Below are positions 1 through 64,000 of a stretch of DNA of 64,000 nucleotides, one piece after another (position 1 is the stretch's first letter; every line of letters begins with the position of its first letter). The notes beneath the pieces are model-generated. The model was not told where the DNA came from. It searched no databases and was given only the letters and a program-made list of their open reading frames with translations. Source of the stretch: Alkaliphilus metalliredigens QYMF (GTDB lineage Bacteria; Bacillota; Clostridia; Peptostreptococcales; Natronincolaceae). The translations under genes were made by a program, and so were the position numbers. The stretch is from assembly GCF_000016985.1 (NCBI RefSeq), contig NC_009633.1, positions 3,453,539 to 3,517,538 on the forward strand, given 5' to 3'.

Positions 1-546
1 ACTCGGATTGAATTTTTATGCGGTTCAAGGGCCATTAGGGACTATGCTTTTAAGCATGAAACAATCAAAAAAACAGCGCAGTTTTTATCTTGTAACGAAA
101 ACACATTATTAGAGAGAACAAATCAACTCCTAGAAGAGCTCCGTCAATCCAATGCTGATCGCAGATCCTTGCAGGCACAGGTTACGGATTATGAAGTCAA
201 GGACATATTCACATCGGCTGAAAGTGTTGGAGATAACAAAATTATTAAATCAATATTCAACAACGCTGAAATGAAGCAAATCAATTCGTTGGCTTCAAAA
301 CTAGTCTCATTCCCCAGAGTAATTGTCTTATTCGGCATTAAGTCAGAGGACAAAGCCCAGCTCCTATTTATGCGCTCAGAGGAATTAACAACCATTAGTA
401 TGAAAACCCTTTTACGGGATGCAATCACTTTAGTTGATGGCAAGGGCGGTGGCAGTGATCTATCGGCCCAAGGGGGCGGCAAAAACAAAGGAAATCTGGA
501 TTCAGCAATTGAATATGCCTATCGTCAAGTAAAACAAGTTTTATAG
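1..546 (+). CDS. Alanyl-tRNA editing protein (AlaX-like), 3' part only
   Basis: The reading frame is open from the first base, so the gene begins upstream; 181 C-terminal residues are visible. The motif RIEFLCGSRA near the left edge and the glycine-rich GGGSDLSAQGGG stretch near the C-terminus are typical of the second half of alanyl-tRNA synthetase-related editing proteins, including the DHHA1 domain. Such proteins hydrolyse Ser- or Gly-tRNA(Ala) in the cytoplasm. A TTG at 169 could look like a start, but the family motifs continue upstream of it, so it is internal. The length upstream cannot be judged; a full alanyl-tRNA synthetase is possible but less likely, because the gene ends directly after the GGG motif in the way long AlaX proteins do. 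An IS605-type element follows the stop codon within a few bases. Confidence 0.8.
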   Translation, partial: TRIEFLCGSRAIRDYAFKHETIKKTAQFLSCNENTLLERTNQLLEELRQSNADRRSLQAQVTDYEVKDIFTSAESVGDNKIIKSIFNNAEMKQINSLASKLVSFPRVIVLFGIKSEDKAQLLFMRSEELTTISMKTLLRDAITLVDGKGGGSDLSAQGGGKNKGNLDSAIEYAYRQVKQVL

Positions 547-554
547 TGTCTTTT

Positions 555-760
555 ACGTGACATACTCCCACCACCTACGCTAACACTTAGAGGTGGGGGC
601 TTCTTGGGACATATCAGCTCATGCTGATATAATTACCAAGCTAACCCCGTCTGCCCAACGGTTTCTTCATCTATTCTAGGCTACGCCTATTATTCTACAT
701 CCTTCATTCCTTATATTGATTGCAGCGTTTATATCTCTCTCGATTACTTCTCCACAGAAA
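555..760 (-). ncRNA. Probable TnpB guide RNA (omega RNA/reRNA)
   Basis: IS605-type TnpB nucleases use an RNA transcribed from the 3' end of tnpB to the right end of the element. Here that stretch on the minus strand contains a clean hairpin at 611-630 (ATATCAGC, loop of four, GCTGATAT) and the end hairpin at about 568-596. Position and fold are seen; function as a guide is inferred from the family. The guide itself would be the flank just beyond about 555, inside or next to the alaX 3' end. Confidence 0.45.
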
Positions 761-1797
761 CAAGTCCAAACACGCTCCGAAAGAGTCAATTCTTTATTGA
801 CCCGATTGCAGAATCGACAAAGCTTACTAGAGGGATACCATTTGTCAATGACCACAAGTTGTTTTCCCTGTTCCTTGAGCTTGTACTCTAAAAATGTTTT
901 TAGCATACCAAATCCATTATCATTAGTTGACTTAGCAAGCTTCAGTCCCTGTGCCATGCTTCGCATATTTAGATCTTCTATCACCACTACATCATAGGCA
1001 TTGGCTATCTGCCTTGATTTCTTGTGTAAGAAGTCTTTTCTTTGATTTGCTACTTTTTCATGAAGTTTAGCTACTTTTTGACGTTGCTTTTCTCTATTTT
1101 GGCTACCTTTTTTACGTTTAGATAGCTTTCTTTGTTCTTTTTGAAGTTTTTCTTCCGCTTGGCGATAATATCTAGGATAGTTGCCTCTGTCTCCTTCATT
1201 ATCTACATATAGTTCTTTCGAAGAGTAGTCTAACCCTAGGGTTGTTTCCTTAGTTGCCATGACTAAATCTGTTTGTATATCAAACTCCACAAGTATGGAT
1301 ATATAATATTTGCCTATAGCTGTTTGACTAATGGTAGCAGACTTAATCACTGAATTTTCAGGTAATTGTCTGTGCATCTTTATTTTTATGTCCTTTAATT
1401 TAGGCACCCGAATATGACTGTTATCCATCAGTCTAATGGTTCCTTTTTGATTATTGGTGGTATAGCTTTTTTTATCTCTATGTTTGCTCTTGAATTTTGG
1501 GAATCCAATTGAGTGATCTCTAAAGAAATTACCATAAGCTGTATTTAGATTGAGCTGAGCGTTGGCAAGTGCCAGGCTATCTACTTCCTTTAGCCATGGA
1601 AATTCACCCTTATAGTTGGCAGGGGTTAGATATTTTTCTTGTTTCAATGCTAGCTTGTCATGTTTATACTCTTCATATATTTCTTTTCGATTTGAAAGCA
1701 TTTGATTGTAGACAAATCGAACACATCCGAAGGTCTTTTTGATGAGTTCTTCTTGCTCTCTGTTTGGAATGATTCGATATTTATAGGCTTTATTCAT
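676..1797 (-). CDS. tnpB: IS605-type TnpB RNA-guided nuclease
   Basis: This 373-residue protein has the full domain set of TnpB, the ancestor of Cas12. It has an N-terminal helix-turn-helix/beta region, then a RuvC-like nuclease with Asp in LGLDYSS (about residue 190), Glu in VVIEDLNM (about 274) and Asp in ERDINAAINI (about 353). A zinc finger with CRFC and CFC cysteine pairs lies before the last motif. All catalytic residues are present and the length is normal, so the gene looks intact. It starts with ATG inside the tnpA stop codon (ATGA), so the two are translationally coupled. Family members cut DNA matching the guide RNA and help retain the element at its site. Confidence 0.93.
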   Translation of the reverse strand: MNKAYKYRIIPNREQEELIKKTFGCVRFVYNQMLSNRKEIYEEYKHDKLALKQEKYLTPANYKGEFPWLKEVDSLALANAQLNLNTAYGNFFRDHSIGFPKFKSKHRDKKSYTTNNQKGTIRLMDNSHIRVPKLKDIKIKMHRQLPENSVIKSATISQTAIGKYYISILVEFDIQTDLVMATKETTLGLDYSSKELYVDNEGDRGNYPRYYRQAEEKLQKEQRKLSKRKKGSQNREKQRQKVAKLHEKVANQRKDFLHKKSRQIANAYDVVVIEDLNMRSMAQGLKLAKSTNDNGFGMLKTFLEYKLKEQGKQLVVIDKWYPSSKLCRFCNRVNKELTLSERVWTCFCGEVIERDINAAINIRNEGCRIIGVA

Positions 1798-2195
1798 GAC
1801 TTTTCACCTTGGCTTTCGATATATGCTTTTATCACCTCTACCGATACGCCCCCAGTGGTCAGTAGGCAAAAACTCCTGGCCCAAAAATATTCCTTCCATA
1901 ACTTTTCTCTTATGGCAGGAAACTCTTTTTTCACTAGTCTTGAACTTGCACTTTTATATGCATTGATGAATTTTGATAGTTGTGAATTAGGATGTGCCTT
2001 GAACAAAATATGTATATGATCTATGTCTCGGTTCCATTCCTGTAAGGTAATATTATAATTTGACGCAATTTTGACAAATATGGCTTTGAGTTCTTCAGAA
2101 ATAGGGTGATCAATTACCCTGCGTCTGTACTTTACCACCAAAACAAGATGATAGTACATCAAGAATACCGAGTGATTATTATTATCTAATTCCAT
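1794..2195 (-). CDS. tnpA: IS200/IS605-type TnpA (Y1 HUH transposase)
   Basis: This is a small single-tyrosine transposase of 133 residues. The HUH metal-binding motif is visible as DIDHIHILFK, and the tyrosine region as IKAYIESQ near the C-terminus. The start at 2195 (MELDNN) is chosen because GAAGGTG lies about nine bases upstream; an open frame continues 84 bases further but has no ribosome site. The enzyme cuts and joins single-stranded ends of the element. The TTGGGVSVEVIK segment matches the family pattern, so it is likely active. Confidence 0.92.
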   Translation of the reverse strand: MELDNNNHSVFLMYYHLVLVVKYRRRVIDHPISEELKAIFVKIASNYNITLQEWNRDIDHIHILFKAHPNSQLSKFINAYKSASSRLVKKEFPAIREKLWKEYFWARSFCLLTTGGVSVEVIKAYIESQGEKS

Positions 2196-2340
2196 GAGTA
2201 CACCTTCTTTATATGGTATATGACTGATTATGTATATTATACCATATATTAGGTCGTTTCTCAAGGGACAACAATTCATCCCCCACCTATAGAGGATAGG
2301 GGACTTCTTGTTGTATTAAGTTAAAATAATCCTTATTGAA

Positions 2341-2379
2341 GAAGCCCCTACTGGATGTTAATAAACCAGTGGGGGCTTC
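2341..2379 (-). terminator. Hairpin terminator after the AEC permease gene
   Basis: The 14-bp arms GAAGCCCCTACTGG and CCAGTGGGGGCTTC pair with one G-T wobble around an 11-base loop. On the minus strand the stem is followed by TTCAATAAGG, a weak U-rich tail. It lies 26 bases beyond the permease stop codon. Confidence 0.6.
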
Positions 2380-2404
2380 AATTTTAACTGAAGTTTTAAT
2401 ATAC

Positions 2405-3370
2405 TTATGCCATTGGGAAGATCATTCTTGCCATGTAAATCACAAATACAAGACTCACGGAACTAAACAATGTAGATGTCATCACTGCCTGGGAAGCAAA
2501 ATCAGGATAATTATCATATTCAACCGCAATTAATGCCGTGTTCACCGCCGTGGGTAGGGCTGATGAAATCATAACAACCTGAGCAATGATGCCATTCATG
2601 CCAAACAAATAAATAAAAATCAGGGCCAAAATAGGTCCTCCCAAGAGTCTGATGATCACAGACAAATATACCTCTTTGTTTTTGAACTCAAAGGCTGTCC
2701 TTGAAAGCTGCACTCCTAATGTAAGCAGCGATGTTGGTACCAAAGCATTTCTAGCATAATCTAGGGCAGGCCAAATAGCTACCTGTGTCATATCATAGGG
2801 TATTGTTTTTAAAATCAATGCCAAAGGTACTGCATAAATGGTTGGCATTCCTAAAACCTTCCCCAGGGATTTTTTCCAATCGGTATTGGCACGGCCAGCA
2901 TTTAAAAAGCCAATGGTGTTGGCAGTGATATTTTGCACAACTAACATCATAATCTGTGCAGTCAATGCCAGCTCTAAATAAGGTGTTTGACCGTTTATGA
3001 CAAAGGGGACACTACTAAATACCAATGTGATCAAAGGAATACCTATATTGCCTGCATTAAAGAATATTGCCGAATTGGTAAATGCATTTTTTAGTCCTTC
3101 ATCATAGCCACGTATTTTTGAGGTCAATGAAGCAACTGACATATTGATACCCATAATCAAAACAGCAGTAACCACCACTTTGATCATTTCAACAGGGATT
3201 TTTGTCGTATACAAATTTACAAAAGTAAAGGCCGGGACAAAAATGTAAAAATTGAATTTTGTTAATGTTTGTATATTCAAATCAAACTTTTTGTTCATCA
3301 GATAGCCAAGTGTAATTAACACAAGGATGGGCGTAATATTATTAGTTAGTATAAATAAAAATACATTCAT
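2405..3370 (-). CDS. AEC-family (auxin efflux carrier-like) permease
   Basis: This 321-residue, strongly hydrophobic protein has about ten predicted membrane segments. The start MNVFLFILTNNITPILVLITLGYL and the segment FYIFVPAFTFVNLYT are typical of the AEC family, as is the paired five-helix organisation with polar residues such as NAGNIGIPL. Relatives carry malate, malonate or other small acids across the plasma membrane. The substrate cannot be told from sequence. The gene stands alone between the IS element and glutamate synthase, with its own terminator. Confidence 0.8.
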   Translation of the reverse strand: MNVFLFILTNNITPILVLITLGYLMNKKFDLNIQTLTKFNFYIFVPAFTFVNLYTTKIPVEMIKVVVTAVLIMGINMSVASLTSKIRGYDEGLKNAFTNSAIFFNAGNIGIPLITLVFSSVPFVINGQTPYLELALTAQIMMLVVQNITANTIGFLNAGRANTDWKKSLGKVLGMPTIYAVPLALILKTIPYDMTQVAIWPALDYARNALVPTSLLTLGVQLSRTAFEFKNKEVYLSVIIRLLGGPILALIFIYLFGMNGIIAQVVMISSALPTAVNTALIAVEYDNYPDFASQAVMTSTLFSSVSLVFVIYMARMIFPMA

Positions 3371-3560
3371 AGATTTGTACCTATTCCTTTCTCAGTTTCA
3401 ATAGTCATAAACAAAATTATACCCCGGATTCTGCTTTTTGGCAAACCACATTTGAGAAAATTGCATCATTCATCTTTACGAACCTAGTGATCTATTGCGA
3501 GATAATATCTTTCAATATTCACATGAAATTTAAAAACATAATTTCCTAGACATCAGGAAA

Positions 3561-3596
3561 AGCTCATAATCCTGTGATTTACCAGTCCTATGAGCT
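3561..3596 (-). terminator. Terminator after gltB
   Basis: AGCTCATA (3561-3568) and TATGAGCT (3589-3596) form an inverted repeat. On the minus strand the right-hand arm runs into TTTTCC. It lies about 50 bases beyond the gltB stop. The rest of 3371-3646 shows nothing further. Confidence 0.6.
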
Positions 3597-3646
3597 CTCA
3601 ATCCTGTGTGCTACATATGTTTATTTTTCTTATGATTATTTACTCC

Positions 3647-6600
3647 CTAACCGATATTCTCCAACTGCTTCTGATAAAGCGGAGAGCATACCCGTATAAA
3701 CTTACTCACATAGAAATTCCAATTATCTAGTATCCTCTTAGCCTGTACACTGCCTGTATATTGAAGATGCAGGTTGATTAAATCTTTGACTCTTTGAATA
3801 TCCTGTGCGTTTATCAATGGCTCAACATCAACCATTTCTCGATTGTAATTATCACTGTATTTATTCTTTTCATCCAGAATATATGCAATCCCCCCACTCA
3901 TACCAGCTCCGAAGTTTTTGCCGATTGGACCAAGAACAAGGACAACTCCTCCAGTCATATACTCACATCCATGGTCCCCAATCCCTTCTACCACTGCCAC
4001 TGCACCACTGTTTCGAACACCAAACCGTTGTGCAGCACCACCCGCAATATAGACTTCACCAGAGGTGGCTCCATAAAGCAGTGTATTCCCTGCAATGATA
4101 TTTTTACTAGGATCAAATGTTGCTTTTCGAGGAGGGACAACAATAATTTTCCCCCCGGAGAGTCCTTTCCCTAAATAGTCATTTGCATCGCCCTCAAGTG
4201 TCAGGGTTAAACCCTTGGCTGCAAAAGCACCAAAACTTTGTCCAGCTGAACCCTCCAGACGAACGCTGATGGTATCATCAGGAAGTCCAGCATCTCCATA
4301 GGCCTTGGCAATTTCACCGCTAATCATTGTACCAAAGGCTCGATCTGTATTTCTTATTTCTAAGACATGCTGGGTTCTCTCTCCATTTTCCAAGGAATCT
4401 TTTGCGTCCTCGATTAGCTTTTTATCTAAGACATTTATAATTTTATGTTTTTGACTGATCACTCGTTTACCCACAATACGGGAAGGTAGCTCTGGTCTAT
4501 ATAAAATAGAAGATAAATCAAGGTTCTTCAATTTCTTTTGATCAGTTTGTTTTTGTTCTAACACATCTACCCTTCCAACCATTTCATCTATGGTTTTAAA
4601 TCCTATTTCCGCCATAATTTCACGAATTTCCATTGCCACAAATGTTAAATAATTAATTAAATGATCAGGTTCACCTATAAAACCTTCCCGCAAATCTATT
4701 TCTTGGGTGGCAATGCCTACAGGACATTTGTTTAAATGACACTGTCTACACATTTTGCATCCTAGAGCAATCAAGGGTGTCGTAGCAAAACCATATTCTT
4801 CAGCTCCCAATAAAGTGGCAATCACCACATCTCGTCCTGTTTTCATCTTGCCATCTACCTGTAGTGTGATTCTACTTCTTAGGTTGTTTAACAACAATGT
4901 CTGCTGGGCTTCAGCAATGCCTAATTCCCAAGGCAGTCCGACATACTTCATAGAGCTGATTGGTGATGCCCCACTACCTCCATCATGTCCACTAATCAAC
5001 ACGAAATCTGCAAAAGCCTTCGCAACCCCTGCCGCAACGGTTCCAACTCCAGTTTGAGCAACTAATTTCACTCCAACTGTCGCTTGTGGATTGACGTTTT
5101 TCAAGTCAAAAATCAATTGTGCAAGATCTTCAATTGAGTAAATATCATGATGGGGTGGTGGAGAAATCAAGTCAATTCCTGGTGCCGAGTGGCGTACCTT
5201 TGCAATTTCTGGGGTCACCTTATCCCCGGGCAAATGACCTCCTTCACCTGGTTTCGCTCCTTGTGCCATTTTTATCTCTATTTCATGACAATGGGCTAGA
5301 TAATTTGCTGTGACACCAAATCTACCCGAAGCAACCTGTTTCACTTCACTTGTCATATTTTCTCCATCAAATCCCAGTTTGTATCTACTTGGATCCTCTC
5401 CTCCTTCGCCACAATTGCTTGTTACTCCTACTCGATTGGCGCCAATAGCCAAGGTCTCATGGGCTTCCGTACTTAATGAACCAAAAGACATCCCAGAGAT
5501 TCTAAATCGTTTTAGAATCTCTTCTACTGACTCGACCTCTTCTATTGACACACTTTTTCTTTCCTTGAATTTCAATAGCCCTCGAAGTGTGGTTATGTTT
5601 ACATCTTGCCCATTAACTTGATCTGCGTATAGGTTATAGGTCTCTCTATTATTTTCTACACATGCTTTTCTCAGATTACTGACGACCTTTGGACTAAATG
5701 TATGATATTCCCCCTTCGGGTTCCACTGGATTTCTCCCCCGACATCTAGTTGCTGAAGTTGCTGATAAGCACTCTCTTGTCTTATCAACACTTCCTTTAC
5801 GATACCACCTAATCCGATACCAGAAAGCACTGCCGGTGTATCAGTAAAGTATTGATCAATCACATCTTGTTTGATTCCAATTGCTTCAAATATCTGAGCC
5901 CCACTGTAGCTTTGTAGTGTTGAAATACCCATCTTTGAAATGATCTTTAAAAGTCCTGAGCAAATTGCTTCAATATAGTGACCAAAGGCTTCTTCAGTAT
6001 TTTTAACACCCTTCACACTTTTCTTATTTTCCACCATATATGCAATGGTTTCAAATGCCATGTATGGGTTCACAGCCTTGGCACCAAATCCTAGCAACAG
6101 TGCCATATGCATTGCATCCCGTGCATCACCTGCTTCTATCATAATATCAACAGAGGTTCTAAGCTTCTTTCTAACTAAATGATGATGTACCGCTCCCAGG
6201 GCTAATAAACTAGGAATAGGTGCATTGTACATATCTATATTTCGATCACTTAAAACAATAATATTATATCCGAGTTTAACATTTTCCTCTGCACGCTTAC
6301 ATAAATAATCTAATGCTTCCTTTAATCCATTATCCTCATGATCTGCTTGAAAAACAGTTGGTATGGTAATGGCTCTAAAATCTTCAGTATTAAGTCCACG
6401 TATATTCTCTATCTGGGAATTTGTTAAAATAGGATGTGCCAGCTTAATATATTTATTATCGGTATCTGTCTCAATTTTGTCTAATAGCCTCCCATATTTT
6501 CCAATAAACTGAATGAGGGACATAACCGATTCTTCACGTATCGGATCAATCGGTGGATTGGTTACCTGGGCAAATTTTTGTTTGAAGTAGTTAAATAATA

Positions 6601-8140
6601 ATTGAGGCTTCTCTGACAAAATAGCCAAAGGTGTATCCACACCCATTGAACCAATGGGCTCTTTCCCATGCTCAGCCATATGAGCAATGACTTTTTTTAG
6701 TTCTTCCTCTGTAAATCCAAAGACCAAGTGGTTTTTATGCAGGGTTTCATAATTCATTTTCTTTGGTTCATAGGGTTGCTCTATATCCTTAAGAGTCATG
6801 CGATTTCGTGATACCCATTCTCCAAAGGGGTGTTTATTCATGGCCGTTGATTTAATTTCATCGTTTGAAACAATTCGTCCTTCCTTTGTATTTACTAGTA
6901 ATATTTTTCCCGGTTTTAGGCATCCCTTTTTCAACACCATTTCCACCGGGACATCTACCACCCCTATTTCGGATGCCATAATAATCAGATCATCCTTTGT
7001 TGTTAGATAACGAGCCGGTCTCAATCCATTTCGATCTACCGTTACCCCTACATTGACGCCATCAGTAAAGGTTATGGTTGCAGGACCATCCCAGGGTTCC
7101 ATTACCCTTGCATGGTACTCATAGAAGTCTCTTTTTTCCTGTGGCATTTTAATGCCTTTTTGCCATGCTTCAGGGATGAGCATCATCATTGCATCTTCGA
7201 TTGCGTGATCATTCTTCACCAATAGCTCTAATACATTATCGATTGATGCCGAGTCACTACCACCAGGCTCGATGATTGGTAATATCTTCTTGAAATCATC
7301 TCCAAAACTTTCAGAATGCATGACACCCTCCCTTGCATTCATCCAGTTTATATTCCCTCTTATGGTGTTAATCTCTCCATTTTGGGCAAGGTAGCGAAAT
7401 GGCTGTGCCAGTTTCCATGAGGGAAATGTGTTGGTACTATATCTTTCATGAACAAGTGCAATGGCAGTTATTACCCTTTCATCTAATAAATCTACATAAA
7501 ATTCCTCAAGCTTATACCCTAGTATTTGTCCTTTATATATGATGGTTTTACTACAAAGAGAGCATACATAAAAATGATCTGTATAGGGCTTCTGGGCACT
7601 CCTCACCTCTTGTTGCGCTCGTTTTCGTACAACTAAGAGCTTCTGTTCAAACAGGGCTTTGCTTTGCCCTTTTCGAGCAAGGAAAAACTGTGCCACCACA
7701 GGTCTAGTTGCCTTTGCAGATTCACCACATCCAGCCTCATCTATGGGTACTTCCCTCCAGCCCAACAGGTTTTGCTTTTCCTCTCTGATGACTCTTTCAA
7801 TCACGCCTTCGCAAAAGAGTCTGGCATTTGGATCTCTAGGTAAAAAAATCATACCCACAGCATAGTCTCCAGGATCAGGTAAGTCTATATTCAATGCTTC
7901 AACCTCTTCCTTAAAAAAATCCTGGGGAATCTGAATCAAAATACCCGATCCGTCACCAGTGGTGGCATCTGCTCCTACTGCACCTCTATGCTTGAGACTC
8001 TTTAATATTTGTAGTCCTTGTTTTAAAATTTCATGGTTTTGATGCCCTTTTATATGTGCAATAAACCCAAGTCCACAGCTATCTTTTTCCATACTAGGAT
8101 CATACAATCCTTGTTTTTCAGGTAATTCAAATCTTTTCAT
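3647..8140 (-). CDS. gltB: Glutamate synthase large subunit
   Basis: At 1497 residues this is the usual size for the alpha chain of NADPH-dependent glutamate synthase or a ferredoxin-dependent enzyme. An N-terminal class II glutaminase domain carries Cys22 (DSCGLGF), the nucleophile exposed after removal of a short propeptide. A central domain is followed by the FMN-binding synthase domain, with a cysteine cluster for the 3Fe-4S centre near residues 1127-1138 (CKMCRQC...KCPVG). A C-terminal GXGXG beta-helix domain completes it. It makes two glutamates from glutamine and 2-oxoglutarate in the cytoplasm. AAGGAGG precedes the ATG. The small subunit gltD is not next to it, so the electron donor is either encoded elsewhere or is ferredoxin. 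Confidence 0.95.
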   Translation of the reverse strand: MKRFELPEKQGLYDPSMEKDSCGLGFIAHIKGHQNHEILKQGLQILKSLKHRGAVGADATTGDGSGILIQIPQDFFKEEVEALNIDLPDPGDYAVGMIFLPRDPNARLFCEGVIERVIREEKQNLLGWREVPIDEAGCGESAKATRPVVAQFFLARKGQSKALFEQKLLVVRKRAQQEVRSAQKPYTDHFYVCSLCSKTIIYKGQILGYKLEEFYVDLLDERVITAIALVHERYSTNTFPSWKLAQPFRYLAQNGEINTIRGNINWMNAREGVMHSESFGDDFKKILPIIEPGGSDSASIDNVLELLVKNDHAIEDAMMMLIPEAWQKGIKMPQEKRDFYEYHARVMEPWDGPATITFTDGVNVGVTVDRNGLRPARYLTTKDDLIIMASEIGVVDVPVEMVLKKGCLKPGKILLVNTKEGRIVSNDEIKSTAMNKHPFGEWVSRNRMTLKDIEQPYEPKKMNYETLHKNHLVFGFTEEELKKVIAHMAEHGKEPIGSMGVDTPLAILSEKPQLLFNYFKQKFAQVTNPPIDPIREESVMSLIQFIGKYGRLLDKIETDTDNKYIKLAHPILTNSQIENIRGLNTEDFRAITIPTVFQADHEDNGLKEALDYLCKRAEENVKLGYNIIVLSDRNIDMYNAPIPSLLALGAVHHHLVRKKLRTSVDIMIEAGDARDAMHMALLLGFGAKAVNPYMAFETIAYMVENKKSVKGVKNTEEAFGHYIEAICSGLLKIISKMGISTLQSYSGAQIFEAIGIKQDVIDQYFTDTPAVLSGIGLGGIVKEVLIRQESAYQQLQQLDVGGEIQWNPKGEYHTFSPKVVSNLRKACVENNRETYNLYADQVNGQDVNITTLRGLLKFKERKSVSIEEVESVEEILKRFRISGMSFGSLSTEAHETLAIGANRVGVTSNCGEGGEDPSRYKLGFDGENMTSEVKQVASGRFGVTANYLAHCHEIEIKMAQGAKPGEGGHLPGDKVTPEIAKVRHSAPGIDLISPPPHHDIYSIEDLAQLIFDLKNVNPQATVGVKLVAQTGVGTVAAGVAKAFADFVLISGHDGGSGASPISSMKYVGLPWELGIAEAQQTLLLNNLRSRITLQVDGKMKTGRDVVIATLLGAEEYGFATTPLIALGCKMCRQCHLNKCPVGIATQEIDLREGFIGEPDHLINYLTFVAMEIREIMAEIGFKTIDEMVGRVDVLEQKQTDQKKLKNLDLSSILYRPELPSRIVGKRVISQKHKIINVLDKKLIEDAKDSLENGERTQHVLEIRNTDRAFGTMISGEIAKAYGDAGLPDDTISVRLEGSAGQSFGAFAAKGLTLTLEGDANDYLGKGLSGGKIIVVPPRKATFDPSKNIIAGNTLLYGATSGEVYIAGGAAQRFGVRNSGAVAVVEGIGDHGCEYMTGGVVLVLGPIGKNFGAGMSGGIAYILDEKNKYSDNYNREMVDVEPLINAQDIQRVKDLINLHLQYTGSVQAKRILDNWNFYVSKFIRVCSPLYQKQLENIG

Positions 8141-8221
8141 TTATGTTTTCCTCCTTAGTAGATAGTATTAATTCACTCACTCACTCTCTTATCTTCATAT
8201 AAAGACTAGTAATTGAATTAA

Positions 8222-8262
8222 ATTATATTAACTAATTCATTTTTCTAAATTTTCTTTCAATT
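8222..8262 (-). promoter_or_regulatory. gltB promoter -10 with overlapping CodY-like box
   Basis: On the minus strand TATAAT (8222-8227) lies about 80 bases before the gltB ATG; its -35 is poor. A 15-mer at 8248-8262 (AATTTTCTTTCAATT on the plus strand) matches the CodY consensus AATTTTCWGAAAATT at 12 positions and covers the -35 region. CodY control of gltB is an inference. Confidence 0.35.
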
Positions 8263-8367
8263 TGGTTTAAGTAATATTCTATCATAATTATTCATTGCAT
8301 TCAATATTTTTTTGTGATTTTTTTGTGATTTTTTAATATAAATTAGATTAAACTCCAGCTAATTCAA

Positions 8368-8381
8368 TGAAAACGTTGCCA
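8368..8381. promoter_or_regulatory. cre-like site upstream of gltB
   Basis: TGAAAACGTTGCCA matches the CcpA-binding consensus TGWAANCGNTNWCA at all but one position. It lies about 230 bases before gltB and about 320 before the glycine riboswitch, so its target, if any, is unclear. The rest of 8263-8690 is AT-rich with no gene seen. Confidence 0.25.
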
Positions 8382-8696
8382 TTCGATCAAGTCCAACTAA
8401 AGTGTATATTTATACTGTTTGCATGAATTATAATTCATATAAGCTCATCTATATTTTCAATCTAAAAATCATCAGCATCTTTTTTTTCCTAGATGACAGA
8501 TTTCATTTTTCCTATTTCATAACCTAATATTCTTGTGGTGACACCTTTTTTTCTTTATTTAATGCTCTTCTGCTCATTTAAAATGAGATTTATTAAATTT
8601 TTAATTGCTTTATACCATCATCTTGTGTTAGAATCATATTTAAATAATTTCATAGAATTGGATGAAGATAATGGGATAAGATATTAAACCGTTATT

Positions 8697-8785
8697 GGAC
8701 GAGCCTCTGGAGAGACTCATAGGAGCACCGAAGGGGAAAGCCATGTATTTTGGTCAAACTCTCAGGTAAAAGGACAGGGGATTTT
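8697..8785 (+). ncRNA. Glycine riboswitch (single aptamer)
   Basis: The conserved glycine-aptamer elements occur in order: CTCTGGAGAGAC, GCACCGAAGGGGAAAG, and AAACTCTCAGGTAAAAGGACAG. Only one aptamer is visible; the following 85 bases do not repeat the motifs. A terminator hairpin lies downstream at 8873, so this looks like transcription control of the ACT/UPF0210 pair. The aptamer is seen directly; the response to glycine is known for the family. Confidence 0.9.
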
Positions 8786-8872
8786 TGTTTTAATGAATAA
8801 GTCATTATTTATGTTGCTTTTTTTGCAGCTCCAGTGGCGGTTTACTATTAAAACATAAAATCTTTATTCTCC

Positions 8873-8910
8873 AGAGACTAAATTATTCAGTTTAGTCTCT
8901 TTGTATTTTT
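8873..8910 (+). terminator. Riboswitch expression-platform terminator
   Basis: A perfect 10-bp stem AGAGACTAAA / TTTAGTCTCT (8873-8882, 8891-8900) with an 8-base loop is followed by TTGTATTTTTT. It sits between the glycine aptamer and the ACT gene, the expected place for a regulated intrinsic terminator. Confidence 0.8.
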
Positions 8911-8962
8911 TGCAATGTGATCCACCACTTATACTTAATCAAAGGAAGGGGAGGTTATTAAA

Positions 8963-9232
8963 ATGAAAGCATTTATAACCGTTATCGGAAAGGACAAAAT
9001 AGGCATTATTTATGGCATTTCTTCTGTACTTCAAAAAAGTAGCGTTAATATTTTAGATATAAACCAAACACTTTTGCAAGATACCTTTACAATGGTAATG
9101 CTTGTAGATTTACAAGAAATGAACATTGAATTCAAAGAATTAAAAGAAAAGCTACAAGATTCCGCTCATACAATAGGTGTGTCAGTTAGAATTCAACAAG
9201 AAGCTATATTTAATTCAATGCATGTTATTTAA
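8963..9232 (+). CDS. ACT-domain protein, UPF0237-like
   Basis: A single 89-residue ACT domain makes up the whole protein. It begins [20 protein letters not shown], the ligand-site segment of stand-alone ACT proteins found next to UPF0210 genes in Firmicutes. ACT domains bind small molecules, most often amino acids. GGAAGGGGAGG precedes the ATG by about eight bases. The gene is the first downstream of the glycine riboswitch and is followed 11 bases later by the UPF0210 gene, so the pair is almost certainly cotranscribed. Its ligand is unknown; the riboswitch makes glycine or a related metabolite a reasonable guess. Confidence 0.85.
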
Positions 9233-9252
9233 TACACAAGGAGATGAACAAT

Positions 9253-10611
9253 ATGATCAATTCACAGAACATAATGGAAACAATTAATATGATTGAAAAA
9301 GAAAAGCTTGATATTAGAACAATTACAATGGGGATATCACTTTTAGATTGTTGTAGTAGCGATGGTAAAAAGTCTAGAACTAAAATCTATGATAAAATCA
9401 CAAGACTTGCTGAAAATTTAGTCAATGTTGGAGATATGATTGAAACAGAATATGGCATTCCAATTATTAATAAAAGGATATCCATCACGCCAATTGCTCA
9501 TATTGCACAATCTTGTGGTGATCATGATTATGTGGAATTTGCTAAAACCTTGGATCAAGCAGCAAAAGCTGTTGGTATCAACTTCATTGGTGGTTTTTCA
9601 GCCCTTGTACAAAAAGGGTATACCAAGGGAGATAAAATACTAATTGACTCAATTCCCGAAGCATTGGCTACTACAGAAAGAGTTTGCTCATCTGTCAATA
9701 TTGGTTGTACAAAATCCGGCATTAATATGGATGCGGTTAGAGATATGGGAGAAATTATCAAGAGAACAGCTTATTTAACAAGGGATCAAGATAGCTTAGG
9801 ATGTGCAAAACTTGTGGTTTTTGCCAATGCCGTAGAAGATAACCCTTTCATGGCTGGTGCTTTTCACGGTGTCGGTGAAGGCGAATGTGTTATCAATGTT
9901 GGCGTAAGTGGTCCTGGGGTTATCAAATCATCCATTGAAAATTTAAAAGGAGAAAGCTTCGATGTGATAGCTGAAGCAATTAAAAAGACAGCTTTCAAAA
10001 TCACACGTATTGGTCAACTTGTAGCCAATGAAGCTTCCACTAGACTTGGCGTACCCTTTGGAATAGTAGATCTGTCCCTAGCTCCTACTCCTGCAGTTGG
10101 TGATAGTGTGGCACGAATTTTAGAGGAAATGGGTCTTGAAAGTTGTGGCTGCCATGGAACAACTGCTGCTCTAGCCCTCCTCAATGATGCCGTAAAAAAA
10201 GGTGGTGTCATGGCATCCTCACATGTGGGTGGTTTAAGCGGTGCTTTCATTCCAGTAAGTGAAGATGAGGGAATGATCAATGCAATAAAAGCAGGTTCAT
10301 TAAACCTAGAAAAATTAGAAGCCATGACATGCGTATGCTCTGTTGGTCTAGATATGATTGCAATTCCTGGAGATACCCCTGCATCGACTATCTCTGGAAT
10401 TATAGCTGATGAGGCTGCCATTGGTGTGGTCAATAATAAGACCACCGCCGTTAGAATCATCCCTGTACATGGTAAAGTCCTTGGGGACGAAGCTGTATTT
10501 GGAGGATTATTAGGAAGGGCTCCAATCATGGCTGTCAGCAAGTTTTCAAGCGCAGATTTTATTAATCGAGGAGGTAGAATTCCAGCGCCTATCCACAGTT
10601 TTAAAAATTAA
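9253..10611 (+). CDS. UPF0210 / DUF711 (PFL-like) family protein
   Basis: This 452-residue protein belongs to a widespread family of unknown function with a pyruvate formate-lyase-like fold. Recognisable segments are [10 protein letters not shown] near the start, [35 protein letters not shown], and [23 protein letters not shown]. The ATG at 9253 is preferred to the one at 9244, because AAGGAG (9238-9243) abuts the first and stands nine bases before the second. It shares a transcript with the ACT gene behind a glycine riboswitch, which suggests a part in glycine or one-carbon metabolism. No reaction can be assigned from sequence. Confidence 0.9.
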
Positions 10612-10669
10612 TTCAGCTTAATTTCTACCATACAGTCAACTCACAATAAAAGCACCAAAATAAAAGAAC

Positions 10670-10705
10670 GAGAAACCTACATCAAACCAGGTTTCTCTTC
10701 TTTAT
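10670..10705 (+). terminator. Bidirectional terminator between UPF0210 gene and ilvB
   Basis: GAGAAACCT (10670-10678) pairs with AGGTTTCTC (10689-10697), followed by TTCTTTATTT. It separates the convergent genes and can serve both strands. Confidence 0.75.
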
Positions 10706-10749
10706 TTATGGATTAAGACATCTCAAATAAAGTAACTAAAGACAATCCT

Positions 10750-12414
10750 TTACTCCATAATCAAATCCTTGATATCAGCCCCCGGTGGAACCATGGGTAA
10801 TACCAGTTCATCTCGATCAATTTCACAGTTGATGACCACTGGTCCCTTGATTGCCATGGCTTTTTTCAAGACATCCTCTACCTCTTCATTTTTGGTAATA
10901 TTAAATCCTGTGGCCCCATAGGCCTCTGCAAGTTTAACAATATCTGTTTTTCGATCTAAAGTTGTATTAGAAAACCGTTTTCCATAAAACATTCCCTGCC
11001 ATTGCCTTACCATGCCTAGTACATGATTGTTAAGCACAATGACTCTAATGGGTAAATTATAGTGTACTGCAGTGGCTAGCTCATTGCAATTCATATAAAA
11101 GCAACCGTCTCCAGCTATATTAAATAATTGTCGCTCAGGCAATCCGATCTGCGCACCAATACAGGCTCCCAAGCCAAAGCCCATTGTTCCCAGTCCCCCA
11201 GAGGTAATAAAGGAGCGTGGTTGTGTAAACTTGTAAAATAGTGCTGTCCAAATTTGGTTTTGCCCAACCTCCGTAGTAATAACCGCATCCTCCGCTGCCA
11301 ATTCTTTCACTTTTTCAATGACAAATTGAGGTTTTAGGGTTGTGTTTTTTTCATAGGTCAGGGGATAATCCCTTTGCCAAGCCTTAATTTTCTCAGTCCA
11401 TTCTTTTCTCTCTTGTTTTTCTAGCCGAGGGTTTAAATCTTTTAATACCTCCGTAATGGTTCCAATAATTGAATAATGAGTTCGAATATTTTTATTGACC
11501 TCAGCAGGATCAATATCAATCTGTAATATTTTTGCCCCTGGAGCAAAGCCTTCCACCTTTCCAATGGCCCTATCACTGAATCGAGCCCCAACTGCAATAA
11601 TCAAATCGCATTCTGTGGCAGCCATGTTTGAGGCCTTGGTGCCATGCATTCCCAATAGACCTGTGAAAAGCTCATGGGTAGAGGGAAATCCCCCTAAGCC
11701 CATCATGGTAGAAGCCACCGGAGCTTGCACTTTATCAACAAAGTCTTTAAATGCTTCCGCAGCTCCAGAGCGGACAACGCCACCCCCCATATAGATGAGG
11801 GGTCTTTTAGCTGTCTTAATCATTTGAATTGCACTTAATAAATCTTCCTCTGGTATAGGTGCTGACACGGTCTCGATTGGTCGGGGAGCCTCATAGATAT
11901 ACTCAGCCACTTGCGCTGTGATATCCTTAGGCACATCCACCAATACCGGTCCTGGCCTTCCTTCCTGGGCAATATAAAAAGCCTTTCTAAGGGTAGACGC
12001 TAATTCATTGATATCCTTAACAATATAATTATGCTTTGTAATGGGCATGGTAATACCAACAATATCGACTTCCTGAAAGCTATCTCTCCCCAGTAAGGCC
12101 AAGGGTACATTGGCGGTGATGGCCACCATAGGAACGGAATCCATATAGGCTGTGGCAATGCCTGTTACCAAATTAGTAGCTCCAGGTCCTGATGTAGCAA
12201 GGCATACCCCCACTTTTCCAGTGGCTCTGGCATAACCATCAGCTGCATGGGCTGCTCCCTGTTCATGGGCCGTCAAATAATGATTGATCTGATCCTGATA
12301 TTTATATAGGGCATCGTAGATATTGAGTATTGCACCTCCTGGATAACCAAATACAGTGTCAACACCTTGCTCTATCAAACATTCTGCTATGATTTCACCA
12401 CCTGTTCGTTGCAT
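10750..12414 (-). CDS. ilvB: Acetolactate synthase, catalytic subunit
   Basis: This 554-residue thiamine diphosphate enzyme condenses two pyruvates to acetolactate, or pyruvate with 2-oxobutyrate to acetohydroxybutyrate, the first common step to valine, leucine and isoleucine. The catalytic Glu51 lies in HEQGAAHAADGYARATG. The cofactor motif GDGCFYMN...LATAVHYNLP lies near residue 440. The AxxxSGPGATNL segment and the C-terminal PMVPPGAD fit the biosynthetic class. It is the last gene of ilvN-ilvC-ilvD-ilvB, 18 bases after ilvD. A second catalytic subunit is encoded at 33118. Confidence 0.95.
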   Translation of the reverse strand: MQRTGGEIIAECLIEQGVDTVFGYPGGAILNIYDALYKYQDQINHYLTAHEQGAAHAADGYARATGKVGVCLATSGPGATNLVTGIATAYMDSVPMVAITANVPLALLGRDSFQEVDIVGITMPITKHNYIVKDINELASTLRKAFYIAQEGRPGPVLVDVPKDITAQVAEYIYEAPRPIETVSAPIPEEDLLSAIQMIKTAKRPLIYMGGGVVRSGAAEAFKDFVDKVQAPVASTMMGLGGFPSTHELFTGLLGMHGTKASNMAATECDLIIAVGARFSDRAIGKVEGFAPGAKILQIDIDPAEVNKNIRTHYSIIGTITEVLKDLNPRLEKQERKEWTEKIKAWQRDYPLTYEKNTTLKPQFVIEKVKELAAEDAVITTEVGQNQIWTALFYKFTQPRSFITSGGLGTMGFGLGACIGAQIGLPERQLFNIAGDGCFYMNCNELATAVHYNLPIRVIVLNNHVLGMVRQWQGMFYGKRFSNTTLDRKTDIVKLAEAYGATGFNITKNEEVEDVLKKAMAIKGPVVINCEIDRDELVLPMVPPGADIKDLIME

Positions 12415-12432
12415 ATTACCCGCCTCCTTATG

Positions 12433-14100
12433 TTATCTCAATATAGCCCCGGTACTGGCTGAAGTCACTAATCTTGCATATCTAGCTAAATAACCCTTTT
12501 TAATCTTCGGCTCTGGGGTCTGCCACCGTTGTTTTCGTTTTGTCAGCTCTTCTTCACTGACCAATAGTTCAATCTTTCCCTTTGTAATATCGAAGGAAAT
12601 GAAATCTCCCTCCTCTACCAAGCCAATAGGACCACCCTCTGCCGCTTCTGGTGACACATGACCAATGGAAGCCCCTCTGGTAGCACCACTAAATCGCCCA
12701 TCAGTAATCAGTGCAACACTTTTGTCTAATCCCATTCCTGCTAATGTTGATGTCGGTGCAAGCATTTCTCTCATCCCTGGTCCCCCTTTAGGACCTTCAT
12801 AACGGATCACTACTACATCACCAGGCTTAATTTCTCCTCCTAAAATTCCTGCAATTACCTCTTCTTCAGACTCAAATACCCTGGCAGGACCTTTATGGGT
12901 CAGCATTTCTTTTGCAACAGCCGAACGTTTTACCACACAACCATCCGGTGCTAAATTCCCCTTTAATACTGCAATACCTCCGGTTTCATTATATGGATTC
13001 TCAACAGTTCTGATGACTTCATCATTAAGGTTTTGTGCTTGTGAAATATTTTCTGCCACGGTTTTTCCTGTTACAGTTAATAAGTCCAGCTGGATTAAGT
13101 CTTTTTTAGCAAGCTCCTTTATGACTGCCTGAACCCCTCCTGCAAAGTATAGGTCTTCTATGTGATGCTGTCCCGCAGGAGCTAATTTACATAGGTTAGG
13201 TGTTCTTTCACTGATTAAATTGGCTGCTTCAAGATTTAACACCACCCCAGCCTCATGTGCAATAGCTGGTAGATGTAGCATACTGTTGGTGCTACACCCC
13301 AGTGCCATGTCCACAGTTAATGCATTTTCAAATGCTTTCTCCGTCATAATATCTTGAGGGCGAATATTTTTCTCTAAAAGTGCCATCACTTCCATCCCTG
13401 CTTTTTTAGCTAATCTGATCCGCTCAGCGTAGACTGCTGGTATGGTTCCATTTCCAGGTAGCCCCATTCCTAATGCCTCGGTTAAGCAATTCATACTATT
13501 GGCAGTATACATCCCTGCACAGGAGCCACAGCTGGGACAAGCCTTTTCCTCATATTCATAGAGCTCATCCTCTGTCATTTTCCCTGCTTTGACAGCTCCA
13601 ACAGCTTCAAAGACATTGGAAAGGCTAACGGACTTGCCCTGTACCTTTCCTGCCATCATTGGCCCTCCACTGATAACCACTGTTGGAATATTGACCCTAG
13701 CCGCAGCCATCAGCATTCCCGGTACCACCTTATCACAATTGGGAATCATGACTAAGGCATCAAATCCATGGGCAATTGCCACTGTTTCAATTGAGTCAGC
13801 AATTAATTCCCGAGAGGCCAAGGAATACTTCATCCCCACATGGCCCATGGCAATCCCATCACAGACACCAATCGTCGACACTTCAGCCGGGGTTCCTCCC
13901 CTTAATCTTACCCCAGCCTTAACAGCATCTGCAATCTTGTCTAAATATATATGTCCTGGTATAATTTCATTTTGTGAGTTAATCACACCAATGAGAGGTG
14001 CTCTTATTTCTTCATCTGTGTATCCCATTGCTTTAAATAAGGATCGATGGGGTGCACGTTCAATGCCTTCCCTTGCTCCATTGGTTTTCATATCCTTCAC
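12433..14100 (-). CDS. ilvD: Dihydroxy-acid dehydratase
   Basis: This 555-residue iron-sulfur enzyme removes water from dihydroxy acids to give the 2-oxo acids of valine and isoleucine. The cluster cysteines are seen in PNCDKVVPG and [19 protein letters not shown], and the C-terminal region [16 protein letters not shown] is canonical. Length is normal and no frame damage is seen. It stands between ilvC (26-base gap) and ilvB (18-base gap) in the T-box-controlled operon. Confidence 0.96.
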
Positions 14101-14126
14101 TCCTTCGCTGCCTAAAATGATGTCAT

Positions 14127-15128
14127 CTATTTTTTGGATTGCTTACTCCAGCTCATCATATCTCTCAATTCTTTACCGACTACTTCAACTTGGTGACTTT
14201 GCTCCATTCTTCTTCTTGCAGTGAAGGCTGGTCGATTGGCCTTATTCTCTAAAATCCAGTTCCTTGCAAATGTGCCATCCTGAACTTCGTGAAGTACCTT
14301 CTTCATTTCCTTCTTTGTTTCATCAGTAATGATTCGCTTTCCAACAGAGTAGTCTCCATATTCTGCTGTGTCACTAATGGATTGTCGCATATTGCCCAAA
14401 CCACCCTCTACCACCATATCAATGATCAGCTTCATTTCATGAACGCACTCGAAGTATGCACTTTCAGGCTCATAGCCCGCTTCAACCAATACTTCAAATC
14501 CAACCTTCATCAGTTCAGTAACCCCACCACAGAGTACCGCTTGCTCACCAAACAAATCAGTTTCAGTTTCTTCTTTAAATGTTGTTTTCAATACGCCTGC
14601 CCTTGCGCCACCGATTCCTGCTGCATAGGCTAATGCCACATCCATGGTGTTTCCAGTTGCATCCTGGTAAACTGAAACTAAGCAAGGAACGCCTTTTCCT
14701 TCTTGGTATTGACTTCTAACCGTATGACCCGGTCCTTTAGGTGCTACCATAAAAACATTAACATCTTCAGATGGAACAATCTGTCCATAATGAATATTGA
14801 ATCCATGGGCGAACATTAAATATTTTCCAGCAGTCAAATTTGGCTTAATACTTTCTTCATAAACCTGTACCTGTTTTTCATCGTTCACTAGGATGACAAC
14901 TACATCTGCCTCCGCCGCTGCATCAGATGCCACAGCCACCTTCAAACCTTCTGCCTCTGCTCGTTCCCATGATTTACTACCTTCATACAATCCAACCACA
15001 ACATCAACACCAGAGTTTTTTAGATTTAAAGCATGGGCATGACCTTGACTTCCATATCCTATGATTGCTACTTTTTTCCCTTTCAATACCTCTAAATTAC
15101 AGTCCTTTTCATAATATAACTTTGCCAT
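14127..15128 (-). CDS. ilvC: Ketol-acid reductoisomerase
   Basis: This class I enzyme (333 residues) isomerises and reduces acetolactate and acetohydroxybutyrate. The N-terminal Rossmann motif [13 protein letters not shown] binds the nucleotide cofactor. The C-terminal knotted helical domain carries acidic metal ligands in [16 protein letters not shown]. The ATG at 15128 ([10 protein letters not shown]) is preferred because AGGAGG lies nine bases before it; the ATG two codons upstream is only three bases from that site. The cofactor loop after [10 protein letters not shown] suggests NADPH use, which is not certain. Confidence 0.95.
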
Positions 15129-15204
15129 TTTCATCTTCCTCCTATTGGTTAATTTATTATTATATTAAAATTCTAAACAATTTTAAATGTTAGAATATTA
15201 AAAT

Positions 15205-15684
15205 CTAATTCACATGACCTAGGGCCATCACCCCTGTACGAGCCATCTCTTTGATTCCATGCTTTGTCATTAAATCAATAAAAGTATCCACCTTCTGTTG
15301 ATCTCCTGTCATTTCTACTGTTAGATATTCTGTGGCGACACTAATGATTTTCCCTTTATAAGCCTCTAATTGTTCAAGAATTGATGTTCTGTCTTTCTCT
15401 TCAGCCTTTATTTTAATCAATACCATTTCTCTATAATCAGATTCCTCATGCTTTAGTTCCTCAATTTGTCTCACATCAACCAGCTTGCTGAGTTGCTTCG
15501 TAATTTGATCAAAAAACTGGTGATCCCCAGTAAATACAACGGTCATTCTAGAGAGCTCAGGATTTTCAGTTTCTCCAAAGGAAAAGCTATCAATGTGATA
15601 TCCTCTCTTACTAAATAACCCTGCCACTCTATTTAATACACCATCATGCTTTTCTACTAAAATTGATACCACATGCCGTTCCAT
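15205..15684 (-). CDS. ilvN: Acetolactate synthase, regulatory subunit (long form)
   Basis: The protein has 159 residues in the two-part layout of the long small subunit. An N-terminal ACT domain (HVVSILVEKHDGVLNRVAGLFSKRGYHIDS) senses valine or a related amino acid. A C-terminal domain (LIKIKAEEKDRTSILEQLEAYKGKI) helps activate the catalytic subunit. The ATG at 15684 is chosen because AAGGAG stands nine bases upstream; the in-frame GTG at 15693 lies inside that site. It is the first gene of the ilv operon, directly behind a T-box leader. Confidence 0.94.
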   Translation of the reverse strand: MERHVVSILVEKHDGVLNRVAGLFSKRGYHIDSFSFGETENPELSRMTVVFTGDHQFFDQITKQLSKLVDVRQIEELKHEESDYREMVLIKIKAEEKDRTSILEQLEAYKGKIISVATEYLTVEMTGDQQKVDTFIDLMTKHGIKEMARTGVMALGHVN

Positions 15685-15727
15685 ACCATTCACTCCTTCT
15701 TTTTTGTTATTTTCTTATTTATGGGTA

Positions 15728-16005
15728 AATAAAAAACCCCGCCTCTGCATAATACTGCCTTTGCAGGGACGAGGATTATCTCCACGCGTTACCACCCTAA
15801 TTGTCTCTATAAAAAAAGACCACTCTGTCAGGTTCTATCAAACCCTTTGTCTGTAACGGGACGTCCCGTTTACCCTTACTAGTACCCTTGGGCTACTTTC
15901 AAGGTAACTGCTCAGGAGTGATTTGTATTCTACCACAGTACTGGTTCACAGCGACCACCAGCTCTCTGAAACTGTTTTGGTAAAAAACCATTCTCCCTCA
16001 TAACA
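15728..16005 (-). ncRNA. T-box leader of the ilvNCDB operon, probable Ile specifier
   Basis: On the minus strand the T-box core AGGGTGGTAACGCG (15785-15798) is followed by a GC-rich terminator hairpin and TTTTTT ending near 15728. Stem I begins near 16005 with GGGAG, which can pair with CTCCT further on. Just inside that pairing the sequence reads CAA-ATC-A-CTCCTGAGC, so the specifier is probably AUC (isoleucine). The core and terminator are clear; the codon assignment is by alignment with the ilvA leader. Confidence 0.88.
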
Positions 16006-16159
16006 TTTTGTTTATCGTTTTTTATTTTGCTTTGATTTATTTTTTATATTGTATTCTATACTAACAGGAAATTTCTCTGCCGTCAATATGTTTTTTTAAT
16101 TATTTTTATTTTCTGTTAATTATATTTTTACTCATTACTATTTGTTATTATTTATTTAG

Positions 16160-16205
16160 AATTTTCAAATTATATGTTGACAAACAAATAAAATCCTGAT
16201 ATGAT
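16160..16205 (+). promoter_or_regulatory. ilvA promoter with possible CodY-like box
   Basis: TTGACA (16177-16182), a 17-base spacer and TATGAT (16200-16205) form a near-consensus vegetative promoter about 30 bases before the T-box leader. AATTTTCAAATTATA at 16160-16174 matches the CodY consensus at 11 of 15 positions and lies just upstream of the -35; this second part is weak. Confidence 0.7.
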
Positions 16206-16235
16206 TTTCAACAATTACATAATTCATATAAGCAA

Positions 16236-16516
16236 TGAAGGAGATCCGTATTTATAAAAACAGTCCCAGAGAGTCGGTGATTTGCTGAAAGCCGATACTG
16301 TTGATAAATAACCAATCACTCCTGAGCTGTATCTTTGAACATTCTAAAGAAGTAATCTTCTTTGGCTATTAAAAGATACCGACTAGTCTCGTTATAGACT
16401 TAGGTTTGTTGGAACTGAAATAGAGGTACTCAATTTACTTTGAGTACAATCAAGGTGGTACCGCGGGTAATGCTCGCCCTTGAAAGATTATTCTTTCAAG
16501 GGCGGGCTTTTTTGTA
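16236..16516 (+). ncRNA. T-box leader of ilvA, probable Ile specifier
   Basis: The leader opens with AATGAAGGAGATCC (stem I 5' arm). It contains the core AGGTGGTACCGCGG (16453-16466) and ends in a strong terminator: GCTCGCCCTTGAAAG (16472-16486) pairs with CTTTCAAGGGCGGGC (16493-16507), followed by TTTTTT. In stem I the sequence CCA-ATC-A-CTCCTGAGC gives AUC (isoleucine) as the likely specifier, in the same register as the ilvN leader. Confidence 0.92.
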
Positions 16517-16523
16517 TTTTTAA

Positions 16524-16565
16524 GCACTTGTAATTTTCAACAAAGAGGAGTTGAAAATTGAGTGC
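16524..16565 (+). promoter_or_regulatory. Hairpin between T-box terminator and ilvA
   Basis: A perfect 10-bp stem AATTTTCAAC / GTTGAAAATT (16532-16541, 16550-16559) displays AAAGAGGA in its loop. An outer 5-bp stem GCACT / AGTGC extends it. The loop resembles a ribosome-binding site, but the gene's own site (GAGGAGG, 16624-16630) and ATG are about 70 bases further on. There is no U tract, so it is not a second terminator. Its role is unknown. Confidence 0.55.
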
Positions 16566-16637
16566 GCCATGAGTCGGTGCGATAGCACCAGACGAATTTT
16601 AACCTATCTTAACCATATAAAACGAGGAGGAAATAAC

Positions 16638-17882
16638 ATGTCATATCTTAATCAAAATCCATTACCCCAGCTCCAACCACTCACAGCCTCTCTTGATTTT
16701 CAGGAGGCAAAAAAACGCCTGTCAGGTGTTTTGAAGGAAACCAAATTAATATACAGTCCTGTTTTCAGTCAGGAGTTTTGTAATGAGGTGTATATTAAGC
16801 CTGAAAATTTACAAATCACTGGTTCTTTTAAAATTCGTGGCGCCTACAATAAGATTGCCAAGCTCACATTAAAGCAAAAGCAAGATGGATTAATCGCTTC
16901 ATCTGCAGGAAATCATGCACAGGGAGTTGCCTATGCAGCAAAAGAGCTTGGTGTTGAAGCAACAATCGTAATGCCCAACACAGCCCCCCTTGTGAAAGTT
17001 GAGGCGACAAAAAGTTATGGTGCCAACGTCGTCCTCTGGGGAGATTGTTATGATGAAGCCTACGCAAAGGCCTGTCAGTTACAAAAGAAATACGGCTATA
17101 CATTTATTCATCCCTTTGATGATCTTGATGTCATAGAGGGCCAAGGAACCTTAGCCCTAGAAATACTTGAAGAGCTACCGGATGCAGATTGTCTATTAGT
17201 TCCTATTGGTGGTGGCGGTTTGATAAGTGGTATCGCCGCTGCTGCAAAAGCAATCAATCCTAACATCAAAATCATTGGTGTGGAGCCCGAGGGTGCTAAG
17301 GCAATGAAGGTTTCTGTAGACTGCAATAAACTGACCCACCTAGATTCGGTTCATACCATTGCCGATGGTGTGGCAGTTCAAAAACCTGGTGATTTAACCT
17401 TTCCAATCATTCAAGATCTTGTAGACGAGATCATCACCGTTTCAGATTTAGATATTATGGAGGCCTTTATACTTCTTTTAGAAAAACATAAATTGGTGGG
17501 AGAAAATTCTGGCGTCTTGTCTCTGGCAGGGCTTAAAAAAATCCAGGAGACCTATAAAAAAGTCGTCTGTATCGTCAGTGGTGGCAATATAGATGTACTC
17601 ACAATATCCTCTCAGGTTAATCGTGGACTTGTATCACGAGGACGTACTTTCTGCTTTACCGTAGCACTTCCTGATAAACCAGGAGAGCTTTTAAAGGTTT
17701 CAGAAATCCTAACTCGGCTTAATGGAAATGTCATCAAGTTAGATCACAATCAGTTTAAAAATCTTGATCGTTTCATGGAGGTGGAACTTGAGGTCACTGT
17801 TGAAACCAACGGTCATCAACATATCAATCAAATTACCACCGAACTAAATAAAGCGGGATACAACATTTTAAAAGTCTATTAG
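16638..17882 (+). CDS. ilvA: Threonine dehydratase (threonine ammonia-lyase) with C-terminal ACT-like domain
   Basis: This 414-residue enzyme deaminates threonine to 2-oxobutyrate, the entry step to isoleucine. The PLP lysine is Lys65 in GSFKIRGAY, and the phosphate-binding glycine loop is PIGGGGLISG. The last 80 residues (FCFTVALPDKPGELLKVSEIL onward) form an ACT-like domain, as in the mid-length bacterial form. The ATG at 16638 follows GAGGAGGAAATAAC; an in-frame TTG at 16551 lies in the leader hairpin and is not a start. The isoleucine-type T-box supports a biosynthetic rather than catabolic role. The gene diverges from the ilvNCDB operon. Confidence 0.93.
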   Translation: MSYLNQNPLPQLQPLTASLDFQEAKKRLSGVLKETKLIYSPVFSQEFCNEVYIKPENLQITGSFKIRGAYNKIAKLTLKQKQDGLIASSAGNHAQGVAYAAKELGVEATIVMPNTAPLVKVEATKSYGANVVLWGDCYDEAYAKACQLQKKYGYTFIHPFDDLDVIEGQGTLALEILEELPDADCLLVPIGGGGLISGIAAAAKAINPNIKIIGVEPEGAKAMKVSVDCNKLTHLDSVHTIADGVAVQKPGDLTFPIIQDLVDEIITVSDLDIMEAFILLLEKHKLVGENSGVLSLAGLKKIQETYKKVVCIVSGGNIDVLTISSQVNRGLVSRGRTFCFTVALPDKPGELLKVSEILTRLNGNVIKLDHNQFKNLDRFMEVELEVTVETNGHQHINQITTELNKAGYNILKVY

Positions 17883-17890
17883 AGCAATTT

Positions 17891-17935
17891 ATAAGAGAAG
17901 CCGTACTGTGATCACAGTACGGCTTCTCTTATATT
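17891..17935 (+). terminator. ilvA terminator, 42-bp perfect palindrome
   Basis: The palindrome at 17891-17932 is centred on GTGATCAC and includes GAAGCCGTACTGTG on its left arm. It begins eight bases after the ilvA stop and is followed by ATTTAAG. The remaining 17936-18189 holds no gene that I can support. Confidence 0.8.
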
Positions 17936-18189
17936 TAAGTGCGCTGTAAAACGATACCATAACATAACATAGACAAATTATATGTAACCATTCATTCCCC
18001 TACTGCATAAATTACTATTGAGAAAAAGGAGATTCAAGACGCAGTAAGGAGCACCATTTAATAAATCAAGAAATTCTTCATGACTCCAAATTCTCAACGA
18101 ATCCTATGGCTCAGTGAAAAAAAATCATATCATTAGTCATCTTTAGTCATAGCGTAGTTACAATCAATATTCACTTAAGGAGGTAGCGT

Positions 18190-19647
18190 ATGTATATGAG
18201 TAGTAGTCGATCACGTCAATTCTATTCACATAAATTAGGTGTATTACCCTCTCCAGACACAGAACAGCAGGCACATCATACAGGATATACACCTAAACCT
18301 TGTCCACCTAAACCTTGTCCGCCTTGTCCTCCAGGGCCTCCAGGACCTCCAGGACCTACTGGGCCTCAAGGACCTCAAGGTATCCCTGGTGCAGTTGGAC
18401 CCCAAGGGCCCATTGGACCTATTGGACCTGAAGGACCCCAAGGACCTCAGGGTATCCCTGGTGCTGTCGGACCTCAAGGGCCTATTGGACCTCAAGGACC
18501 GCAAGGTATCCCTGGTGCTACTGGGCCTCAAGGACCTCAAGGTGTTCCTGGACCAATTGGATCTCAGGGACCAATAGGGCCACAAGGACCGATCGGTGCA
18601 CAAGGGCCTATTGGACCTCAAGGACCTCAAGGTGTTCCTGGTGCCACTGGACCTCAAGGACCTGTTGGCGCTACTGGACCTCAAGGACCTCAAGGTGTTC
18701 CTGGTACCACTGGACCACAAGGACCTGCTGGACCGCAAGGACCTCAAGGTGTTCCTGGTACTACTGGACCTCAAGGACCTGTTGGACCTCAAGGTATACC
18801 CGGTGCCACTGGACCCGAAGGACCTACTGGACCTCAAGGGCCTATTGGACCTGTTGGACCTACTGGGGCCACTGGGGCTACTGGACCTATCGGACCTATC
18901 GGACCTATCGGACCTATCGGACCTATCGGACCTGTTGGACCTACTGGACCTATCGGACCTATCGGACCTATTGGACCTACTGGACCTATCGGACCTGTTG
19001 GACCTACTGGACCTATCGGACCTATCGGACCTACTGGACCTATCGGACCTGTTGGACCTACTGGACCTATCGGACCTATCGGACCTATCGGACCTATCGG
19101 ACCTATCGGACCTACTGGGCCTACTGGGCCTATCGGACCTCTTGGACCTATCGGACCTCTTGGACCTACTGGACCTCAAGGGCCTATTGGACCTACTGGA
19201 CCTGTTGGACCTATCGGACCTACTGGACCTCAAGGACTATCTGCATATGCCTATATCTATAATGTAGTCGCTCAAACAGTTCCAGTAGAAGCAGATGTCA
19301 CATTTAGTAATAATGGTGTGGTAAGCGGAAATATTACCCATGTACCAGGAACTGCTGCAATTATTCTTGGTACTGCTGGTGATTATTCAGTATGGTTCTA
19401 TGCTTCAACCTTAGAACCAAGTCAATTTACACTATTCCAAAATGGCCTTCCTGTTCCTGGCGCCACCTATGGTGTTGAAGCTGGCACATCCCCTAACCCG
19501 GGTTGGGTCATCATTAGTGCTTCCGCTGGTGACGTGTTAACAGTTCGAAATCACACCAGTGAAGTCCCTGTTATTTTAGAAACATTTGCAGGGGGCACAC
19601 AGGTCACTACCAATGCATCTATCCTCATTCAAAAGATAGATAGTTAG
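18190..19647 (+). CDS. Collagen-like (BclA-type) spore surface protein
   Basis: The 485-residue protein has three parts. Residues 1-47 are a non-collagenous head rich in Pro and Cys ([14 protein letters not shown]). About 300 residues of Gly-X-Y triplets follow, mainly [12 protein letters not shown] and GPTGPI. A 135-residue C-terminal domain ([20 protein letters not shown]...) resembles the trimerising TNF-like head of BclA exosporium proteins. There is no signal peptide, as expected for proteins assembled on the spore from the mother cell. AAGGAGGT precedes the ATG. A glycosyltransferase gene follows; collagen threonines are known glycosylation sites in BclA. Long open frames antisense to the repeats are composition artefacts. 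Confidence 0.88.
18331..19238 (+). repeat. Gly-X-Y collagen triplet repeat array
   Basis: A 9-base periodicity (GGACCTATC, GGACCTACT, CAAGGACCT and variants) encodes Gly-Pro-Ile, Gly-Pro-Thr and Gly-Pro-Gln triplets. The region 18880-19130 is nearly uniform and prone to copy-number change. Confidence 0.95.
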
Positions 19648-19718
19648 ATAAAGTAAGCCAAGAGAAAAGGATATCAACCGATATAAGAAGGAACGACAAG
19701 TGGTTTTGCATCTTAACA

Positions 19719-19760
19719 TTACAGCAGGGTGATGTCCAATACCCTGCTGTAATTTATCTA
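19719..19760 (+). terminator. Hairpin between collagen-like and glycosyltransferase genes
   Basis: TTACAGCAGGGT (19719-19730) pairs perfectly with ACCCTGCTGTAA (19741-19752), followed by TTTATCTATAATTT. It lies 70 bases beyond the collagen-like gene and 56 before the glycosyltransferase GTG, so the second gene may depend on read-through or on its own promoter. Confidence 0.7.
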
Positions 19761-19808
19761 TAATTTAAAATTGTATATCAAGACTATAAATTTTTTTGAG
19801 GTGGTTAT

Positions 19809-20894
19809 GTGATTACCATTAGTCTATGTATGATTGTCAAAAACGAAGAAAAAGTAATTACTAGATGTCTTGAGTCAATTAAAGATATTGTTGATGAAAT
19901 CATTATAGTAGATACAGGATCTACTGATCATACAAAAGCAGTTGTTCAAAGATACACCAACAAAGTATTTAATTTTAAATGGATTGATAATTTTTCAATT
20001 GCCAGGAATTACGCATATTCTAAGGCAACTATGGATTACATTCTGTGGTTAGACGCAGATGATGTCGTCCTGGAGACAGATCGGATGATGCTTAGACAAT
20101 TAAAACAGGATTTAGATCCATCAATAGATGTTGTTATGATGAAATATAATGTAGGTTTTGATGAACAGGGTCACACCACACTGTCTTATTTTAGAGAGCG
20201 ATTAACAAAACGAGCAAACAATTATCAATGGCATGAACCAGTACATGAGTATTTAGCAATTGATGGAAAAATCATCAATTCCGACATTTGTATCACCCAT
20301 CAAAAAGAATACAATTCCAGTCCAGATAGAAACTTATCCATATATGAAAAAGTTCTTTCAAGAGAAGGTCCCCTAAGTACTAGAGGTCATTATTATTACG
20401 CAAGAGAGTTATACTATCATGAGAGGTATGATGATGCAATCATATATTTCAATCGCTTTCTAGATTCTGAAACAGGTTGGATCGAGGATAAAATATGTGC
20501 TTGTTATCACCTATCACTCTGTTATCAATATAAAAATCAAAAAGAAAATATGCTTCAAACTTTACTCCGAAGCTTTAGTTACGATGAACCACGGGCTGAA
20601 ATTTGCTGTCTTTTAGGCTCTACTGCCATGGAAGACGCTAATTATCACAAAGCTATTTTATGGCATCAATTAGCGACCCAAGTGCAAAAACCCCAGCACA
20701 CCTGGGGGTTTATGCTCCATGATTATTGGGGTTATATTCCAAACCTGCAGCTATGCCTCTGCTTTTACAAATTAGGAAAAATAAAAGAAGCCATTTACTA
20801 TAATAATAAAGCCGCAGAATATAAACCTGAGGATTCTGCCGTCGTACAAAACAAGCGTTATTTTTCCTCCCTTACGAAGAGAGACATCAATTAG
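19809..20894 (+). CDS. Glycosyltransferase family 2 with TPR-like C-terminal half
   Basis: The 361-residue protein starts with a GT-A fold: ISLCMIVKNEEKVITRCLESI, then IIIVDTGSTDHTK, and the metal-binding WLDADD near residue 80. The C-terminal half (RGHYYYARELYYHERYDDAIIYF..., YKLGKIKEAIYYNNKAAEY) forms tetratricopeptide-like helix pairs. GTG is the start, with GAGGTGG six bases upstream. A close paralogue lies at 52727, also directly downstream of a collagen-like gene, which suggests both glycosylate their collagen partners. The sugar donor is unknown. Confidence 0.85.
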   Translation: MITISLCMIVKNEEKVITRCLESIKDIVDEIIIVDTGSTDHTKAVVQRYTNKVFNFKWIDNFSIARNYAYSKATMDYILWLDADDVVLETDRMMLRQLKQDLDPSIDVVMMKYNVGFDEQGHTTLSYFRERLTKRANNYQWHEPVHEYLAIDGKIINSDICITHQKEYNSSPDRNLSIYEKVLSREGPLSTRGHYYYARELYYHERYDDAIIYFNRFLDSETGWIEDKICACYHLSLCYQYKNQKENMLQTLLRSFSYDEPRAEICCLLGSTAMEDANYHKAILWHQLATQVQKPQHTWGFMLHDYWGYIPNLQLCLCFYKLGKIKEAIYYNNKAAEYKPEDSAVVQNKRYFSSLTKRDIN

Positions 20895-20961
20895 CCGGAA
20901 GCTTTTCTGATCTAAAAGTCATGGTGTGCTTCCGGTAGTCACTATAATAGATTGGTCTATT

Positions 20962-21000
20962 AAGTAGATTCAGCTTTTATCATGCTGTGTCTACTTTTTT
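20962..21000 (+). terminator. Terminator after the glycosyltransferase
   Basis: AAGTAGA..CAGC pairs with GCTG..TCTACTT (20962-20996), followed by a run of T. A second hairpin, CCGGAAGC / GCTTCCGG, begins just after the stop codon. Confidence 0.7.
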
Positions 21001-21034
21001 ATGCTGGCTACAGTAGTGAAGCTAAAAATACTAG

Positions 21035-22363
21035 CTATGCTTCTTTCTTTTGAAAAACCTTATATAAGACTGAAATGCCTCTTTCAAAATCACTATTCTC
21101 AATTCCTACAATGATATTAAGCTCACTTGACCCTTGGGTAATCATCCGTACATTGATCCCTTCCTTTGCCAGGGCACCAAATACTTTTGCAGAAATACCT
21201 TTTGTTTTAATCATTCCTCTTCCTACAACAGCAATCAAAGCCATATTTGGATACGCAACAATTGAATCTGGATTCGTTTGCACCCTGATTTCATTGATCA
21301 CTTTCTGGATATTATTTTTAAGCCCCTTATCAGAAATGACCAATGAAATAGAATCAATACTTGACGGCATATGTTCAGCAGAAATTCCATTAGCTTCTAG
21401 GATAGTCAGTAGCTTGTGGATAAATCCCTTCTCTGCGTTCATAAGCATTTTTTCTATAGCAATGACAGTAAAATCCTTTTTTCCTGCAATACCAGTAATT
21501 GTTCTTGTATAATTAACCGGAGACAGATCATCAACAATCAATGTCCCAACATCCTCTGGTGCATTGGTATTTTTGATTCGAATGGGTATGCTTTCTCTTT
21601 TAACAGGAAAAATTGCTTCTTCATGCAAAACCGATGCCCCCATATAGGAAAGTTCTCGCAGCTCCCTATAGGTAATCTTTTTGATATACTGGGGATTCTC
21701 TACAATACGGGGATCTGCCATACAAAATCCAGAAACATCCGTCCAATTTTCATATAAATGAGCTCCTACTCCCCTAGCAATAATAGCACCAGTTACATCT
21801 GATCCACCCCTAGAAAATGTCTTGATTTGACCACTCTCCATTGCCCCATAAAAGCCTGGTATCACCGCTTTTTCAATGGATTTCAGTGTCTGATTCACTC
21901 TTTTTTGTGTGGCTTCTGAATCAAATTGTCCATTTTCACTAAAAATAATTAATTCCGATGCATCAATAAATTCATACTTTAATAGACTTGCTAAAATCAA
22001 GCCATTTAAATATTCTCCACGACTTGCAGCATAATCAGCTGAGGCACCGGCGGTAATGTTATCCTTAATCTCATTAAGTATGGTCTTCATATCCAAAGTA
22101 AGCCCTAGCTCTAAGCAAATGTCTATATACCTTTTTTCAATAATTTTATATACCTCATCAAAGGGCACCCCTTGCTCCACATGTTGCTGACACAGATACA
22201 AAAGGTCCGTCATCTTATAATCTTTTTCATGGCGCTTTCCTGGTGCAGAAGGAACAATATACCTTCTATTTTTATTGGATAATACAATCTCTTTTACCTT
22301 ATTAAATTGCTTGCTATCAGCTAATGAACTTCCACCAAATTTAGAAACAATGACCTTACTCAT
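21035..22363 (-). CDS. lysC: Aspartate kinase
   Basis: This 442-residue kinase phosphorylates aspartate, the first step to lysine, threonine and methionine. The N-terminal kinase domain carries VSKFGGSSLAD and the substrate segment SRGGSDVTGAI. Two C-terminal ACT domains (about residues 290-440, with IAVVGRGM and ITQGSSELNIIVG) should bind inhibitory amino acids. The start at 22363 (MSKVIVSKFGG) follows GGGGGAAGTAAA; an upstream in-frame extension lacks a ribosome site. No other lysine-pathway gene adjoins it. A short leader with a terminator hairpin precedes it. Confidence 0.93.
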   Translation of the reverse strand: MSKVIVSKFGGSSLADSKQFNKVKEIVLSNKNRRYIVPSAPGKRHEKDYKMTDLLYLCQQHVEQGVPFDEVYKIIEKRYIDICLELGLTLDMKTILNEIKDNITAGASADYAASRGEYLNGLILASLLKYEFIDASELIIFSENGQFDSEATQKRVNQTLKSIEKAVIPGFYGAMESGQIKTFSRGGSDVTGAIIARGVGAHLYENWTDVSGFCMADPRIVENPQYIKKITYRELRELSYMGASVLHEEAIFPVKRESIPIRIKNTNAPEDVGTLIVDDLSPVNYTRTITGIAGKKDFTVIAIEKMLMNAEKGFIHKLLTILEANGISAEHMPSSIDSISLVISDKGLKNNIQKVINEIRVQTNPDSIVAYPNMALIAVVGRGMIKTKGISAKVFGALAKEGINVRMITQGSSELNIIVGIENSDFERGISVLYKVFQKKEA

Positions 22364-22399
22364 TTTACTTCCCCCTTTATAGCTTTGAATTATCAATAC

Positions 22400-22462
22400 A
22401 AAAAAGCACCCACCCTGAGCAGGACGGGACCTTGTGGTATTCGCTATTGTTTAATATTTTTA
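22400..22462 (-). promoter_or_regulatory. lysC leader with attenuator-like terminator
   Basis: On the minus strand a stem (CCCGTCC pairing with GGGTGGG, 22409-22428) is followed by TGC and six T (22405-22400), with the lysC ATG 36 bases beyond. The whole leader is only about 60 bases before the U tract, too short for a lysine riboswitch or T-box. What controls the hairpin is not evident. Confidence 0.55.
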
Positions 22463-22464
22463 CA

Positions 22465-22493
22465 ATTTTATAACTTTTCTATCTATTTGTCAA
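22465..22493 (-). promoter_or_regulatory. lysC promoter
   Basis: On the minus strand TTGACA (22488-22493), a 17-base spacer and TAAAAT (22465-22470) form a near-consensus vegetative promoter directly upstream of the attenuator leader. Confidence 0.7.
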
Positions 22494-22565
22494 CACCACT
22501 TTTCTATCATATCCATAAGTGTTGTTGTATTACTTATCTATAATAGACCTGTTTGATTTTTCACT

Positions 22566-22601
22566 CCACAAAAATAAAGACCACATCAAATGCGGTCTTT
22601 A
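22566..22601 (-). terminator. Terminator of the glutamate fermentation operon
   Basis: TAAAGACC-CAT and ATG-GGTCTTTA (22575-22601) pair with one mismatch and a three-base loop. On the minus strand the stem runs into TTTTTG. It is 124 bases beyond the citG stop codon. Confidence 0.7.
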
Positions 22602-22724
22602 CCATAGGACAATCATAGGACTCCATTCCTTATTCACCTCAAGAATGAATTTTTATTTATACTCAATGTATTTTTATACATCTTCCATGTATTTTTACTC
22701 ATATTTTATCTATTCTTATCTCTC

Positions 22725-23612
22725 CTAAGGTTTCTCTAAAAAATACAGCATCAATGTCACTGCTAGGAGATCTGCTGATCCTCCTGGACTGATATTTCCC
22801 TCAATGAATTGTTTATCTGTTTCTACAATTTTCTTTCGACCTTCCTCTGTGAACATGCCACCCACGGAAAGTATGTCTTTGGCTATTGTCTTTACTTCTT
22901 TCAGAGTGGTTAGATCATGTCTTCCTAGCACATTGCTATCCTCGGTGACTTCCATTAAATGAAATAGTACCTGTACTAGAATATCATTTGTCTTCTGGTT
23001 ACCCTTCATAAGCTCTCGTAATATGGGCAGGGAGTAAGTGCGTACCGTATTAAATCCTGACTCCACTTCTCCTCTAATGCCTTTGACTCCATGATTTTTA
23101 AAGAGCCTTTCCCCATAGGTTAAGTCTGTCCTATGGTGCTTTATGTCCTCTAGCTCTTTCTTTGAAATGCCTTCTGTCATCGCCTTTATTTTATGACAAA
23201 TCTCATCTATATTCATTTGTTGACTTTGTCTCTCTCTATACTGCACTCCCGCAGCAGCTGAAATAATGCCTAAGGAAAAAATCAGTCCTTTATGGGTATT
23301 TACCCCTTTAGTTGCAGCAAACATTTTATTTTCTCCTGCAATGCCTATGGGTCTAATCATCTCTAATAACTCTTGGCTATTTCTTTTACCAAAGTTAAAT
23401 CCAGCCAAAGCACATTGGTGAAATGTATGGACTAAGGAACCACTGCTCTCCAAAAACAGATAAAAATCCATGTCTTGATGGGCACCTGAATTATGGCGGT
23501 CCACAAGACCCGGCTTAGGTGTCGCCGATACTTCAAAGAGCATTGATTTTAGGGCTAATTCACTGATATATTCACAGACATTGAATTCACTAGACACTAT
23601 TTTTTCCTTCAT
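22725..23612 (-). CDS. citG: Triphosphoribosyl-dephospho-CoA synthase
   Basis: This 295-residue CitG-family enzyme makes the precursor of the prosthetic group carried by the acyl carrier subunit of citrate or citramalate lyase, from dephospho-CoA and ATP. Family segments visible are EVSATPKPGLVDRHNSGAHQDMDFYLFLES near residue 30 and GVNTHKGLIFSLGI near residue 105. It ends the operon, 76 bases after citF. The transferase CitX, which moves the group onto the carrier protein, is not present in the window. Confidence 0.92.
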   Translation of the reverse strand: MKEKIVSSEFNVCEYISELALKSMLFEVSATPKPGLVDRHNSGAHQDMDFYLFLESSGSLVHTFHQCALAGFNFGKRNSQELLEMIRPIGIAGENKMFAATKGVNTHKGLIFSLGIISAAAGVQYRERQSQQMNIDEICHKIKAMTEGISKKELEDIKHHRTDLTYGERLFKNHGVKGIRGEVESGFNTVRTYSLPILRELMKGNQKTNDILVQVLFHLMEVTEDSNVLGRHDLTTLKEVKTIAKDILSVGGMFTEEGRKKIVETDKQFIEGNISPGGSADLLAVTLMLYFLEKP

Positions 23613-23688
23613 TGTAAAAAACTCCTTAAAATGTATTCATAAGTTGCGTCACGGTTTTAAATGCTTCCGAATCTAATTGTCTATCTCT

Positions 23689-25239
23689 TTAGTTTTTTAT
23701 CTTCTTCACAGTGTCAATCACTGTACCGTCTCGATATTCAATCACAGCCACCAGCTGATCATCTAATTCAATTTTTTCTGGCACCCCTGTCATTGCTTCA
23801 GCCATTTCCTTCAATGCCTCGATAGACAAAATGGGTAGATTTGTTTTTTCTAGTTTTTTCATTAAGTCTAGACGATTGGGATTGACAGCGATGCCTCTCT
23901 CAGTCACCAATACATCAATGGTTTCTCCAGGTGTGGTAACAGTTGTCACATGATCCACAACAATGGGAAGTCTTCCCTTGACTAGCTGTGTCACAACAAT
24001 GGCTAGCTTCGCTCCTGCAGCTGTGTCACTGTGTCCACCTGATCCACCCATGATCATGCCACTAGATCCCGTTGTCACATTGGCATTAAATCCTGTATCG
24101 ATCTCCGTTGCTCCTAAAATCATTACATCAAGATTATTCACAACAGCGCCTTTATTATGGGGATTGCCGTACATGGAAGCTGACATATTTTGATGTCTTT
24201 GATTTTGTCGATAGGACTCCACTGCCCTTAGATCAAAACATTGCACATCTAAGAGGGATTCAAATAGTCCTTCCTTAAACATATCTACCATATAGCCTGT
24301 AATCCCACCAGCTGCAAAGCTTCCTCTTATCTCTTTTTGCTGCATTAATTTTTTCACATAGGATGCCACCGCTAGGGATGTGCCTCCCGCTCCAGTTTGA
24401 AATGAAAAGCCATCCTCTAAAAGTCCTGATGCTTCAATAACCTGAGAGGTCATCTTTGCTATTTTCAACCCCACAGGGTCATTGGTAATTTTTGTTGTAC
24501 CGGATACAATCCCCTTTGGGTCTCCAATGCTGTCTACCTGCACCACATAATCAATATGCTCTTGGGTGATTTCCATTGGACAGGCTGGATAGGCTACTAA
24601 GTTATCGGTTATGGCCACAACTTTTTCAGCATACATGGCATCAGGAACCGCATATCCTAATGTACCACATGCAGATTTTCCCTCTACACCATTGATATTC
24701 CCATAGGTGTCACAGGTGGGTGCTGCAATAAAGGCAATATCAATCAAGAGATCTCCCGATTCAATGGCCCGTGCTCTTCCTCCATGGGTATGCATCACCG
24801 CAGGATACTTCAATAGGCCCCTTGAAACCGCCTCTGCCACAGGTCCTGACATATAATTTGCATAAAGCCCTGTTACCATGCCACTTTTCATATGCTCAAC
24901 TAAGGGAGCATGCATTGGGAATATGGAACTGGCCGCCACTTTTATATCCTTGACACCGATCTTTTTCAGTTCCGCTAATACCATATTAAGCACGTGGTCC
25001 CCATTTCGCAAATGATGATGAAATGAAACCGTCATACCATCTTTGATTTCACATTTTTCAATGACCTCATGAATGGATGCTACGACCTTTTTTTCTCCAG
25101 GTACGGCGCTCTCCAGCTTAACAGCCTTTTTCTGCACCACTCCTAGACTTGCCAAGGCACCTTTAAACGGCCTCACTGTTCCATATCCTTGAATATATTC
25201 TGGCATTTCTCTACCAAGTATATTTTTCAAATTGACCAC
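23689..25239 (-). CDS. citF: Citrate/citramalate lyase alpha subunit (acyl-carrier transferase)
   Basis: This 516-residue CoA-transferase-like subunit swaps the acetyl group on the carrier protein for the substrate acid. Recognisable stretches are SFHHHLRNGDHVLN, MHTHGGRARAIESGD, and GASGLLEDGFSFQTGAGGTSLAVASYV-like sequence around residue 280. The C-terminal VTERGIAVNPNRLDL closes the family pattern. Its position behind mesaconase and methylaspartase genes indicates citramalate rather than citrate as substrate; that is inference from context. It is four bases from citE. Confidence 0.93.
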   Translation of the reverse strand: MVNLKNILGREMPEYIQGYGTVRPFKGALASLGVVQKKAVKLESAVPGEKKVVASIHEVIEKCEIKDGMTVSFHHHLRNGDHVLNMVLAELKKIGVKDIKVAASSIFPMHAPLVEHMKSGMVTGLYANYMSGPVAEAVSRGLLKYPAVMHTHGGRARAIESGDLLIDIAFIAAPTCDTYGNINGVEGKSACGTLGYAVPDAMYAEKVVAITDNLVAYPACPMEITQEHIDYVVQVDSIGDPKGIVSGTTKITNDPVGLKIAKMTSQVIEASGLLEDGFSFQTGAGGTSLAVASYVKKLMQQKEIRGSFAAGGITGYMVDMFKEGLFESLLDVQCFDLRAVESYRQNQRHQNMSASMYGNPHNKGAVVNNLDVMILGATEIDTGFNANVTTGSSGMIMGGSGGHSDTAAGAKLAIVVTQLVKGRLPIVVDHVTTVTTPGETIDVLVTERGIAVNPNRLDLMKKLEKTNLPILSIEALKEMAEAMTGVPEKIELDDQLVAVIEYRDGTVIDTVKKIKN

Positions 25240-25243
25240 TCCT

Positions 25244-26116
25244 TTACATCAAACCTGTACGCTTTGCTTTTTGAATCACATTTTCTGCTCTAGCGATAAT
25301 CGGTGCATCAATCATTTTACCGTCCATAGAAAACACACCCTTACCCTCTCGCTGTGCTTCTTCCATTGCCTCAATGACTCCTTGGGCATATCTGATTTCC
25401 TCCTGAGTAGGAGCAAAAATCTCATGGATTGTATCTACTTGTCTAGGGTTGATGGCAGCCTTCCCCGTCATCCCTAATGATTTGCATTTAGCAATATCCC
25501 TCTCGAACCCCTGACAGTCATTTAAATCCGCAAAGGGCGTGTCGATGGCATCAATTTTATGTGCTCTGCAGGCAGAAACAACTTTGGCTCTTGCATAAGA
25601 GATTTCTTCGCCTTCTGGTGTTCGCTGGATTCCAAGATCAGCCGTCAGATCCTCTCCACCCAACAAAATTCCGATTACCCGTTCAGAGGAGGTAATAATC
25701 TCATGTATGGTTTCAATTCCATAGGCACTTTCAACTAAAGGAAAAAGCTTGATGCTGTTCTTTTCAAATCCTTCTTCTGCTTCAATTTTCGTAAGCATTT
25801 CACAGACGGTCTTGACATCTGCTCTCGTTGCCTTTGTGACCATCAATGCATCAGGTTTCACCTTAGCTATTTCCGCCACATCACCTAATCCAAAACCAGA
25901 GGAAAGGGGATTAATTCTCACCACAACCTCAGAATCATAAAAATCGATGGTTTTAATGGCACTTCTAACCAGTATTCTAGCCGCATCTTTTTCAGAAATA
26001 CTAACTGCATCCTCAAGATCTAAAATAATACTATCTGCCCCAAGAATGCCTGCATTTTGTAGCATACTGGGATTATTTCCTGGCATAAATAGCATTGTTC
26101 TTCTGAGCCTTTCCAT
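25244..26116 (-). CDS. citE: Citrate/citramalate lyase beta subunit
   Basis: The 290-residue CitE protein is a TIM-barrel lyase that cleaves the acyl-carrier thioester, releasing the 2-oxo acid. MLFMPGNNPSMLQNAGILG and DSIILDLEDAVSISEKD lie at the N-terminus; the acidic metal ligands are in LGGEDLTADLG and the EDAV segment. In this operon the expected product is pyruvate from (S)-citramalate. Gaps to citD (11 bases) and citF (4 bases) show tight coupling. Confidence 0.93.
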   Translation of the reverse strand: MERLRRTMLFMPGNNPSMLQNAGILGADSIILDLEDAVSISEKDAARILVRSAIKTIDFYDSEVVVRINPLSSGFGLGDVAEIAKVKPDALMVTKATRADVKTVCEMLTKIEAEEGFEKNSIKLFPLVESAYGIETIHEIITSSERVIGILLGGEDLTADLGIQRTPEGEEISYARAKVVSACRAHKIDAIDTPFADLNDCQGFERDIAKCKSLGMTGKAAINPRQVDTIHEIFAPTQEEIRYAQGVIEAMEEAQREGKGVFSMDGKMIDAPIIARAENVIQKAKRTGLM

Positions 26117-26127
26117 TAAATCACCCC

Positions 26128-26391
26128 TTACATTCCTCTTTTGACTGCTGTTTCAACTCTTGCTTTTATGGTATAATCTAGGGCACCTCTGTCTTTAGCA
26201 ATCATATGGATATTTTTAATCTCTAATTCCATTAATGTCTGTTCTATCACCTGTCTAATTTGCTTGCCAAACTGATCCATGACAATACTTTCAAGATCAA
26301 TGATAATGCCCCCGTCATCCTTTGGCTGAACCATAATATAGATATCGTTTGATTCCATGGTTCCAGCCTTTGCTGCGGTTTTAATATTCAT
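26128..26391 (-). CDS. citD: Citrate/citramalate lyase acyl carrier (gamma) subunit
   Basis: The 87-residue carrier protein bears the modified CoA-like prosthetic group on a serine. Ser14 lies in AGTMESNDI, matching the attachment serine of characterised CitD proteins. The rest (DLESIVMDQFGKQIRQVIEQTL) is the short alpha/beta carrier fold. It begins nine bases after the mesaconase beta gene and precedes citE, the standard D-E-F order. Confidence 0.93.
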   Translation of the reverse strand: MNIKTAAKAGTMESNDIYIMVQPKDDGGIIIDLESIVMDQFGKQIRQVIEQTLMELEIKNIHMIAKDRGALDYTIKARVETAVKRGM

Positions 26392-26400
26392 AACCTACAC

Positions 26401-26958
26401 CTACCTTAGTGTTTTTAAATATTCTTCCTGGCCAATTTCATAATAGTTGTTTCCTTTCGCATCAATCACAACGATCAATGGAAGATCCTCCACATAAAGC
26501 TTTCTGATAGCCTCTGCCCCTAAGTCTTCATATGCTATGATTTCAGCTGATTTAACACATTTAGCCATGAGGGCTGATGCGCCACCGATGGCTGCAAAGT
26601 ATACCGCTCCCTGTTGCTTTATTGCCGTTATCACTGATTCCCCCCGAAGTCCCTTTCCAATCATTCCCTTTAAACCCTGTTCCAAAAGTGCAGGGGTGTA
26701 GGAATCCATTCGATAACTGGTTGTGGGTCCTGCTGAACCGATGGGCTGTCCTTCTTTTGCTGGGGTGGGTCCCACATAATAAATCACTTGATCTTGAAGT
26801 TCAATGGGCAGGTCCTCACCTGCTTCTAGAAGATCCACCAATCTTTTATGGGCAGCATCTCGAGCTGTATAGATCATACCAGTCAATAAGACGCTGTCTC
26901 CTGCCTTTAAACTCTTGACCTTTTCTGCTGTCAGAGGCATGGTTATTTTTTTACTCAT
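26401..26958 (-). CDS. Class I fumarase-type hydratase beta subunit, probable mesaconase
   Basis: This 185-residue protein matches the C-terminal half of class I fumarases, with GSAGPTTSYRMDSYTPALLEQGLKG holding substrate-binding residues and VIDAKGNNYYE near the end. Together with the alpha subunit it should form a 4Fe-4S hydratase. Fumarase, tartrate dehydratase and mesaconase are hard to separate by sequence; placement between methylaspartase and citramalate lyase genes favours conversion of mesaconate to (S)-citramalate. It follows the alpha gene by 13 bases. Confidence 0.88.
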   Translation of the reverse strand: MSKKITMPLTAEKVKSLKAGDSVLLTGMIYTARDAAHKRLVDLLEAGEDLPIELQDQVIYYVGPTPAKEGQPIGSAGPTTSYRMDSYTPALLEQGLKGMIGKGLRGESVITAIKQQGAVYFAAIGGASALMAKCVKSAEIIAYEDLGAEAIRKLYVEDLPLIVVIDAKGNNYYEIGQEEYLKTLR

Positions 26959-26971
26959 TTGATCTTACCTC

Positions 26972-27814
26972 CTATATATGGGCTTCACTATGTCTCGTTG
27001 CATGGCAGTTGATGTTCACCGCAACGGGTAATCCTGCTATATGGGTACCATAGGTCTCGATATTCACCGCAAGTGCTGTGGTTCTGCCCCCAAAGCCCTG
27101 GGGTCCGATTCCTAAATCATTTATTGCAACTAATAATTCTTCTTCTAATCTTTCATAAAGTGACTTCGGATTTCTTTCACTTGTAGACCTCAAAAGGGCC
27201 TTTTTTGCAAGAAAGGCTGCTTTATCAAATGTACCACCAATCCCGATCCCCACAACAATAGGGGGGCAAGGGTTAGGCCCCGCCTCCTTCACTACCTGTA
27301 GGACAAACTCCTTAATGCCTTCAACCCCATCAGCCGGTTTTAACATCTTCAGCTGACTCATATTCTCACTTCCAAATCCCTTGGGTGCAACCGTGACTTT
27401 AAAGCCATCCCCAGGAATAATCTCATAGTGAATCACAGCCGGTGTATTGTCCTTTGTGTTGATCCTTTCAATTGGATCCCCTACCACAGATTTTCTTAAA
27501 TATCCCTCAGTATAGCCCTGACGTACCCCTTCATTGATTGCCTCTTCTAGACTCCCACCAATGACATGTACCTCTTGTCCTATTTCAATAAAGACTACGG
27601 CCATTCCTGTATCCTGACACATGGGCCTCTGTTCATTTTGAGCAATATCTGCATTCTCAATGAGTATATCAAGAATGTTTTCAGCCATAGGAAAATCTTC
27701 TCGTTCCTTTGCTTCTTTAAATCGATCTCTTATGTCTTGTCCAAGATAATAATTTGCATCGATACAGAGTTTTTTAACTGTTTCAATAATCTTTGAAACA
27801 TGTAATTCTCTCAT
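26972..27814 (-). CDS. Class I fumarase-type hydratase alpha subunit, probable mesaconase
   Basis: The 280-residue alpha subunit carries the iron-sulfur cluster of class I hydratases. Three cysteines in conserved settings are seen: RPMCQDTGM (about residue 62), GPNPCPPIVVGIG and NINCHATRHSEAHI at the end. The start codon shares one base with the methylaspartase stop (TAATG), so translation is coupled. The probable role is mesaconate hydration in glutamate fermentation; this is inferred from the operon. Confidence 0.9.
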   Translation of the reverse strand: MRELHVSKIIETVKKLCIDANYYLGQDIRDRFKEAKEREDFPMAENILDILIENADIAQNEQRPMCQDTGMAVVFIEIGQEVHVIGGSLEEAINEGVRQGYTEGYLRKSVVGDPIERINTKDNTPAVIHYEIIPGDGFKVTVAPKGFGSENMSQLKMLKPADGVEGIKEFVLQVVKEAGPNPCPPIVVGIGIGGTFDKAAFLAKKALLRSTSERNPKSLYERLEEELLVAINDLGIGPQGFGGRTTALAVNIETYGTHIAGLPVAVNINCHATRHSEAHI

Positions 27815-29100
27815 TACATCGCACTCCTCGTCATTTCTTGTACGGTTTCTGATAATAAGAGCTCCCGTCTCTTTGCTAAGGCAAGGACTCTATTCATTTC
27901 GTTATTCACAATCATAAAGCCTTCATCTACACCCATTCCTGGCTTTGCAAGGCATTGATCAGCACCACAAGCAATGGCGATATTTGTACATACCTGAGCA
28001 GATCTGTCTGTTTCATTGCAGGTACCACCGGAGTAGGCTCCCACACCCTTTTCCTTACAGTATAAAAGGGCCTCTACAATATTATTAATGCCACCAAGAT
28101 CCGGAGTCTTGATTTGAACCATATCTGCAGCTTCTTCATCCACAAATAACTTAATGTCTTCCCAGGTGTTACACCATTCGTCTGCAACTAATTCAACAGC
28201 GATACCTTTTTCCTTCAATGTCACCCGTAACGCCTTTAGGGCCTTTACTTGCTCTTCTCTATTCTCAACATCCATAGGACCTTCTATTCTTAATTTAAAT
28301 GGAGCAGCTGCTTTTTCAAGCTCTCCAAGATAACTGCTCATTTTTTCAACATCGTTATCAAAGGCGATACCGATTGTTCCATATACATCGATATGCATGA
28401 TGAAGTCTTCTTGTTCACTGGCTCTTAGGGTCTCGATTCGATTCTTTAACCAGCCTATATATTCCTTGAGCTTACCACCGTCTCGACCCAGCTTCGTGTC
28501 CACATTATTGATTAAGGCATGAGGCAGAACATCGGCCCCCTTAATAATCATTTTATCTACATTGTTATATCGATCATCCCCACACTGGGTAAAAATAGGG
28601 ATTCTTTTTAATGCTACATTTGTTTGATACTCTTCTTTGATTACCTCTGCCATGGTCATCCTTTTAACCTTAGCTGCTGCATCTAAAATCGCTTGGGTAA
28701 TGCCATATCTAATGGCTGTGTGAAGTCGCTCACCCTTTACCATCATCCCGTCAAATTCCTCTGCAAGCGCTTTAAATCCTGTTACATCTCTTCCAATTAA
28801 TCTTGGTGCGATGTGCTGCTCTATAATTGGTATAAAGTCATCTGCTAAAAATAATGGATCCCGTCCTCCGGCACCAGAGTATTGCACCGCTGCACAATCA
28901 CCATATGCTGTTTGACCATCCTCTAAAATAAACATGATAGAGATAGATTCTCCCGCCTGTCTAACACTTGAAAACCCCTCTGTCACTGCCTCCCCTATAT
29001 AGGTGAATCCATCCTGTTGGGCCCCTTGCTTGATGGCTCGCTGATCGTCAAAGTAAAATCCAGTTCTTCCTGATGAGCATACAATATCTATAATTTTCAT
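27814..29100 (-). CDS. mal: Methylaspartate ammonia-lyase
   Basis: This 428-residue enolase-superfamily enzyme removes ammonia from (2S,3S)-3-methylaspartate to give mesaconate. Lys331 (in VQIKTPD) and His194 (in LPHALINN) fall exactly at the numbers of the two catalytic residues known in characterised clostridial enzymes, so both length and start are well supported. Metal ligands lie in the MHIDVYG, RIEGPMD and VADEWCN segments. A hairpin separates the gene from glmE upstream. Confidence 0.96.
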   Translation of the reverse strand: MKIIDIVCSSGRTGFYFDDQRAIKQGAQQDGFTYIGEAVTEGFSSVRQAGESISIMFILEDGQTAYGDCAAVQYSGAGGRDPLFLADDFIPIIEQHIAPRLIGRDVTGFKALAEEFDGMMVKGERLHTAIRYGITQAILDAAAKVKRMTMAEVIKEEYQTNVALKRIPIFTQCGDDRYNNVDKMIIKGADVLPHALINNVDTKLGRDGGKLKEYIGWLKNRIETLRASEQEDFIMHIDVYGTIGIAFDNDVEKMSSYLGELEKAAAPFKLRIEGPMDVENREEQVKALKALRVTLKEKGIAVELVADEWCNTWEDIKLFVDEEAADMVQIKTPDLGGINNIVEALLYCKEKGVGAYSGGTCNETDRSAQVCTNIAIACGADQCLAKPGMGVDEGFMIVNNEMNRVLALAKRRELLLSETVQEMTRSAM

Positions 29101-29155
29101 TTTAATAATTCCTCCAGTTTTAATTTCGATTGTTATTGGTATCTGCTAATCGTTT

Positions 29156-29185
29156 TTACCTCCCATTTTTTTAGATGGGAGGTAA
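29156..29185 (-). promoter_or_regulatory. Intercistronic hairpin between glmE and mal
   Basis: TTACCTCCCAT and ATGGGAGGTAA form a perfect 11-bp stem with an 8-base loop. On the minus strand no U tract follows, so it is more likely an RNA-processing or stability element than a terminator. Confidence 0.5.
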
Positions 29186-29205
29186 TGAGTTCCTTACATT
29201 AAATT

Positions 29206-30660
29206 TTACTTGATTTCCGGTCTCCCCACAAGGGTCCCTTTTCCTACAGCATATATATCATCTACAACCATTTGGAAGCTCACTTCTCGTCCTTCTAGTT
29301 TGGCTCTTTCAGCTAATAGTTGATTATTGAAATCCTTTATTTCCTTGTTCATTGGAATATTTCCAAACTCTAAATATCTCACTGCGCCATTATTGTCTCT
29401 GGCTGGTAGAATCTTACCTGCATTGTAATTACTTGGAGCAAAGGGAATATCCATGACACCTGTTTCGAAGGCCTTAACAGCCCCTACCGCTAGGTCTCCA
29501 TTTCCCAGTTCAAATACCTTGTCTAAAATACACTTTGTCTCTGCTTTTATCAGTTCCTTTTCCATTCCAAGATCCTTTGAAATTGAAAGTCGCTGTCCCT
29601 TAAGTAGGTTTAATGTCTGCTTTGTGGATCTGATTCCCTGTGCATTAGCTTCCATTGTTGGTATCCCCATGGCCTCATGTGGTGTCTTGACAATTACCTT
29701 TGTGGCGCCTGCCAATGCTGCTGTGGCTGCTCCCCATGAAATCACACCGAATGATTTTGCTTCATCTGCCGGAAATCCACCCATCCATTGATGCAGTACC
29801 GTTGTCAGATCGATCTCGTATCCATATTCCTTAAAGTATTCCGTTGCTTGTTCTTCCAGTGCTCTAATGGCAGCCACATCCTGGGTTAAGTTTCCGCATT
29901 GTCCATAGCCTAATGTTAGGTTTTTGACACCCTGCTCAGCCGCTAACAATCCTTCAATAATGGCCACTGCATTAGACATACTAGGTGGAACAAGGGTTCC
30001 TGTTAGGGGTCCAAATGGCTCTCTATTTATTTCAACACCCATCTCTTCATATAATCCTGTCACCCGGTCACAATATTGCCAATGACGTATGGTTTTCTCT
30101 AGACTAATGCTTTTTGCATAGGGAATATTATAAGAGATACCGCCACCTTCGTTTGACGTCCATCCACCTGCATGAATAATCTCTGTTAGTAATCTTGCAT
30201 CTGGCGTACCATGTCTTGCCTGTAGTGGTAGCTCAACTGCGTCTAGGACTTTTCTACAATTGTGTACCCCATGATTGACAACAGGAAACCCATTGAGCAT
30301 AGAGCGGTTTTCTCTCATGCTTTCATCGATGGCTGCTTGACCCTCTTGATATCTATTTTGTCTTGTATAACTATCAATTGTATTAGGCAGTAAATCTGCA
30401 CCACCTTCATTTTGAAGGTATTGTAATAATTTAATATGCTCATCAACTAAGGCTACCCCTGCCCTTGGTTGTGCTAAGGTGATACCATCTGCCTTAGCCT
30501 TCCTCATTTTCAGCGCAAAGTTCTTATGCTTAGGGATCTGTTTTAAATAATCCACTGCCTCTTGTAAATCAACGTCTTTACCAGTAACCCAATGGGTCAG
30601 CACCTCTTTGCGTTCTTGGAAAAAACTTTCTTCACTCAACTTTTTATTCTTCAGTTCCAT
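29206..30660 (-). CDS. glmE: Glutamate mutase epsilon subunit
   Basis: The 484-residue catalytic subunit of coenzyme B12-dependent glutamate mutase binds glutamate and rearranges it to 3-methylaspartate with GlmS. Typical segments are [50 protein letters not shown] (substrate region, about residues 145-175) and [22 protein letters not shown]. Length is normal. It follows glmS by 65 bases; the reactivating protein GlmL (MutL), which usually lies between them in other clostridia, is absent here. Confidence 0.96.
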
Positions 30661-30725
30661 TTATTTTGTCCCCCTACTATAAATTCCTCAGGTATGATCT
30701 CAGTATTTCAATCGTTGGTTCTCTT

Positions 30726-31181
30726 TTATGAAACCTTTTTAAAGTCTTGCTTGTAGTGTGCCATTTCTTCTGCTTCTGCTAGATCCGTCTTCAAATCCGC
30801 TATTCCTGCGTCTGGTGAAGTTCCTGGGGCATACACTCGGTCAAATCCCATTTTTTCAAATCTTTCCTTTACAGAATCAAAGTCCTGCTTTCCTACCACA
30901 AGGTTTCCACCAGCATATAAAAGAATATCCTTTAGCCCTGCTTCTTCACACTTTTCTCTTAATCCTCGACAATCCATTTCTCCGTGTCCATAAAGAGAAG
31001 AGACAAGAATCGCTGCTGCATTTGTTTCAATTGCTGCGTTGATAAAATCCTCCTGTGCACTGAGGACCCCAATATTGATTACCTCAAAGCCACCCTGTGT
31101 AAATGCATAATCAAGCACCTTATTTCCTACCGCGTGACAATCTGCTCCAATAACACCAAGTACAATATTTGTTTTCATCAT
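30726..31181 (-). CDS. glmS: Glutamate mutase sigma subunit (B12-binding)
   Basis: This 151-residue Rossmann-like subunit binds the cobalt of adenosylcobalamin. The DxHxxG motif (DCHAVG) places the ligand histidine at residue 16, as in characterised clostridial proteins, when the first of two adjacent ATG codons is used. [13 protein letters not shown] and [23 protein letters not shown] are also family hallmarks. GGGAG lies six bases before the start. It is the first metabolic gene after the GntR regulator. Confidence 0.96.
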
Positions 31182-31194
31182 TAATCGCTCCCTT

Positions 31195-32157
31195 TTATAA
31201 GTGTCTTTTAATTTCGATAACCTTCGATATAATTGCTTTAACCGAGTACTGATCTAAAAAATAATCAAAGCCAATAACATCTTTCTTGCCTTTTACAAGC
31301 TGTCTTATGCTTTCTTTTCTTCCCGGTGACACAATGATCACATCCGATGCATCAATCACTTTTAACACTTCTTCTTCCTCTTGACTGACTGAACACATCA
31401 TCTCAAGATTATCTAATCCAGCCGATTCTAATGCATATTGAACCTTAAATTGAAATTCCTTTGAAAGACAGATTTGACCAAACTTTGTTTTCTTGGGGTA
31501 TTTTGCAATCTTGACGATTGTTTCCAGACTTGGATTGATGGCAACGCCACATACCTCCTTCTGTTGGTCCACAATCAAATTTTTCACTTGATTAATATGG
31601 TTAAATGTCGTAATAATGATTTGGGCTTCCTTCAATAACTGTTCATTTGTTTGATTTCTACTTTGAAGTTCAGCGATGGTCATTGGTAAGACATTGATAT
31701 CTGTAATTTTACTTAACTCTTTAGCAAAATATCTTGCCTGTTCGATATTACATTCTACAAATAGGGCATTCATGTTTTTAATGACTGCTTCTTTTTCCTT
31801 GACTCTTTCCTTCACAATACTGATAAATTCCTTTGTATCAAAGCCTGTCTCAATGGCTTCTTCCAATGCTAAATCAATCATTCTAAAAACTTTATCCTTA
31901 ATATTGTGCTGTTTCCATGTTTGTTCTTCTTCCCCAACAAATGTGCCCCTACCTTGATAGGAAACCAAAACACCTTCCCGCTCTAGCAGCTTATATGCCG
32001 AAGAAATTGTGTTTCTACTGACATTCATTTTTTGAGATAATTCTCTTTCAGTTGGAAGCTTATCACCTATCTTTAGGGTACCGTCTTTGATGTCATCCAT
32101 GATGGTGTTTTTGATTTGTATGTAAATAGGTACACCACTTTGCTTATCTATTTTCAT
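31195..32157 (-). CDS. GntR-family transcriptional regulator
   Basis: This 320-residue protein has an N-terminal winged helix typical of GntR proteins ([48 protein letters not shown]). The 240-residue C-terminal part does not look like the common FCD or UTRA ligand domain; it resembles a two-lobed alpha/beta sensor, which I cannot name. The ATG at 32157 follows AGAGGTGG by about ten bases. The gene precedes glmS by 13 bases on the same strand, so it probably controls the glutamate fermentation operon and itself. Confidence 0.85.
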
Positions 32158-32191
32158 CGATAGGATTCCACCTCTTTTTATCAATTGGCAC

Positions 32192-32207
32192 AATGGACTA
32201 GTCCATT
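32192..32207. promoter_or_regulatory. 16-bp palindrome, candidate GntR operator
   Basis: AATGGACTAGTCCATT is a perfect palindrome 35 bases upstream of the regulator's start codon. Size, symmetry and place fit an autoregulatory operator; binding by this regulator is an inference. Confidence 0.5.
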
Positions 32208-32283
32208 AACTCATCTGTAGTGTAACACGTTCCAAAACCTTTGGGAAATCCCATTTAAGCCTATATATCCTACTCTCACCCGC

Positions 32284-32295
32284 GAAAACGTTTTC
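32284..32295. promoter_or_regulatory. cre-like palindrome upstream of the glutamate fermentation operon
   Basis: GAAAACGTTTTC is a perfect palindrome with the CG-centred core of CcpA sites; the flanking bases (CGC, TCT) match the wider consensus less well. It lies about 125 bases before the gntR start. Confidence 0.4.
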
Positions 32296-32456
32296 TCTTG
32301 TAATTAATTTCATAATAATCTGTTATGGTCCTATATAGTCTTGTTTTCTCCCCTTTGTGTGAATTGATTTTTACTAAAATACATCCTGCATGACACTTTT
32401 TGTCATCCTTTAATGCCATTATTGCAAGTATGATTCTTGACTCATTCACGAATAAA

Positions 32457-32495
32457 GCAGTCCAATTCAGAAAATTGGACTGCTTTCCTTTTTAA
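32457..32495 (+). terminator. Orphan terminator hairpin
   Basis: GCAGTCCAATT (32457-32467) pairs perfectly with AATTGGACTGC (32473-32483) around CAGAA, followed by TTTCCTTTTT. No coding frame ends upstream of it on the plus strand between 32210 and here, so it could end a small RNA. The other parts of 32300-32740 show nothing I can name. Confidence 0.6.
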
Positions 32496-32744
32496 ATGGA
32501 CCTATTGTGCTTGACATATAACCTGATACCACACTTTCGTAAATACGTCGTCCCAGATCCATTGAACTTTTTAACAGGTCTTGAGCAATTTCCCTGGAGT
32601 TTTTCTGCATAATTTGTCTAACCCCAATTCATTTATTTGATATTTACGGCCTCCCTTTAGCTAATTAAAGCGGTTTGTATGTAACAAAAACGTAATATCT
32701 AAAATCAAAAAATAAAAACAAATAAAAAAACTTGAAAATAACCA

Positions 32745-32773
32745 TTGACAAAAGCACGATAAAGTATTAGAAT
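32745..32773 (+). promoter_or_regulatory. Promoter of the second acetolactate synthase operon
   Basis: TTGACA (32745-32750), a 17-base spacer and TAGAAT (32768-32773) lie about 30 bases before the T-box leader begins. Confidence 0.7.
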
Positions 32774-32799
32774 ATTGTGAATATAACAAATAATTTAAT

Positions 32800-33073
32800 A
32801 TGAGAAAAGCTTCGACGAGGAGGAGTACATGTATTTCGAAAGCCTAGAGAGGAAATGATGGTGAAAATTTTCCCTGAGGAATATATGGAAGGTAGCCTTT
32901 GAGCTTTGGACCGAAATTGCAAAAAAGTAGACTTCAACGGATTCCCACCGTTACAGGGGAAATAGTATCGGAGTGATTCCTGTACTATCATTGAGCTGTA
33001 TACTTTGTATAAAATTAGGTGGTACCGCGGAGTTTAACCTTCGTCCTATTAATAATAGGATGGGGGTTTTTTA
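32800..33073 (+). ncRNA. T-box leader of the second acetolactate synthase operon
   Basis: The T-box core AGGTGGTACCGCGG (33017-33030) is followed by a terminator stem, CGTCCTATT / AATAGGATG (33042-33062), and GGGGTTTTTT. The 5' arm of stem I begins near 32801 (GAGAAAAGCTTCGACG). The specifier region reads GGAAGGTAGCCTTTGAGC. Counting back from TGAGC as in the two Ile leaders gives GUA (valine); the alternative register GAA-xxx-A gives GGU. Valine fits the downstream genes better. Confidence 0.88.
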
Positions 33074-33117
33074 TTTTACGATTTTTATGAATATAAATTT
33101 GAAGGAGGAAAAAGAAA

Positions 33118-34833
33118 ATGATGAAGTATAGTGGTGCTGAAATTATCATTAGATTATTGGAGGAGCAAGGAATCAATATCATTACTGGCATTCCTGGTGG
33201 AGGCAATCTTCCCATGTACAATGCCCTTGCTAAAAGTACTCAGATACAACACATCCTTGCAAGACATGAGCAGGGTGCCGGCTTCATCTCCCAAGGGATG
33301 GCCAGAACCACTGGCAAAACCGCAGTTTGTTTTGCTACCTCAGGTCCAGGTGTCACAAACCTGTTAACAGCCATTGCCGATGCAAAATTGGACTCAGTTC
33401 CAATTGTTGCAATCACAGGACAAGTTCCTTCTTCATTTGTAGGTACTGATGCTTTTCAAGAAGTAGATACATGTGGTTTAGCCATTCCCATAACCAAGCA
33501 CAACTTTTTCGTACGATCAGCCCAGGAATTATTTCATATTATTCCAGAGGCCTTTAAGATTGCATCATCAGGAAGGCCTGGTCCTGTTATTGTGGATATC
33601 CCTAAGGATGTTCAGATGGCGGAAATAGAGCTTGAGAATTGGCCTATCCTCACTGATGAAAGTCCTTTGCATGACAATGGCAAGAAAACTAGCATCCCAA
33701 ATGAAACCAAAATCAGTTTAGACGAAATTGAAAAAATAGCTAACATGATCAACAGTTCAAAAAGGCCTTTGTTTTATATCGGAGGAGGAATCCTCCAGTC
33801 TAATTCCCATGAGCTTTTACATCAATTGGCTAAGAAAAATCACATACCTGTGGCCTCCACATTAATGGGATTAGGATGTTTTCCCTCAAAGGACAGTCTT
33901 TATTTAGGAATGCTTGGGATGCATGGGGCTCCCTATACAAACCTCATTTTAAATGAAACAGATTTATTGATCGCCTTTGGTGTGCGCTTTGATGACCGAG
34001 CAACAGGCAATATTGCTAAGTTTTGTCCTGATGCTTCCATCATCCATGTAGACATTGATCCTGCCGAGTTGGATAAAAACAAAGCCACTCATTTTTCAAT
34101 GGCAGCAGATATTGGTCTTGTACTACAGGCGCTGATCCCATTAATTCATTTGGATCCTCGAAGCAAATGGATTGAGGAAGTAGCAGCCATCAAAAAGGCA
34201 AACCCCTTGTATACTCCTGAAGATAATGATTTTTATCATCCGGTAAATTTTATAAAGGAAATTAGTAATATAGTAGATTCTGATACCATCATCACAACAG
34301 ATGTTGGACAGCACCAAATGTGGGTTGCCCAGACCTATCCCTTTGAAAAACCTCGTACTTTACTGACATCAGGTGGTTTAGGTACAATGGGATTTGGATT
34401 ACCCACTGCCATTGGTGCCGCCTTGGCAAATCCGACTAAAAAGGTCATTTGCATCAGTGGTGATGGTTCTATTCTAATGAACATACAGGAGCTTGCCACC
34501 TTAGCAGATCATAACTTAAATATCAAAGTGATCATTCTAAACAATGGATGTCTAGGCCTTGTTCGGCAGCTACAGGAGTTCTTTTTTGACGAGAATTATA
34601 TTGCCTCTAGCTTTACGACCCATCCAAACTTCGCTGCCATTGCCACCGCCTTTGGTATTGAGGGCTTTGATTTTAAGGACACGAAACAACCCATTGCACA
34701 GTTGCAAAAATTATTATCAGCATCAGGTCCCTGTGTTATTAATGTCCCAATAGATCCTAGGGAAAACGTGCTACCCATCGTTCCTCCAGGAGCAGGAAAT
34801 CATCAAATGATTGGAGTGAGAAAAGGTGCCTAA
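33118..34833 (+). CDS. ilvB: Acetolactate synthase, catalytic subunit (second copy)
   Basis: This 571-residue thiamine diphosphate enzyme has catalytic Glu51 in RHEQGAGFISQGMARTTGK, the cofactor motif GDGSILMNIQELATLADHNLN and the C-terminal PIVPPGAG. It differs clearly from the copy at 10750 and is paired with a short regulatory subunit, the arrangement seen in enterobacterial IlvBN. AAGGAGG stands nine bases before the first of two ATG codons. It has its own promoter and T-box, so it is probably tuned separately, perhaps to valine. Acquisition by transfer is possible but not shown. Confidence 0.92.
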   Translation: MMKYSGAEIIIRLLEEQGINIITGIPGGGNLPMYNALAKSTQIQHILARHEQGAGFISQGMARTTGKTAVCFATSGPGVTNLLTAIADAKLDSVPIVAITGQVPSSFVGTDAFQEVDTCGLAIPITKHNFFVRSAQELFHIIPEAFKIASSGRPGPVIVDIPKDVQMAEIELENWPILTDESPLHDNGKKTSIPNETKISLDEIEKIANMINSSKRPLFYIGGGILQSNSHELLHQLAKKNHIPVASTLMGLGCFPSKDSLYLGMLGMHGAPYTNLILNETDLLIAFGVRFDDRATGNIAKFCPDASIIHVDIDPAELDKNKATHFSMAADIGLVLQALIPLIHLDPRSKWIEEVAAIKKANPLYTPEDNDFYHPVNFIKEISNIVDSDTIITTDVGQHQMWVAQTYPFEKPRTLLTSGGLGTMGFGLPTAIGAALANPTKKVICISGDGSILMNIQELATLADHNLNIKVIILNNGCLGLVRQLQEFFFDENYIASSFTTHPNFAAIATAFGIEGFDFKDTKQPIAQLQKLLSASGPCVINVPIDPRENVLPIVPPGAGNHQMIGVRKGA

Positions 34834-35128
34834 AAATATAAATATCATTATTCAATTGACTGTTAACAATCATCCAGGGGTAATGTCTCAGATTACAGGG
34901 CTCTTTACACGACGGGCCTTCAACCTAGAAGGAATCCTATGTGGTAGATTAGAAAGTACTCAGGTAAGTCGGATGTATTTATTGGTTAAAAGAGACCATC
35001 AAGTTGAACAGATTGTTAAGCAGTTGGAAAAGCTATATGATGTATTAGATGTGTCCCTATCTGAAAGCTATGATTTCATGCTATTTGACCAGGTTCATGA
35101 ATTGATTAAAGGAAATTCATCATCATAA
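34826..35128 (+). CDS. ilvN: Acetolactate synthase, short regulatory subunit
   Basis: A single ACT domain of 100 residues (IIIQLTVNNHPGVMSQITGLFTRRAFNLEGILCG) matches the short small subunits of the IlvN/IlvM type, lacking the C-terminal domain of the long copy at 15205. The start is GTG, overlapping the end of the catalytic gene by eight bases, with GGAGTGAG upstream. The overlap implies coupled translation and a stoichiometric complex with the adjacent catalytic subunit. Confidence 0.9.
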   Translation: MPKNINIIIQLTVNNHPGVMSQITGLFTRRAFNLEGILCGRLESTQVSRMYLLVKRDHQVEQIVKQLEKLYDVLDVSLSESYDFMLFDQVHELIKGNSSS

Positions 35129-35170
35129 AACAATAGAAGCCGCATTAAATGCGGCTTCTATTGTTTGTCC
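35128..35170 (+). terminator. Bidirectional terminator
   Basis: A 19-bp perfect stem with a one-base loop spans 35128-35166 (AACAATAGAAGCCGCATT on the left arm). It starts at the last base of the short ilvN and is shared with the convergent gene ending at 35178. Confidence 0.85.
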
Positions 35171-35177
35171 CATAATC

Positions 35178-36707
35178 CTATAATAACATATAATACAGAC
35201 TTTCCGTTGGATACTCAGCATCAGCGGTGATATCGATCCCAAGCTTTCTAAAAATCTGTTCATCATTCAAACTTAAAATCGTTGTTGAGTGAGCTTGGCA
35301 TCCCTTTAGCATGGCTAATTTTTCCATGGCCACCTGAGCTGTGGGGTTTGTAGCAGCACAGATGCTTAATGCGATCAATACTTCTTCACAGTTCAAGGCT
35401 GTATTTATATTTCCCAATGTCTTTGATTTTAGACTTCTAATAGGTTCTAATATTACCGGTGAAATCAAATGAATTTCATCGGATATATTGGCAAAATACT
35501 TCACGGCATTTAATATGAGAGCCGCCCCAGCATTCATCTCATCGGAGCCTTTCCCAGTTAATATAGTTCCATCATGAAACTCAATTGCCATAGCAGGATA
35601 GATTTCGCTTTTATTGGCGTCACCATTATTATTGGACTCTTCTTTTAATCTAGAGGAACGCTCTCTTGCAGGAATCACAACACTTCTGTCTTCTTCCTTT
35701 AACTTGATCTCCTCCATAATCAGTTTGGAACTATCAAATGTTTCCTTGTCTTCATGGCCTTTTTTATACTCACAGCCTACTTTGAAGTATCGTCTGATGA
35801 TCTCCTGCTTAGATGCTTCCTTGATTACCTCATCGTCAATAATTCCAAATCCCACTCGATTGACTCCCATGTCTGTAGGGGATTGGTAGACTGATTCGTC
35901 TCCTGTGATCTTTTCAATAATCCGCCTCAGTACTGGGAATGTCTCGATATCCCGGTTGTAATTGACTGCAATCTTGCCATAGGCCTCTGCATGGAATGAA
36001 TCAATTAAATTGACATCCTTCAGGTCCACTGTTGCAGCTTCATAGGCGATGTTTAGGGGGTGCTTTAATGGCACATTCCATACGGGGAATGTTTCGAACT
36101 TTGAATAACCAGCAGCTTTTCCTCGTTTATGCTCATGATAAAGCTGACTCAGACAGGTGGCTAGCTTTCCACTTCCTGGTCCCGGTGCAGTGACAACAAC
36201 AATAGGCTTTGTGGTTTCAATATAAGGGTTTTTACCATATCCCTCGTCACTCACAATGGTATCCACATCTGTCGGGTATCCCTTTGTTTTGCTGTGGGTA
36301 TACACCTTGATTCCTCTTCGTTGAAGCTTATTAATAAAAACAGTTGTTGCAGGTTGTCCATCAAATCTTGTGATGACGACACTGTTGACATCAAGCTCAT
36401 ATGCTCTCAGGTCATCAATCAGTCTCAGGGTCTCCATATCATAGGTAATCCCAAAGTCGCCTCTCATTTTGTTTCTTTCGATATCTCCTGCATAGACACA
36501 AATGACCACTTCAACTTTTTCCTTTAGCTTATGCAGTAGCTCAATTTTTGCATTTTCATTGAATCCTGGTAACACTCTCTTGGCATGAAGGTCACATAAT
36601 AATTTCCCGCCAAATTCTAGATAGAGCTTGTCATAATAATTTACCCGTTCTAGAATATACTTCGATTGCTCTTCTAAATATTTTTCATGATCAAATCCGA
36701 TTTTCAT
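35178..36707 (-). CDS. UPF0371 / DUF1846 family protein
   Basis: This 509-residue protein belongs to a conserved family of unknown function. Recognisable segments are [20 protein letters not shown] at the start, [51 protein letters not shown] (a P-loop-like turn near residue 175) and [17 protein letters not shown]. Length is normal for the family. It is a single-gene unit with terminators on both sides. The glycine-rich GPGSGK suggests nucleotide binding, which is not established. Confidence 0.88.
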
Positions 36708-36864
36708 CTAAACGCCTCACTTTTTAAAATCATTATATACATTTTACCATTATATATTTTATCATTACACATTTCTACAAATATCAACAAAAAATATTAT
36801 ATTTTATTATTATCACGTAACTTTGAACTAAAGTAGATTATATTATTTTTCACATAATAAGAAT

Positions 36865-36901
36865 AAAAAAGACCGCACTACATTCACCTTGTATTACGGT
36901 C
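36865..36901 (-). terminator. Terminator after the gene at 36941
   Basis: GACCG..TAC and GTA..CGGTC pair with one mismatch and a wobble (36871-36901). On the minus strand the stem is followed by TTTTTTATTC. Confidence 0.7.
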
Positions 36902-36940
36902 CTTGACTTTTTATCAGCTACTACTTGTTCCTTATTTTAT

Positions 36941-38185
36941 CTATACTCCCTTTGGGTACATGATACTATATATATTATTTACTTTCATGGCATTTTTATT
37001 TGTCTGATTTGAAGAATTTTCTTTTGTCTTCTTATCATTTGCACTTACACTCTTTTCTATGAAATTTGGTGGTAATTCTGCACTTTGAGTGTCTGGTCTT
37101 GGTCTTTCAAACTGATGTACCGGTCCTTTACCTGGATATGTCAATGTACGAGGTAATTGTTGGTACCAACGTCTTCGACTATTATCTCTTTCAGGATTCA
37201 TTGGCAAATATGACTTGTTGGTCTGCTTTATACTGCGTTTCCTTCGATTCCTTCTTGCTTTTATCTTTTCACCGTCTTCCGTCGGTTTTGTTTGTGCTTC
37301 CTCATGGGATATCAATTCATCTTCTTCTATATCCTTTGATTTTTCACCCTCTAATTCTTCCAAAGACACTTTTCCTGTATCAATCTTAATTTTTTCTAAT
37401 TGCGCTTCTGCTTCTTGGTAAAAACCTTTCAATTCATCTAACTCACTTTCACAGCACTCTAATTTAGCAGCAATTTCTTGTAGGTCCTGCTTTTCTTTAC
37501 TCAACCTTTTTTCATCAATAAGACTCTTATTTAGATCATTCAAAAACTCCAAAGTGCCTTCCTGCCCTTCAGTGGGCCACTTATAACCAAGTTCTCTAAT
37601 AATACTTTTTACTAAAACATCTCTAAAGCTACTTAAGAAACTTTCAGTTAGATTAGGCATTGCGATTTCAAAGACTACCGTTGGCGGAACACTACTAAAT
37701 GTATATTTCCAGTATTTACCTGTCTTTAGTTTATCCCATGTATCAGCCACTTTATAGGTAATTCTCGGTTCTACAAATGCAAGTTGTCTAAAAACCTGCT
37801 TTGTTATGGAAGTGCTGGTTTTCTGACTTTCAAATGGCAGGTATGCAATTAACTCTGCTTGCTTTACACCAAAGGAAAAATCAATAATGATCTGAGCGTC
37901 ACAATATCCCAAAGAAATTTTATCTGCAAACTTTTCATCACATATTACTGCAGCCCCTTCATTAATCAGATCATTTCCCATAGATTCAATCGATTCTTTT
38001 ATTTCATCTTGCTCTGTCAACATTTTCAGTATTAATGCTTTATCCAATAAAGATGGGAATATGACAATATTTTCACTTTCTGAAACATATTTAATACCCT
38101 TGTAATTAAAGTGATCAATTACAAAATCTGTATTCCTGTCATCAAACTCTAAAACTTTTTTTTGATTCCATATTATATTTCCCAT
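36941..38185 (-). CDS. Protein of unknown function, coiled coil and basic tail
   Basis: I do not recognise this 414-residue protein. Residues 1-215 look globular, with mixed alpha/beta content and several aromatic-rich strands. A coiled coil follows at about 220-275 (SKEKQDLQEIAAKLECCESELDELKGF in part). The last 130 residues are low in complexity and charged, with a basic patch KARRNRRKRS. There is no signal peptide or membrane segment. A SigK-like promoter precedes it and the spore-type ATP-grasp genes begin next door, so a spore coat or coat-assembly protein is a reasonable guess. Base use resembles its neighbours. Confidence 0.6.
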   Translation of the reverse strand: MGNIIWNQKKVLEFDDRNTDFVIDHFNYKGIKYVSESENIVIFPSLLDKALILKMLTEQDEIKESIESMGNDLINEGAAVICDEKFADKISLGYCDAQIIIDFSFGVKQAELIAYLPFESQKTSTSITKQVFRQLAFVEPRITYKVADTWDKLKTGKYWKYTFSSVPPTVVFEIAMPNLTESFLSSFRDVLVKSIIRELGYKWPTEGQEGTLEFLNDLNKSLIDEKRLSKEKQDLQEIAAKLECCESELDELKGFYQEAEAQLEKIKIDTGKVSLEELEGEKSKDIEEDELISHEEAQTKPTEDGEKIKARRNRRKRSIKQTNKSYLPMNPERDNSRRRWYQQLPRTLTYPGKGPVHQFERPRPDTQSAELPPNFIEKSVSANDKKTKENSSNQTNKNAMKVNNIYSIMYPKGV

Positions 38186-38219
38186 GACTTCTCCCCTCCT
38201 TCTTTATGGCATGTTACTA

Positions 38220-38247
38220 CATACTATGCCCTTGAGAGAAATTTGTG
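38220..38247 (-). promoter_or_regulatory. SigK-like promoter of the gene at 36941
   Basis: On the minus strand CATAGTATG (38220-38228) is preceded by AC after exactly 16 bases (38245-38246, in ACACA). This fits the mother-cell SigK pattern mACm-N16-CATAnnnTA except for the final G. It is 35 bases before the ATG. Confidence 0.5.
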
Positions 38248-38288
38248 TAGGAGTTTTATATACTTTTTCTAATTATACGATATAACTT

Positions 38289-39497
38289 TTACATGACATT
38301 TGTCATGCACACATTTAAACATTCCTCCTTTTCTAGTATCTCTTCTTTTGAGGACCCGAATATGACACCAGAAACATAACAAGCTGTATCAGGATTAGAG
38401 TTGGATAAAGGATTATTGAACGCTAGAGGTATAAAGTTTAATTCTTCTACAGCCTGCTGGCAAACAGCAAAAAAATCATCCCATTTTAAATGTGAATCCC
38501 AGTTCTGGAATAATAAAATCGAAGCATTATAAGCGCTAAAAATACTTTCCTTTAAAAGTAGTGGGGCTGTAGATCCATTTAAACGAAAGTTAAGATCAAT
38601 AACAAATTGACGATTATCATTAGAAATAACAATATCAAACCCACCTATCCCGATAAATCCCAGAGAGCAAGCGTATTCCATAATAGCAAGACCTACTTTC
38701 ATCAATTTTTCAGGTGGTTCGTGATCTCTTTCAAACCAATTACCTATATAAATACCGTCGGCCGTAGCTATTTGCTCAGATGTACCAAGATAGATGATGT
38801 CTCCCTTTATTGTTTTTGCGAACTGAATATTATAACTTTGTTCTATTTCAATATACTCCTCTACCACTACTGTACTACAAGTATTGAAGTAATTGTATGC
38901 ATAAGAAACATCCTTTTTACTTTTACAGATGACAACATCGTATCCTCCACCATTTGGCTCATCAGATGCAACTTTGATTACTACAGGCAATTTTTTAAGT
39001 TGATCGACTGTCTTACTTATCTCATTAGGGTGTATTACCACTCTCCTAGGAGTATGTCCTATAGGCACCAATTTTTCTAAATTGGCTTTGTTATTTAAGA
39101 ATCCGATAAGCTGTGGATCGATCCAGTATCCGCCTCGATTAATCTCAGAGCTGGGGTGAGGATGATTCACTACCATTTGCTTTTTTTGACCGTTAAATAA
39201 ATCTAGGGTATCTTGATAACTCCTCTCTGAATGGTATATGTGTCGAAAAGGTGCGACCTCAAGATTTACTCTCTTTAGCAAAGATATTATTTCTTGGGAA
39301 ACAACAGAGTCACTACAAATTACAGGCATATCACCAGCTACGGTAAGTGGTGCCCCCGTGAGGAAATCTAGTTTTTCTCTGTTTTTAGGCAACCATCCAT
39401 AATTTGAAAAAGAAGCCCTAGGATTTAATATAAGATCCTTACCAAAAATATCAGATAGTGAAACAATAGGTAGTAAAACAGTATTATATGGATTCAT
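38289..39497 (-). CDS. ATP-grasp ligase-like protein
   Basis: This 402-residue protein has an ATP-grasp fold. The lysine-bearing strand is PVVIKVASDEPNGGGYDVV (about residues 175-193), the adenine-contact segment VVVEEYIEIEQS, and the metal-binding end GFDIVISNDNRQFVIDLNFRLNGS with acidic residues and Asn. The first 140 residues resemble the pre-ATP domain of carboxylate-amine ligases. It is not of the YheC/YheD type and looks closer to amino-acid or peptide ligases. The ATG at 39497 follows AAAGGGG; an upstream extension overlaps the divergent promoter. The product is unknown; the neighbours suggest spore-related peptide bond formation. Confidence 0.72.
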   Translation of the reverse strand: MNPYNTVLLPIVSLSDIFGKDLILNPRASFSNYGWLPKNREKLDFLTGAPLTVAGDMPVICSDSVVSQEIISLLKRVNLEVAPFRHIYHSERSYQDTLDLFNGQKKQMVVNHPHPSSEINRGGYWIDPQLIGFLNNKANLEKLVPIGHTPRRVVIHPNEISKTVDQLKKLPVVIKVASDEPNGGGYDVVICKSKKDVSYAYNYFNTCSTVVVEEYIEIEQSYNIQFAKTIKGDIIYLGTSEQIATADGIYIGNWFERDHEPPEKLMKVGLAIMEYACSLGFIGIGGFDIVISNDNRQFVIDLNFRLNGSTAPLLLKESIFSAYNASILLFQNWDSHLKWDDFFAVCQQAVEELNFIPLAFNNPLSNSNPDTACYVSGVIFGSSKEEILEKEECLNVCMTNVM

Positions 39498-39539
39498 AAG
39501 GTATCCCCTTTCATGTAAGTCTTTCTTCAATAGTAGTGT

Positions 39540-39572
39540 ATTCACACCTATGAAAAAAGGTTGCATAGAATA
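39540..39572. promoter_or_regulatory. Divergent SigK-like promoters
   Basis: Plus strand: AC (39546-39547, in CACC), 16 bases, then CATAGAATA (39564-39572), an exact match to mACm-N16-CATAnnnTA, 32 bases before the YheC/D start. Minus strand: ACC, 17 bases and AATACACTA face the ATP-grasp gene; this second one is weaker. Confidence 0.5.
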
Positions 39573-39603
39573 TATAAAAAAGAAAACTTTAGGAGTGAAC
39601 AAG

Positions 39604-40932
39604 ATGAAAATTTTATGGGTAAATTCACTAGCACAAAATCAAATAGCATTAAATTTATCCCTCTATAAGAAATTACATCAGCCTAATAGTATGAATGTCC
39701 ATTTTGGAATGTTCAAAACAAAAGTAAATACTGTCATCCATGATGATCTTTTAGAAGGAACCATAGGTCTACCAATAAATTTGGGAGATAAATATACAAT
39801 TCCTACAAACATCCCCTATGAAATTTATTATAAAGGGGGAGACATTCATATTGGACCTGTTATCGGTCATATTGTTACTAAGTATTTTGAGAACTTAAAC
39901 GATAAAACTTTATCATCTTATTTATCTAGATTGACAGAGTACCAATCAATAAAAGGCTTAGTTTTTATTTGTACTAAAGATTCTATCTATCCAGACCAAA
40001 ATTTAATAAAGGGTTATTACTACAATCCTGAAGGGAGAAAAACAGGCAGTACTTGGCAGTTGGGTGAATTCCCACTTCCAAATGCCATCATTAATCGCTC
40101 ATTTATCAGCCAGAAAAAAATCAAAATATTACAAGAAAAAATCGGCGACAGGATTTTTAATACCTATTGGCAAAATTTGAATAAATGGAATATCTGGAAA
40201 AGGCTATCTAAGGACAAAAAACTCATCAAACATTTACCTTATACAGAGAAATATGTGGACATTAAACAGCTTAAAATGTTTTTAAAGAAATATAACGGTG
40301 CCTATTTCAAACCATTTTCCAAATGCAGAGGAAGAGGCATTCTGAATGTATCTAAGATAGCAAATGAGAAAAAAATCTTAGTAATTGATGAAAGAAAAAA
40401 CAGATATTACTTTGAAGATTATAAAAACTTAGATGATTTTCTAAATACGAAGTTATCAAAACCATCAATTATACAACAAGCAGTACCATTTCGTGTAGAA
40501 AAAAAGATGGTTGATTTTAGGGTTATTCTACAAAGAGATAAGGATAAAGAATGGTCCTTCAAAGGCTCATTTGCTAAGATTTCTCAGCCAGGTAGTGTGA
40601 TCACAAACCGTCGAAGTAGAGAAAAACTGATAGATGGAAGAGAGGCACTCATTTCTATTTATAATATGAGTGAAGAACAAGCAGTTAAAGTAGAAAAAAA
40701 AATGATTATTTTAACAATAAGAGCTATTGATATTTATGAAAAAAAAGGAATGCATATTGGAGATGTGGCAGCAGATATTATTTTAGACTCTAGTCTACAT
40801 TTATGGTTATTAGAGCTCCAATTAAATCATGGAATATCTAAAAACCTTCCACCTGAAGTCTATACAGAGATCAAAGTCACGCCACTTAGATACGCTAAAG
40901 CCTTATCGGGCTTTATTCAATTGTCACGATGA
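39604..40932 (+). CDS. YheC/YheD-family ATP-grasp protein, subtype A
   Basis: This 442-residue protein is one of five related proteins in the window. The N-terminal half carries a beta-rich domain (NVHFGMFKTKV...EGTIGLPINLGDKYTIP). The C-terminal half is an ATP-grasp domain with YFKPFSKCRGRGILNV, IIQQAVPFRVEKKMVDFRV and HIGDVAADIILDSSLHLWLLELQLN. Bacillus YheC and YheD are endospore coat-associated. The start at 39604 (MKILWVNS) follows AGGAG by eight bases and lies after a SigK-like promoter. The metal-binding end reads LELQLNHG, not the usual E-x-N, so catalysis may be altered. The next gene follows after 59 bases. Confidence 0.85.
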   Translation: MKILWVNSLAQNQIALNLSLYKKLHQPNSMNVHFGMFKTKVNTVIHDDLLEGTIGLPINLGDKYTIPTNIPYEIYYKGGDIHIGPVIGHIVTKYFENLNDKTLSSYLSRLTEYQSIKGLVFICTKDSIYPDQNLIKGYYYNPEGRKTGSTWQLGEFPLPNAIINRSFISQKKIKILQEKIGDRIFNTYWQNLNKWNIWKRLSKDKKLIKHLPYTEKYVDIKQLKMFLKKYNGAYFKPFSKCRGRGILNVSKIANEKKILVIDERKNRYYFEDYKNLDDFLNTKLSKPSIIQQAVPFRVEKKMVDFRVILQRDKDKEWSFKGSFAKISQPGSVITNRRSREKLIDGREALISIYNMSEEQAVKVEKKMIILTIRAIDIYEKKGMHIGDVAADIILDSSLHLWLLELQLNHGISKNLPPEVYTEIKVTPLRYAKALSGFIQLSR

Positions 40933-40991
40933 CTTAATCATGAAGTCTTGAGAAATGGTAAACTAGAGTCCAAAATAAAGGAGTGTATAGA

Positions 40992-42392
40992 ATGGAAGTA
41001 TCGTGGTTGAATTCACTAGAATCAAATAATATAGCTATTAATAGTAATTTATATGAAGAATTATTGCAACCTCAAAAGATTGTCGTTCATTATGGGATGC
41101 TAGAAGTTAGTTTAGCTGTTCTGATCAATAATGAGCTCTCAGAAGGAACAATAGGTTTACCAATGAACTTTACAGATCAATATACCATTCCGAAAGATAT
41201 ACCCTATGAAACCTACTTCAAAGAGGGTGCACTTTATATTGGCCCTATAATTCTTCATGTATCATTGGGCTCTAAGCAATTTAAAAGAAAATCTTACGCT
41301 TTTAACTTGCCTATGTTTTTAGACTATGCATCTATCAAAGGATTAATTGTTACCTGTACTGAAAAGTCTATAGATGTAGACTCTGGTATAGTTGAAGGTT
41401 ACTATTTAGATCCAAAGGCTAAGAATCTTAAAAATGCATGGAAATATGGCAAATTTCCACTTCCAAATGCGATATTTAATCATTCATTTATGTCTCAAAA
41501 GAAAGTTACTGCTATACAAAATAAAATAGGAAATAGAATTTTTAATACTTATTTACTAAATCTTGATAAATGGAATACATGGAAATTCTTATCCCAAAAT
41601 GATATGTTAAAAAAATATATACCCTATACCGAAAAATATACTAGCACAAAACAACTGAAATCTCTTCTTAATAGATATGGCTCTCTTTACCTCAAACCTT
41701 GTAACGATGGTGGCGGTATGGGGATCATGAAGCTGGATAAAACAAAGACTGGTATCACTTTGATTGATAATAACCGTAAAAAACATTCCTTTAGCAATTA
41801 TCAAGAGTTGTCTCAATTTTTAAAAACTAGAATCGCTTCTATAGCTCAACAATCAGCCCATTTTAAGACAAATAGTCCTCTCTTGTCTCAATTTTTGGGA
41901 AATAAATTAACAACATCTTATATTGTTCAACAATCAGTTCATTTCAAAAAAAATGATCATCATGTGGATTTCAGATTGGTTTTGCAAAAAAATAGTAATT
42001 TGGAATGGCATTTCACAGGTTTAGTTGCACGAATTGCTCATAAGGGAAGTATTATTACGAATAAACGTGGTAGACAAAAGATGATTTCTGGAAGAACAGC
42101 ATTAACATCTATTTATGGCGTTAGTGAAGAAAGAACTCAAAAGATTGAAACAGAAATGACTAATGTCGTTATTAAAACAGTTGAAATGTATGAAAAACTT
42201 GGCTACCATTTAGGAGATGTGGTTGCAGACATAGCCTTAGATTCAAATTTTAATATTTGGCTATTAGAATTGCAATTATATTATAGTATCAATGGATGGC
42301 GTACAAAAGGATTACGTAATTTCTTTGTAAATGTTGCAACAACACCATTTAAATATGCTAAAGCATTAGCTGGGTTTATTGAAAGTCAATGA
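40992..42392 (+). CDS. YheC/YheD-family ATP-grasp protein, subtype A, with internal duplication
   Basis: This 466-residue paralogue of the preceding gene has the same plan: N-terminal domain (VVHYGMLEVSLAVLI, EGTIGLPMNFTDQYTIP), then ATP-grasp elements YLKPCNDGGGMGIMKLD, VDFRLVLQKN and HLGDVVADIALDSNFNIWLLELQL. It is longer because about 25 residues are repeated: LSQFL...QQSAHFKTN is followed at once by LSQFL...QQSVHFKKN. The ATG at 40992 follows AAAGGAG by eight bases; an upstream in-frame GTG is inside that site. It is probably cotranscribed with the gene before it and ends at a compound terminator. Confidence 0.85.
   Translation: MEVSWLNSLESNNIAINSNLYEELLQPQKIVVHYGMLEVSLAVLINNELSEGTIGLPMNFTDQYTIPKDIPYETYFKEGALYIGPIILHVSLGSKQFKRKSYAFNLPMFLDYASIKGLIVTCTEKSIDVDSGIVEGYYLDPKAKNLKNAWKYGKFPLPNAIFNHSFMSQKKVTAIQNKIGNRIFNTYLLNLDKWNTWKFLSQNDMLKKYIPYTEKYTSTKQLKSLLNRYGSLYLKPCNDGGGMGIMKLDKTKTGITLIDNNRKKHSFSNYQELSQFLKTRIASIAQQSAHFKTNSPLLSQFLGNKLTTSYIVQQSVHFKKNDHHVDFRLVLQKNSNLEWHFTGLVARIAHKGSIITNKRGRQKMISGRTALTSIYGVSEERTQKIETEMTNVVIKTVEMYEKLGYHLGDVVADIALDSNFNIWLLELQLYYSINGWRTKGLRNFFVNVATTPFKYAKALAGFIESQ
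41808..41963 (+). repeat. In-frame tandem duplication inside the ATP-grasp gene
   Basis: TTGTCTCAATTTTT occurs at 41808 and again at 41883, and TCAACAATCAG at 41846 and 41927. The shift between copies is 75 then 81 bases, so the copies have diverged by a 6-base indel and kept the frame. The paralogues have one copy. Confidence 0.85.
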
Positions 42393-42507
42393 GATGACGG
42401 TACCTCATTTTATAGACGTGGTTATTAATCACAAATAGTCCAAATGAAAATATGCTTGATTATTAGCTAAAGCAGTAATAGCGGATGTTCTTGTAATTAT
42501 CAAGGCA

Positions 42508-42552
42508 AACCCCTCTTTTAGTTAATCTCACCCAGATTGCTTTGGAGGGGTT
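42508..42552. terminator. Bidirectional compound terminator
   Basis: AACCCCTC (42508-42515) pairs with GAGGGGTT (42545-42552); a smaller hairpin, AATCT-CACCC-AGATT, sits in the loop. It separates the convergent YheC/YheD-type genes. No coding frame is supported in 42393-42603. Confidence 0.6.
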
Positions 42553-42603
42553 GTTCATTTCCCCTTTCTTTTTATCGTCTCAATGCCCCTATATAACTTA
42601 TTC

Positions 42604-43926
42604 TTACTTCTCAAATCCTGCTAATGCCTTAGCATATTTGAAGGGAACAGATATCACTTTTTCAAAAAAATCACGTAAACCTTCAATGGTTCTTGCATTT
42701 ACTCCGTAATTCAATTGCAGTTCTAGCAACCAGACCTTAAGGTTGGAATCTACAGCTATATCTGCCGCCACATCCCCGAGATGATACCCTTTCCTTTCGT
42801 ACATTTTAACTGTCTCTATAACAACTTGAGTCATATCCACTTCAATTTTTTTTGCCCTTTCCTCACTCACTTTAAAAATACTTGTTAATGCTTTTCTTCC
42901 AAGAATAGATTTTTCTCTTCCTTTTTTATTTGTAATGATACTTCCTTCCTGGGCGATTCTTGCTATTAAGCCAGTGAGAGACCACTCTTTTTTGCTATTT
43001 TTTTGTAAAATTAATCTAAAATCTACATGACGATCATTTTTTTTGAAATAAACTGCTTGCTGAATAATGTAGGGTATGGCCAACTTATTATTCAAGAATA
43101 AAGCAAGACTCTGATTATCATTAAAATAGTATTTTTTCTTTTTATAATCAACCAAAGATATTCCTGTGTTATCTTTATCCAATTTCATAAGACCTATCCC
43201 CCGTGCTCTTTTCGCTGGTTTAAGATAAATAGAACTGTATTTTTCTAGTAAATAATTCAATTGCTTAAACCCTAAAAATTTCTCCGTGTATGGTAAATGA
43301 TCTTTTAACATTGGATTATTAGATAAAAACTCCCAGGTTTCCCACTTATCAAGATTTAACCAATAGGAATTAAAAACTTTGTCCCCCATTTTCTTACGCA
43401 AAGCAGAAATTTTTTCTTGACTCATTAAAGAATGGTTCAATATAGCATTTGGAAGTGGAAATTCTCCATATTTCCATTCAAGTTCCGAATCGGTAGCCCT
43501 TGGATCAAAGTAGTATCCTTTTATCATACCTGAGTCCACATCAATAGAGCCTTTTGTGCAAATAATAATCAATCCTTTGATAGAATTATAGTCTAAAAAG
43601 GAGGGTAAACTTCTAATGTATTTTTGTTTTTTCAACTGTTTGAAGCCCCCCCTTGAAACAAATGCGATCACGGGGCCAAGATAAATCTCTCCAGCTTTAC
43701 AATAAACATCATAAGGAATATTTGTAGGAATTGTATACTTATTAGAAAAATTCTTTGGCAAACCGATTGTATCATCAGATAGGTTATTTTTGATGATAAC
43801 TTTGAATTTCATTATCAACATACCAAAGTGTAGGATAATTATCTTGGGTTGTTTTAACTTTTTAAATAAACTTATATTTAATGCCATTTCATTTGGTTTT
43901 AGTGATTTTAGCCAAAGAAGTTTCAT
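42604..43926 (-). CDS. YheC/YheD-family ATP-grasp protein, subtype A
   Basis: This 440-residue third member of subtype A has N-terminal IILHFGMLIMKFKVII and DTIGLPKNFSNKYTIP, then ATP-grasp segments YLKPAKRARGIGLMKLD, VDFRLILQKNSKKEW and HLGDVAADIAVDSNLKVWLLELQLN. It is most like the gene at 39604: the 45 bases before both start codons are nearly identical, including the promoter and ribosome site. The ATG at 43926 follows AGGAGTGAACAAA. It diverges from the MurF-like gene. Confidence 0.85.
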   Translation of the reverse strand: MKLLWLKSLKPNEMALNISLFKKLKQPKIIILHFGMLIMKFKVIIKNNLSDDTIGLPKNFSNKYTIPTNIPYDVYCKAGEIYLGPVIAFVSRGGFKQLKKQKYIRSLPSFLDYNSIKGLIIICTKGSIDVDSGMIKGYYFDPRATDSELEWKYGEFPLPNAILNHSLMSQEKISALRKKMGDKVFNSYWLNLDKWETWEFLSNNPMLKDHLPYTEKFLGFKQLNYLLEKYSSIYLKPAKRARGIGLMKLDKDNTGISLVDYKKKKYYFNDNQSLALFLNNKLAIPYIIQQAVYFKKNDRHVDFRLILQKNSKKEWSLTGLIARIAQEGSIITNKKGREKSILGRKALTSIFKVSEERAKKIEVDMTQVVIETVKMYERKGYHLGDVAADIAVDSNLKVWLLELQLNYGVNARTIEGLRDFFEKVISVPFKYAKALAGFEK

Positions 43927-43957
43927 TTTGTTCACTCCTAAAGTTTTTTTATTTATA

Positions 43958-43984
43958 CATTCTATGCAGTCCTTTTCAAATGTT
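43958..43984 (-). promoter_or_regulatory. SigK-like promoter of the YheC/YheD gene at 42604
   Basis: On the minus strand CATAGAATG (43958-43966) follows AC by 15 bases (in AACA). The -10 to start region copies that of the gene at 39604 almost base for base. Confidence 0.45.
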
Positions 43985-44063
43985 TCCATAGGTTCCTATT
44001 GGTAGGGATCAGATGACATTATGAAAATAAAACAATAAACTTGTTTATTTTAAAAAAAGTTTC

Positions 44064-44090
44064 ACATCATTGCTCATTTCTCATAAATTA
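44064..44090 (+). promoter_or_regulatory. SigK-like promoter of the MurF-like gene
   Basis: AC (44064-44065, in CACA), 16 bases, then CATAAATTA (44082-44090) match mACm-N16-CATAnnnTA exactly. The expected transcript start near 44097 rules out translation from in-frame codons further upstream and supports the ATG at 44146. Confidence 0.55.
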
Positions 44091-44145
44091 TACTGACTAC
44101 GTATCCTCATTTAATAAAGAGCAAAATCAAAGGGGGTTAATTTAC

Positions 44146-45252
44146 ATGAGCCAAGTCATACCTACAGTTCCCACTATTGCAATTACAGGTAGCGCTGGTA
44201 AAACCACTACTAAAGAGATGCTTGCCTCAATATTACAAACGAAGTGGAAGATCTTTAAATCAAAAGAAAATAAAAATTTTCAGAAAAACACTCAAAAGCA
44301 TGCTCGTATGATCAAGCCATGGCATCAAGGAGTCGTCTTAGAGTTTGGAATGGGCGAAGCAAATACAGGTAAAATGCATTGCAGCCATATCCAACCCAAT
44401 ATTGCTGTGATTACAAATGTAGGCTCTGCTCATTACGGTGTATTTGGAAACAGTATCAAACTAACTGCTAAAGCAAAGTCAGAGCTTATCAAGTATATGA
44501 AGCCCGAGGGAATTTTATATATTAATAACGATGATAATAATTCAAAACTATTACAGATAAAAGGTTTTAAAGGTGAGATCTTTACAGTTAGCATTAAAAA
44601 TAAATCAGACTATCAAGCTGTTAATATAAAATATGTAGACCAAGGCATGACATTTCAGGTTAAATTAGATGATCAGCTGGAGGATTTCTTTATTCCTACT
44701 TTTGGCTACCATAATGTAATTAATGCATTATTTGCTATCGGCGTTTCTCATCATCAAAAATTTTCCCCTTCAGAGATAAAGGTAGGTTTAAAGAATTACG
44801 AGGTACCAGTCCGTAGATTAAACCATTACGAGCTTCCTAATGGGTTAGTTATCCTTGATGATAGTTATAGTGCTAATCCAGAAGCAACTAAAGCTGCTAT
44901 AGATGTACTGGTTGAGTTAGGGAAAATCAAAAAAAAGTTAGTTATATTAGGGAGCATGTTGGAGTTAGGAGAATATTCAATTGAGGGTCATAAAGAAGTT
45001 GGCAAATACCTAGCTCAGAACAAGGTAGATAAAATAGTGATCATTGGCAAAGAAGCCCGATGGATTGGAAAAGGTGCAGTCGAAGCTGGATACCCCCCTT
45101 CCAGAATTTTACTATTTACTAAAAGTCGCAATAAAATGCATTTATATCTGCAAAAGCTGATTAAACCGAATATGGCTATTCTTGTTAAAGGATCTAAGCT
45201 TATGCAAATGAATAAAACACTGAATTATTTATTAAAAAATTTCTCAAAGTAG
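44146..45252 (+). CDS. MurF-like Mur ligase lacking the N-terminal substrate domain
   Basis: This 368-residue protein holds the central ATPase and C-terminal domains of Mur ligases. The P-loop GSAGKTTTKEML begins at residue 15. NVGSAHYGVFGN and DDSYSANPEATKAAID (about 238-253) are closest to MurF, which adds D-Ala-D-Ala to UDP-MurNAc-tripeptide. The first domain of MurF, which binds the UDP part of the substrate, is missing because the P-loop is almost at the N-terminus. So the acceptor is probably not a UDP-linked muropeptide. AAAGGGGG stands nine bases before the ATG. The ligase is followed after 47 bases by a D,D-carboxypeptidase-like gene, both behind a SigK-like promoter. Confidence 0.82.
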   Translation: MSQVIPTVPTIAITGSAGKTTTKEMLASILQTKWKIFKSKENKNFQKNTQKHARMIKPWHQGVVLEFGMGEANTGKMHCSHIQPNIAVITNVGSAHYGVFGNSIKLTAKAKSELIKYMKPEGILYINNDDNNSKLLQIKGFKGEIFTVSIKNKSDYQAVNIKYVDQGMTFQVKLDDQLEDFFIPTFGYHNVINALFAIGVSHHQKFSPSEIKVGLKNYEVPVRRLNHYELPNGLVILDDSYSANPEATKAAIDVLVELGKIKKKLVILGSMLELGEYSIEGHKEVGKYLAQNKVDKIVIIGKEARWIGKGAVEAGYPPSRILLFTKSRNKMHLYLQKLIKPNMAILVKGSKLMQMNKTLNYLLKNFSK

Positions 45253-45299
45253 TCGTTATGTATATATATCATTTTAAAAAGATATTGAGGAGGGATTCA

Positions 45300-46073
45300 A
45301 TGGGAAAGACTATCCTTGCACAGAATGCAAGGGCTGCCATTTTATTTAAAGCTAGCCCTAATAATAAGGTGTTGTTTCAAAAGCATGCTACTAAAAGACT
45401 CCCTATAGCCAGTATCACAAAATTAATGACGATGCTGGTCCTATTAGATGGTATCGATGCGGGGAAAATAAAATGGACCGATAAGGTGGAAATGAGTCCT
45501 GCTGCAGCTTCACTATATGGCTCTAAAATTCATTTAAAGCCTGGGGAGAAATTACCTGTAGGAGATATGTTTAAGTCGATGATTATTGCCTCAGCAAATG
45601 ATGCCGCTATTGCTTTAGCAGAGCATCTTTCTGGAACCATGGATAATTTTATAGATAAAATGAATCAAAAAGCGAAGACCTTAGGTCTTAAAAATTCACA
45701 TTTTGTAAATTCTCATGGTTTGTTTGAAGATAACCACTATTCTTCAGCTATTGATATCGTTAAAATGGTAAGTATGGCATTAAGAAGAGAAGAGATATTA
45801 AAATACTCAAGATTAAAATATGATTACATTAGAAAAGAAGACAACCAGTTGCAAAAGCTAGTAAATACCAATAAATTAATTGGAACCATACCTGAAGTAG
45901 ATGGTTTGAAAACTGGGTATACTCCTTTAGCTGGTTGTTGCTTGGCTGCAACTGCTCTCAAAGACAATGTTAGATTAATAGCAGTTGTTTTAGGAGAACC
46001 TAGAAAAGCTGTCAGAGATAAAGAAGTTATAGAAATGCTTAATTATGGGTTCAAAGCCTCTCTCTTAACATAA
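45300..46073 (+). CDS. D-alanyl-D-alanine carboxypeptidase-fold protein without signal peptide
   Basis: This 257-residue serine peptidase of the S11 (DacA/DacF) type has all three active-site motifs: S38-x-x-K41 in ASITKLM, S98-A-N100 in IIASANDAAIA, and K204-T-G in DGLKTGYTPLAG. Characterised relatives are secreted and anchored at the membrane. This one starts directly with the catalytic domain (MGKTILAQNARAAILFK), has no hydrophobic leader and no C-terminal membrane helix. GAGGAGG lies six bases before the ATG; upstream residues would not form a leader either. It should stay in the cytoplasm, plausibly in the mother cell, together with the MurF-like ligase. Confidence 0.85.
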   Translation: MGKTILAQNARAAILFKASPNNKVLFQKHATKRLPIASITKLMTMLVLLDGIDAGKIKWTDKVEMSPAAASLYGSKIHLKPGEKLPVGDMFKSMIIASANDAAIALAEHLSGTMDNFIDKMNQKAKTLGLKNSHFVNSHGLFEDNHYSSAIDIVKMVSMALRREEILKYSRLKYDYIRKEDNQLQKLVNTNKLIGTIPEVDGLKTGYTPLAGCCLAATALKDNVRLIAVVLGEPRKAVRDKEVIEMLNYGFKASLLT

Positions 46074-46144
46074 ATTACGGGAAAATTGAAAAAGTAAAGA
46101 GTGGTATTTCCTAGTGAAAGGGAAATAGCTCCGACTCCTATTGC

Positions 46145-46190
46145 GCTCCTCCCTGGTAAACATTGTGATAAATTACCAGGGAGGAGCTTT
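46145..46190. terminator. Bidirectional terminator
   Basis: GCTCCTCCCTGGTAA (46145-46159) pairs perfectly with TTACCAGGGAGGAGC (46173-46187), followed by TTTATG. It separates the convergent peptidase and YheC/YheD-type genes. Confidence 0.8.
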
Positions 46191-46240
46191 ATGATTAGTA
46201 TAGTTTCTTTAAAATGGGACTGATTTCAATTTTAAAGCTG

Positions 46241-47344
46241 TTACACGTTTCTTTTAATTCTATACTTTCCATATTCCAATAAATTTAAGGATGATTCATT
46301 GATTGTCTTCTTATCATAGGCTTTGAAAAAAGATACTTTTCTAGACTGCGAGTTACACTCTATAAACCACAGATGACCTTTTTTGTCTAAACCAATATCT
46401 ATCCCGATTTCTCCAATGGGTCCATAATCTTTTTCTATAGATTGATAGGTAATATTTAAAAATTGATTTAATTTATTTTTTAATTCTTTAACTTCAATAT
46501 CTGAATAGTTCATAATATGTTTGAAAAAATAATCAAAGCTATAACTCTGGGCATGTGTTGTTATTGGTGCATTATTTTGACTCATTCGGACTGGAATCCC
46601 TGCTACTGTTATTTGTCCCTTACCATTTTTCTGTACTTCTGCCCTTAGGTCTACAATTTTTTTATCTATTGTGATTAGATCAATCGCTTGTTGAATCAGA
46701 AACTTTTTTTCACCAAAGAAGCTCTGAATTTTATTGACTACATCATTGTCGTTATCTATCTTATGGACATATAATCTATCTTTTAGATAACTAAGTTCGT
46801 ATCCTCCTTCAGGCAATTTAATGACACGAATCACTTGCTTGCCTTGACGGCCTACACAAGCTTTTAAATATACTGTATCAGTTGTTTTCAACATTTCAAA
46901 TAAGTCATTTGGACTGTTATACATAATTGTTAATGGTAAATACTGTTTACATCTTTCATCTCTTGATAAATTATTATAAACCTCCCATTTATTAAATCCA
47001 TTTAGATAGTTTAACGGTTTAACTTTTTTTTTCAGTAAGTGCACTCTTAATTTATCAGTTAAAACACTGGTTTTATATATGAGATTCGGATAAGGAAACT
47101 GTGCTTTTTCCCAAAGGGATTTTTTTTCATTATAATAAACACCTCTAATCCTTCTTCTTTTAGTATCAACGTCCTTAGCTGAAAAAAAATACAGGCTTAT
47201 ATTTGCATACTTATTTGCTTCTTTAATGGATGTGATTTTTTCTGTTTCTTTTTGCTTCAAAAGTCGCTTTATTGTACGCTCCGCAGCACACACCCCTAAA
47301 ATAGGTTGTTTTGAGTTTAAATTTGTTTTATATCTACTCAACAC
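46241..47344 (-). CDS. YheC/YheD-family ATP-grasp protein, subtype B
   Basis: This 367-residue protein belongs to a second, shorter subtype. The N-terminal part (PILGVCAAERTIKRLLKQ, RGVYYNEKKSLWEKAQFPYPNLIY) resembles Bacillus YheC/YheD. The ATP-grasp part shows VYLKACVGRQGKQVIRV, FLIQQAIDLITIDKKIVDLRAEVQKN and the metal-binding GEIGIDIGLDKKGHLWFIECNSQ with the classical E-x-N. It starts with GTG (or the TTG just after), behind AGGAGG, nine bases after the related gene upstream. The two form one transcription unit. Confidence 0.85.
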   Translation of the reverse strand: MLSRYKTNLNSKQPILGVCAAERTIKRLLKQKETEKITSIKEANKYANISLYFFSAKDVDTKRRRIRGVYYNEKKSLWEKAQFPYPNLIYKTSVLTDKLRVHLLKKKVKPLNYLNGFNKWEVYNNLSRDERCKQYLPLTIMYNSPNDLFEMLKTTDTVYLKACVGRQGKQVIRVIKLPEGGYELSYLKDRLYVHKIDNDNDVVNKIQSFFGEKKFLIQQAIDLITIDKKIVDLRAEVQKNGKGQITVAGIPVRMSQNNAPITTHAQSYSFDYFFKHIMNYSDIEVKELKNKLNQFLNITYQSIEKDYGPIGEIGIDIGLDKKGHLWFIECNSQSRKVSFFKAYDKKTINESSLNLLEYGKYRIKRNV

Positions 47345-47352
47345 TTCTCCTC

Positions 47353-48513
47353 CTAACTATCTTCACTATATAAAAAAATGGCGTATTCCAATAAATTCAA
47401 ATATGATTGTTGAATTTCTCTTTCATCATAAGCATGATGGAAAGATGCTTTGCTAGAATACGCATTACTTTCAATGAACCATAGGTGATCATTGCTATCC
47501 AAACCAATATCCATAGAAAGCTCTCCACTTTGTCCATAGGATGCTTCGATGGCATGATATATCATTTTTAGAAATTTTATTATTCTACTTTCTAACTTTG
47601 CAATTTCCACTTCCGAATAATCCATGAAATGTTTAAAAAAATACTGAAAAGTATAGCTCTCTCCATGGGTTGTGATTGGAGAATTATGATTACTAACCCG
47701 AACAGCAATGGCTGTTATCACAATCTTTCCGTTGTCTTTTCTTTGTAATTCTGCTCTCATGTCAATGATTTTACCTTCTACTTTTATTAAATCGATGGCT
47801 TGCTGTACTATAAATTTCCTGTTTTTATAAAATAATAATATTTCATGTATCAGACTGTCGAAGCCCTTCGCTTCATTCTCATATAATCCATCGATAAAGT
47901 AACGATAGGTGTATCTACCTTCTGGTAACTGCTCTACGCATACGACGCCTCTTCCTTTCCCGCTCTGACACGCCTTTAAGTACACCTTATGACTAATCGC
48001 TAACATTTTTTTTAAAGAATCAGGACTATCATACAATACAGATAATGGTAAATGAGGTGAAATATTTTGATAGTCCGATAAATGCTCATAGATCTCCCAC
48101 TTATTAAAACAATATAGATAATTGATTAATTTAATATCGAATTCTTTTATACGGTTTATAAATTTAAGACTTAAGTCTTTCTTGTTTTTTGATCCATAGG
48201 CCTTATAAATGATGTCTGGATAAGGCAATTTTTTCTTTTCCCATTTGTCGGTTTCTTGGTTATAATGAACACCTCTTACAATTGGTTTATTGATATGGAA
48301 ATCATCAATGGAAAAGAAATAAAGCAACATCTGTATTTGTTCATTTGCTTCTATAAACTTTGCATGTTTTGAAAGTGGCTGCTGTTTAGAGAGCATTCTC
48401 TTAATATGATTAGCTTTAATTAGAATCCCCATTATGGGTTTAGCCAGTTCCTTTTCTGAGCTTAGCTGATTAATCTGATTTAAGTTGTCATCCTTTTTAT
48501 CACTATCACCCAT
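47353..48513 (-). CDS. YheC/YheD-family ATP-grasp protein, subtype B
   Basis: This 386-residue partner of the gene at 46241 has a 30-residue hydrophilic N-terminal extension (MGDSDKKDDNLNQINQLSSE). After it come PIMGILIKANHIKRMLSKQ, RGVHYNQETDKWEKKKLPYPDIIY, then ATP-grasp motifs VYLKACQSGKGRGVVCV, VQQAIDLIKVEGKIIDMRAELQ and GELSMDIGLDSNDHLWFIESN. The classical E-x-N is present. The ATG at 48513 follows GGAGG by eight bases; the ATG at 48528 includes that site and is rejected. Members are known from spore coats; the ligation substrate is unknown. Confidence 0.85.
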   Translation of the reverse strand: MGDSDKKDDNLNQINQLSSEKELAKPIMGILIKANHIKRMLSKQQPLSKHAKFIEANEQIQMLLYFFSIDDFHINKPIVRGVHYNQETDKWEKKKLPYPDIIYKAYGSKNKKDLSLKFINRIKEFDIKLINYLYCFNKWEIYEHLSDYQNISPHLPLSVLYDSPDSLKKMLAISHKVYLKACQSGKGRGVVCVEQLPEGRYTYRYFIDGLYENEAKGFDSLIHEILLFYKNRKFIVQQAIDLIKVEGKIIDMRAELQRKDNGKIVITAIAVRVSNHNSPITTHGESYTFQYFFKHFMDYSEVEIAKLESRIIKFLKMIYHAIEASYGQSGELSMDIGLDSNDHLWFIESNAYSSKASFHHAYDEREIQQSYLNLLEYAIFLYSEDS

Positions 48514-48673
48514 TGAACAAACCTCCATAATAAATTAAATACATACACATCGGTGTTTTGTATACACAAAATACATTTAACCCCTTGGGGTCTTCTCGCT
48601 CTCATTGGAATTACACTATATATTATGCTGATGAGATAAAACAGTGTACAATATGGAAATATTTAATACCAGC

Positions 48674-48724
48674 ATAAAAATAAGAGAAGATCTCCTATGT
48701 AGTTACATAGAAGGTCATCTCTTA
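48674..48724 (-). terminator. Terminator after the CAP-domain gene
   Basis: TAAGAGA / TCTCTTA outer and CTATGTA / TACATAG inner stems (48681-48724) are followed on the minus strand by TTTTTATG. No gene is supported in 48529-48783 otherwise. Confidence 0.65.
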
Positions 48725-48783
48725 TTAAACAAGTCGATTTGTTTTTTAACTTTTCATTACCCAATATAAAATACTCCAATGGA

Positions 48784-49539
48784 CTACTGCCGTATAAACA
48801 ATTGAGTAACCACAATACCATGACTATCTCTAGAAATCCCTATTCCTATGTGAGTAAATGATTCACTTAAAATATTATTTCTATGACCGATGCTCCCCAT
48901 TAGCATCATATGCGCTCTTCGAACATCTCCTGCCTTAGCAAGATTTTCACCTACTTGTCTATAAGAAATACCCGCATTAGATACCATTTGATAAAAAGAC
49001 CCATGTATAGGGGAGGTGTGAGCGAAATAGTTATTATCAACTATATCCTGGCTTTTCACTCTAGCCACATCAGTCAATTTCACATGTAATTTTAGAGGTG
49101 ACAGTCCATGTTCTCTTCTTTCCTGATTAATCATATCTAGCATTGTGCTTTCTACACCAGATAAATTTGTTTGATTGCTGACTGGTGGAGTCGGCTGTGA
49201 AGGTAATGGTGCAGGATTGTTATTAGTGTTGTTGGTGGTGGTGGTGTTACTTTGTGATGCTGATGGATTGTTACGCATACCGCGAATCAAGTCAGCTGTG
49301 GATTGGTTTTGATTGCTTTCTTGTGCTACTGAGGGACTTGGAGCATATGTATTACGTTGTGCTTGTGGTTGCCCTTGTGGTGCTATGTTGTTCGGTGTAC
49401 TTGGTGCGGTGCTGATAGTCTTATTTTGGTCCTGAAGCCGTCTTTGCAGTCCCCACGAGGCATATGCTGTTGTGGTCACTTGACTTAGAAATACCATGAC
49501 AAGTGTAATCGTTACTATTTTCTTAAGTAAATTTTTCAA
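48784..49539 (-). CDS. Secreted CAP-domain protein
   Basis: This 251-residue protein has a signal peptide (MKNLLKKIVTITLVMVFLSQ, likely cut after TAYA near residue 27). A linker of about 90 residues rich in Gln, Asn, Ser and Pro follows, then a C-terminal CAP/SCP domain from about residue 125 (MLDMINQERREHGLSPLKLH, SQDIVDNNYFAHTSP, VGENLAKAGDV, MGSIGHRNNILSESFTHIGIGI). The layout matches Bacillus YkwD-like proteins, several of which are made during sporulation or germination. CAP domains bind lipid or act on cell-wall material; the function is open. Confidence 0.85.
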   Translation of the reverse strand: MKNLLKKIVTITLVMVFLSQVTTTAYASWGLQRRLQDQNKTISTAPSTPNNIAPQGQPQAQRNTYAPSPSVAQESNQNQSTADLIRGMRNNPSASQSNTTTTNNTNNNPAPLPSQPTPPVSNQTNLSGVESTMLDMINQERREHGLSPLKLHVKLTDVARVKSQDIVDNNYFAHTSPIHGSFYQMVSNAGISYRQVGENLAKAGDVRRAHMMLMGSIGHRNNILSESFTHIGIGISRDSHGIVVTQLFIRQ

Positions 49540-49746
49540 TGTCTTTCCCCCTATTGTTTTTATGATATGAATCTATGTCTCCATACCATTATACTCGACA
49601 AAATACGACAAAACCAAAGGATAGTATTGGTAATTCAGAATTGGTCTTATATTCACAAACTATAATATACTTTTTTCTGTCACCTTTAATTATTAACTCT
49701 AATATACTAAAGCACTAGGAATTTAAGATAAAGGGGTGAAATAGAT

Positions 49747-50025
49747 TTGAAACCCAAAGGAAGAATGTATATCGATGCTAGACAAGAAAAATTTCAGCTT
49801 GGGGATGCAAAGCAGGTCATCTATATCATTAAGCAAGTAGCTGAGGACCATGTTAAACAAAGAATTTATGATTGTATTGGCCTTCATACTTTGAAAATAG
49901 AGGTTATTCCTGCCAGTGAAAAAGTAATCGTCACATACTACGAAAATATCATTAGCCCAAGCTTTATGGACTATCAATTTCAGTTAAAAAAGCTAGATTT
50001 CAAAAGAGTAGAATCCTTAATTTAA
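49747..50025 (+). CDS. Small protein with HMA-like fold
   Basis: This 92-residue protein starts with TTG, seven bases after AAAGGGGTG. The pattern of strand and helix (LKIEVIPASEKVIVTYYENI, then a helix-strand pair) recalls the ferredoxin-like fold of heavy-metal-associated domains, but there is no CxxC. It opens a run of three small genes on the same strand. AC-N17-AATATACTA about 45 bases upstream resembles the SigK-like promoters of this region. I assign no function; the fold is a guess. Confidence 0.55.
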   Translation: MKPKGRMYIDARQEKFQLGDAKQVIYIIKQVAEDHVKQRIYDCIGLHTLKIEVIPASEKVIVTYYENIISPSFMDYQFQLKKLDFKRVESLI

Positions 50026-50059
50026 ATAGGAATTTCTATACTTACCAGGGGGGACTAAC

Positions 50060-50356
50060 TTGTCTATTTATAAACGTATTCATCAATTTCAACAGGAGAG
50101 AACTGCGTCAATGACCTTGTTCATTAGCAATATGACATCAAATGAGGATTACACACGCATTGTTGAAGCATTACAACAACATAATGGTATTAAAAATATA
50201 GGACCCTTCACAAAAAAAAACACACTTGATATCACCTACAATCCATCTATTTTTAATATAACTGCCATTCATTATTTAATTGGCCAGTTAGGCTATAGAC
50301 TAGGTGTTAAAAGAAATCATACCTACACACCTAAAGCGCAAAAAAAAGGTGGCTGA
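50060..50356 (+). CDS. Small protein with HMA-like fold, no metal-binding cysteines
   Basis: This 98-residue protein (TTG start, AGGGGGG six bases upstream) contains MTLFISNMTSNEDYTRIVEAL, then GIKNIGPFTKKNTLDITYNPS and IHYLIGQLGYR. The beta-alpha-beta-beta-alpha order and the closing LGYR match heavy-metal-associated domains, but the CxxC that binds metal is replaced by SNEDY. The gene at 50422 shares the NEDY(T/N)RI motif. It lies 34 bases after the previous small gene. Function unknown; spore context. Confidence 0.62.
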   Translation: MSIYKRIHQFQQERTASMTLFISNMTSNEDYTRIVEALQQHNGIKNIGPFTKKNTLDITYNPSIFNITAIHYLIGQLGYRLGVKRNHTYTPKAQKKGG

Positions 50357-50421
50357 TGCGTCAATAAAAATAGCAGGTAGGTACCTGCCTAAATCATACT
50401 AGGTCCACAAGGAGGCATCTA

Positions 50422-50763
50422 ATGAGTTTATACAGAGATCAATTATCTAAAACAAGAGAAAAAATAAAAGAAGAGTTTTCTACTTCATTCACGCCACCAA
50501 AGTACAGTGAGTTATTAAAAAAGCATCAGGCAGATCAAACTTCCAATGCGATCATTTCAGTTACGATGAACATTACAAACCTCAATACCAATGAAGACTA
50601 CAATCGTATAGCTGTGGCCCTTAAGGAAATTGTAGGTGTAGAGGATATCACTCCCTTACAACAGAAAAAAATATCCATCGCCTATAACCAACTTCAAACC
50701 AGCTTAGAAGAAATTGTGTATCGTTTATCAAGAATGGGATATCGATATGTTAATCGCTTCTGA
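50422..50763 (+). CDS. Small protein with HMA-like fold, paralogue
   Basis: The 113-residue product has a helical lead (SLYRDQLSKTREKIKEEF) and then the same fold as the previous gene: VTMNITNLNTNEDYNRIAVAL, GVEDITPLQQKKISIAYNQL and IVYRLSRMGYRYV. NEDYNR stands where HMA proteins have CxxC. AAGGAGG lies seven bases before the ATG. The three neighbours probably arose by duplication and may assemble together; no metal role is expected. Confidence 0.65.
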   Translation: MSLYRDQLSKTREKIKEEFSTSFTPPKYSELLKKHQADQTSNAIISVTMNITNLNTNEDYNRIAVALKEIVGVEDITPLQQKKISIAYNQLQTSLEEIVYRLSRMGYRYVNRF

Positions 50764-50927
50764 AAAAAGTGCTAAGCCTGGATGGCTTAATACCCTGTAG
50801 ATGAATATAAATAAAAAAATTAAAAGCATCTTCAATCTGTAGCAAAACACTGTTTCAATTAATAGTATGTAGTATAAGTTAAAATAGATTTAACTTAGTT
50901 AAAAAAAATAAAGGAGGAATATATAAC

Positions 50928-51581
50928 ATGTCTGAAGTAAAGAAAGCTCAAACGCCAATTCAGCCTGGCCAATGCCCCATTGATCCAGTGACAGGACTTC
51001 CAGTATGTCCACCACCTAGCATAATTGAATGTATTGTAGTTGACAAGGTATACGATAGTTGCTTCCAAGTAGATGACCGAACTCGAGACGTAACAACTGA
51101 TTCAGATGAATTTGGAACAGGACTTGTACAGGGAGATTCCGTTTTATGTGCACTACAGGAAGGTGCAGAAATTACTTGTAATGAAATCAGTCGCGTTCCA
51201 GTAGGAGATGGTTTCTTCACAATCACTTTCTCTGTAAATGTTCCAATTACCCTTACCAACCCAGAAGCAACAAATGATGAAGACGATGAAATCGAAAGAA
51301 CTTTTACATTTGTTAAGACCGTCACCCTTTGTATCCCTGAAGGTGTTGATTTAGACTGTAGCGAAAGTGTCTTGTTAGCATGTAACTGTGTTGTTACTGA
51401 TGTAGATGAAATTGATGAAGAATTAGAATATACCATTTCTTGCGACATTCAGGTATGTTTAGTTGCAAAGGCTATTTTAAGAGTACAGCTTCTAGTGCCA
51501 AGTTATGGCTTTTGTGTACCCGCACCATGCGTTACATTACCAGGAGTTTGCCCTCCACTTCCACCAGATCAATGCTTCTAA
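50928..51581 (+). CDS. Cysteine-rich protein, probable spore coat or exosporium component
   Basis: This 217-residue protein contains 16 cysteines spread along its length, with proline-rich cysteine clusters at both ends (GQCPIDPVTGLPVCPPP and CVPAPCVTLPGVCPPLPP). The centre is acidic and beta-rich (FFTITFSVNVPITLTNPEAT). It has no signal peptide. AAAGGAGG precedes the ATG. Such composition is common in cross-linked spore coat or exosporium proteins; no named family is recognised. It is convergent with a DUF3794-like gene, the two separated by a terminator. Confidence 0.65.
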   Translation: MSEVKKAQTPIQPGQCPIDPVTGLPVCPPPSIIECIVVDKVYDSCFQVDDRTRDVTTDSDEFGTGLVQGDSVLCALQEGAEITCNEISRVPVGDGFFTITFSVNVPITLTNPEATNDEDDEIERTFTFVKTVTLCIPEGVDLDCSESVLLACNCVVTDVDEIDEELEYTISCDIQVCLVAKAILRVQLLVPSYGFCVPAPCVTLPGVCPPLPPDQCF

Positions 51582-51591
51582 TCAAATTATT

Positions 51592-51625
51592 AAAGGAGTC
51601 ATCCAAAATGACTCCTTTTTTATTT
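51592..51625 (+). terminator. Terminator after the Cys-rich gene
   Basis: AAAGGAGTCAT (51592-51602) pairs perfectly with ATGACTCCTTT (51608-51618) around CCAAA, followed by TTTATTT. Confidence 0.85.
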
Positions 51626-51645
51626 AATTGGAAAGATTTATTATC

Positions 51646-52440
51646 CTATTTACGACATGGTCTTGGTGCCACCGCTCCAATTACCACCTGTCGATTCTGA
51701 AGCAATTTTAAAGTTAAAAAAATAACCATCTTTTCCTCAATTTCATCAAATACTTTTTCTGCAAAAGGTATTTTGCTATTCACTGGAGTTCTTCGATTAA
51801 GAAACTCATCAAATTCGATAATTCTACTACTCACTAATTCACAGAAGGGAAGTTCATTATAATATTCTGTACTATTTTGGTTAAACTCGGAGAAATCACC
51901 AGAAAGTAATTTATCTTTATTAGCAAATTCAGGTGCTTTTAAATCTTGCTCACTAAAATATTGAAACTCATTACTAGTTGAGTTCACTACTGGCAATGGT
52001 TCAATACCATTAAAGTTAATCGGTGTTACACATTGAAAAGGAACATCTATTGTGCAATGGCGGATATCTCCGCAAACCCCTTGTGAATTTGAACACTTGC
52101 CAGCTGTAGCATATTCAATATTCTTGCGAACAACGCCTTTGATGAACAACTTATTGGTATCTTGTATTAGTAAACACTGAGTGACCATTAATCGTTTTTT
52201 AATTCGTTTAATCTCTAATGCATCTTCGGGAAGCTTTACAATGGAGTCAACATCTATTTGAACAGTGAATTCAGCAAGAACAACAGGGATCTTGGCCACA
52301 GCACCTGTAGTTAAGCCAGCTATTGGCACTATTGTATTTTCACAGTTACTAGTAGCTCCACCTTCAATCTTTATACAATCCTTTTTAGGAGGATATGGAA
52401 ACTTTTTAACAGGTCGTTTTCTGTTATAGTATTGGGACAT
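51646..52440 (-). CDS. DUF3794 (SPOCS)-like protein, probable exosporium protein
   Basis: This 264-residue protein has a basic, proline-rich head (MSQYYNRKRPVKKFPYPPKK). A domain resembling DUF3794/SPOCS follows: VPVVLAEFTVQIDVDSIVKLPEDALEIKRIKK, then VTQCLLIQDTNKLFIKGVVRKNIEYAT and DVPFQCVTPINFNG. The plan is like CsxC-type exosporium proteins of clostridia, an attribution I make from memory of the family. The last 100 residues are unlike it. AAAGGAG lies ten bases before the ATG; upstream, AC-N16-AATATGATG resembles the SigK-like promoters. Confidence 0.68.
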   Translation of the reverse strand: MSQYYNRKRPVKKFPYPPKKDCIKIEGGATSNCENTIVPIAGLTTGAVAKIPVVLAEFTVQIDVDSIVKLPEDALEIKRIKKRLMVTQCLLIQDTNKLFIKGVVRKNIEYATAGKCSNSQGVCGDIRHCTIDVPFQCVTPINFNGIEPLPVVNSTSNEFQYFSEQDLKAPEFANKDKLLSGDFSEFNQNSTEYYNELPFCELVSSRIIEFDEFLNRRTPVNSKIPFAEKVFDEIEEKMVIFLTLKLLQNRQVVIGAVAPRPCRK

Positions 52441-52607
52441 AATTTTTATGCTCCTTTCTCTTTAAATGGGATTTTAGGAATTAAGACCTTGTCTCTTTTT
52501 CCTACTTCATCATATTCTACTATCTTAAATTTGTTACATCTAACAAACCATAAGTTCATATATATTTATTGATATTTGTCAAAAATAATTAGGTTGTGAA
52601 TGATTCA

Positions 52608-52835
52608 TTATTTGTGATTTGTTCCCATCCTTTCCTCAAGTATTTTTTTATTGTCCTGCATCCGTTTATCCTCTGGTCGGTACTTTCTAGCCTGTTCATT
52701 ATGATAATAAGATTTTTCATATTCCTTCAAATTATAGTAACAAACGCATAATTGCAGATGAGGGTACCAGGTATAATATGCCATATAAATAAAGCTCCAC
52801 CTATTAGGATCTGGAACTTGTTGGGTACCAATTCA
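52608..52835 (-). pseudogene. Frameshifted 3' end of the glycosyltransferase gene
   Basis: Beyond about 52835 the neighbouring frame continues the protein as WSFIYMAYYTWYP, HLQLCVCYYNLKEYEKSYYH and KYRPEDKRMQDNKKI, ending at 52608. This matches the C-terminus of the paralogue at 19809 (IPNLQLCLCFYKLGKIKEAI). A single base appears to be missing in CAACAAGTTCCAG near 52830. It may be a real mutation or a sequence error. Confidence 0.75.
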
Positions 52836-53689
52836 TACCAGAAAGCAGCTGTTTTATAACTCTTCTGCCGGTGAAAGTGATAGCCAATACGAGCGCATGC
52901 CTCAGCTCTAGGTGGTGCAAATTTAAAAGAGTCAAATAGGGAAGATAATTCATTGTTCATATCTCCCAGATAACGATAGCAGTCTGCTCGAAAGATACAA
53001 GCAAATATCTTATCTTCTATCCAACCTTCTTTCAACGATATGTTTTTACTATAGCTTTCTATTGCTTTTTGATAGTGTTTGTTTTCTCTTAACTCATTTC
53101 CATAGTAAAAGTAGTCTCTTGGTGTAAATGTATCTCCCCGTTCTATCTTTTTTTCATAAATCGAAACCGTACGCCCCACAGCGTGGCGAATTTTTTTATG
53201 CGTTATCGCAACGTCTGAATTGATAATCTTCCCATGAACATCTAAATATTGATGGCAGTCACCCTTCCATTTATAATTCTTTTCCCTCTTCACAAGTCGA
53301 TTACGCCGGTATCTTAATGTAACATTACCATAGGCATCAGTACCCGCATCGTAATACATGGAGACTGAATCTACTGAGGGATCAAGGGTCTCTTTTAATT
53401 TTTTCAATTTAACTCGATTTTCCTCTGAGATCACATCGTCTGCATCCAGATATAAAATGTAATCTTTTGTGGCATATTTAAAGGATTCATTTCTAGCAGC
53501 TGCAAAATTGTCAATCCACTCAAAGTAGAAAATACGGTCCGTATATTGAGCAGCAATTTCTTTTGTTCGGTCTGTGGAACCAGTATCAACAATATTGATT
53601 TCATCAACTATATCTTTAATCGTATCTAGGCAACGACTAAGTAATTCTTCCTCGTTTTTTACAATCATACACAAACTTATGGTAATCAT
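52727..53689 (-). CDS. Glycosyltransferase family 2 with TPR-like half, C-terminus frameshifted
   Basis: The open frame encodes 320 residues. The GT-A domain is complete: ISLCMIVKNEEELLSRCLDTI, INIVDTGSTDRTK and LYLDADD. Most of the TPR-like half is present (YYGNELRENKHYQKAIESYSK). It is a close paralogue of the protein at 19809. After WYELVPNK the frame drifts into 33 unrelated residues because of a probable one-base loss, and about 70 residues of the original end lie in the next frame. The catalytic part may still work. It is downstream of the large collagen-like gene on the same strand, mirroring the pair at 18190-20894. Confidence 0.8.
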   Translation of the reverse strand: MITISLCMIVKNEEELLSRCLDTIKDIVDEINIVDTGSTDRTKEIAAQYTDRIFYFEWIDNFAAARNESFKYATKDYILYLDADDVISEENRVKLKKLKETLDPSVDSVSMYYDAGTDAYGNVTLRYRRNRLVKREKNYKWKGDCHQYLDVHGKIINSDVAITHKKIRHAVGRTVSIYEKKIERGDTFTPRDYFYYGNELRENKHYQKAIESYSKNISLKEGWIEDKIFACIFRADCYRYLGDMNNELSSLFDSFKFAPPRAEACARIGYHFHRQKSYKTAAFWYELVPNKFQILIGGALFIWHIIPGTLICNYAFVTII

Positions 53690-53730
53690 CCCATCATCCC
53701 TTTCTTTTATTATTGAAGTTAAATCCTTTT

Positions 53731-53761
53731 AAAAAGGATGCCTACCTTGCAGAAGGCATCC
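53731..53761 (-). terminator. Terminator-like hairpin between collagen-like and glycosyltransferase genes
   Basis: GGATGCCT (53736-53743) pairs with AGGCATCC (53754-53761); on the minus strand TTTTT follows. It lies about 40 bases before the glycosyltransferase start. Confidence 0.6.
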
Positions 53762-53860
53762 ACAACTTTAACATATTTAATGTCAATTATAACATTCTGA
53801 GGGTCATTATCTATCAAATACATCCCTAAAGTTCATACAGAACCAAAGAATATCGACCCG

Positions 53861-53982
53861 TTAATCTTGACGTTTTACAACCTTCTCCATCATCAATGCT
53901 ACTGCTGCTACTATACCTAACAGTGCTGTTCTACCACCTATTTTTTTTATTGATGATAGACTGGCCTATCATAGCATCCCAC
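53861..53982 (-). pseudogene. Possible remnant of a tiny membrane-type protein
   Basis: On the minus strand GTG at 53982 begins a short frame (GCYDRPVYHQ) that stops at a run of eight A. In the next frame the sequence continues as KKIGGRTALLGIVAAVALMM and EKVVKRQD before a stop at 53861. A one-base shift in the A tract would give a protein of about 38 residues with one hydrophobic helix. No clear ribosome site is seen, so this is tentative. Confidence 0.3.
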
Positions 53983-53994
53983 AGCTGCAATTCT

Positions 53995-56589
<2,595 letters not shown>

Positions 56590-56609
56590 TCATCACCCCT
56601 TTTCACCAA

Positions 56610-56637
56610 CATTATATGTGCCTGCCTTATATGTGTT
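56610..56637 (-). promoter_or_regulatory. SigK-like promoter of the large collagen-like gene
   Basis: On the minus strand CATATAATG (56610-56618) follows AC by exactly 16 bases (56635-56636, in AACA). It is 24 bases upstream of the start codon, so the leader would be short. Confidence 0.45.
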
Positions 56638-56921
56638 ACATATATGATATATTGGGAAGTTTAGCACATTCAAAACCTCTTTAGAATCAAAATAGGCCAA
56701 CAATTGAGTAGTTCTCTTTATGCTACTTATATTTTCAGTCTTCAGAATTGCAATTGTCTTTTTATGTTAGCTCAATACATCAAAAGGAACAGCCATCCAT
56801 GTTTCACATATACTATATGAGATAAGAATGCAAGATCATAAAAGCAAAGCAATCTATTGAAGTCAAATAGAAGACAATTAAGTATCAATTATAATGTGCT
56901 ACTCATATATTGTATAAAAAG

Positions 56922-57134
56922 AGCGTCTCCGACGCTTTCGCTGGATGAAACAACTAAGCGATCAACACAATTTAGAAAACTAAATTGGTTGCCTGCTTAT
57001 AGGGGACCCTAGGTCCCCTTCGACGACTGTTTCCACAGTCTGAGCACCCTCCTGAATGAGGAAGGGGAATGTTTCCCCTTTCAACCCCTGTTTTTTATAT
57101 AATAGGAAAGCACAACTTTCCTATTATATAAAAA
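56922..57134 (+). other. Cluster of six hairpins upstream of the aminotransferase gene
   Basis: Six perfect inverted repeats follow each other: AGCGTC/GACGCT (56922-56936), CAATTTAG/CTAAATTG (56968-56987), AGGGGACC/GGTCCCCT (57001-57019), GACTGT/ACAGTC (57025-57040), AAGGGGAA/TTCCCCTT (57061-57079) and a 20-bp stem at 57090-57134. The last ends 26 bases before the start codon. No known riboswitch is recognised. The rest of 56640-56920 shows nothing. Confidence 0.6.
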
Positions 57135-57160
57135 AACAGCAGAAAGGACTGAGTGAATCA

Positions 57161-58312
57161 ATGAACGATTTGTTAACTCAAATCAATCAAGTAAATATCC
57201 CCAGCTTTACTCTCTGTCGTCAAAACAATGCACTACAGAAAGAACTACTTGAATGCTTTTTACATGTTGTTGATGGGGGTATCTTTGTACTTTATGAAAA
57301 TGTAAAGGCTTTAGAAGATAAGATAGCTAGCTTTTGTCAATCTCACTATGGCATTGGTGTCGCCAGTGGGAGCGATGCCCTTGATCTATCTCTACTGGCC
57401 TGTGACATAGGTTCTGGAGATGAAGTCATCACAACCCCATTCACATTTTTTGCTACTGCCGCTTCAATCAGTAGAGTAGGTGCTAAGCCAGTTTTTGTTG
57501 ATATAGATCCTGAAACCTGGAATATTGATGCAAATTTGATAGAAGAAAAAATAACACAAAAAACCAAAGCCATCATCCCTGTTCATTTATTTGGTTGCCC
57601 GGCTGAAATGGATCTGATTACTCAAGTGGCTAAATCAAATAAGCTTAGGGTGATAGAGGATGCAGCCCAGGCCATAGGAGCCAAGTATCATGGCCAAAGG
57701 GTAGGTTCTTTTGGGGATACCGGTTGCTTTAGCTTTTTCCCAACTAAAAACTTAGGTGCTTTTGGTGATGGCGGTATGGTTGTTACCAAAAACCCTCAAA
57801 TAGCTGACCAAATAAAGCTCTTAAGAATCCATGGAGCCAAACGTAAATACTGCCATGACATACTGGGATATAATAGTAGATTAGATGAACTACAAGCAGC
57901 TATTTTAAACCTTAAATTTAAATATACTGAGCTTTGGACCCAAAGACGACGGGAAATCGCCCTATTATATAACAGTCTTTTTCAAGAACACATAAAAACG
58001 GGTAGGTTATCGGTAAAACTGCCTCAGGAACCAGACTATGCTTACCATGTGTATCATCAGTACACAATACAAACCAGTGAACGCCACCAACTACAAGACT
58101 ATTTAAGAAGCTTGGGAATTGCCTCCACAGTTTATTATCCAATTCCATTACATTTACAAAAAGTATATTCTTCCCTGGGTTACTCCCAAGGTGATTTTCC
58201 AGTATCCGAAATTGCTTGTAATGAAGTTTTATCATTACCCATGTTTCCAGAACTGACTGACGAAGAAGTTGCAATTGTTGTTGATAAAATCGCAGACTTT
58301 TTTGCAAGATAG
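57161..58312 (+). CDS. DegT/DnrJ/EryC1-type sugar aminotransferase (WbpE-like)
   Basis: This 383-residue PLP enzyme transfers an amino group to a keto-sugar nucleotide. The PLP lysine lies in FSFFPTKNLGAFGDGGMV (about residue 197); GVASGSDALDLSLLA and IEDAAQAIGAKY are the other cofactor segments. Next to a WbpA-like dehydrogenase and a Gfo/Idh-type oxidoreductase, the likely reaction is amination of a 3-keto-UDP-GlcNAc uronate, as for WbpE; specificity is inferred. ATG at 57161 is the first start after the hairpin cluster; AAAGGA is 12 bases away, somewhat far. An upstream in-frame stretch overlaps the hairpins and is rejected. Confidence 0.85.
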   Translation: MNDLLTQINQVNIPSFTLCRQNNALQKELLECFLHVVDGGIFVLYENVKALEDKIASFCQSHYGIGVASGSDALDLSLLACDIGSGDEVITTPFTFFATAASISRVGAKPVFVDIDPETWNIDANLIEEKITQKTKAIIPVHLFGCPAEMDLITQVAKSNKLRVIEDAAQAIGAKYHGQRVGSFGDTGCFSFFPTKNLGAFGDGGMVVTKNPQIADQIKLLRIHGAKRKYCHDILGYNSRLDELQAAILNLKFKYTELWTQRRREIALLYNSLFQEHIKTGRLSVKLPQEPDYAYHVYHQYTIQTSERHQLQDYLRSLGIASTVYYPIPLHLQKVYSSLGYSQGDFPVSEIACNEVLSLPMFPELTDEEVAIVVDKIADFFAR

Positions 58313-58351
58313 CTTTTTAATCATAGATGAAACAAAAAGAGGTGTAATATA

Positions 58352-59659
58352 ATGAATCATATATTGAAAGAAAAGATAACAAAGAAAAATGCCCATATTT
58401 GTGTTATTGGTTTAGGTTATGTTGGTTTACCCTTGGCAATTGAGTCCGCAAAAACAGGCTTTTCGGTTACCGGTATTGATCATAATCAAAACCGCGTTCA
58501 ACAAGTTAATAATGGTGAGAATTATATTTTGGATACAAAAGATAAAGAACTTGAGGAGCTGATTTCATCGGGGAAGCTTAGGGCAGAAACTAATTATTCT
58601 TCTGTAAAAGATGTGGATATTATTGTTGTTTGTGTTCCCACAGGGTTAACCCAAAATCTAACTCCGGATCTTCAACATATCGAAAATGTTGCACACAATA
58701 TTGTCAGTATTTTAAAAAAGGGACAATTAATATGTATCGAGTCTACTATATATCCAGGCACTACCGAAGAAATAATTCTACCGATATTAGAAACCTCAGG
58801 TTTAGTGGTGGAAAAAGACTTCTATTTATGCCATTCACCCGAGAGAGTTGATCCAGGTAATCAAAACTTCATGACTAAAAATATTAACAAGGTTGTGGGT
58901 GGAATCGGTCCCCAATCACTTGATGTGGCAGAATGTTTTTATGAACAGTTTATTGAGCATGTGGTCTCTGTCTCGAATGTTAAGGTGGCAGAAATGTCCA
59001 AGGTTCATGAAAATACTTTTCGGGCCATCAACATCGCCTTAGTTAATGAGCTGGCTCTCCTATGTGATAAAATGGATATTAGTGTATGGGAAGTTTTGGA
59101 TGCTGCTTTCACAAAGCCTTTTGGTATTATGGCCTTTTATCCTGGTCCTGGTGTAGGTGGTCACTGTATTCCCATTGATCCCCATTATCTAGAGTGGAAG
59201 GCTCGTGAATACAATTTTATTACCAAATTTATTGGTATAGCAGGGGAAATAAACAGGAGGATGCCTGAATTTGTGAGAGAAAAAGTATTACGTGGGCTTA
59301 ATGCAATTGGCATCGCACCCTCTAAATCCAAAGTACTGATTCTTGGTATGGCCTATAAAAAAGATACCCCTGATTGTAGAGAGTCTCCTGTCATCTCAAT
59401 AGTAGAGTTGCTACTAAAAGACGGTATCGATATTTCCTACCACGATCCTTATGTGGATCAAATTGAAATTGCATCTCAAGTGTTACAATCAGTTCCCCTC
59501 AATAAAATTACTATCCAAGGTGTAGATATTGTGTTAATTGCCACTGACCATTCTAAAATAGATTATCATTGGCTTGTTAAAACGGCAGAGAAGATTATTG
59601 ATACGCGAAATATCACAAAGAACATTCCAGATCGAGAAAACAACGTCATTCTTATGTAA
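58352..59659 (+). CDS. Nucleotide-sugar dehydrogenase (UDP-GlcNAc 6-dehydrogenase, WbpA-like)
   Basis: This 435-residue enzyme oxidises the C6 of a UDP-sugar to the uronic acid in two NAD-dependent steps. The Rossmann motif GLGYVGLPLAIE lies near residue 20. The catalytic cysteine is in GPGVGGHCIPIDPHYL, and the C-terminal domain has LGMAYKKDTPDCRESP. Length and the HCIPIDP motif are closer to UDP-GlcNAc dehydrogenases (WbpA) than to UDP-glucose dehydrogenases. It follows the aminotransferase by 39 bases, with AAAGAGGTG before the ATG. Confidence 0.88.
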   Translation: MNHILKEKITKKNAHICVIGLGYVGLPLAIESAKTGFSVTGIDHNQNRVQQVNNGENYILDTKDKELEELISSGKLRAETNYSSVKDVDIIVVCVPTGLTQNLTPDLQHIENVAHNIVSILKKGQLICIESTIYPGTTEEIILPILETSGLVVEKDFYLCHSPERVDPGNQNFMTKNINKVVGGIGPQSLDVAECFYEQFIEHVVSVSNVKVAEMSKVHENTFRAINIALVNELALLCDKMDISVWEVLDAAFTKPFGIMAFYPGPGVGGHCIPIDPHYLEWKAREYNFITKFIGIAGEINRRMPEFVREKVLRGLNAIGIAPSKSKVLILGMAYKKDTPDCRESPVISIVELLLKDGIDISYHDPYVDQIEIASQVLQSVPLNKITIQGVDIVLIATDHSKIDYHWLVKTAEKIIDTRNITKNIPDRENNVILM

Positions 59660-59662
59660 TCG

Positions 59663-59715
59663 TATAAGTAAAAAGAGAACCCCTTGTGAAAACAGGAGTT
59701 CTCTTTTTACTTATA
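59663..59715. terminator. Bidirectional terminator
   Basis: An 18-bp perfect stem (59663-59680 and 59698-59715, with AAAAAGAGAAC on the left arm) has a 17-base loop. It reaches the stop codon of the convergent gene at 59711. Confidence 0.8.
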
Positions 59716-60130
59716 TAGTATCTATGATTAAAAAAGTCGGATTGCTTTTGATGTATTTAATGTCCTTATTTTTTAATCTAATATAAATACCATAATTATC
59801 CCTTTCCTTTAAACGCCACTTTTTTTCAAAGCCTGTCATATCAATGATGATTTCTTCCTGCCCCGGGGCGCATTTTAGGATTTGTTTTTCTTTAGAACGA
59901 AGAGGAAAATCGCCTTTCTTCATGGCTTTCTCGCTCCACCCTGTTGTAATCTCCTTTATATACACAGTGGTGGATGTTGAAAATGACAAAAGTGGTACGT
60001 GAAGGACCATGGAAGTGACATTCATATCACGGGGGATGCCCGCTAAATTAAAAGAAACAAATAATTTATCTTTTTTTATAAACATCCTGCTAGGTAGAAA
60101 GAACATTTTCTTCTCTAGAGAGATCAACAT
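59711..60130 (-). CDS. Small beta-rich protein, DNRLRE-like
   Basis: This 139-residue protein lacks signal peptide and membrane helices. The arrangement FVSFNLAGIPRDMNVTSMVLHVPLLS followed by VYIKEITTGWSEKAM and IIIDMTGFEKKW resembles the DNRLRE-type beta-sandwich found in surface proteins, where a linear domain reads 'SxLxFDLSxIP...A.L.L' and then 'W.E'. That match is by eye. The gene is alone on the minus strand, 79 bases from the glycosyltransferase gene upstream, and may be a structural spore-surface protein. Confidence 0.55.
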   Translation of the reverse strand: MLISLEKKMFFLPSRMFIKKDKLFVSFNLAGIPRDMNVTSMVLHVPLLSFSTSTTVYIKEITTGWSEKAMKKGDFPLRSKEKQILKCAPGQEEIIIDMTGFEKKWRLKERDNYGIYIRLKNKDIKYIKSNPTFLIIDTI

Positions 60131-60209
60131 AAATCACCTTCCTTCACTTAAAATCATGGTTACAACTACCTGCTATAGTGCAAGATTTGTTTTGTCATCA
60201 CCCCTTACA

Positions 60210-61193
60210 CTACAATTGAGAATAAATAGATAGTAATTTATTTACCACGACAGTTCTTTCATGAACCTGCTCAACATACTTCCTTCCTTTAACACCCAAA
60301 CGTTTCCTTTCGCTTAGACTTTCCAATAACATTTTTATTTTTTCCTTCACATTATCAGGATTTCCATTGACGATAGGTAGATTAGGCGGAAACTTATTAA
60401 CTAGATCCGGGCGTATAAAAGTAATGACCGGTTTTCCCAGTGCCATAGATTCAACACTTAAAAGCCCGTATGAACCACATCGGATTTGGTCCACAATGAT
60501 ATCTGCTTCTTTATAAAGGGTAACCACCTGCTCATGACTCATTTTTTCTATCCGTCTATAGTCAAAGTCGTGGGTAGACCTTAATTCATCAATTGCCTTT
60601 TCGATAAAGGCAGTCCCCTTAAAGTCTGGATTTGTTGGTGCGTGTAATATGAGAGGTCTTTTTTTTCCTACATTGGGATAGGATGGCGAAAATTTACCTA
60701 GGTCAATGGCTAAAGGTAAAACATGTACTTTTTGATAATACTTTTCTACATAGGGTAGCACTTCATAGTCCTGAACAATGGCTTGGGATATATATTTTGA
60801 AATAATTGATAGCTTCCGATGAATTTCTTCATTAGAGGGGGAATCCCCTGTATAAACATAGGGATTATTCAATCGAGCCATGTCATGAAAGCGTACATCA
60901 TTTCCCCAGTGATGCATAATGACTTTTTTACCTTTACGTTTAATCCATTTTAAATCTTTAAACTGTCCCGATATAGTACTAGCATAATGATAATGGAACA
61001 GATCATAGAAGTTAAGAATATGCTTAAAATCTTTGCGTAACTCAACAGCATCGGTGTTAATAAGATGATCCTGATAGCCTAAATAAGAATGAAAAGTATT
61101 ATATCCAACAGCTATATTTCCTTTTTTCTTTAGGGCACCACATAAAATTCCCATTTGTCCAGCAATCTCTATAATACCGTGGAAAACCTTCAT
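60210..61193 (-). CDS. Glycosyltransferase (GT4-like, GT-B fold)
   Basis: This 327-residue protein has a GT-B outline. The N-terminal half has FHGIIEIAGQMGILCGALKKKG, a start typical of GT4 proteins from spore and capsule clusters. The C-terminal half has VDQIRCGSYGLLSVESMALGKPVITF, the nucleotide-sugar E-x7-E region. The ATG at 61193 overlaps the epimerase stop (ATGA) and follows GAGGAGG. Donor and acceptor are not known. Confidence 0.82.
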   Translation of the reverse strand: MKVFHGIIEIAGQMGILCGALKKKGNIAVGYNTFHSYLGYQDHLINTDAVELRKDFKHILNFYDLFHYHYASTISGQFKDLKWIKRKGKKVIMHHWGNDVRFHDMARLNNPYVYTGDSPSNEEIHRKLSIISKYISQAIVQDYEVLPYVEKYYQKVHVLPLAIDLGKFSPSYPNVGKKRPLILHAPTNPDFKGTAFIEKAIDELRSTHDFDYRRIEKMSHEQVVTLYKEADIIVDQIRCGSYGLLSVESMALGKPVITFIRPDLVNKFPPNLPIVNGNPDNVKEKIKMLLESLSERKRLGVKGRKYVEQVHERTVVVNKLLSIYSQL

Positions 61194-62137
61194 CGAATTT
61201 TTTCCTCCTCTAGCCATTTGAAGGTTTTTTCCAGCCCTTCAGAAAGAGAATGATTAATTCTCCACTGCAATTCCATTTGAATTTTCAAAGAATCTATATT
61301 TCGTCTTGCTACGATATCAACGGGCCGCTTTCCCTTAAACGCCTTTAGATTTTGTGTGGATCCTGTCACTGTCTTTATTTCCTTTGCTAGCTTAATAATT
61401 GGCGTTTCCATTCCTGTCCCAACATTATAGACCTGACCGATAGCTTCCTCATTTATGGTAACAAGTAAAAATGCGTCTAGTGCATCTTCGATAAAGGTAA
61501 AATCCCGAGTTTGGTGTCCATCACCATAAATCACTAGGGGTTCATTTTTTTCCACAGCTTCAAAAAACTTAGCGACTACTCCACAATAAGGATTTGATGA
61601 AGTTTGGCCGGGACCATAAACGTTAGACAGACGCAATACTGTCACCGGAAGCTGATACATATGATAGTAAACACTACAATAATGCTCAGTGGAAAACTTA
61701 CTAGCTGCATAGGGCAAACTAATCTTATAATAATCTTCTGTTGTGGGAATGTTCGCTGCATCACCATAGATGGAGGTAGTGGAAGCATAAACAAACCGCT
61801 TTAAATTGGAACCGTAAATTTTAGCACTTTGGAGCAATAAAAACCCACCTAGCAAATTGGTATGAAAATCCAGATCCAGATCATCAACAGACTTCAAAAT
61901 ATTGGAACAGGCCAAATGAAAAACATACTCTACCTTTGGTATAATATTTTTTAATACTTTTTTATTTGTTATACTGTCTTCAATAAAAGTGATTTTAGGA
62001 GAGATGGGAATCGCTTCCCTCCGTCCCGTGGATAAATCATCAATTACATAGATGTGCTGGCTCAAGGGTAGGATTTTTCTTATCAGTTGCGAACCAATAA
62101 AGCCAGCACCACCAGTTACTAATACATTGCCAAACAT
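61190..62137 (-). CDS. NAD-dependent sugar epimerase/dehydratase
   Basis: This 315-residue short-chain dehydrogenase of the extended type has GGAGFIGSQL at the start. A catalytic Tyr-Lys pair lies in YAASKFSTEHY (about residue 147) and the family loop is RLSNVYGPGQ. It acts on a nucleotide sugar, most likely as a C4 epimerase. The ATG at 62137 follows GAGGAGGGG by nine bases, and an adjacent GTG is rejected. It is 21 bases after the CgeB-like gene and overlaps the glycosyltransferase gene, so the three act together. Confidence 0.88.
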   Translation of the reverse strand: MFGNVLVTGGAGFIGSQLIRKILPLSQHIYVIDDLSTGRREAIPISPKITFIEDSITNKKVLKNIIPKVEYVFHLACSNILKSVDDLDLDFHTNLLGGFLLLQSAKIYGSNLKRFVYASTTSIYGDAANIPTTEDYYKISLPYAASKFSTEHYCSVYYHMYQLPVTVLRLSNVYGPGQTSSNPYCGVVAKFFEAVEKNEPLVIYGDGHQTRDFTFIEDALDAFLLVTINEEAIGQVYNVGTGMETPIIKLAKEIKTVTGSTQNLKAFKGKRPVDIVARRNIDSLKIQMELQWRINHSLSEGLEKTFKWLEEEKIR

Positions 62138-62158
62138 CACAGTAATCCCCTCCTCTGG

Positions 62159-63160
62159 TTACATATTTCCTAGCTTTTGTTCTATTATCCGCTCTAATTT
62201 TGGCCAAATTTTATTGATATGCTGTTCATAAGTGTATTGCTCCATTACTTTCCGCCGAGCATTGGCCCCTATTTCATGCCTTAATTCTGGTCGATTGAGA
62301 TAGTATCGAACCAAATCAATGGTTTCTTCTGGGGAACTGGTCAGGAGAACCTCTTTTTTATCTTTAAAAAGTGCTGTCATTGCTTGGGTTCGACTGGCAA
62401 TCATAAAAGCACCGGAACCTAGTATCTCAAATGTACGCTGTGTCACCTGATCCATGGCATTCTGTACACCTAAAACAATCTTTGATGAGCGATAAATAGA
62501 GCCAGACTTCCCATACAAAAGATGTCCTTGAAGCCAATCCCGGGGGATCTTTTTTCCAAACTCCTTTGCTATCAATGCTTCATCCTTTCGCCAACCTGTG
62601 CCCCAAATATGTGCCTTTTCCCCTATTTGAACTAGAGGAAATAATAAGTGTCGAAGGCTTTCAAAACGGTAGGTTTTTTTAAAAAGATGTGTGGCACCAA
62701 CAAAAGAAATATCGTATATCTCTTTTTCATTTTTTTTCTTTTCAGGAAACATACGGGGGTTAAATGCAAAATTTAAATAACTAGAAGGAATACCTAGTTT
62801 CTCATATTTTTTAATACAATCTGGATGAATGGTCCACACAAAATCAGGTCTAGTCCGTTTTACATATGGAAGTGACCAGCTTGTGTGATTAATAAGATCT
62901 TCTGTGGCCCAATACAGGTGAAACAAACAGTACTTTTTACATAATCCAGATATTTTATCTGCAAAAGGGGAAAAAAGCCTACGATTATAGCCTACGGTAA
63001 TGAGGATATCTGGCTTGAAATATGAAATCCCCGCTTCTATCTCTTCAGGTACCCATGAGGACTGATACATTATTTCATGGCCCATTTGGGCTAATGAATC
63101 ACCTAGTGTGTTTATACAATATGTCCGGTGATCCAGAAAAAAAATTTTATAAGTCTTCAT
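62159..63160 (-). CDS. CgeB-like spore glycosyltransferase
   Basis: This 333-residue protein fits the CgeB family: IFFLDHRTYCINTLGDSLAQMGHE, then ISFVGATHLFKKTYRFESL and, in the C-terminal half, VTQRTFEILGSGAFMIASRTQAMTALF with PEETIDLVRYYLNRPELR. In Bacillus, CgeB adds sugars to the spore crust. The gene heads a tight minus-strand set with the epimerase and GT4-like genes, 85 bases after the oxidoreductase gene. Confidence 0.85.
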   Translation of the reverse strand: MKTYKIFFLDHRTYCINTLGDSLAQMGHEIMYQSSWVPEEIEAGISYFKPDILITVGYNRRLFSPFADKISGLCKKYCLFHLYWATEDLINHTSWSLPYVKRTRPDFVWTIHPDCIKKYEKLGIPSSYLNFAFNPRMFPEKKKNEKEIYDISFVGATHLFKKTYRFESLRHLLFPLVQIGEKAHIWGTGWRKDEALIAKEFGKKIPRDWLQGHLLYGKSGSIYRSSKIVLGVQNAMDQVTQRTFEILGSGAFMIASRTQAMTALFKDKKEVLLTSSPEETIDLVRYYLNRPELRHEIGANARRKVMEQYTYEQHINKIWPKLERIIEQKLGNM

Positions 63161-63245
63161 ACATTTCTCTCCTTTAGAAGAGTCTCTCTTGATAAAAACG
63201 TAACCCTATTTTATATTTATTTATGATTTTTCCTTAGATAAAATG

Positions 63246-64000
63246 TTACAAGGTCACTGCCTTCTGATCTCGATTGGATAAATAGATGGCCTCAATCAAT
63301 GCCAAAGACTTTCTTCCAGCCCTACCATCAACTAAAGGACTTTCTCCTTTTGTAATGGCATTAATCACATTTTCATAATACGCATCATGACCAAAACCAT
63401 AAACCGAATCAGTGTGGGCAACAGGTCTACTAACAATCAACTCTATTTCTTTATCACTAAATTTCCAGTATAGTATTTCATTAACCGCAATACCACCAAC
63501 ACGAACAGTCCCTTTTTCTCCTATAATTGTGATTGAGCCTTCAAAATTCTTGGGGTAGGTCAGCATCGAAACATTAATCGTCGCAATGCATCCTGAATCA
63601 AACTTAATCATAGCAGCCCCTGTATCCTCAGCCTCTATCTTTCTTGCTAATGTGTCTGTTTGAGCCATTACCGATGTGACTGGCCCACCAAACCATTGAA
63701 CAAGGTCTACATAGTGGGAAGCTTGGTTGCAAAACGCACCTCCATCTAAAGCCCAGGTTCCCCGCCAGTCTGCCAGATCGTAATATGCTTGGGGACGTGA
63801 CCAAAATACATTGGCAACAATCATATAGAGTTTCCCGAAACGTCCATTATCAATGGCCTTCTTGACCATCTGAATTGAAGGATTTAAGCGATTTTGCAAT
63901 ACGACAAAAAGTCTAACACCATTTTCATCACAAGCTTCAATTAGTTTATCTGCATCAGTTAGCTTGACCCCCATGGGTTTTTCCGTTAGAACATGTTTTC
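63246..64000 (-). CDS. Gfo/Idh/MocA-family oxidoreductase (WbpB-like), 5' end outside window
   Basis: The frame is open to the right edge of the window, so the N-terminal NAD-binding domain is cut off; about 250 residues are seen. The EKP motif (HVLTEKPMGVKL) lies at the edge, and the C-terminal domain has DLADWRGTWALDGGAFCNQASHYVDLVQWFGG with the family's catalytic histidine. WbpB-type members oxidise C3 of UDP-GlcNAc uronate, which would link the WbpA-like and WbpE-like enzymes nearby. That role is inferred from context. Confidence 0.82.
   Translation of the reverse strand, partial: KHVLTEKPMGVKLTDADKLIEACDENGVRLFVVLQNRLNPSIQMVKKAIDNGRFGKLYMIVANVFWSRPQAYYDLADWRGTWALDGGAFCNQASHYVDLVQWFGGPVTSVMAQTDTLARKIEAEDTGAAMIKFDSGCIATINVSMLTYPKNFEGSITIIGEKGTVRVGGIAVNEILYWKFSDKEIELIVSRPVAHTDSVYGFGHDAYYENVINAITKGESPLVDGRAGRKSLALIEAIYLSNRDQKAVTL

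Follow-up and report, generated by a model that had tools for sequence, protein, structure and literature searches.

The window analysed here is a 64,000-nucleotide stretch of the Alkaliphilus metalliredigens QYMF genome, and all coordinates are counted along its whole length. Five genes at the locus encode ATP-grasp proteins of the YheC/YheD type (YheCD): Y1 (39604–40932, + strand), Y2 (40983–42392, +), Y3 (42604–43926, −), Y4 (46241–47344, −), and Y5 (47353–48513, −). Y1 and Y2 are paralogues of Y3, the conserved divergent partner of a trimmed MurF-like ligase (44146–45252, +) that consists of the middle and C-terminal domains only. Two further genes encode an ATP-grasp homologue of the dipeptide ligase LdmS (38289–39497, −) and an S11 protein with a D,D-peptidase fold and no signal peptide (45300–46073, +). 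Some of these starts lie within longer ORFs: 39497 is the likely start of the LdmS-like ORF, which extends to 39602, 44146 was chosen for the Mur ORF (44041–45252) by comparison with relatives, and 45300 is the likely start of the S11 ORF (45258–46073). Pfam and NCBIfam searches confirmed the content and place of all eight genes as given by an earlier sequence-only reading, which had taken 38289–48513 to be a single island. We find two units instead. The Mur module spans 38289–46073, while Y4-Y5 (46241–48513) is a separate, older spore locus outside the module core. In the relatives G017 and G007, the Y4-Y5 pair is conserved with YkwD and small neighbors (Y4, 56% identical to L230_07 and 51% to L231_12; Y5, 52% to L230_08 and 42% to L231_12), and no Mur gene occurs in the stretches read around these homologues, so we rejected one unit across the whole interval.

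All five YheCD ORFs belong to PF14398, with scores of 168.8 (Y1), 187.2 (Y2), 208.2 (Y3), 246.8 (Y4), and 244.3 bits (Y5) against a gathering cut-off of 26.8. The whole genome contains eight PF14398 matches, seven of them within ~28 kb here, including two just beyond the end of the window; Bacillus subtilis was positive for YheCD in a control search. The predicted model of Y3 (pLDDT 87.3) has an ATP-grasp fold. Its family's best fold matches are D-Ala-D-Ala ligases, with LysX, glutathione synthetase, and tubulin-tyrosine ligase close behind, and a PDB sequence search with Y4 returned no match. Lys236, Asp389, and Glu402 are invariant in an alignment of nine YheCD sequences, and we take them to be the ATP-grasp residues.

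The Mur protein matches Mur_ligase_M (PF08245, 121 bits) and Mur_ligase_C (PF02875, 64 bits). The N-terminal UDP-MurNAc-peptide binding domain is absent, as judged by Pfam for the window protein and by length for its relatives; the window protein has ~368 residues compared with ~455–510 for full-length relatives. It shares with MurF the middle and C-terminal domains, the P-loop, and a DDSxxANP-type region, and MurF is the nearest solved structure by sequence (198 bits, versus 66 for MurC). It differs in lacking the UDP-substrate domain, in scoring below the murF cut-off, and in belonging to a separate clade. Candidate assignments as MurF, cyanophycin synthetase, or PgsB were all rejected, since every score fell below its curated threshold: 252.1 bits for the murF model TIGR01143 (254.8–269.6 for three fusion proteins described below; cut-off 288.6), 56.5 bits for TIGR02068 (50.7–65.1 for the same fusions; cut-off 850), and 21.1 bits for PgsB (cut-off 222.7). 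The tree that places trimmed Mur proteins in a clade of their own, apart from full-length MurF, was built from 65 of 75 loci (63 yielded a Mur row), together with the window protein, 10 tandem MurF-like rows, and 9 full-length MurF rows.

The LdmS-like ORF (38289–39602) matches ATP-grasp_3 (PF02655, 25.7 bits; cut-off 23.2). The NCBIfam model nearest to it is NF047900 (LdmS), and its score of 263 bits, below the cut-off of 475, indicates a homologue rather than a member of the LdmS Asp-Met ligases. The S11 protein (PF00768, 230 bits) retains all three catalytic motifs (SITK at residue 38, SAN at 98, KTG at 204, corresponding to SxxK, SxN, and KTG). Because its domain begins ~8 residues after the start at 45300, there is no room for a signal peptide. 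In six other S11 partners of Mur the domain starts at residue 1–18, compared with residue 39 in a distant S11 protein of exported type. N-terminal hydropathy follows the same division (0.58 in the window, 0.44–0.99 in the six partners, 2.5 in the exported type), although this is a rough measure of export, as 5 of 33 NlpC/P60 proteins also have values ≤0.99. Judged from sequence, Mur-partner S11 proteins look unexported in all seven cases (the window and six loci), across two separate Mur clades.

These assignments bear on the possibility that the locus encodes an additional peptidoglycan-precursor enzyme set serving the spore cortex, with the Mur protein replacing MurF, YheCD replacing D-Ala-D-Ala ligase, and S11 serving as the carboxypeptidase. 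The proximity of the Mur protein to MurF among solved structures, the D-Ala-D-Ala ligases at the head of the YheCD fold matches, and the membership of S11 in a D,D-peptidase family would all suit such a set. We nevertheless regard it as improbable. The UDP-MurNAc domain is missing, full-length MurF-type genes are present elsewhere in the same genome, and the YheCD fold is nearly as close to three other kinds of ligase. Moreover, S11 should not reach the cortex, because it looks unexported in every case.

Strong independent evidence connects Mur with YheCD. These domains are encoded by split genes in the window and form one chain in relatives, where the fusion exists in both orders and in two separate, supported clades: Mur-YheCD in Natronincola and Caldalkalibacillus (5 tree rows, support 100/95) and YheCD-Mur in Lysinibacillus and its relatives (11 tree rows, support 100/97). 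Within the Lysinibacillus family, 80 of 250 genomes carry a trimmed Mur, always in a frame of 707–820 residues, and a fusion was confirmed in each of the 20 of these that were read (19 YheCD-Mur, 1 Mur-YheCD). The sole YheCD match in Lysinibacillus parviboronicapiens is fused to Mur, and the sole match in the Alkaliphilus serpentinus genome adjoins it. Elsewhere, genome G1320 has a same-strand run of YheCD, Mur, Mur, and an ATP-grasp of the L-amino-acid-ligase type.

Counting fusions, YheCD lies within 1.5 kb of 29 of 72 trimmed-Mur loci and 1 of 56 full-length MurF control loci, the controls coming from taxa that differ from those of most trimmed-Mur loci, with at least one gene represented twice among them (L022, L070). 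The single positive control (L028) is itself a locus in G009 at which YheCD and a full-length MurF-like gene share a 4-bp overlap. The 72 loci are the 75 minus L179, L198, and L042; the ORF caller lost the Mur frame of L179 and L198 (2 of the 51 Bacilli loci), which were treated as lacking Mur, and L042 is the same place as L117, leaving 74 distinct loci. Partner genes were assigned with HMMs built from one to eight members, and Pfam was run on some members.

Given the fusions and the control count, we rejected chance adjacency of Mur and YheCD, and functional coupling of the two is well supported. Since they are fused into one protein in other spore formers, they very probably cooperate in building a small peptide, likely one for the spore. 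The same observations make it highly improbable that YheCD proteins are mainly structural coat components whose adjacency to Mur and S11 is accidental. A structural role would agree with the shell that YheD forms around the Bacillus subtilis forespore and with its self-interaction, as described in PMC7911427, which gives the function of YheD as unknown; it does not account for fusion in both orders, conserved adjacency, or invariant ATP-grasp residues. The island proteins resemble YheC/YheD spore-coat proteins in that all five carry PF14398, the family of this forespore-surface protein, and differ in being partnered or fused with a Mur ligase. We found no such partnership or fusion in the literature listings and passages searched, and an earlier mention is possible in a 2009 amidoligase review, which reportedly names the YheCD family.

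The module is conserved in a second Alkaliphilus and rare in close relatives. A. serpentinus (L039) keeps a minimal four-gene version in the same layout, comprising LdmS-like, YheCD, divergent Mur, and S11 genes (61, 60, 66, and 65% identical, respectively); the 60% refers to Y3, and Y1 and Y2 are 44 and 50% identical to the same YheCD. Among 297 genomes of the window's order, only 3 have the module, the window's own included, and it is therefore dispensable for sporulation. It is also missing from 106 Lysinibacillus-family genomes that are positive for SpoIVA. A single-sequence scan of genome contigs found no relative, and when 391 genomes of the window's class were searched (E 1e-70; a draw in which G006 and G012 did not fall), the matches listed besides the window's own gene were all in full-length frames of 457–507 residues. 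Close relatives are among the genomes counted, so the genome counts in this work are not independent.

Several observations link the module to spores. spoIVA is present in 80/80 Lysinibacillus-family genomes with trimmed Mur and in 106/170 of the others. In 18 of the 19 YheCD-Mur loci that were read, a same-strand gene from one small family is found upstream; when all 18 members were run against the CotZ Pfam, 5 passed (30–49 bits; cut-off 24), 11 matched only CotZ at sub-cut-off scores (16–22 bits), and 2 matched nothing, making the CotZ assignment weak for most members. The surroundings in the window are those of a spore surface, as had been proposed: they include a collagen-repeat protein (18190–19647; 153 bits) that also matches BclA_C below threshold, a CAP/YkwD-type protein (TIGR02909, 138 bits; cut-off 171), a DUF7852 protein, and a DUF3880 plus Glyco_trans_1_2 protein, which is presumably of the CgeB type.

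The SigK-like promoters claimed for the locus were borne out in part. Exact AC-N16-CATANNNTA sites lie ≤150 bp upstream of Y1 (39546–39572, +), Mur (44064–44090, +), and Y5-Y4 (48619–48645, −), and a SigK-like site also occurs near the A. serpentinus YheCD. The Y1 and Mur sites are upstream only with the chosen later starts (39604 and 44146), the longest ORFs leaving the Y5 site alone. These three are among five matches in the window, where 2.26 were expected; because 8 of 100 shuffles reach five, the pattern is not enriched window-wide. The fusion genes of L040, L041, and L042 have no exact site upstream. Upstream of the CotZ-like genes, a stricter pattern occurred in 0/18 (14/233 controls), a looser one in 3/18 (49/233), and CATANNNTA alone in 13/18 (27/112), a pattern chosen post hoc.

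A spore role for the module is likely. The earlier proposal of a mother-cell or spore function draws support from spoIVA co-occurrence, the CotZ-like neighbor, and some SigK-like sites, while the trimmed Mur family as a whole is not spore-specific: in other Bacilli, trimmed Mur lies mostly beside CapA-like proteins (28 of 51 further loci), and the family is therefore broader than spores. YheCD is fused or within 1.5 kb in only 6 of 49 trimmed-Mur loci of the Bacilli draw.

On balance, we favor reading 38289–46073 as a module, divided over separate genes, in which two ligases make a peptide as part of spore formation. The joint action of YheCD and Mur that the sequence-only reading suggested is upheld by the fusions, the adjacency, and the four-gene set of A. 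serpentinus; we infer the peptide itself, its composition, acceptor, and order of steps, as well as mother-cell expression. By analogy with cyanophycin synthetase, Y3 (with its paralogues Y1 and Y2) and the trimmed ligase would act on one substrate; a spore ATP-grasp combined in this way with a MurF core could make or attach a non-ribosomal peptide destined for the spore surface. A Mur protein lacking the UDP-MurNAc-binding domain probably does not use a peptidoglycan precursor as acceptor; a free peptide, a poly-amino acid, or a spore-coat protein would be more probable. The LdmS-like ATP-grasp would probably supply a dipeptide, and the cytosolic S11 protein would probably act on the product's D-amino-acid end, trimming or transferring it. 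All this would likely happen in the mother cell, with the coat or crust as the likely target. A more specific version, which we offer tentatively, is that YheCD and the trimmed MurF core form an undescribed class of spore peptide synthetase. It would make a non-ribosomal (iso)peptide or polymer containing D-amino acids and attach it to crust or coat proteins of the CotY/CotZ type, and the cytosolic D,D-peptidase would do the cross-linking or trimming.

YheD is coat-associated and has an enzyme fold, and a partner fused in both orders suggests a concrete reaction class for it. If this is correct, YheC/YheD proteins would gain their first biochemical role. Recombined cell-wall enzymes would then equip some spores with a dedicated non-ribosomal peptide, giving the coat or crust a chemical layer invisible to protein and sugar analyses.

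Rather doubtful, in our view, is the idea that the trimmed Mur makes a storage or surface polymer of the poly-gamma-glutamate or cyanophycin kind and that YheCD serves it as a priming or side-chain ligase. Poly-gamma-glutamate synthesis (PgsB/CapB, CapC, CapA) likewise employs a small Mur-type ligase, and within 4 kb of the 74 distinct trimmed-Mur loci there is a CapA-like gene in 28 (three proteins tested, PF09587 230–252 bits) and an NlpC/P60 gene in 13. An Asp/Glu racemase also lies near four Mur-YheCD fusions. However, the Mur protein is not PgsB by score, it and three fusions score far below the cyanophycin synthetase cut-off, and no CapA-like gene occurs within 4 kb of the YheCD-linked loci counted. 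CapC, a partner in the poly-gamma-glutamate capsule system, was found in 0/7 module genomes searched, and with the PgsB score this rejects a canonical capsule.

Two-ligase logic is shared with cyanophycin synthetase, whose joined ATP-grasp and Mur-ligase domains build a non-ribosomal peptide polymer (PMC9262961), and CphA1 has the same ATP-grasp-first order as the Lysinibacillus fusion (PMC11915815). The proteins described here differ in their MurF-like Mur part, their YheCD ATP-grasp, and their spore setting, and the CphA model scores for the window Mur and the fusions are far below threshold. A model of the Caldalkalibacillus fusion has MurF as its best match (TM 0.58–0.67, ~31% identity), with CphA1 first appearing at rank 34; because domain placement is uncertain (pTM 0.55), we make no claim about facing active sites. 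The favored two-ligase module, if real, would add another lineage to the ATP-grasp/Mur peptide synthetases, which include cyanophycin synthetase and the wall-peptide ligases. Archaeal pseudomurein Mur ligases are also encoded together with an ATP-grasp protein (PMC11915815), but they make a cell-wall peptide in another lineage, and their ATP-grasp partner is carbamoyl-phosphate-synthetase-like rather than YheCD.

The gene content claimed by the sequence-only reading was confirmed: six ATP-grasp genes, one Mur-type ligase and one S11 peptidase lie at 38289-48513, within a host genome of 4.93 Mb on a single contig. Five of the six ATP-grasps, Y1 to Y5, are of the YheC/YheD type (YheCD; PF14398, 168.8-246.8 bits), and seven of the eight YheCD matches in the genome fall within the island neighbourhood. 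The sixth has the L-aspartate--L-methionine ligase LdmS as its nearest model, with a score under the LdmS cut-off. The Mur protein (44146..45252 with its likely start, + strand) consists of the middle and C-terminal domains only and is referred to here as the trimmed Mur. Since full-length MurF-type genes are present elsewhere in the genome, it represents an addition rather than the house-keeping enzyme. The S11 protein has its three catalytic motifs and an N-terminus that is not signal-like.

Comparison with Alkaliphilus serpentinus locates a conserved core. Its locus (L039) is arranged as an LdmS-like gene and a YheCD gene followed divergently by Mur and S11 genes, which are 61, 60, 66 and 65% identical, respectively, to their window counterparts. 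The YheCD gene beside Mur is the sole YheCD match in that draft genome; Y1 (44% identity to it) and Y2 (50%) appear to have arisen by local duplication. Y4, Y5, the YkwD gene and four small downstream genes match a locus in G017, and Y4, Y5, YkwD and three small genes match one in G007 to the end of the stretch read; no Mur gene is present in either stretch. On this sequence evidence Y4 and Y5 are placed outside the Mur-module core, so we draw the module as 38289-46073, and the boundaries of the single island originally proposed (38289-48513) need trimming. Near the module, a DUF1846 gene (35178-36707) has an 83% identical relative near a run of YheCD and MurF-like genes in G009 (L223).

Pairing of YheCD with Mur is conserved well beyond the window genome, up to repeated fusion. 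In Natronincola peptidivorans and Caldalkalibacillus mannanilyticus, the Mur middle and C-terminal domains are followed by YheCD within a single protein, and a further Mur-YheCD fusion occurs in G1506. The order is reversed, YheCD then Mur, in Lysinibacillus parviboronicapiens, whose genome has no YheCD match besides the fusion. In a tree of 84 Mur sequences, 63 trimmed rows form one group (support 98/96), separate from full-length MurF, tandem MurF-like genes and two longer Bacilli proteins (L215, L216). The window and A. serpentinus share a ten-row cluster (100/99) with the five Mur-YheCD rows; the eleven YheCD-Mur rows group separately (100/97). The opposite domain orders and separate tree groups indicate at least two fusion events. 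Unfused arrangements also occur: on one strand of G1320, YheCD is followed by a pair of trimmed Mur genes and an ATP-grasp of the L-amino-acid-ligase type, and in G009, which belongs to the same family as the window, one gene in a run of YheCD genes has a 4-bp overlap with a full-length MurF-like gene. Separately, a 914 aa frame in the relative G015 (L234:3912-6656) contains two tandem YheCD domains (two PF14398 matches). An Asp/Glu racemase gene lies near a Mur-YheCD fusion in four genomes (L041, L123, L167, L195), a hint that the substrate could be D-Asp or D-Glu.

At a threshold of E 1e-85 or better, 80 of 250 genomes in the L. parviboronicapiens family match the trimmed Mur, all 80 in a frame of 707-820 aa. 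All 20 of these loci that were read are fused; 19 are YheCD-Mur, accompanied by two MurF-like genes, one or two L-amino-acid-ligase type ATP-grasps and an NlpC/P60 gene, and the remaining one (L123) is Mur-YheCD, without those companions and with an Asp/Glu racemase nearby. Among Bacilli at large (threshold 1e-100), 57 of 398 genomes match, and in 13 of these the frame exceeds 700 aa; the 57 include the two longer proteins that fall outside the trimmed group. Across 297 genomes of the window's order, the trimmed Mur was found only in the host, A. serpentinus and Natronincola; a fourth listed match (G034) was set aside as a full-length protein. The window's phylum gave matches in 6 of 299 genomes, counting the host; the frame in one of the six (G1366) is 475 aa long. 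YheCD itself occurs in 13 of 41 relatives when the host is counted.

Partner counts cover 74 distinct trimmed-Mur loci (75 rows, one place twice), 20 of them from one family. YheCD is fused in 25 and lies within 4 kb in 14, of which 10 are also fused; other neighbours are CapA-like (28), NlpC/P60 (13), S11 (6) and Asp/Glu racemase (4) genes. All 28 CapA-like cases fall within the 51 fetched Bacilli loci, and in the Bacilli draw alone YheCD is fused or within 1.5 kb in 6 of 49. These varied partners suggest that trimmed Mur proteins serve as general ligases outside wall synthesis, with YheCD as the partner in two branches of the family. As a control, 56 full-length MurF hits from the window's class had YheCD within 1.5 kb once (the G009 locus) and neither CapA-like nor S11 genes within that distance, although this control is unmatched, with at least one gene counted twice and most trimmed-Mur loci coming from other taxa. 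In L170-L213 (Bacilli), the trimmed Mur is paired with CapA-like (PF09587) proteins, often plus an NlpC/P60 gene, in what looks like a separate poly-amino-acid system; by a rough measure, 22 of 29 CapA-like proteins lack a strongly hydrophobic stretch at the N-terminus.

The S11 partner is found in two separate Mur branches and, by hydropathy and domain start position, is apparently unexported in 7/7 cases, although the hydropathy measure is rough (5 of 33 NlpC/P60 proteins score equally low). Action in the cytosol on the ligase product is the natural reading. In L178, L180, L182, L183 and L184, whose Mur branch differs from the window's, an S11 peptidase of 253-263 aa with an N-terminus that is not signal-like directly follows the trimmed Mur.

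The YheCD model has an ATP-grasp ligase fold, whose nearest solved matches include D-Ala-D-Ala ligase, LysX and glutathione synthetase; residues presumed to bind ATP and metal are conserved. In sequence the Mur part resembles MurF, as does its modelled fold in the Caldalkalibacillus fusion. In cyanophycin synthetase, linked ATP-grasp and Mur-ligase domains produce a non-ribosomal peptide polymer (PMC9262961). The two enzymes could follow the two-step ligase logic of cyanophycin synthetase, with an acceptor other than UDP-MurNAc-peptide. An LdmS-like or L-amino-acid-ligase type enzyme would supply a dipeptide, and S11 or NlpC/P60 would act as the trimming enzyme. By analogy to Ddl, MurF and a D,D-carboxypeptidase, the product may have D-amino acids at its terminus. 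Among the open-licence papers listed on YheC/YheD, spore coat, sporulation, cyanophycin and poly-gamma-glutamate, none was seen to describe a YheCD-Mur ligase pairing.

The explanation we favour for the module is a putative spore peptide pathway. SpoIVA is present in 80/80 fusion-length genomes versus 106/170 others (Fisher 3e-13, kinship ignored; calls include a few weak hits). Several neighbours point the same way. In 18 of 19 YheCD-Mur loci a member of one small gene family precedes the fusion on the same strand, 17 of them within 229 bp; five of the 18 members pass the Pfam CotZ spore-coat cut-off of 24 (30-49 bits), 11 match CotZ only, at 16-22 bits, and two match nothing in Pfam. Glycosyltransferases with PF12996 and PF13524 we take to be CgeB type; such genes adjoin the trimmed Mur in L189, L211, L214 and L226 (both domains by Pfam in L214 only), and one lies in the window at 62159-63160, as do collagen-like and CAP/YkwD genes. 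SigK-like AC-N16-CATANNNTA sites occur upstream of Y1, Mur and Y5, given start codons of our choosing; finding three sites in five upstream stretches of 150 bp has a Poisson estimate of 4e-7, with stretches and starts likewise chosen by us. Across 21 kb, the A. serpentinus locus L039 has a single AC-N16-CATANNNTA site, which lies 57 bp upstream of its YheCD gene. No exact site was found upstream of three named fusion genes (L040, L041, L042), and stricter SigK patterns showed no enrichment at CotZ-like genes. Bacillus subtilis YheD is described in PMC7911427 as a forespore-surface protein of unknown function.

Other features of the window include an 863 aa collagen-like protein with G-P-T repeats (53995-56586, identified by eye; the opposite strand also holds long open frames) and its collagen/BclA-like relative at 18190-19647. 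A Clostridiales-2 sRNA (Rfam RF02937; 57013-57096, - strand) overlaps the start of an ORF at 57056, and three T-box leaders and one glycine riboswitch are found elsewhere. The TnpB-like and TnpA-like pair at 676-2279 is, from its appearance, presumably of the IS200/IS605 type.
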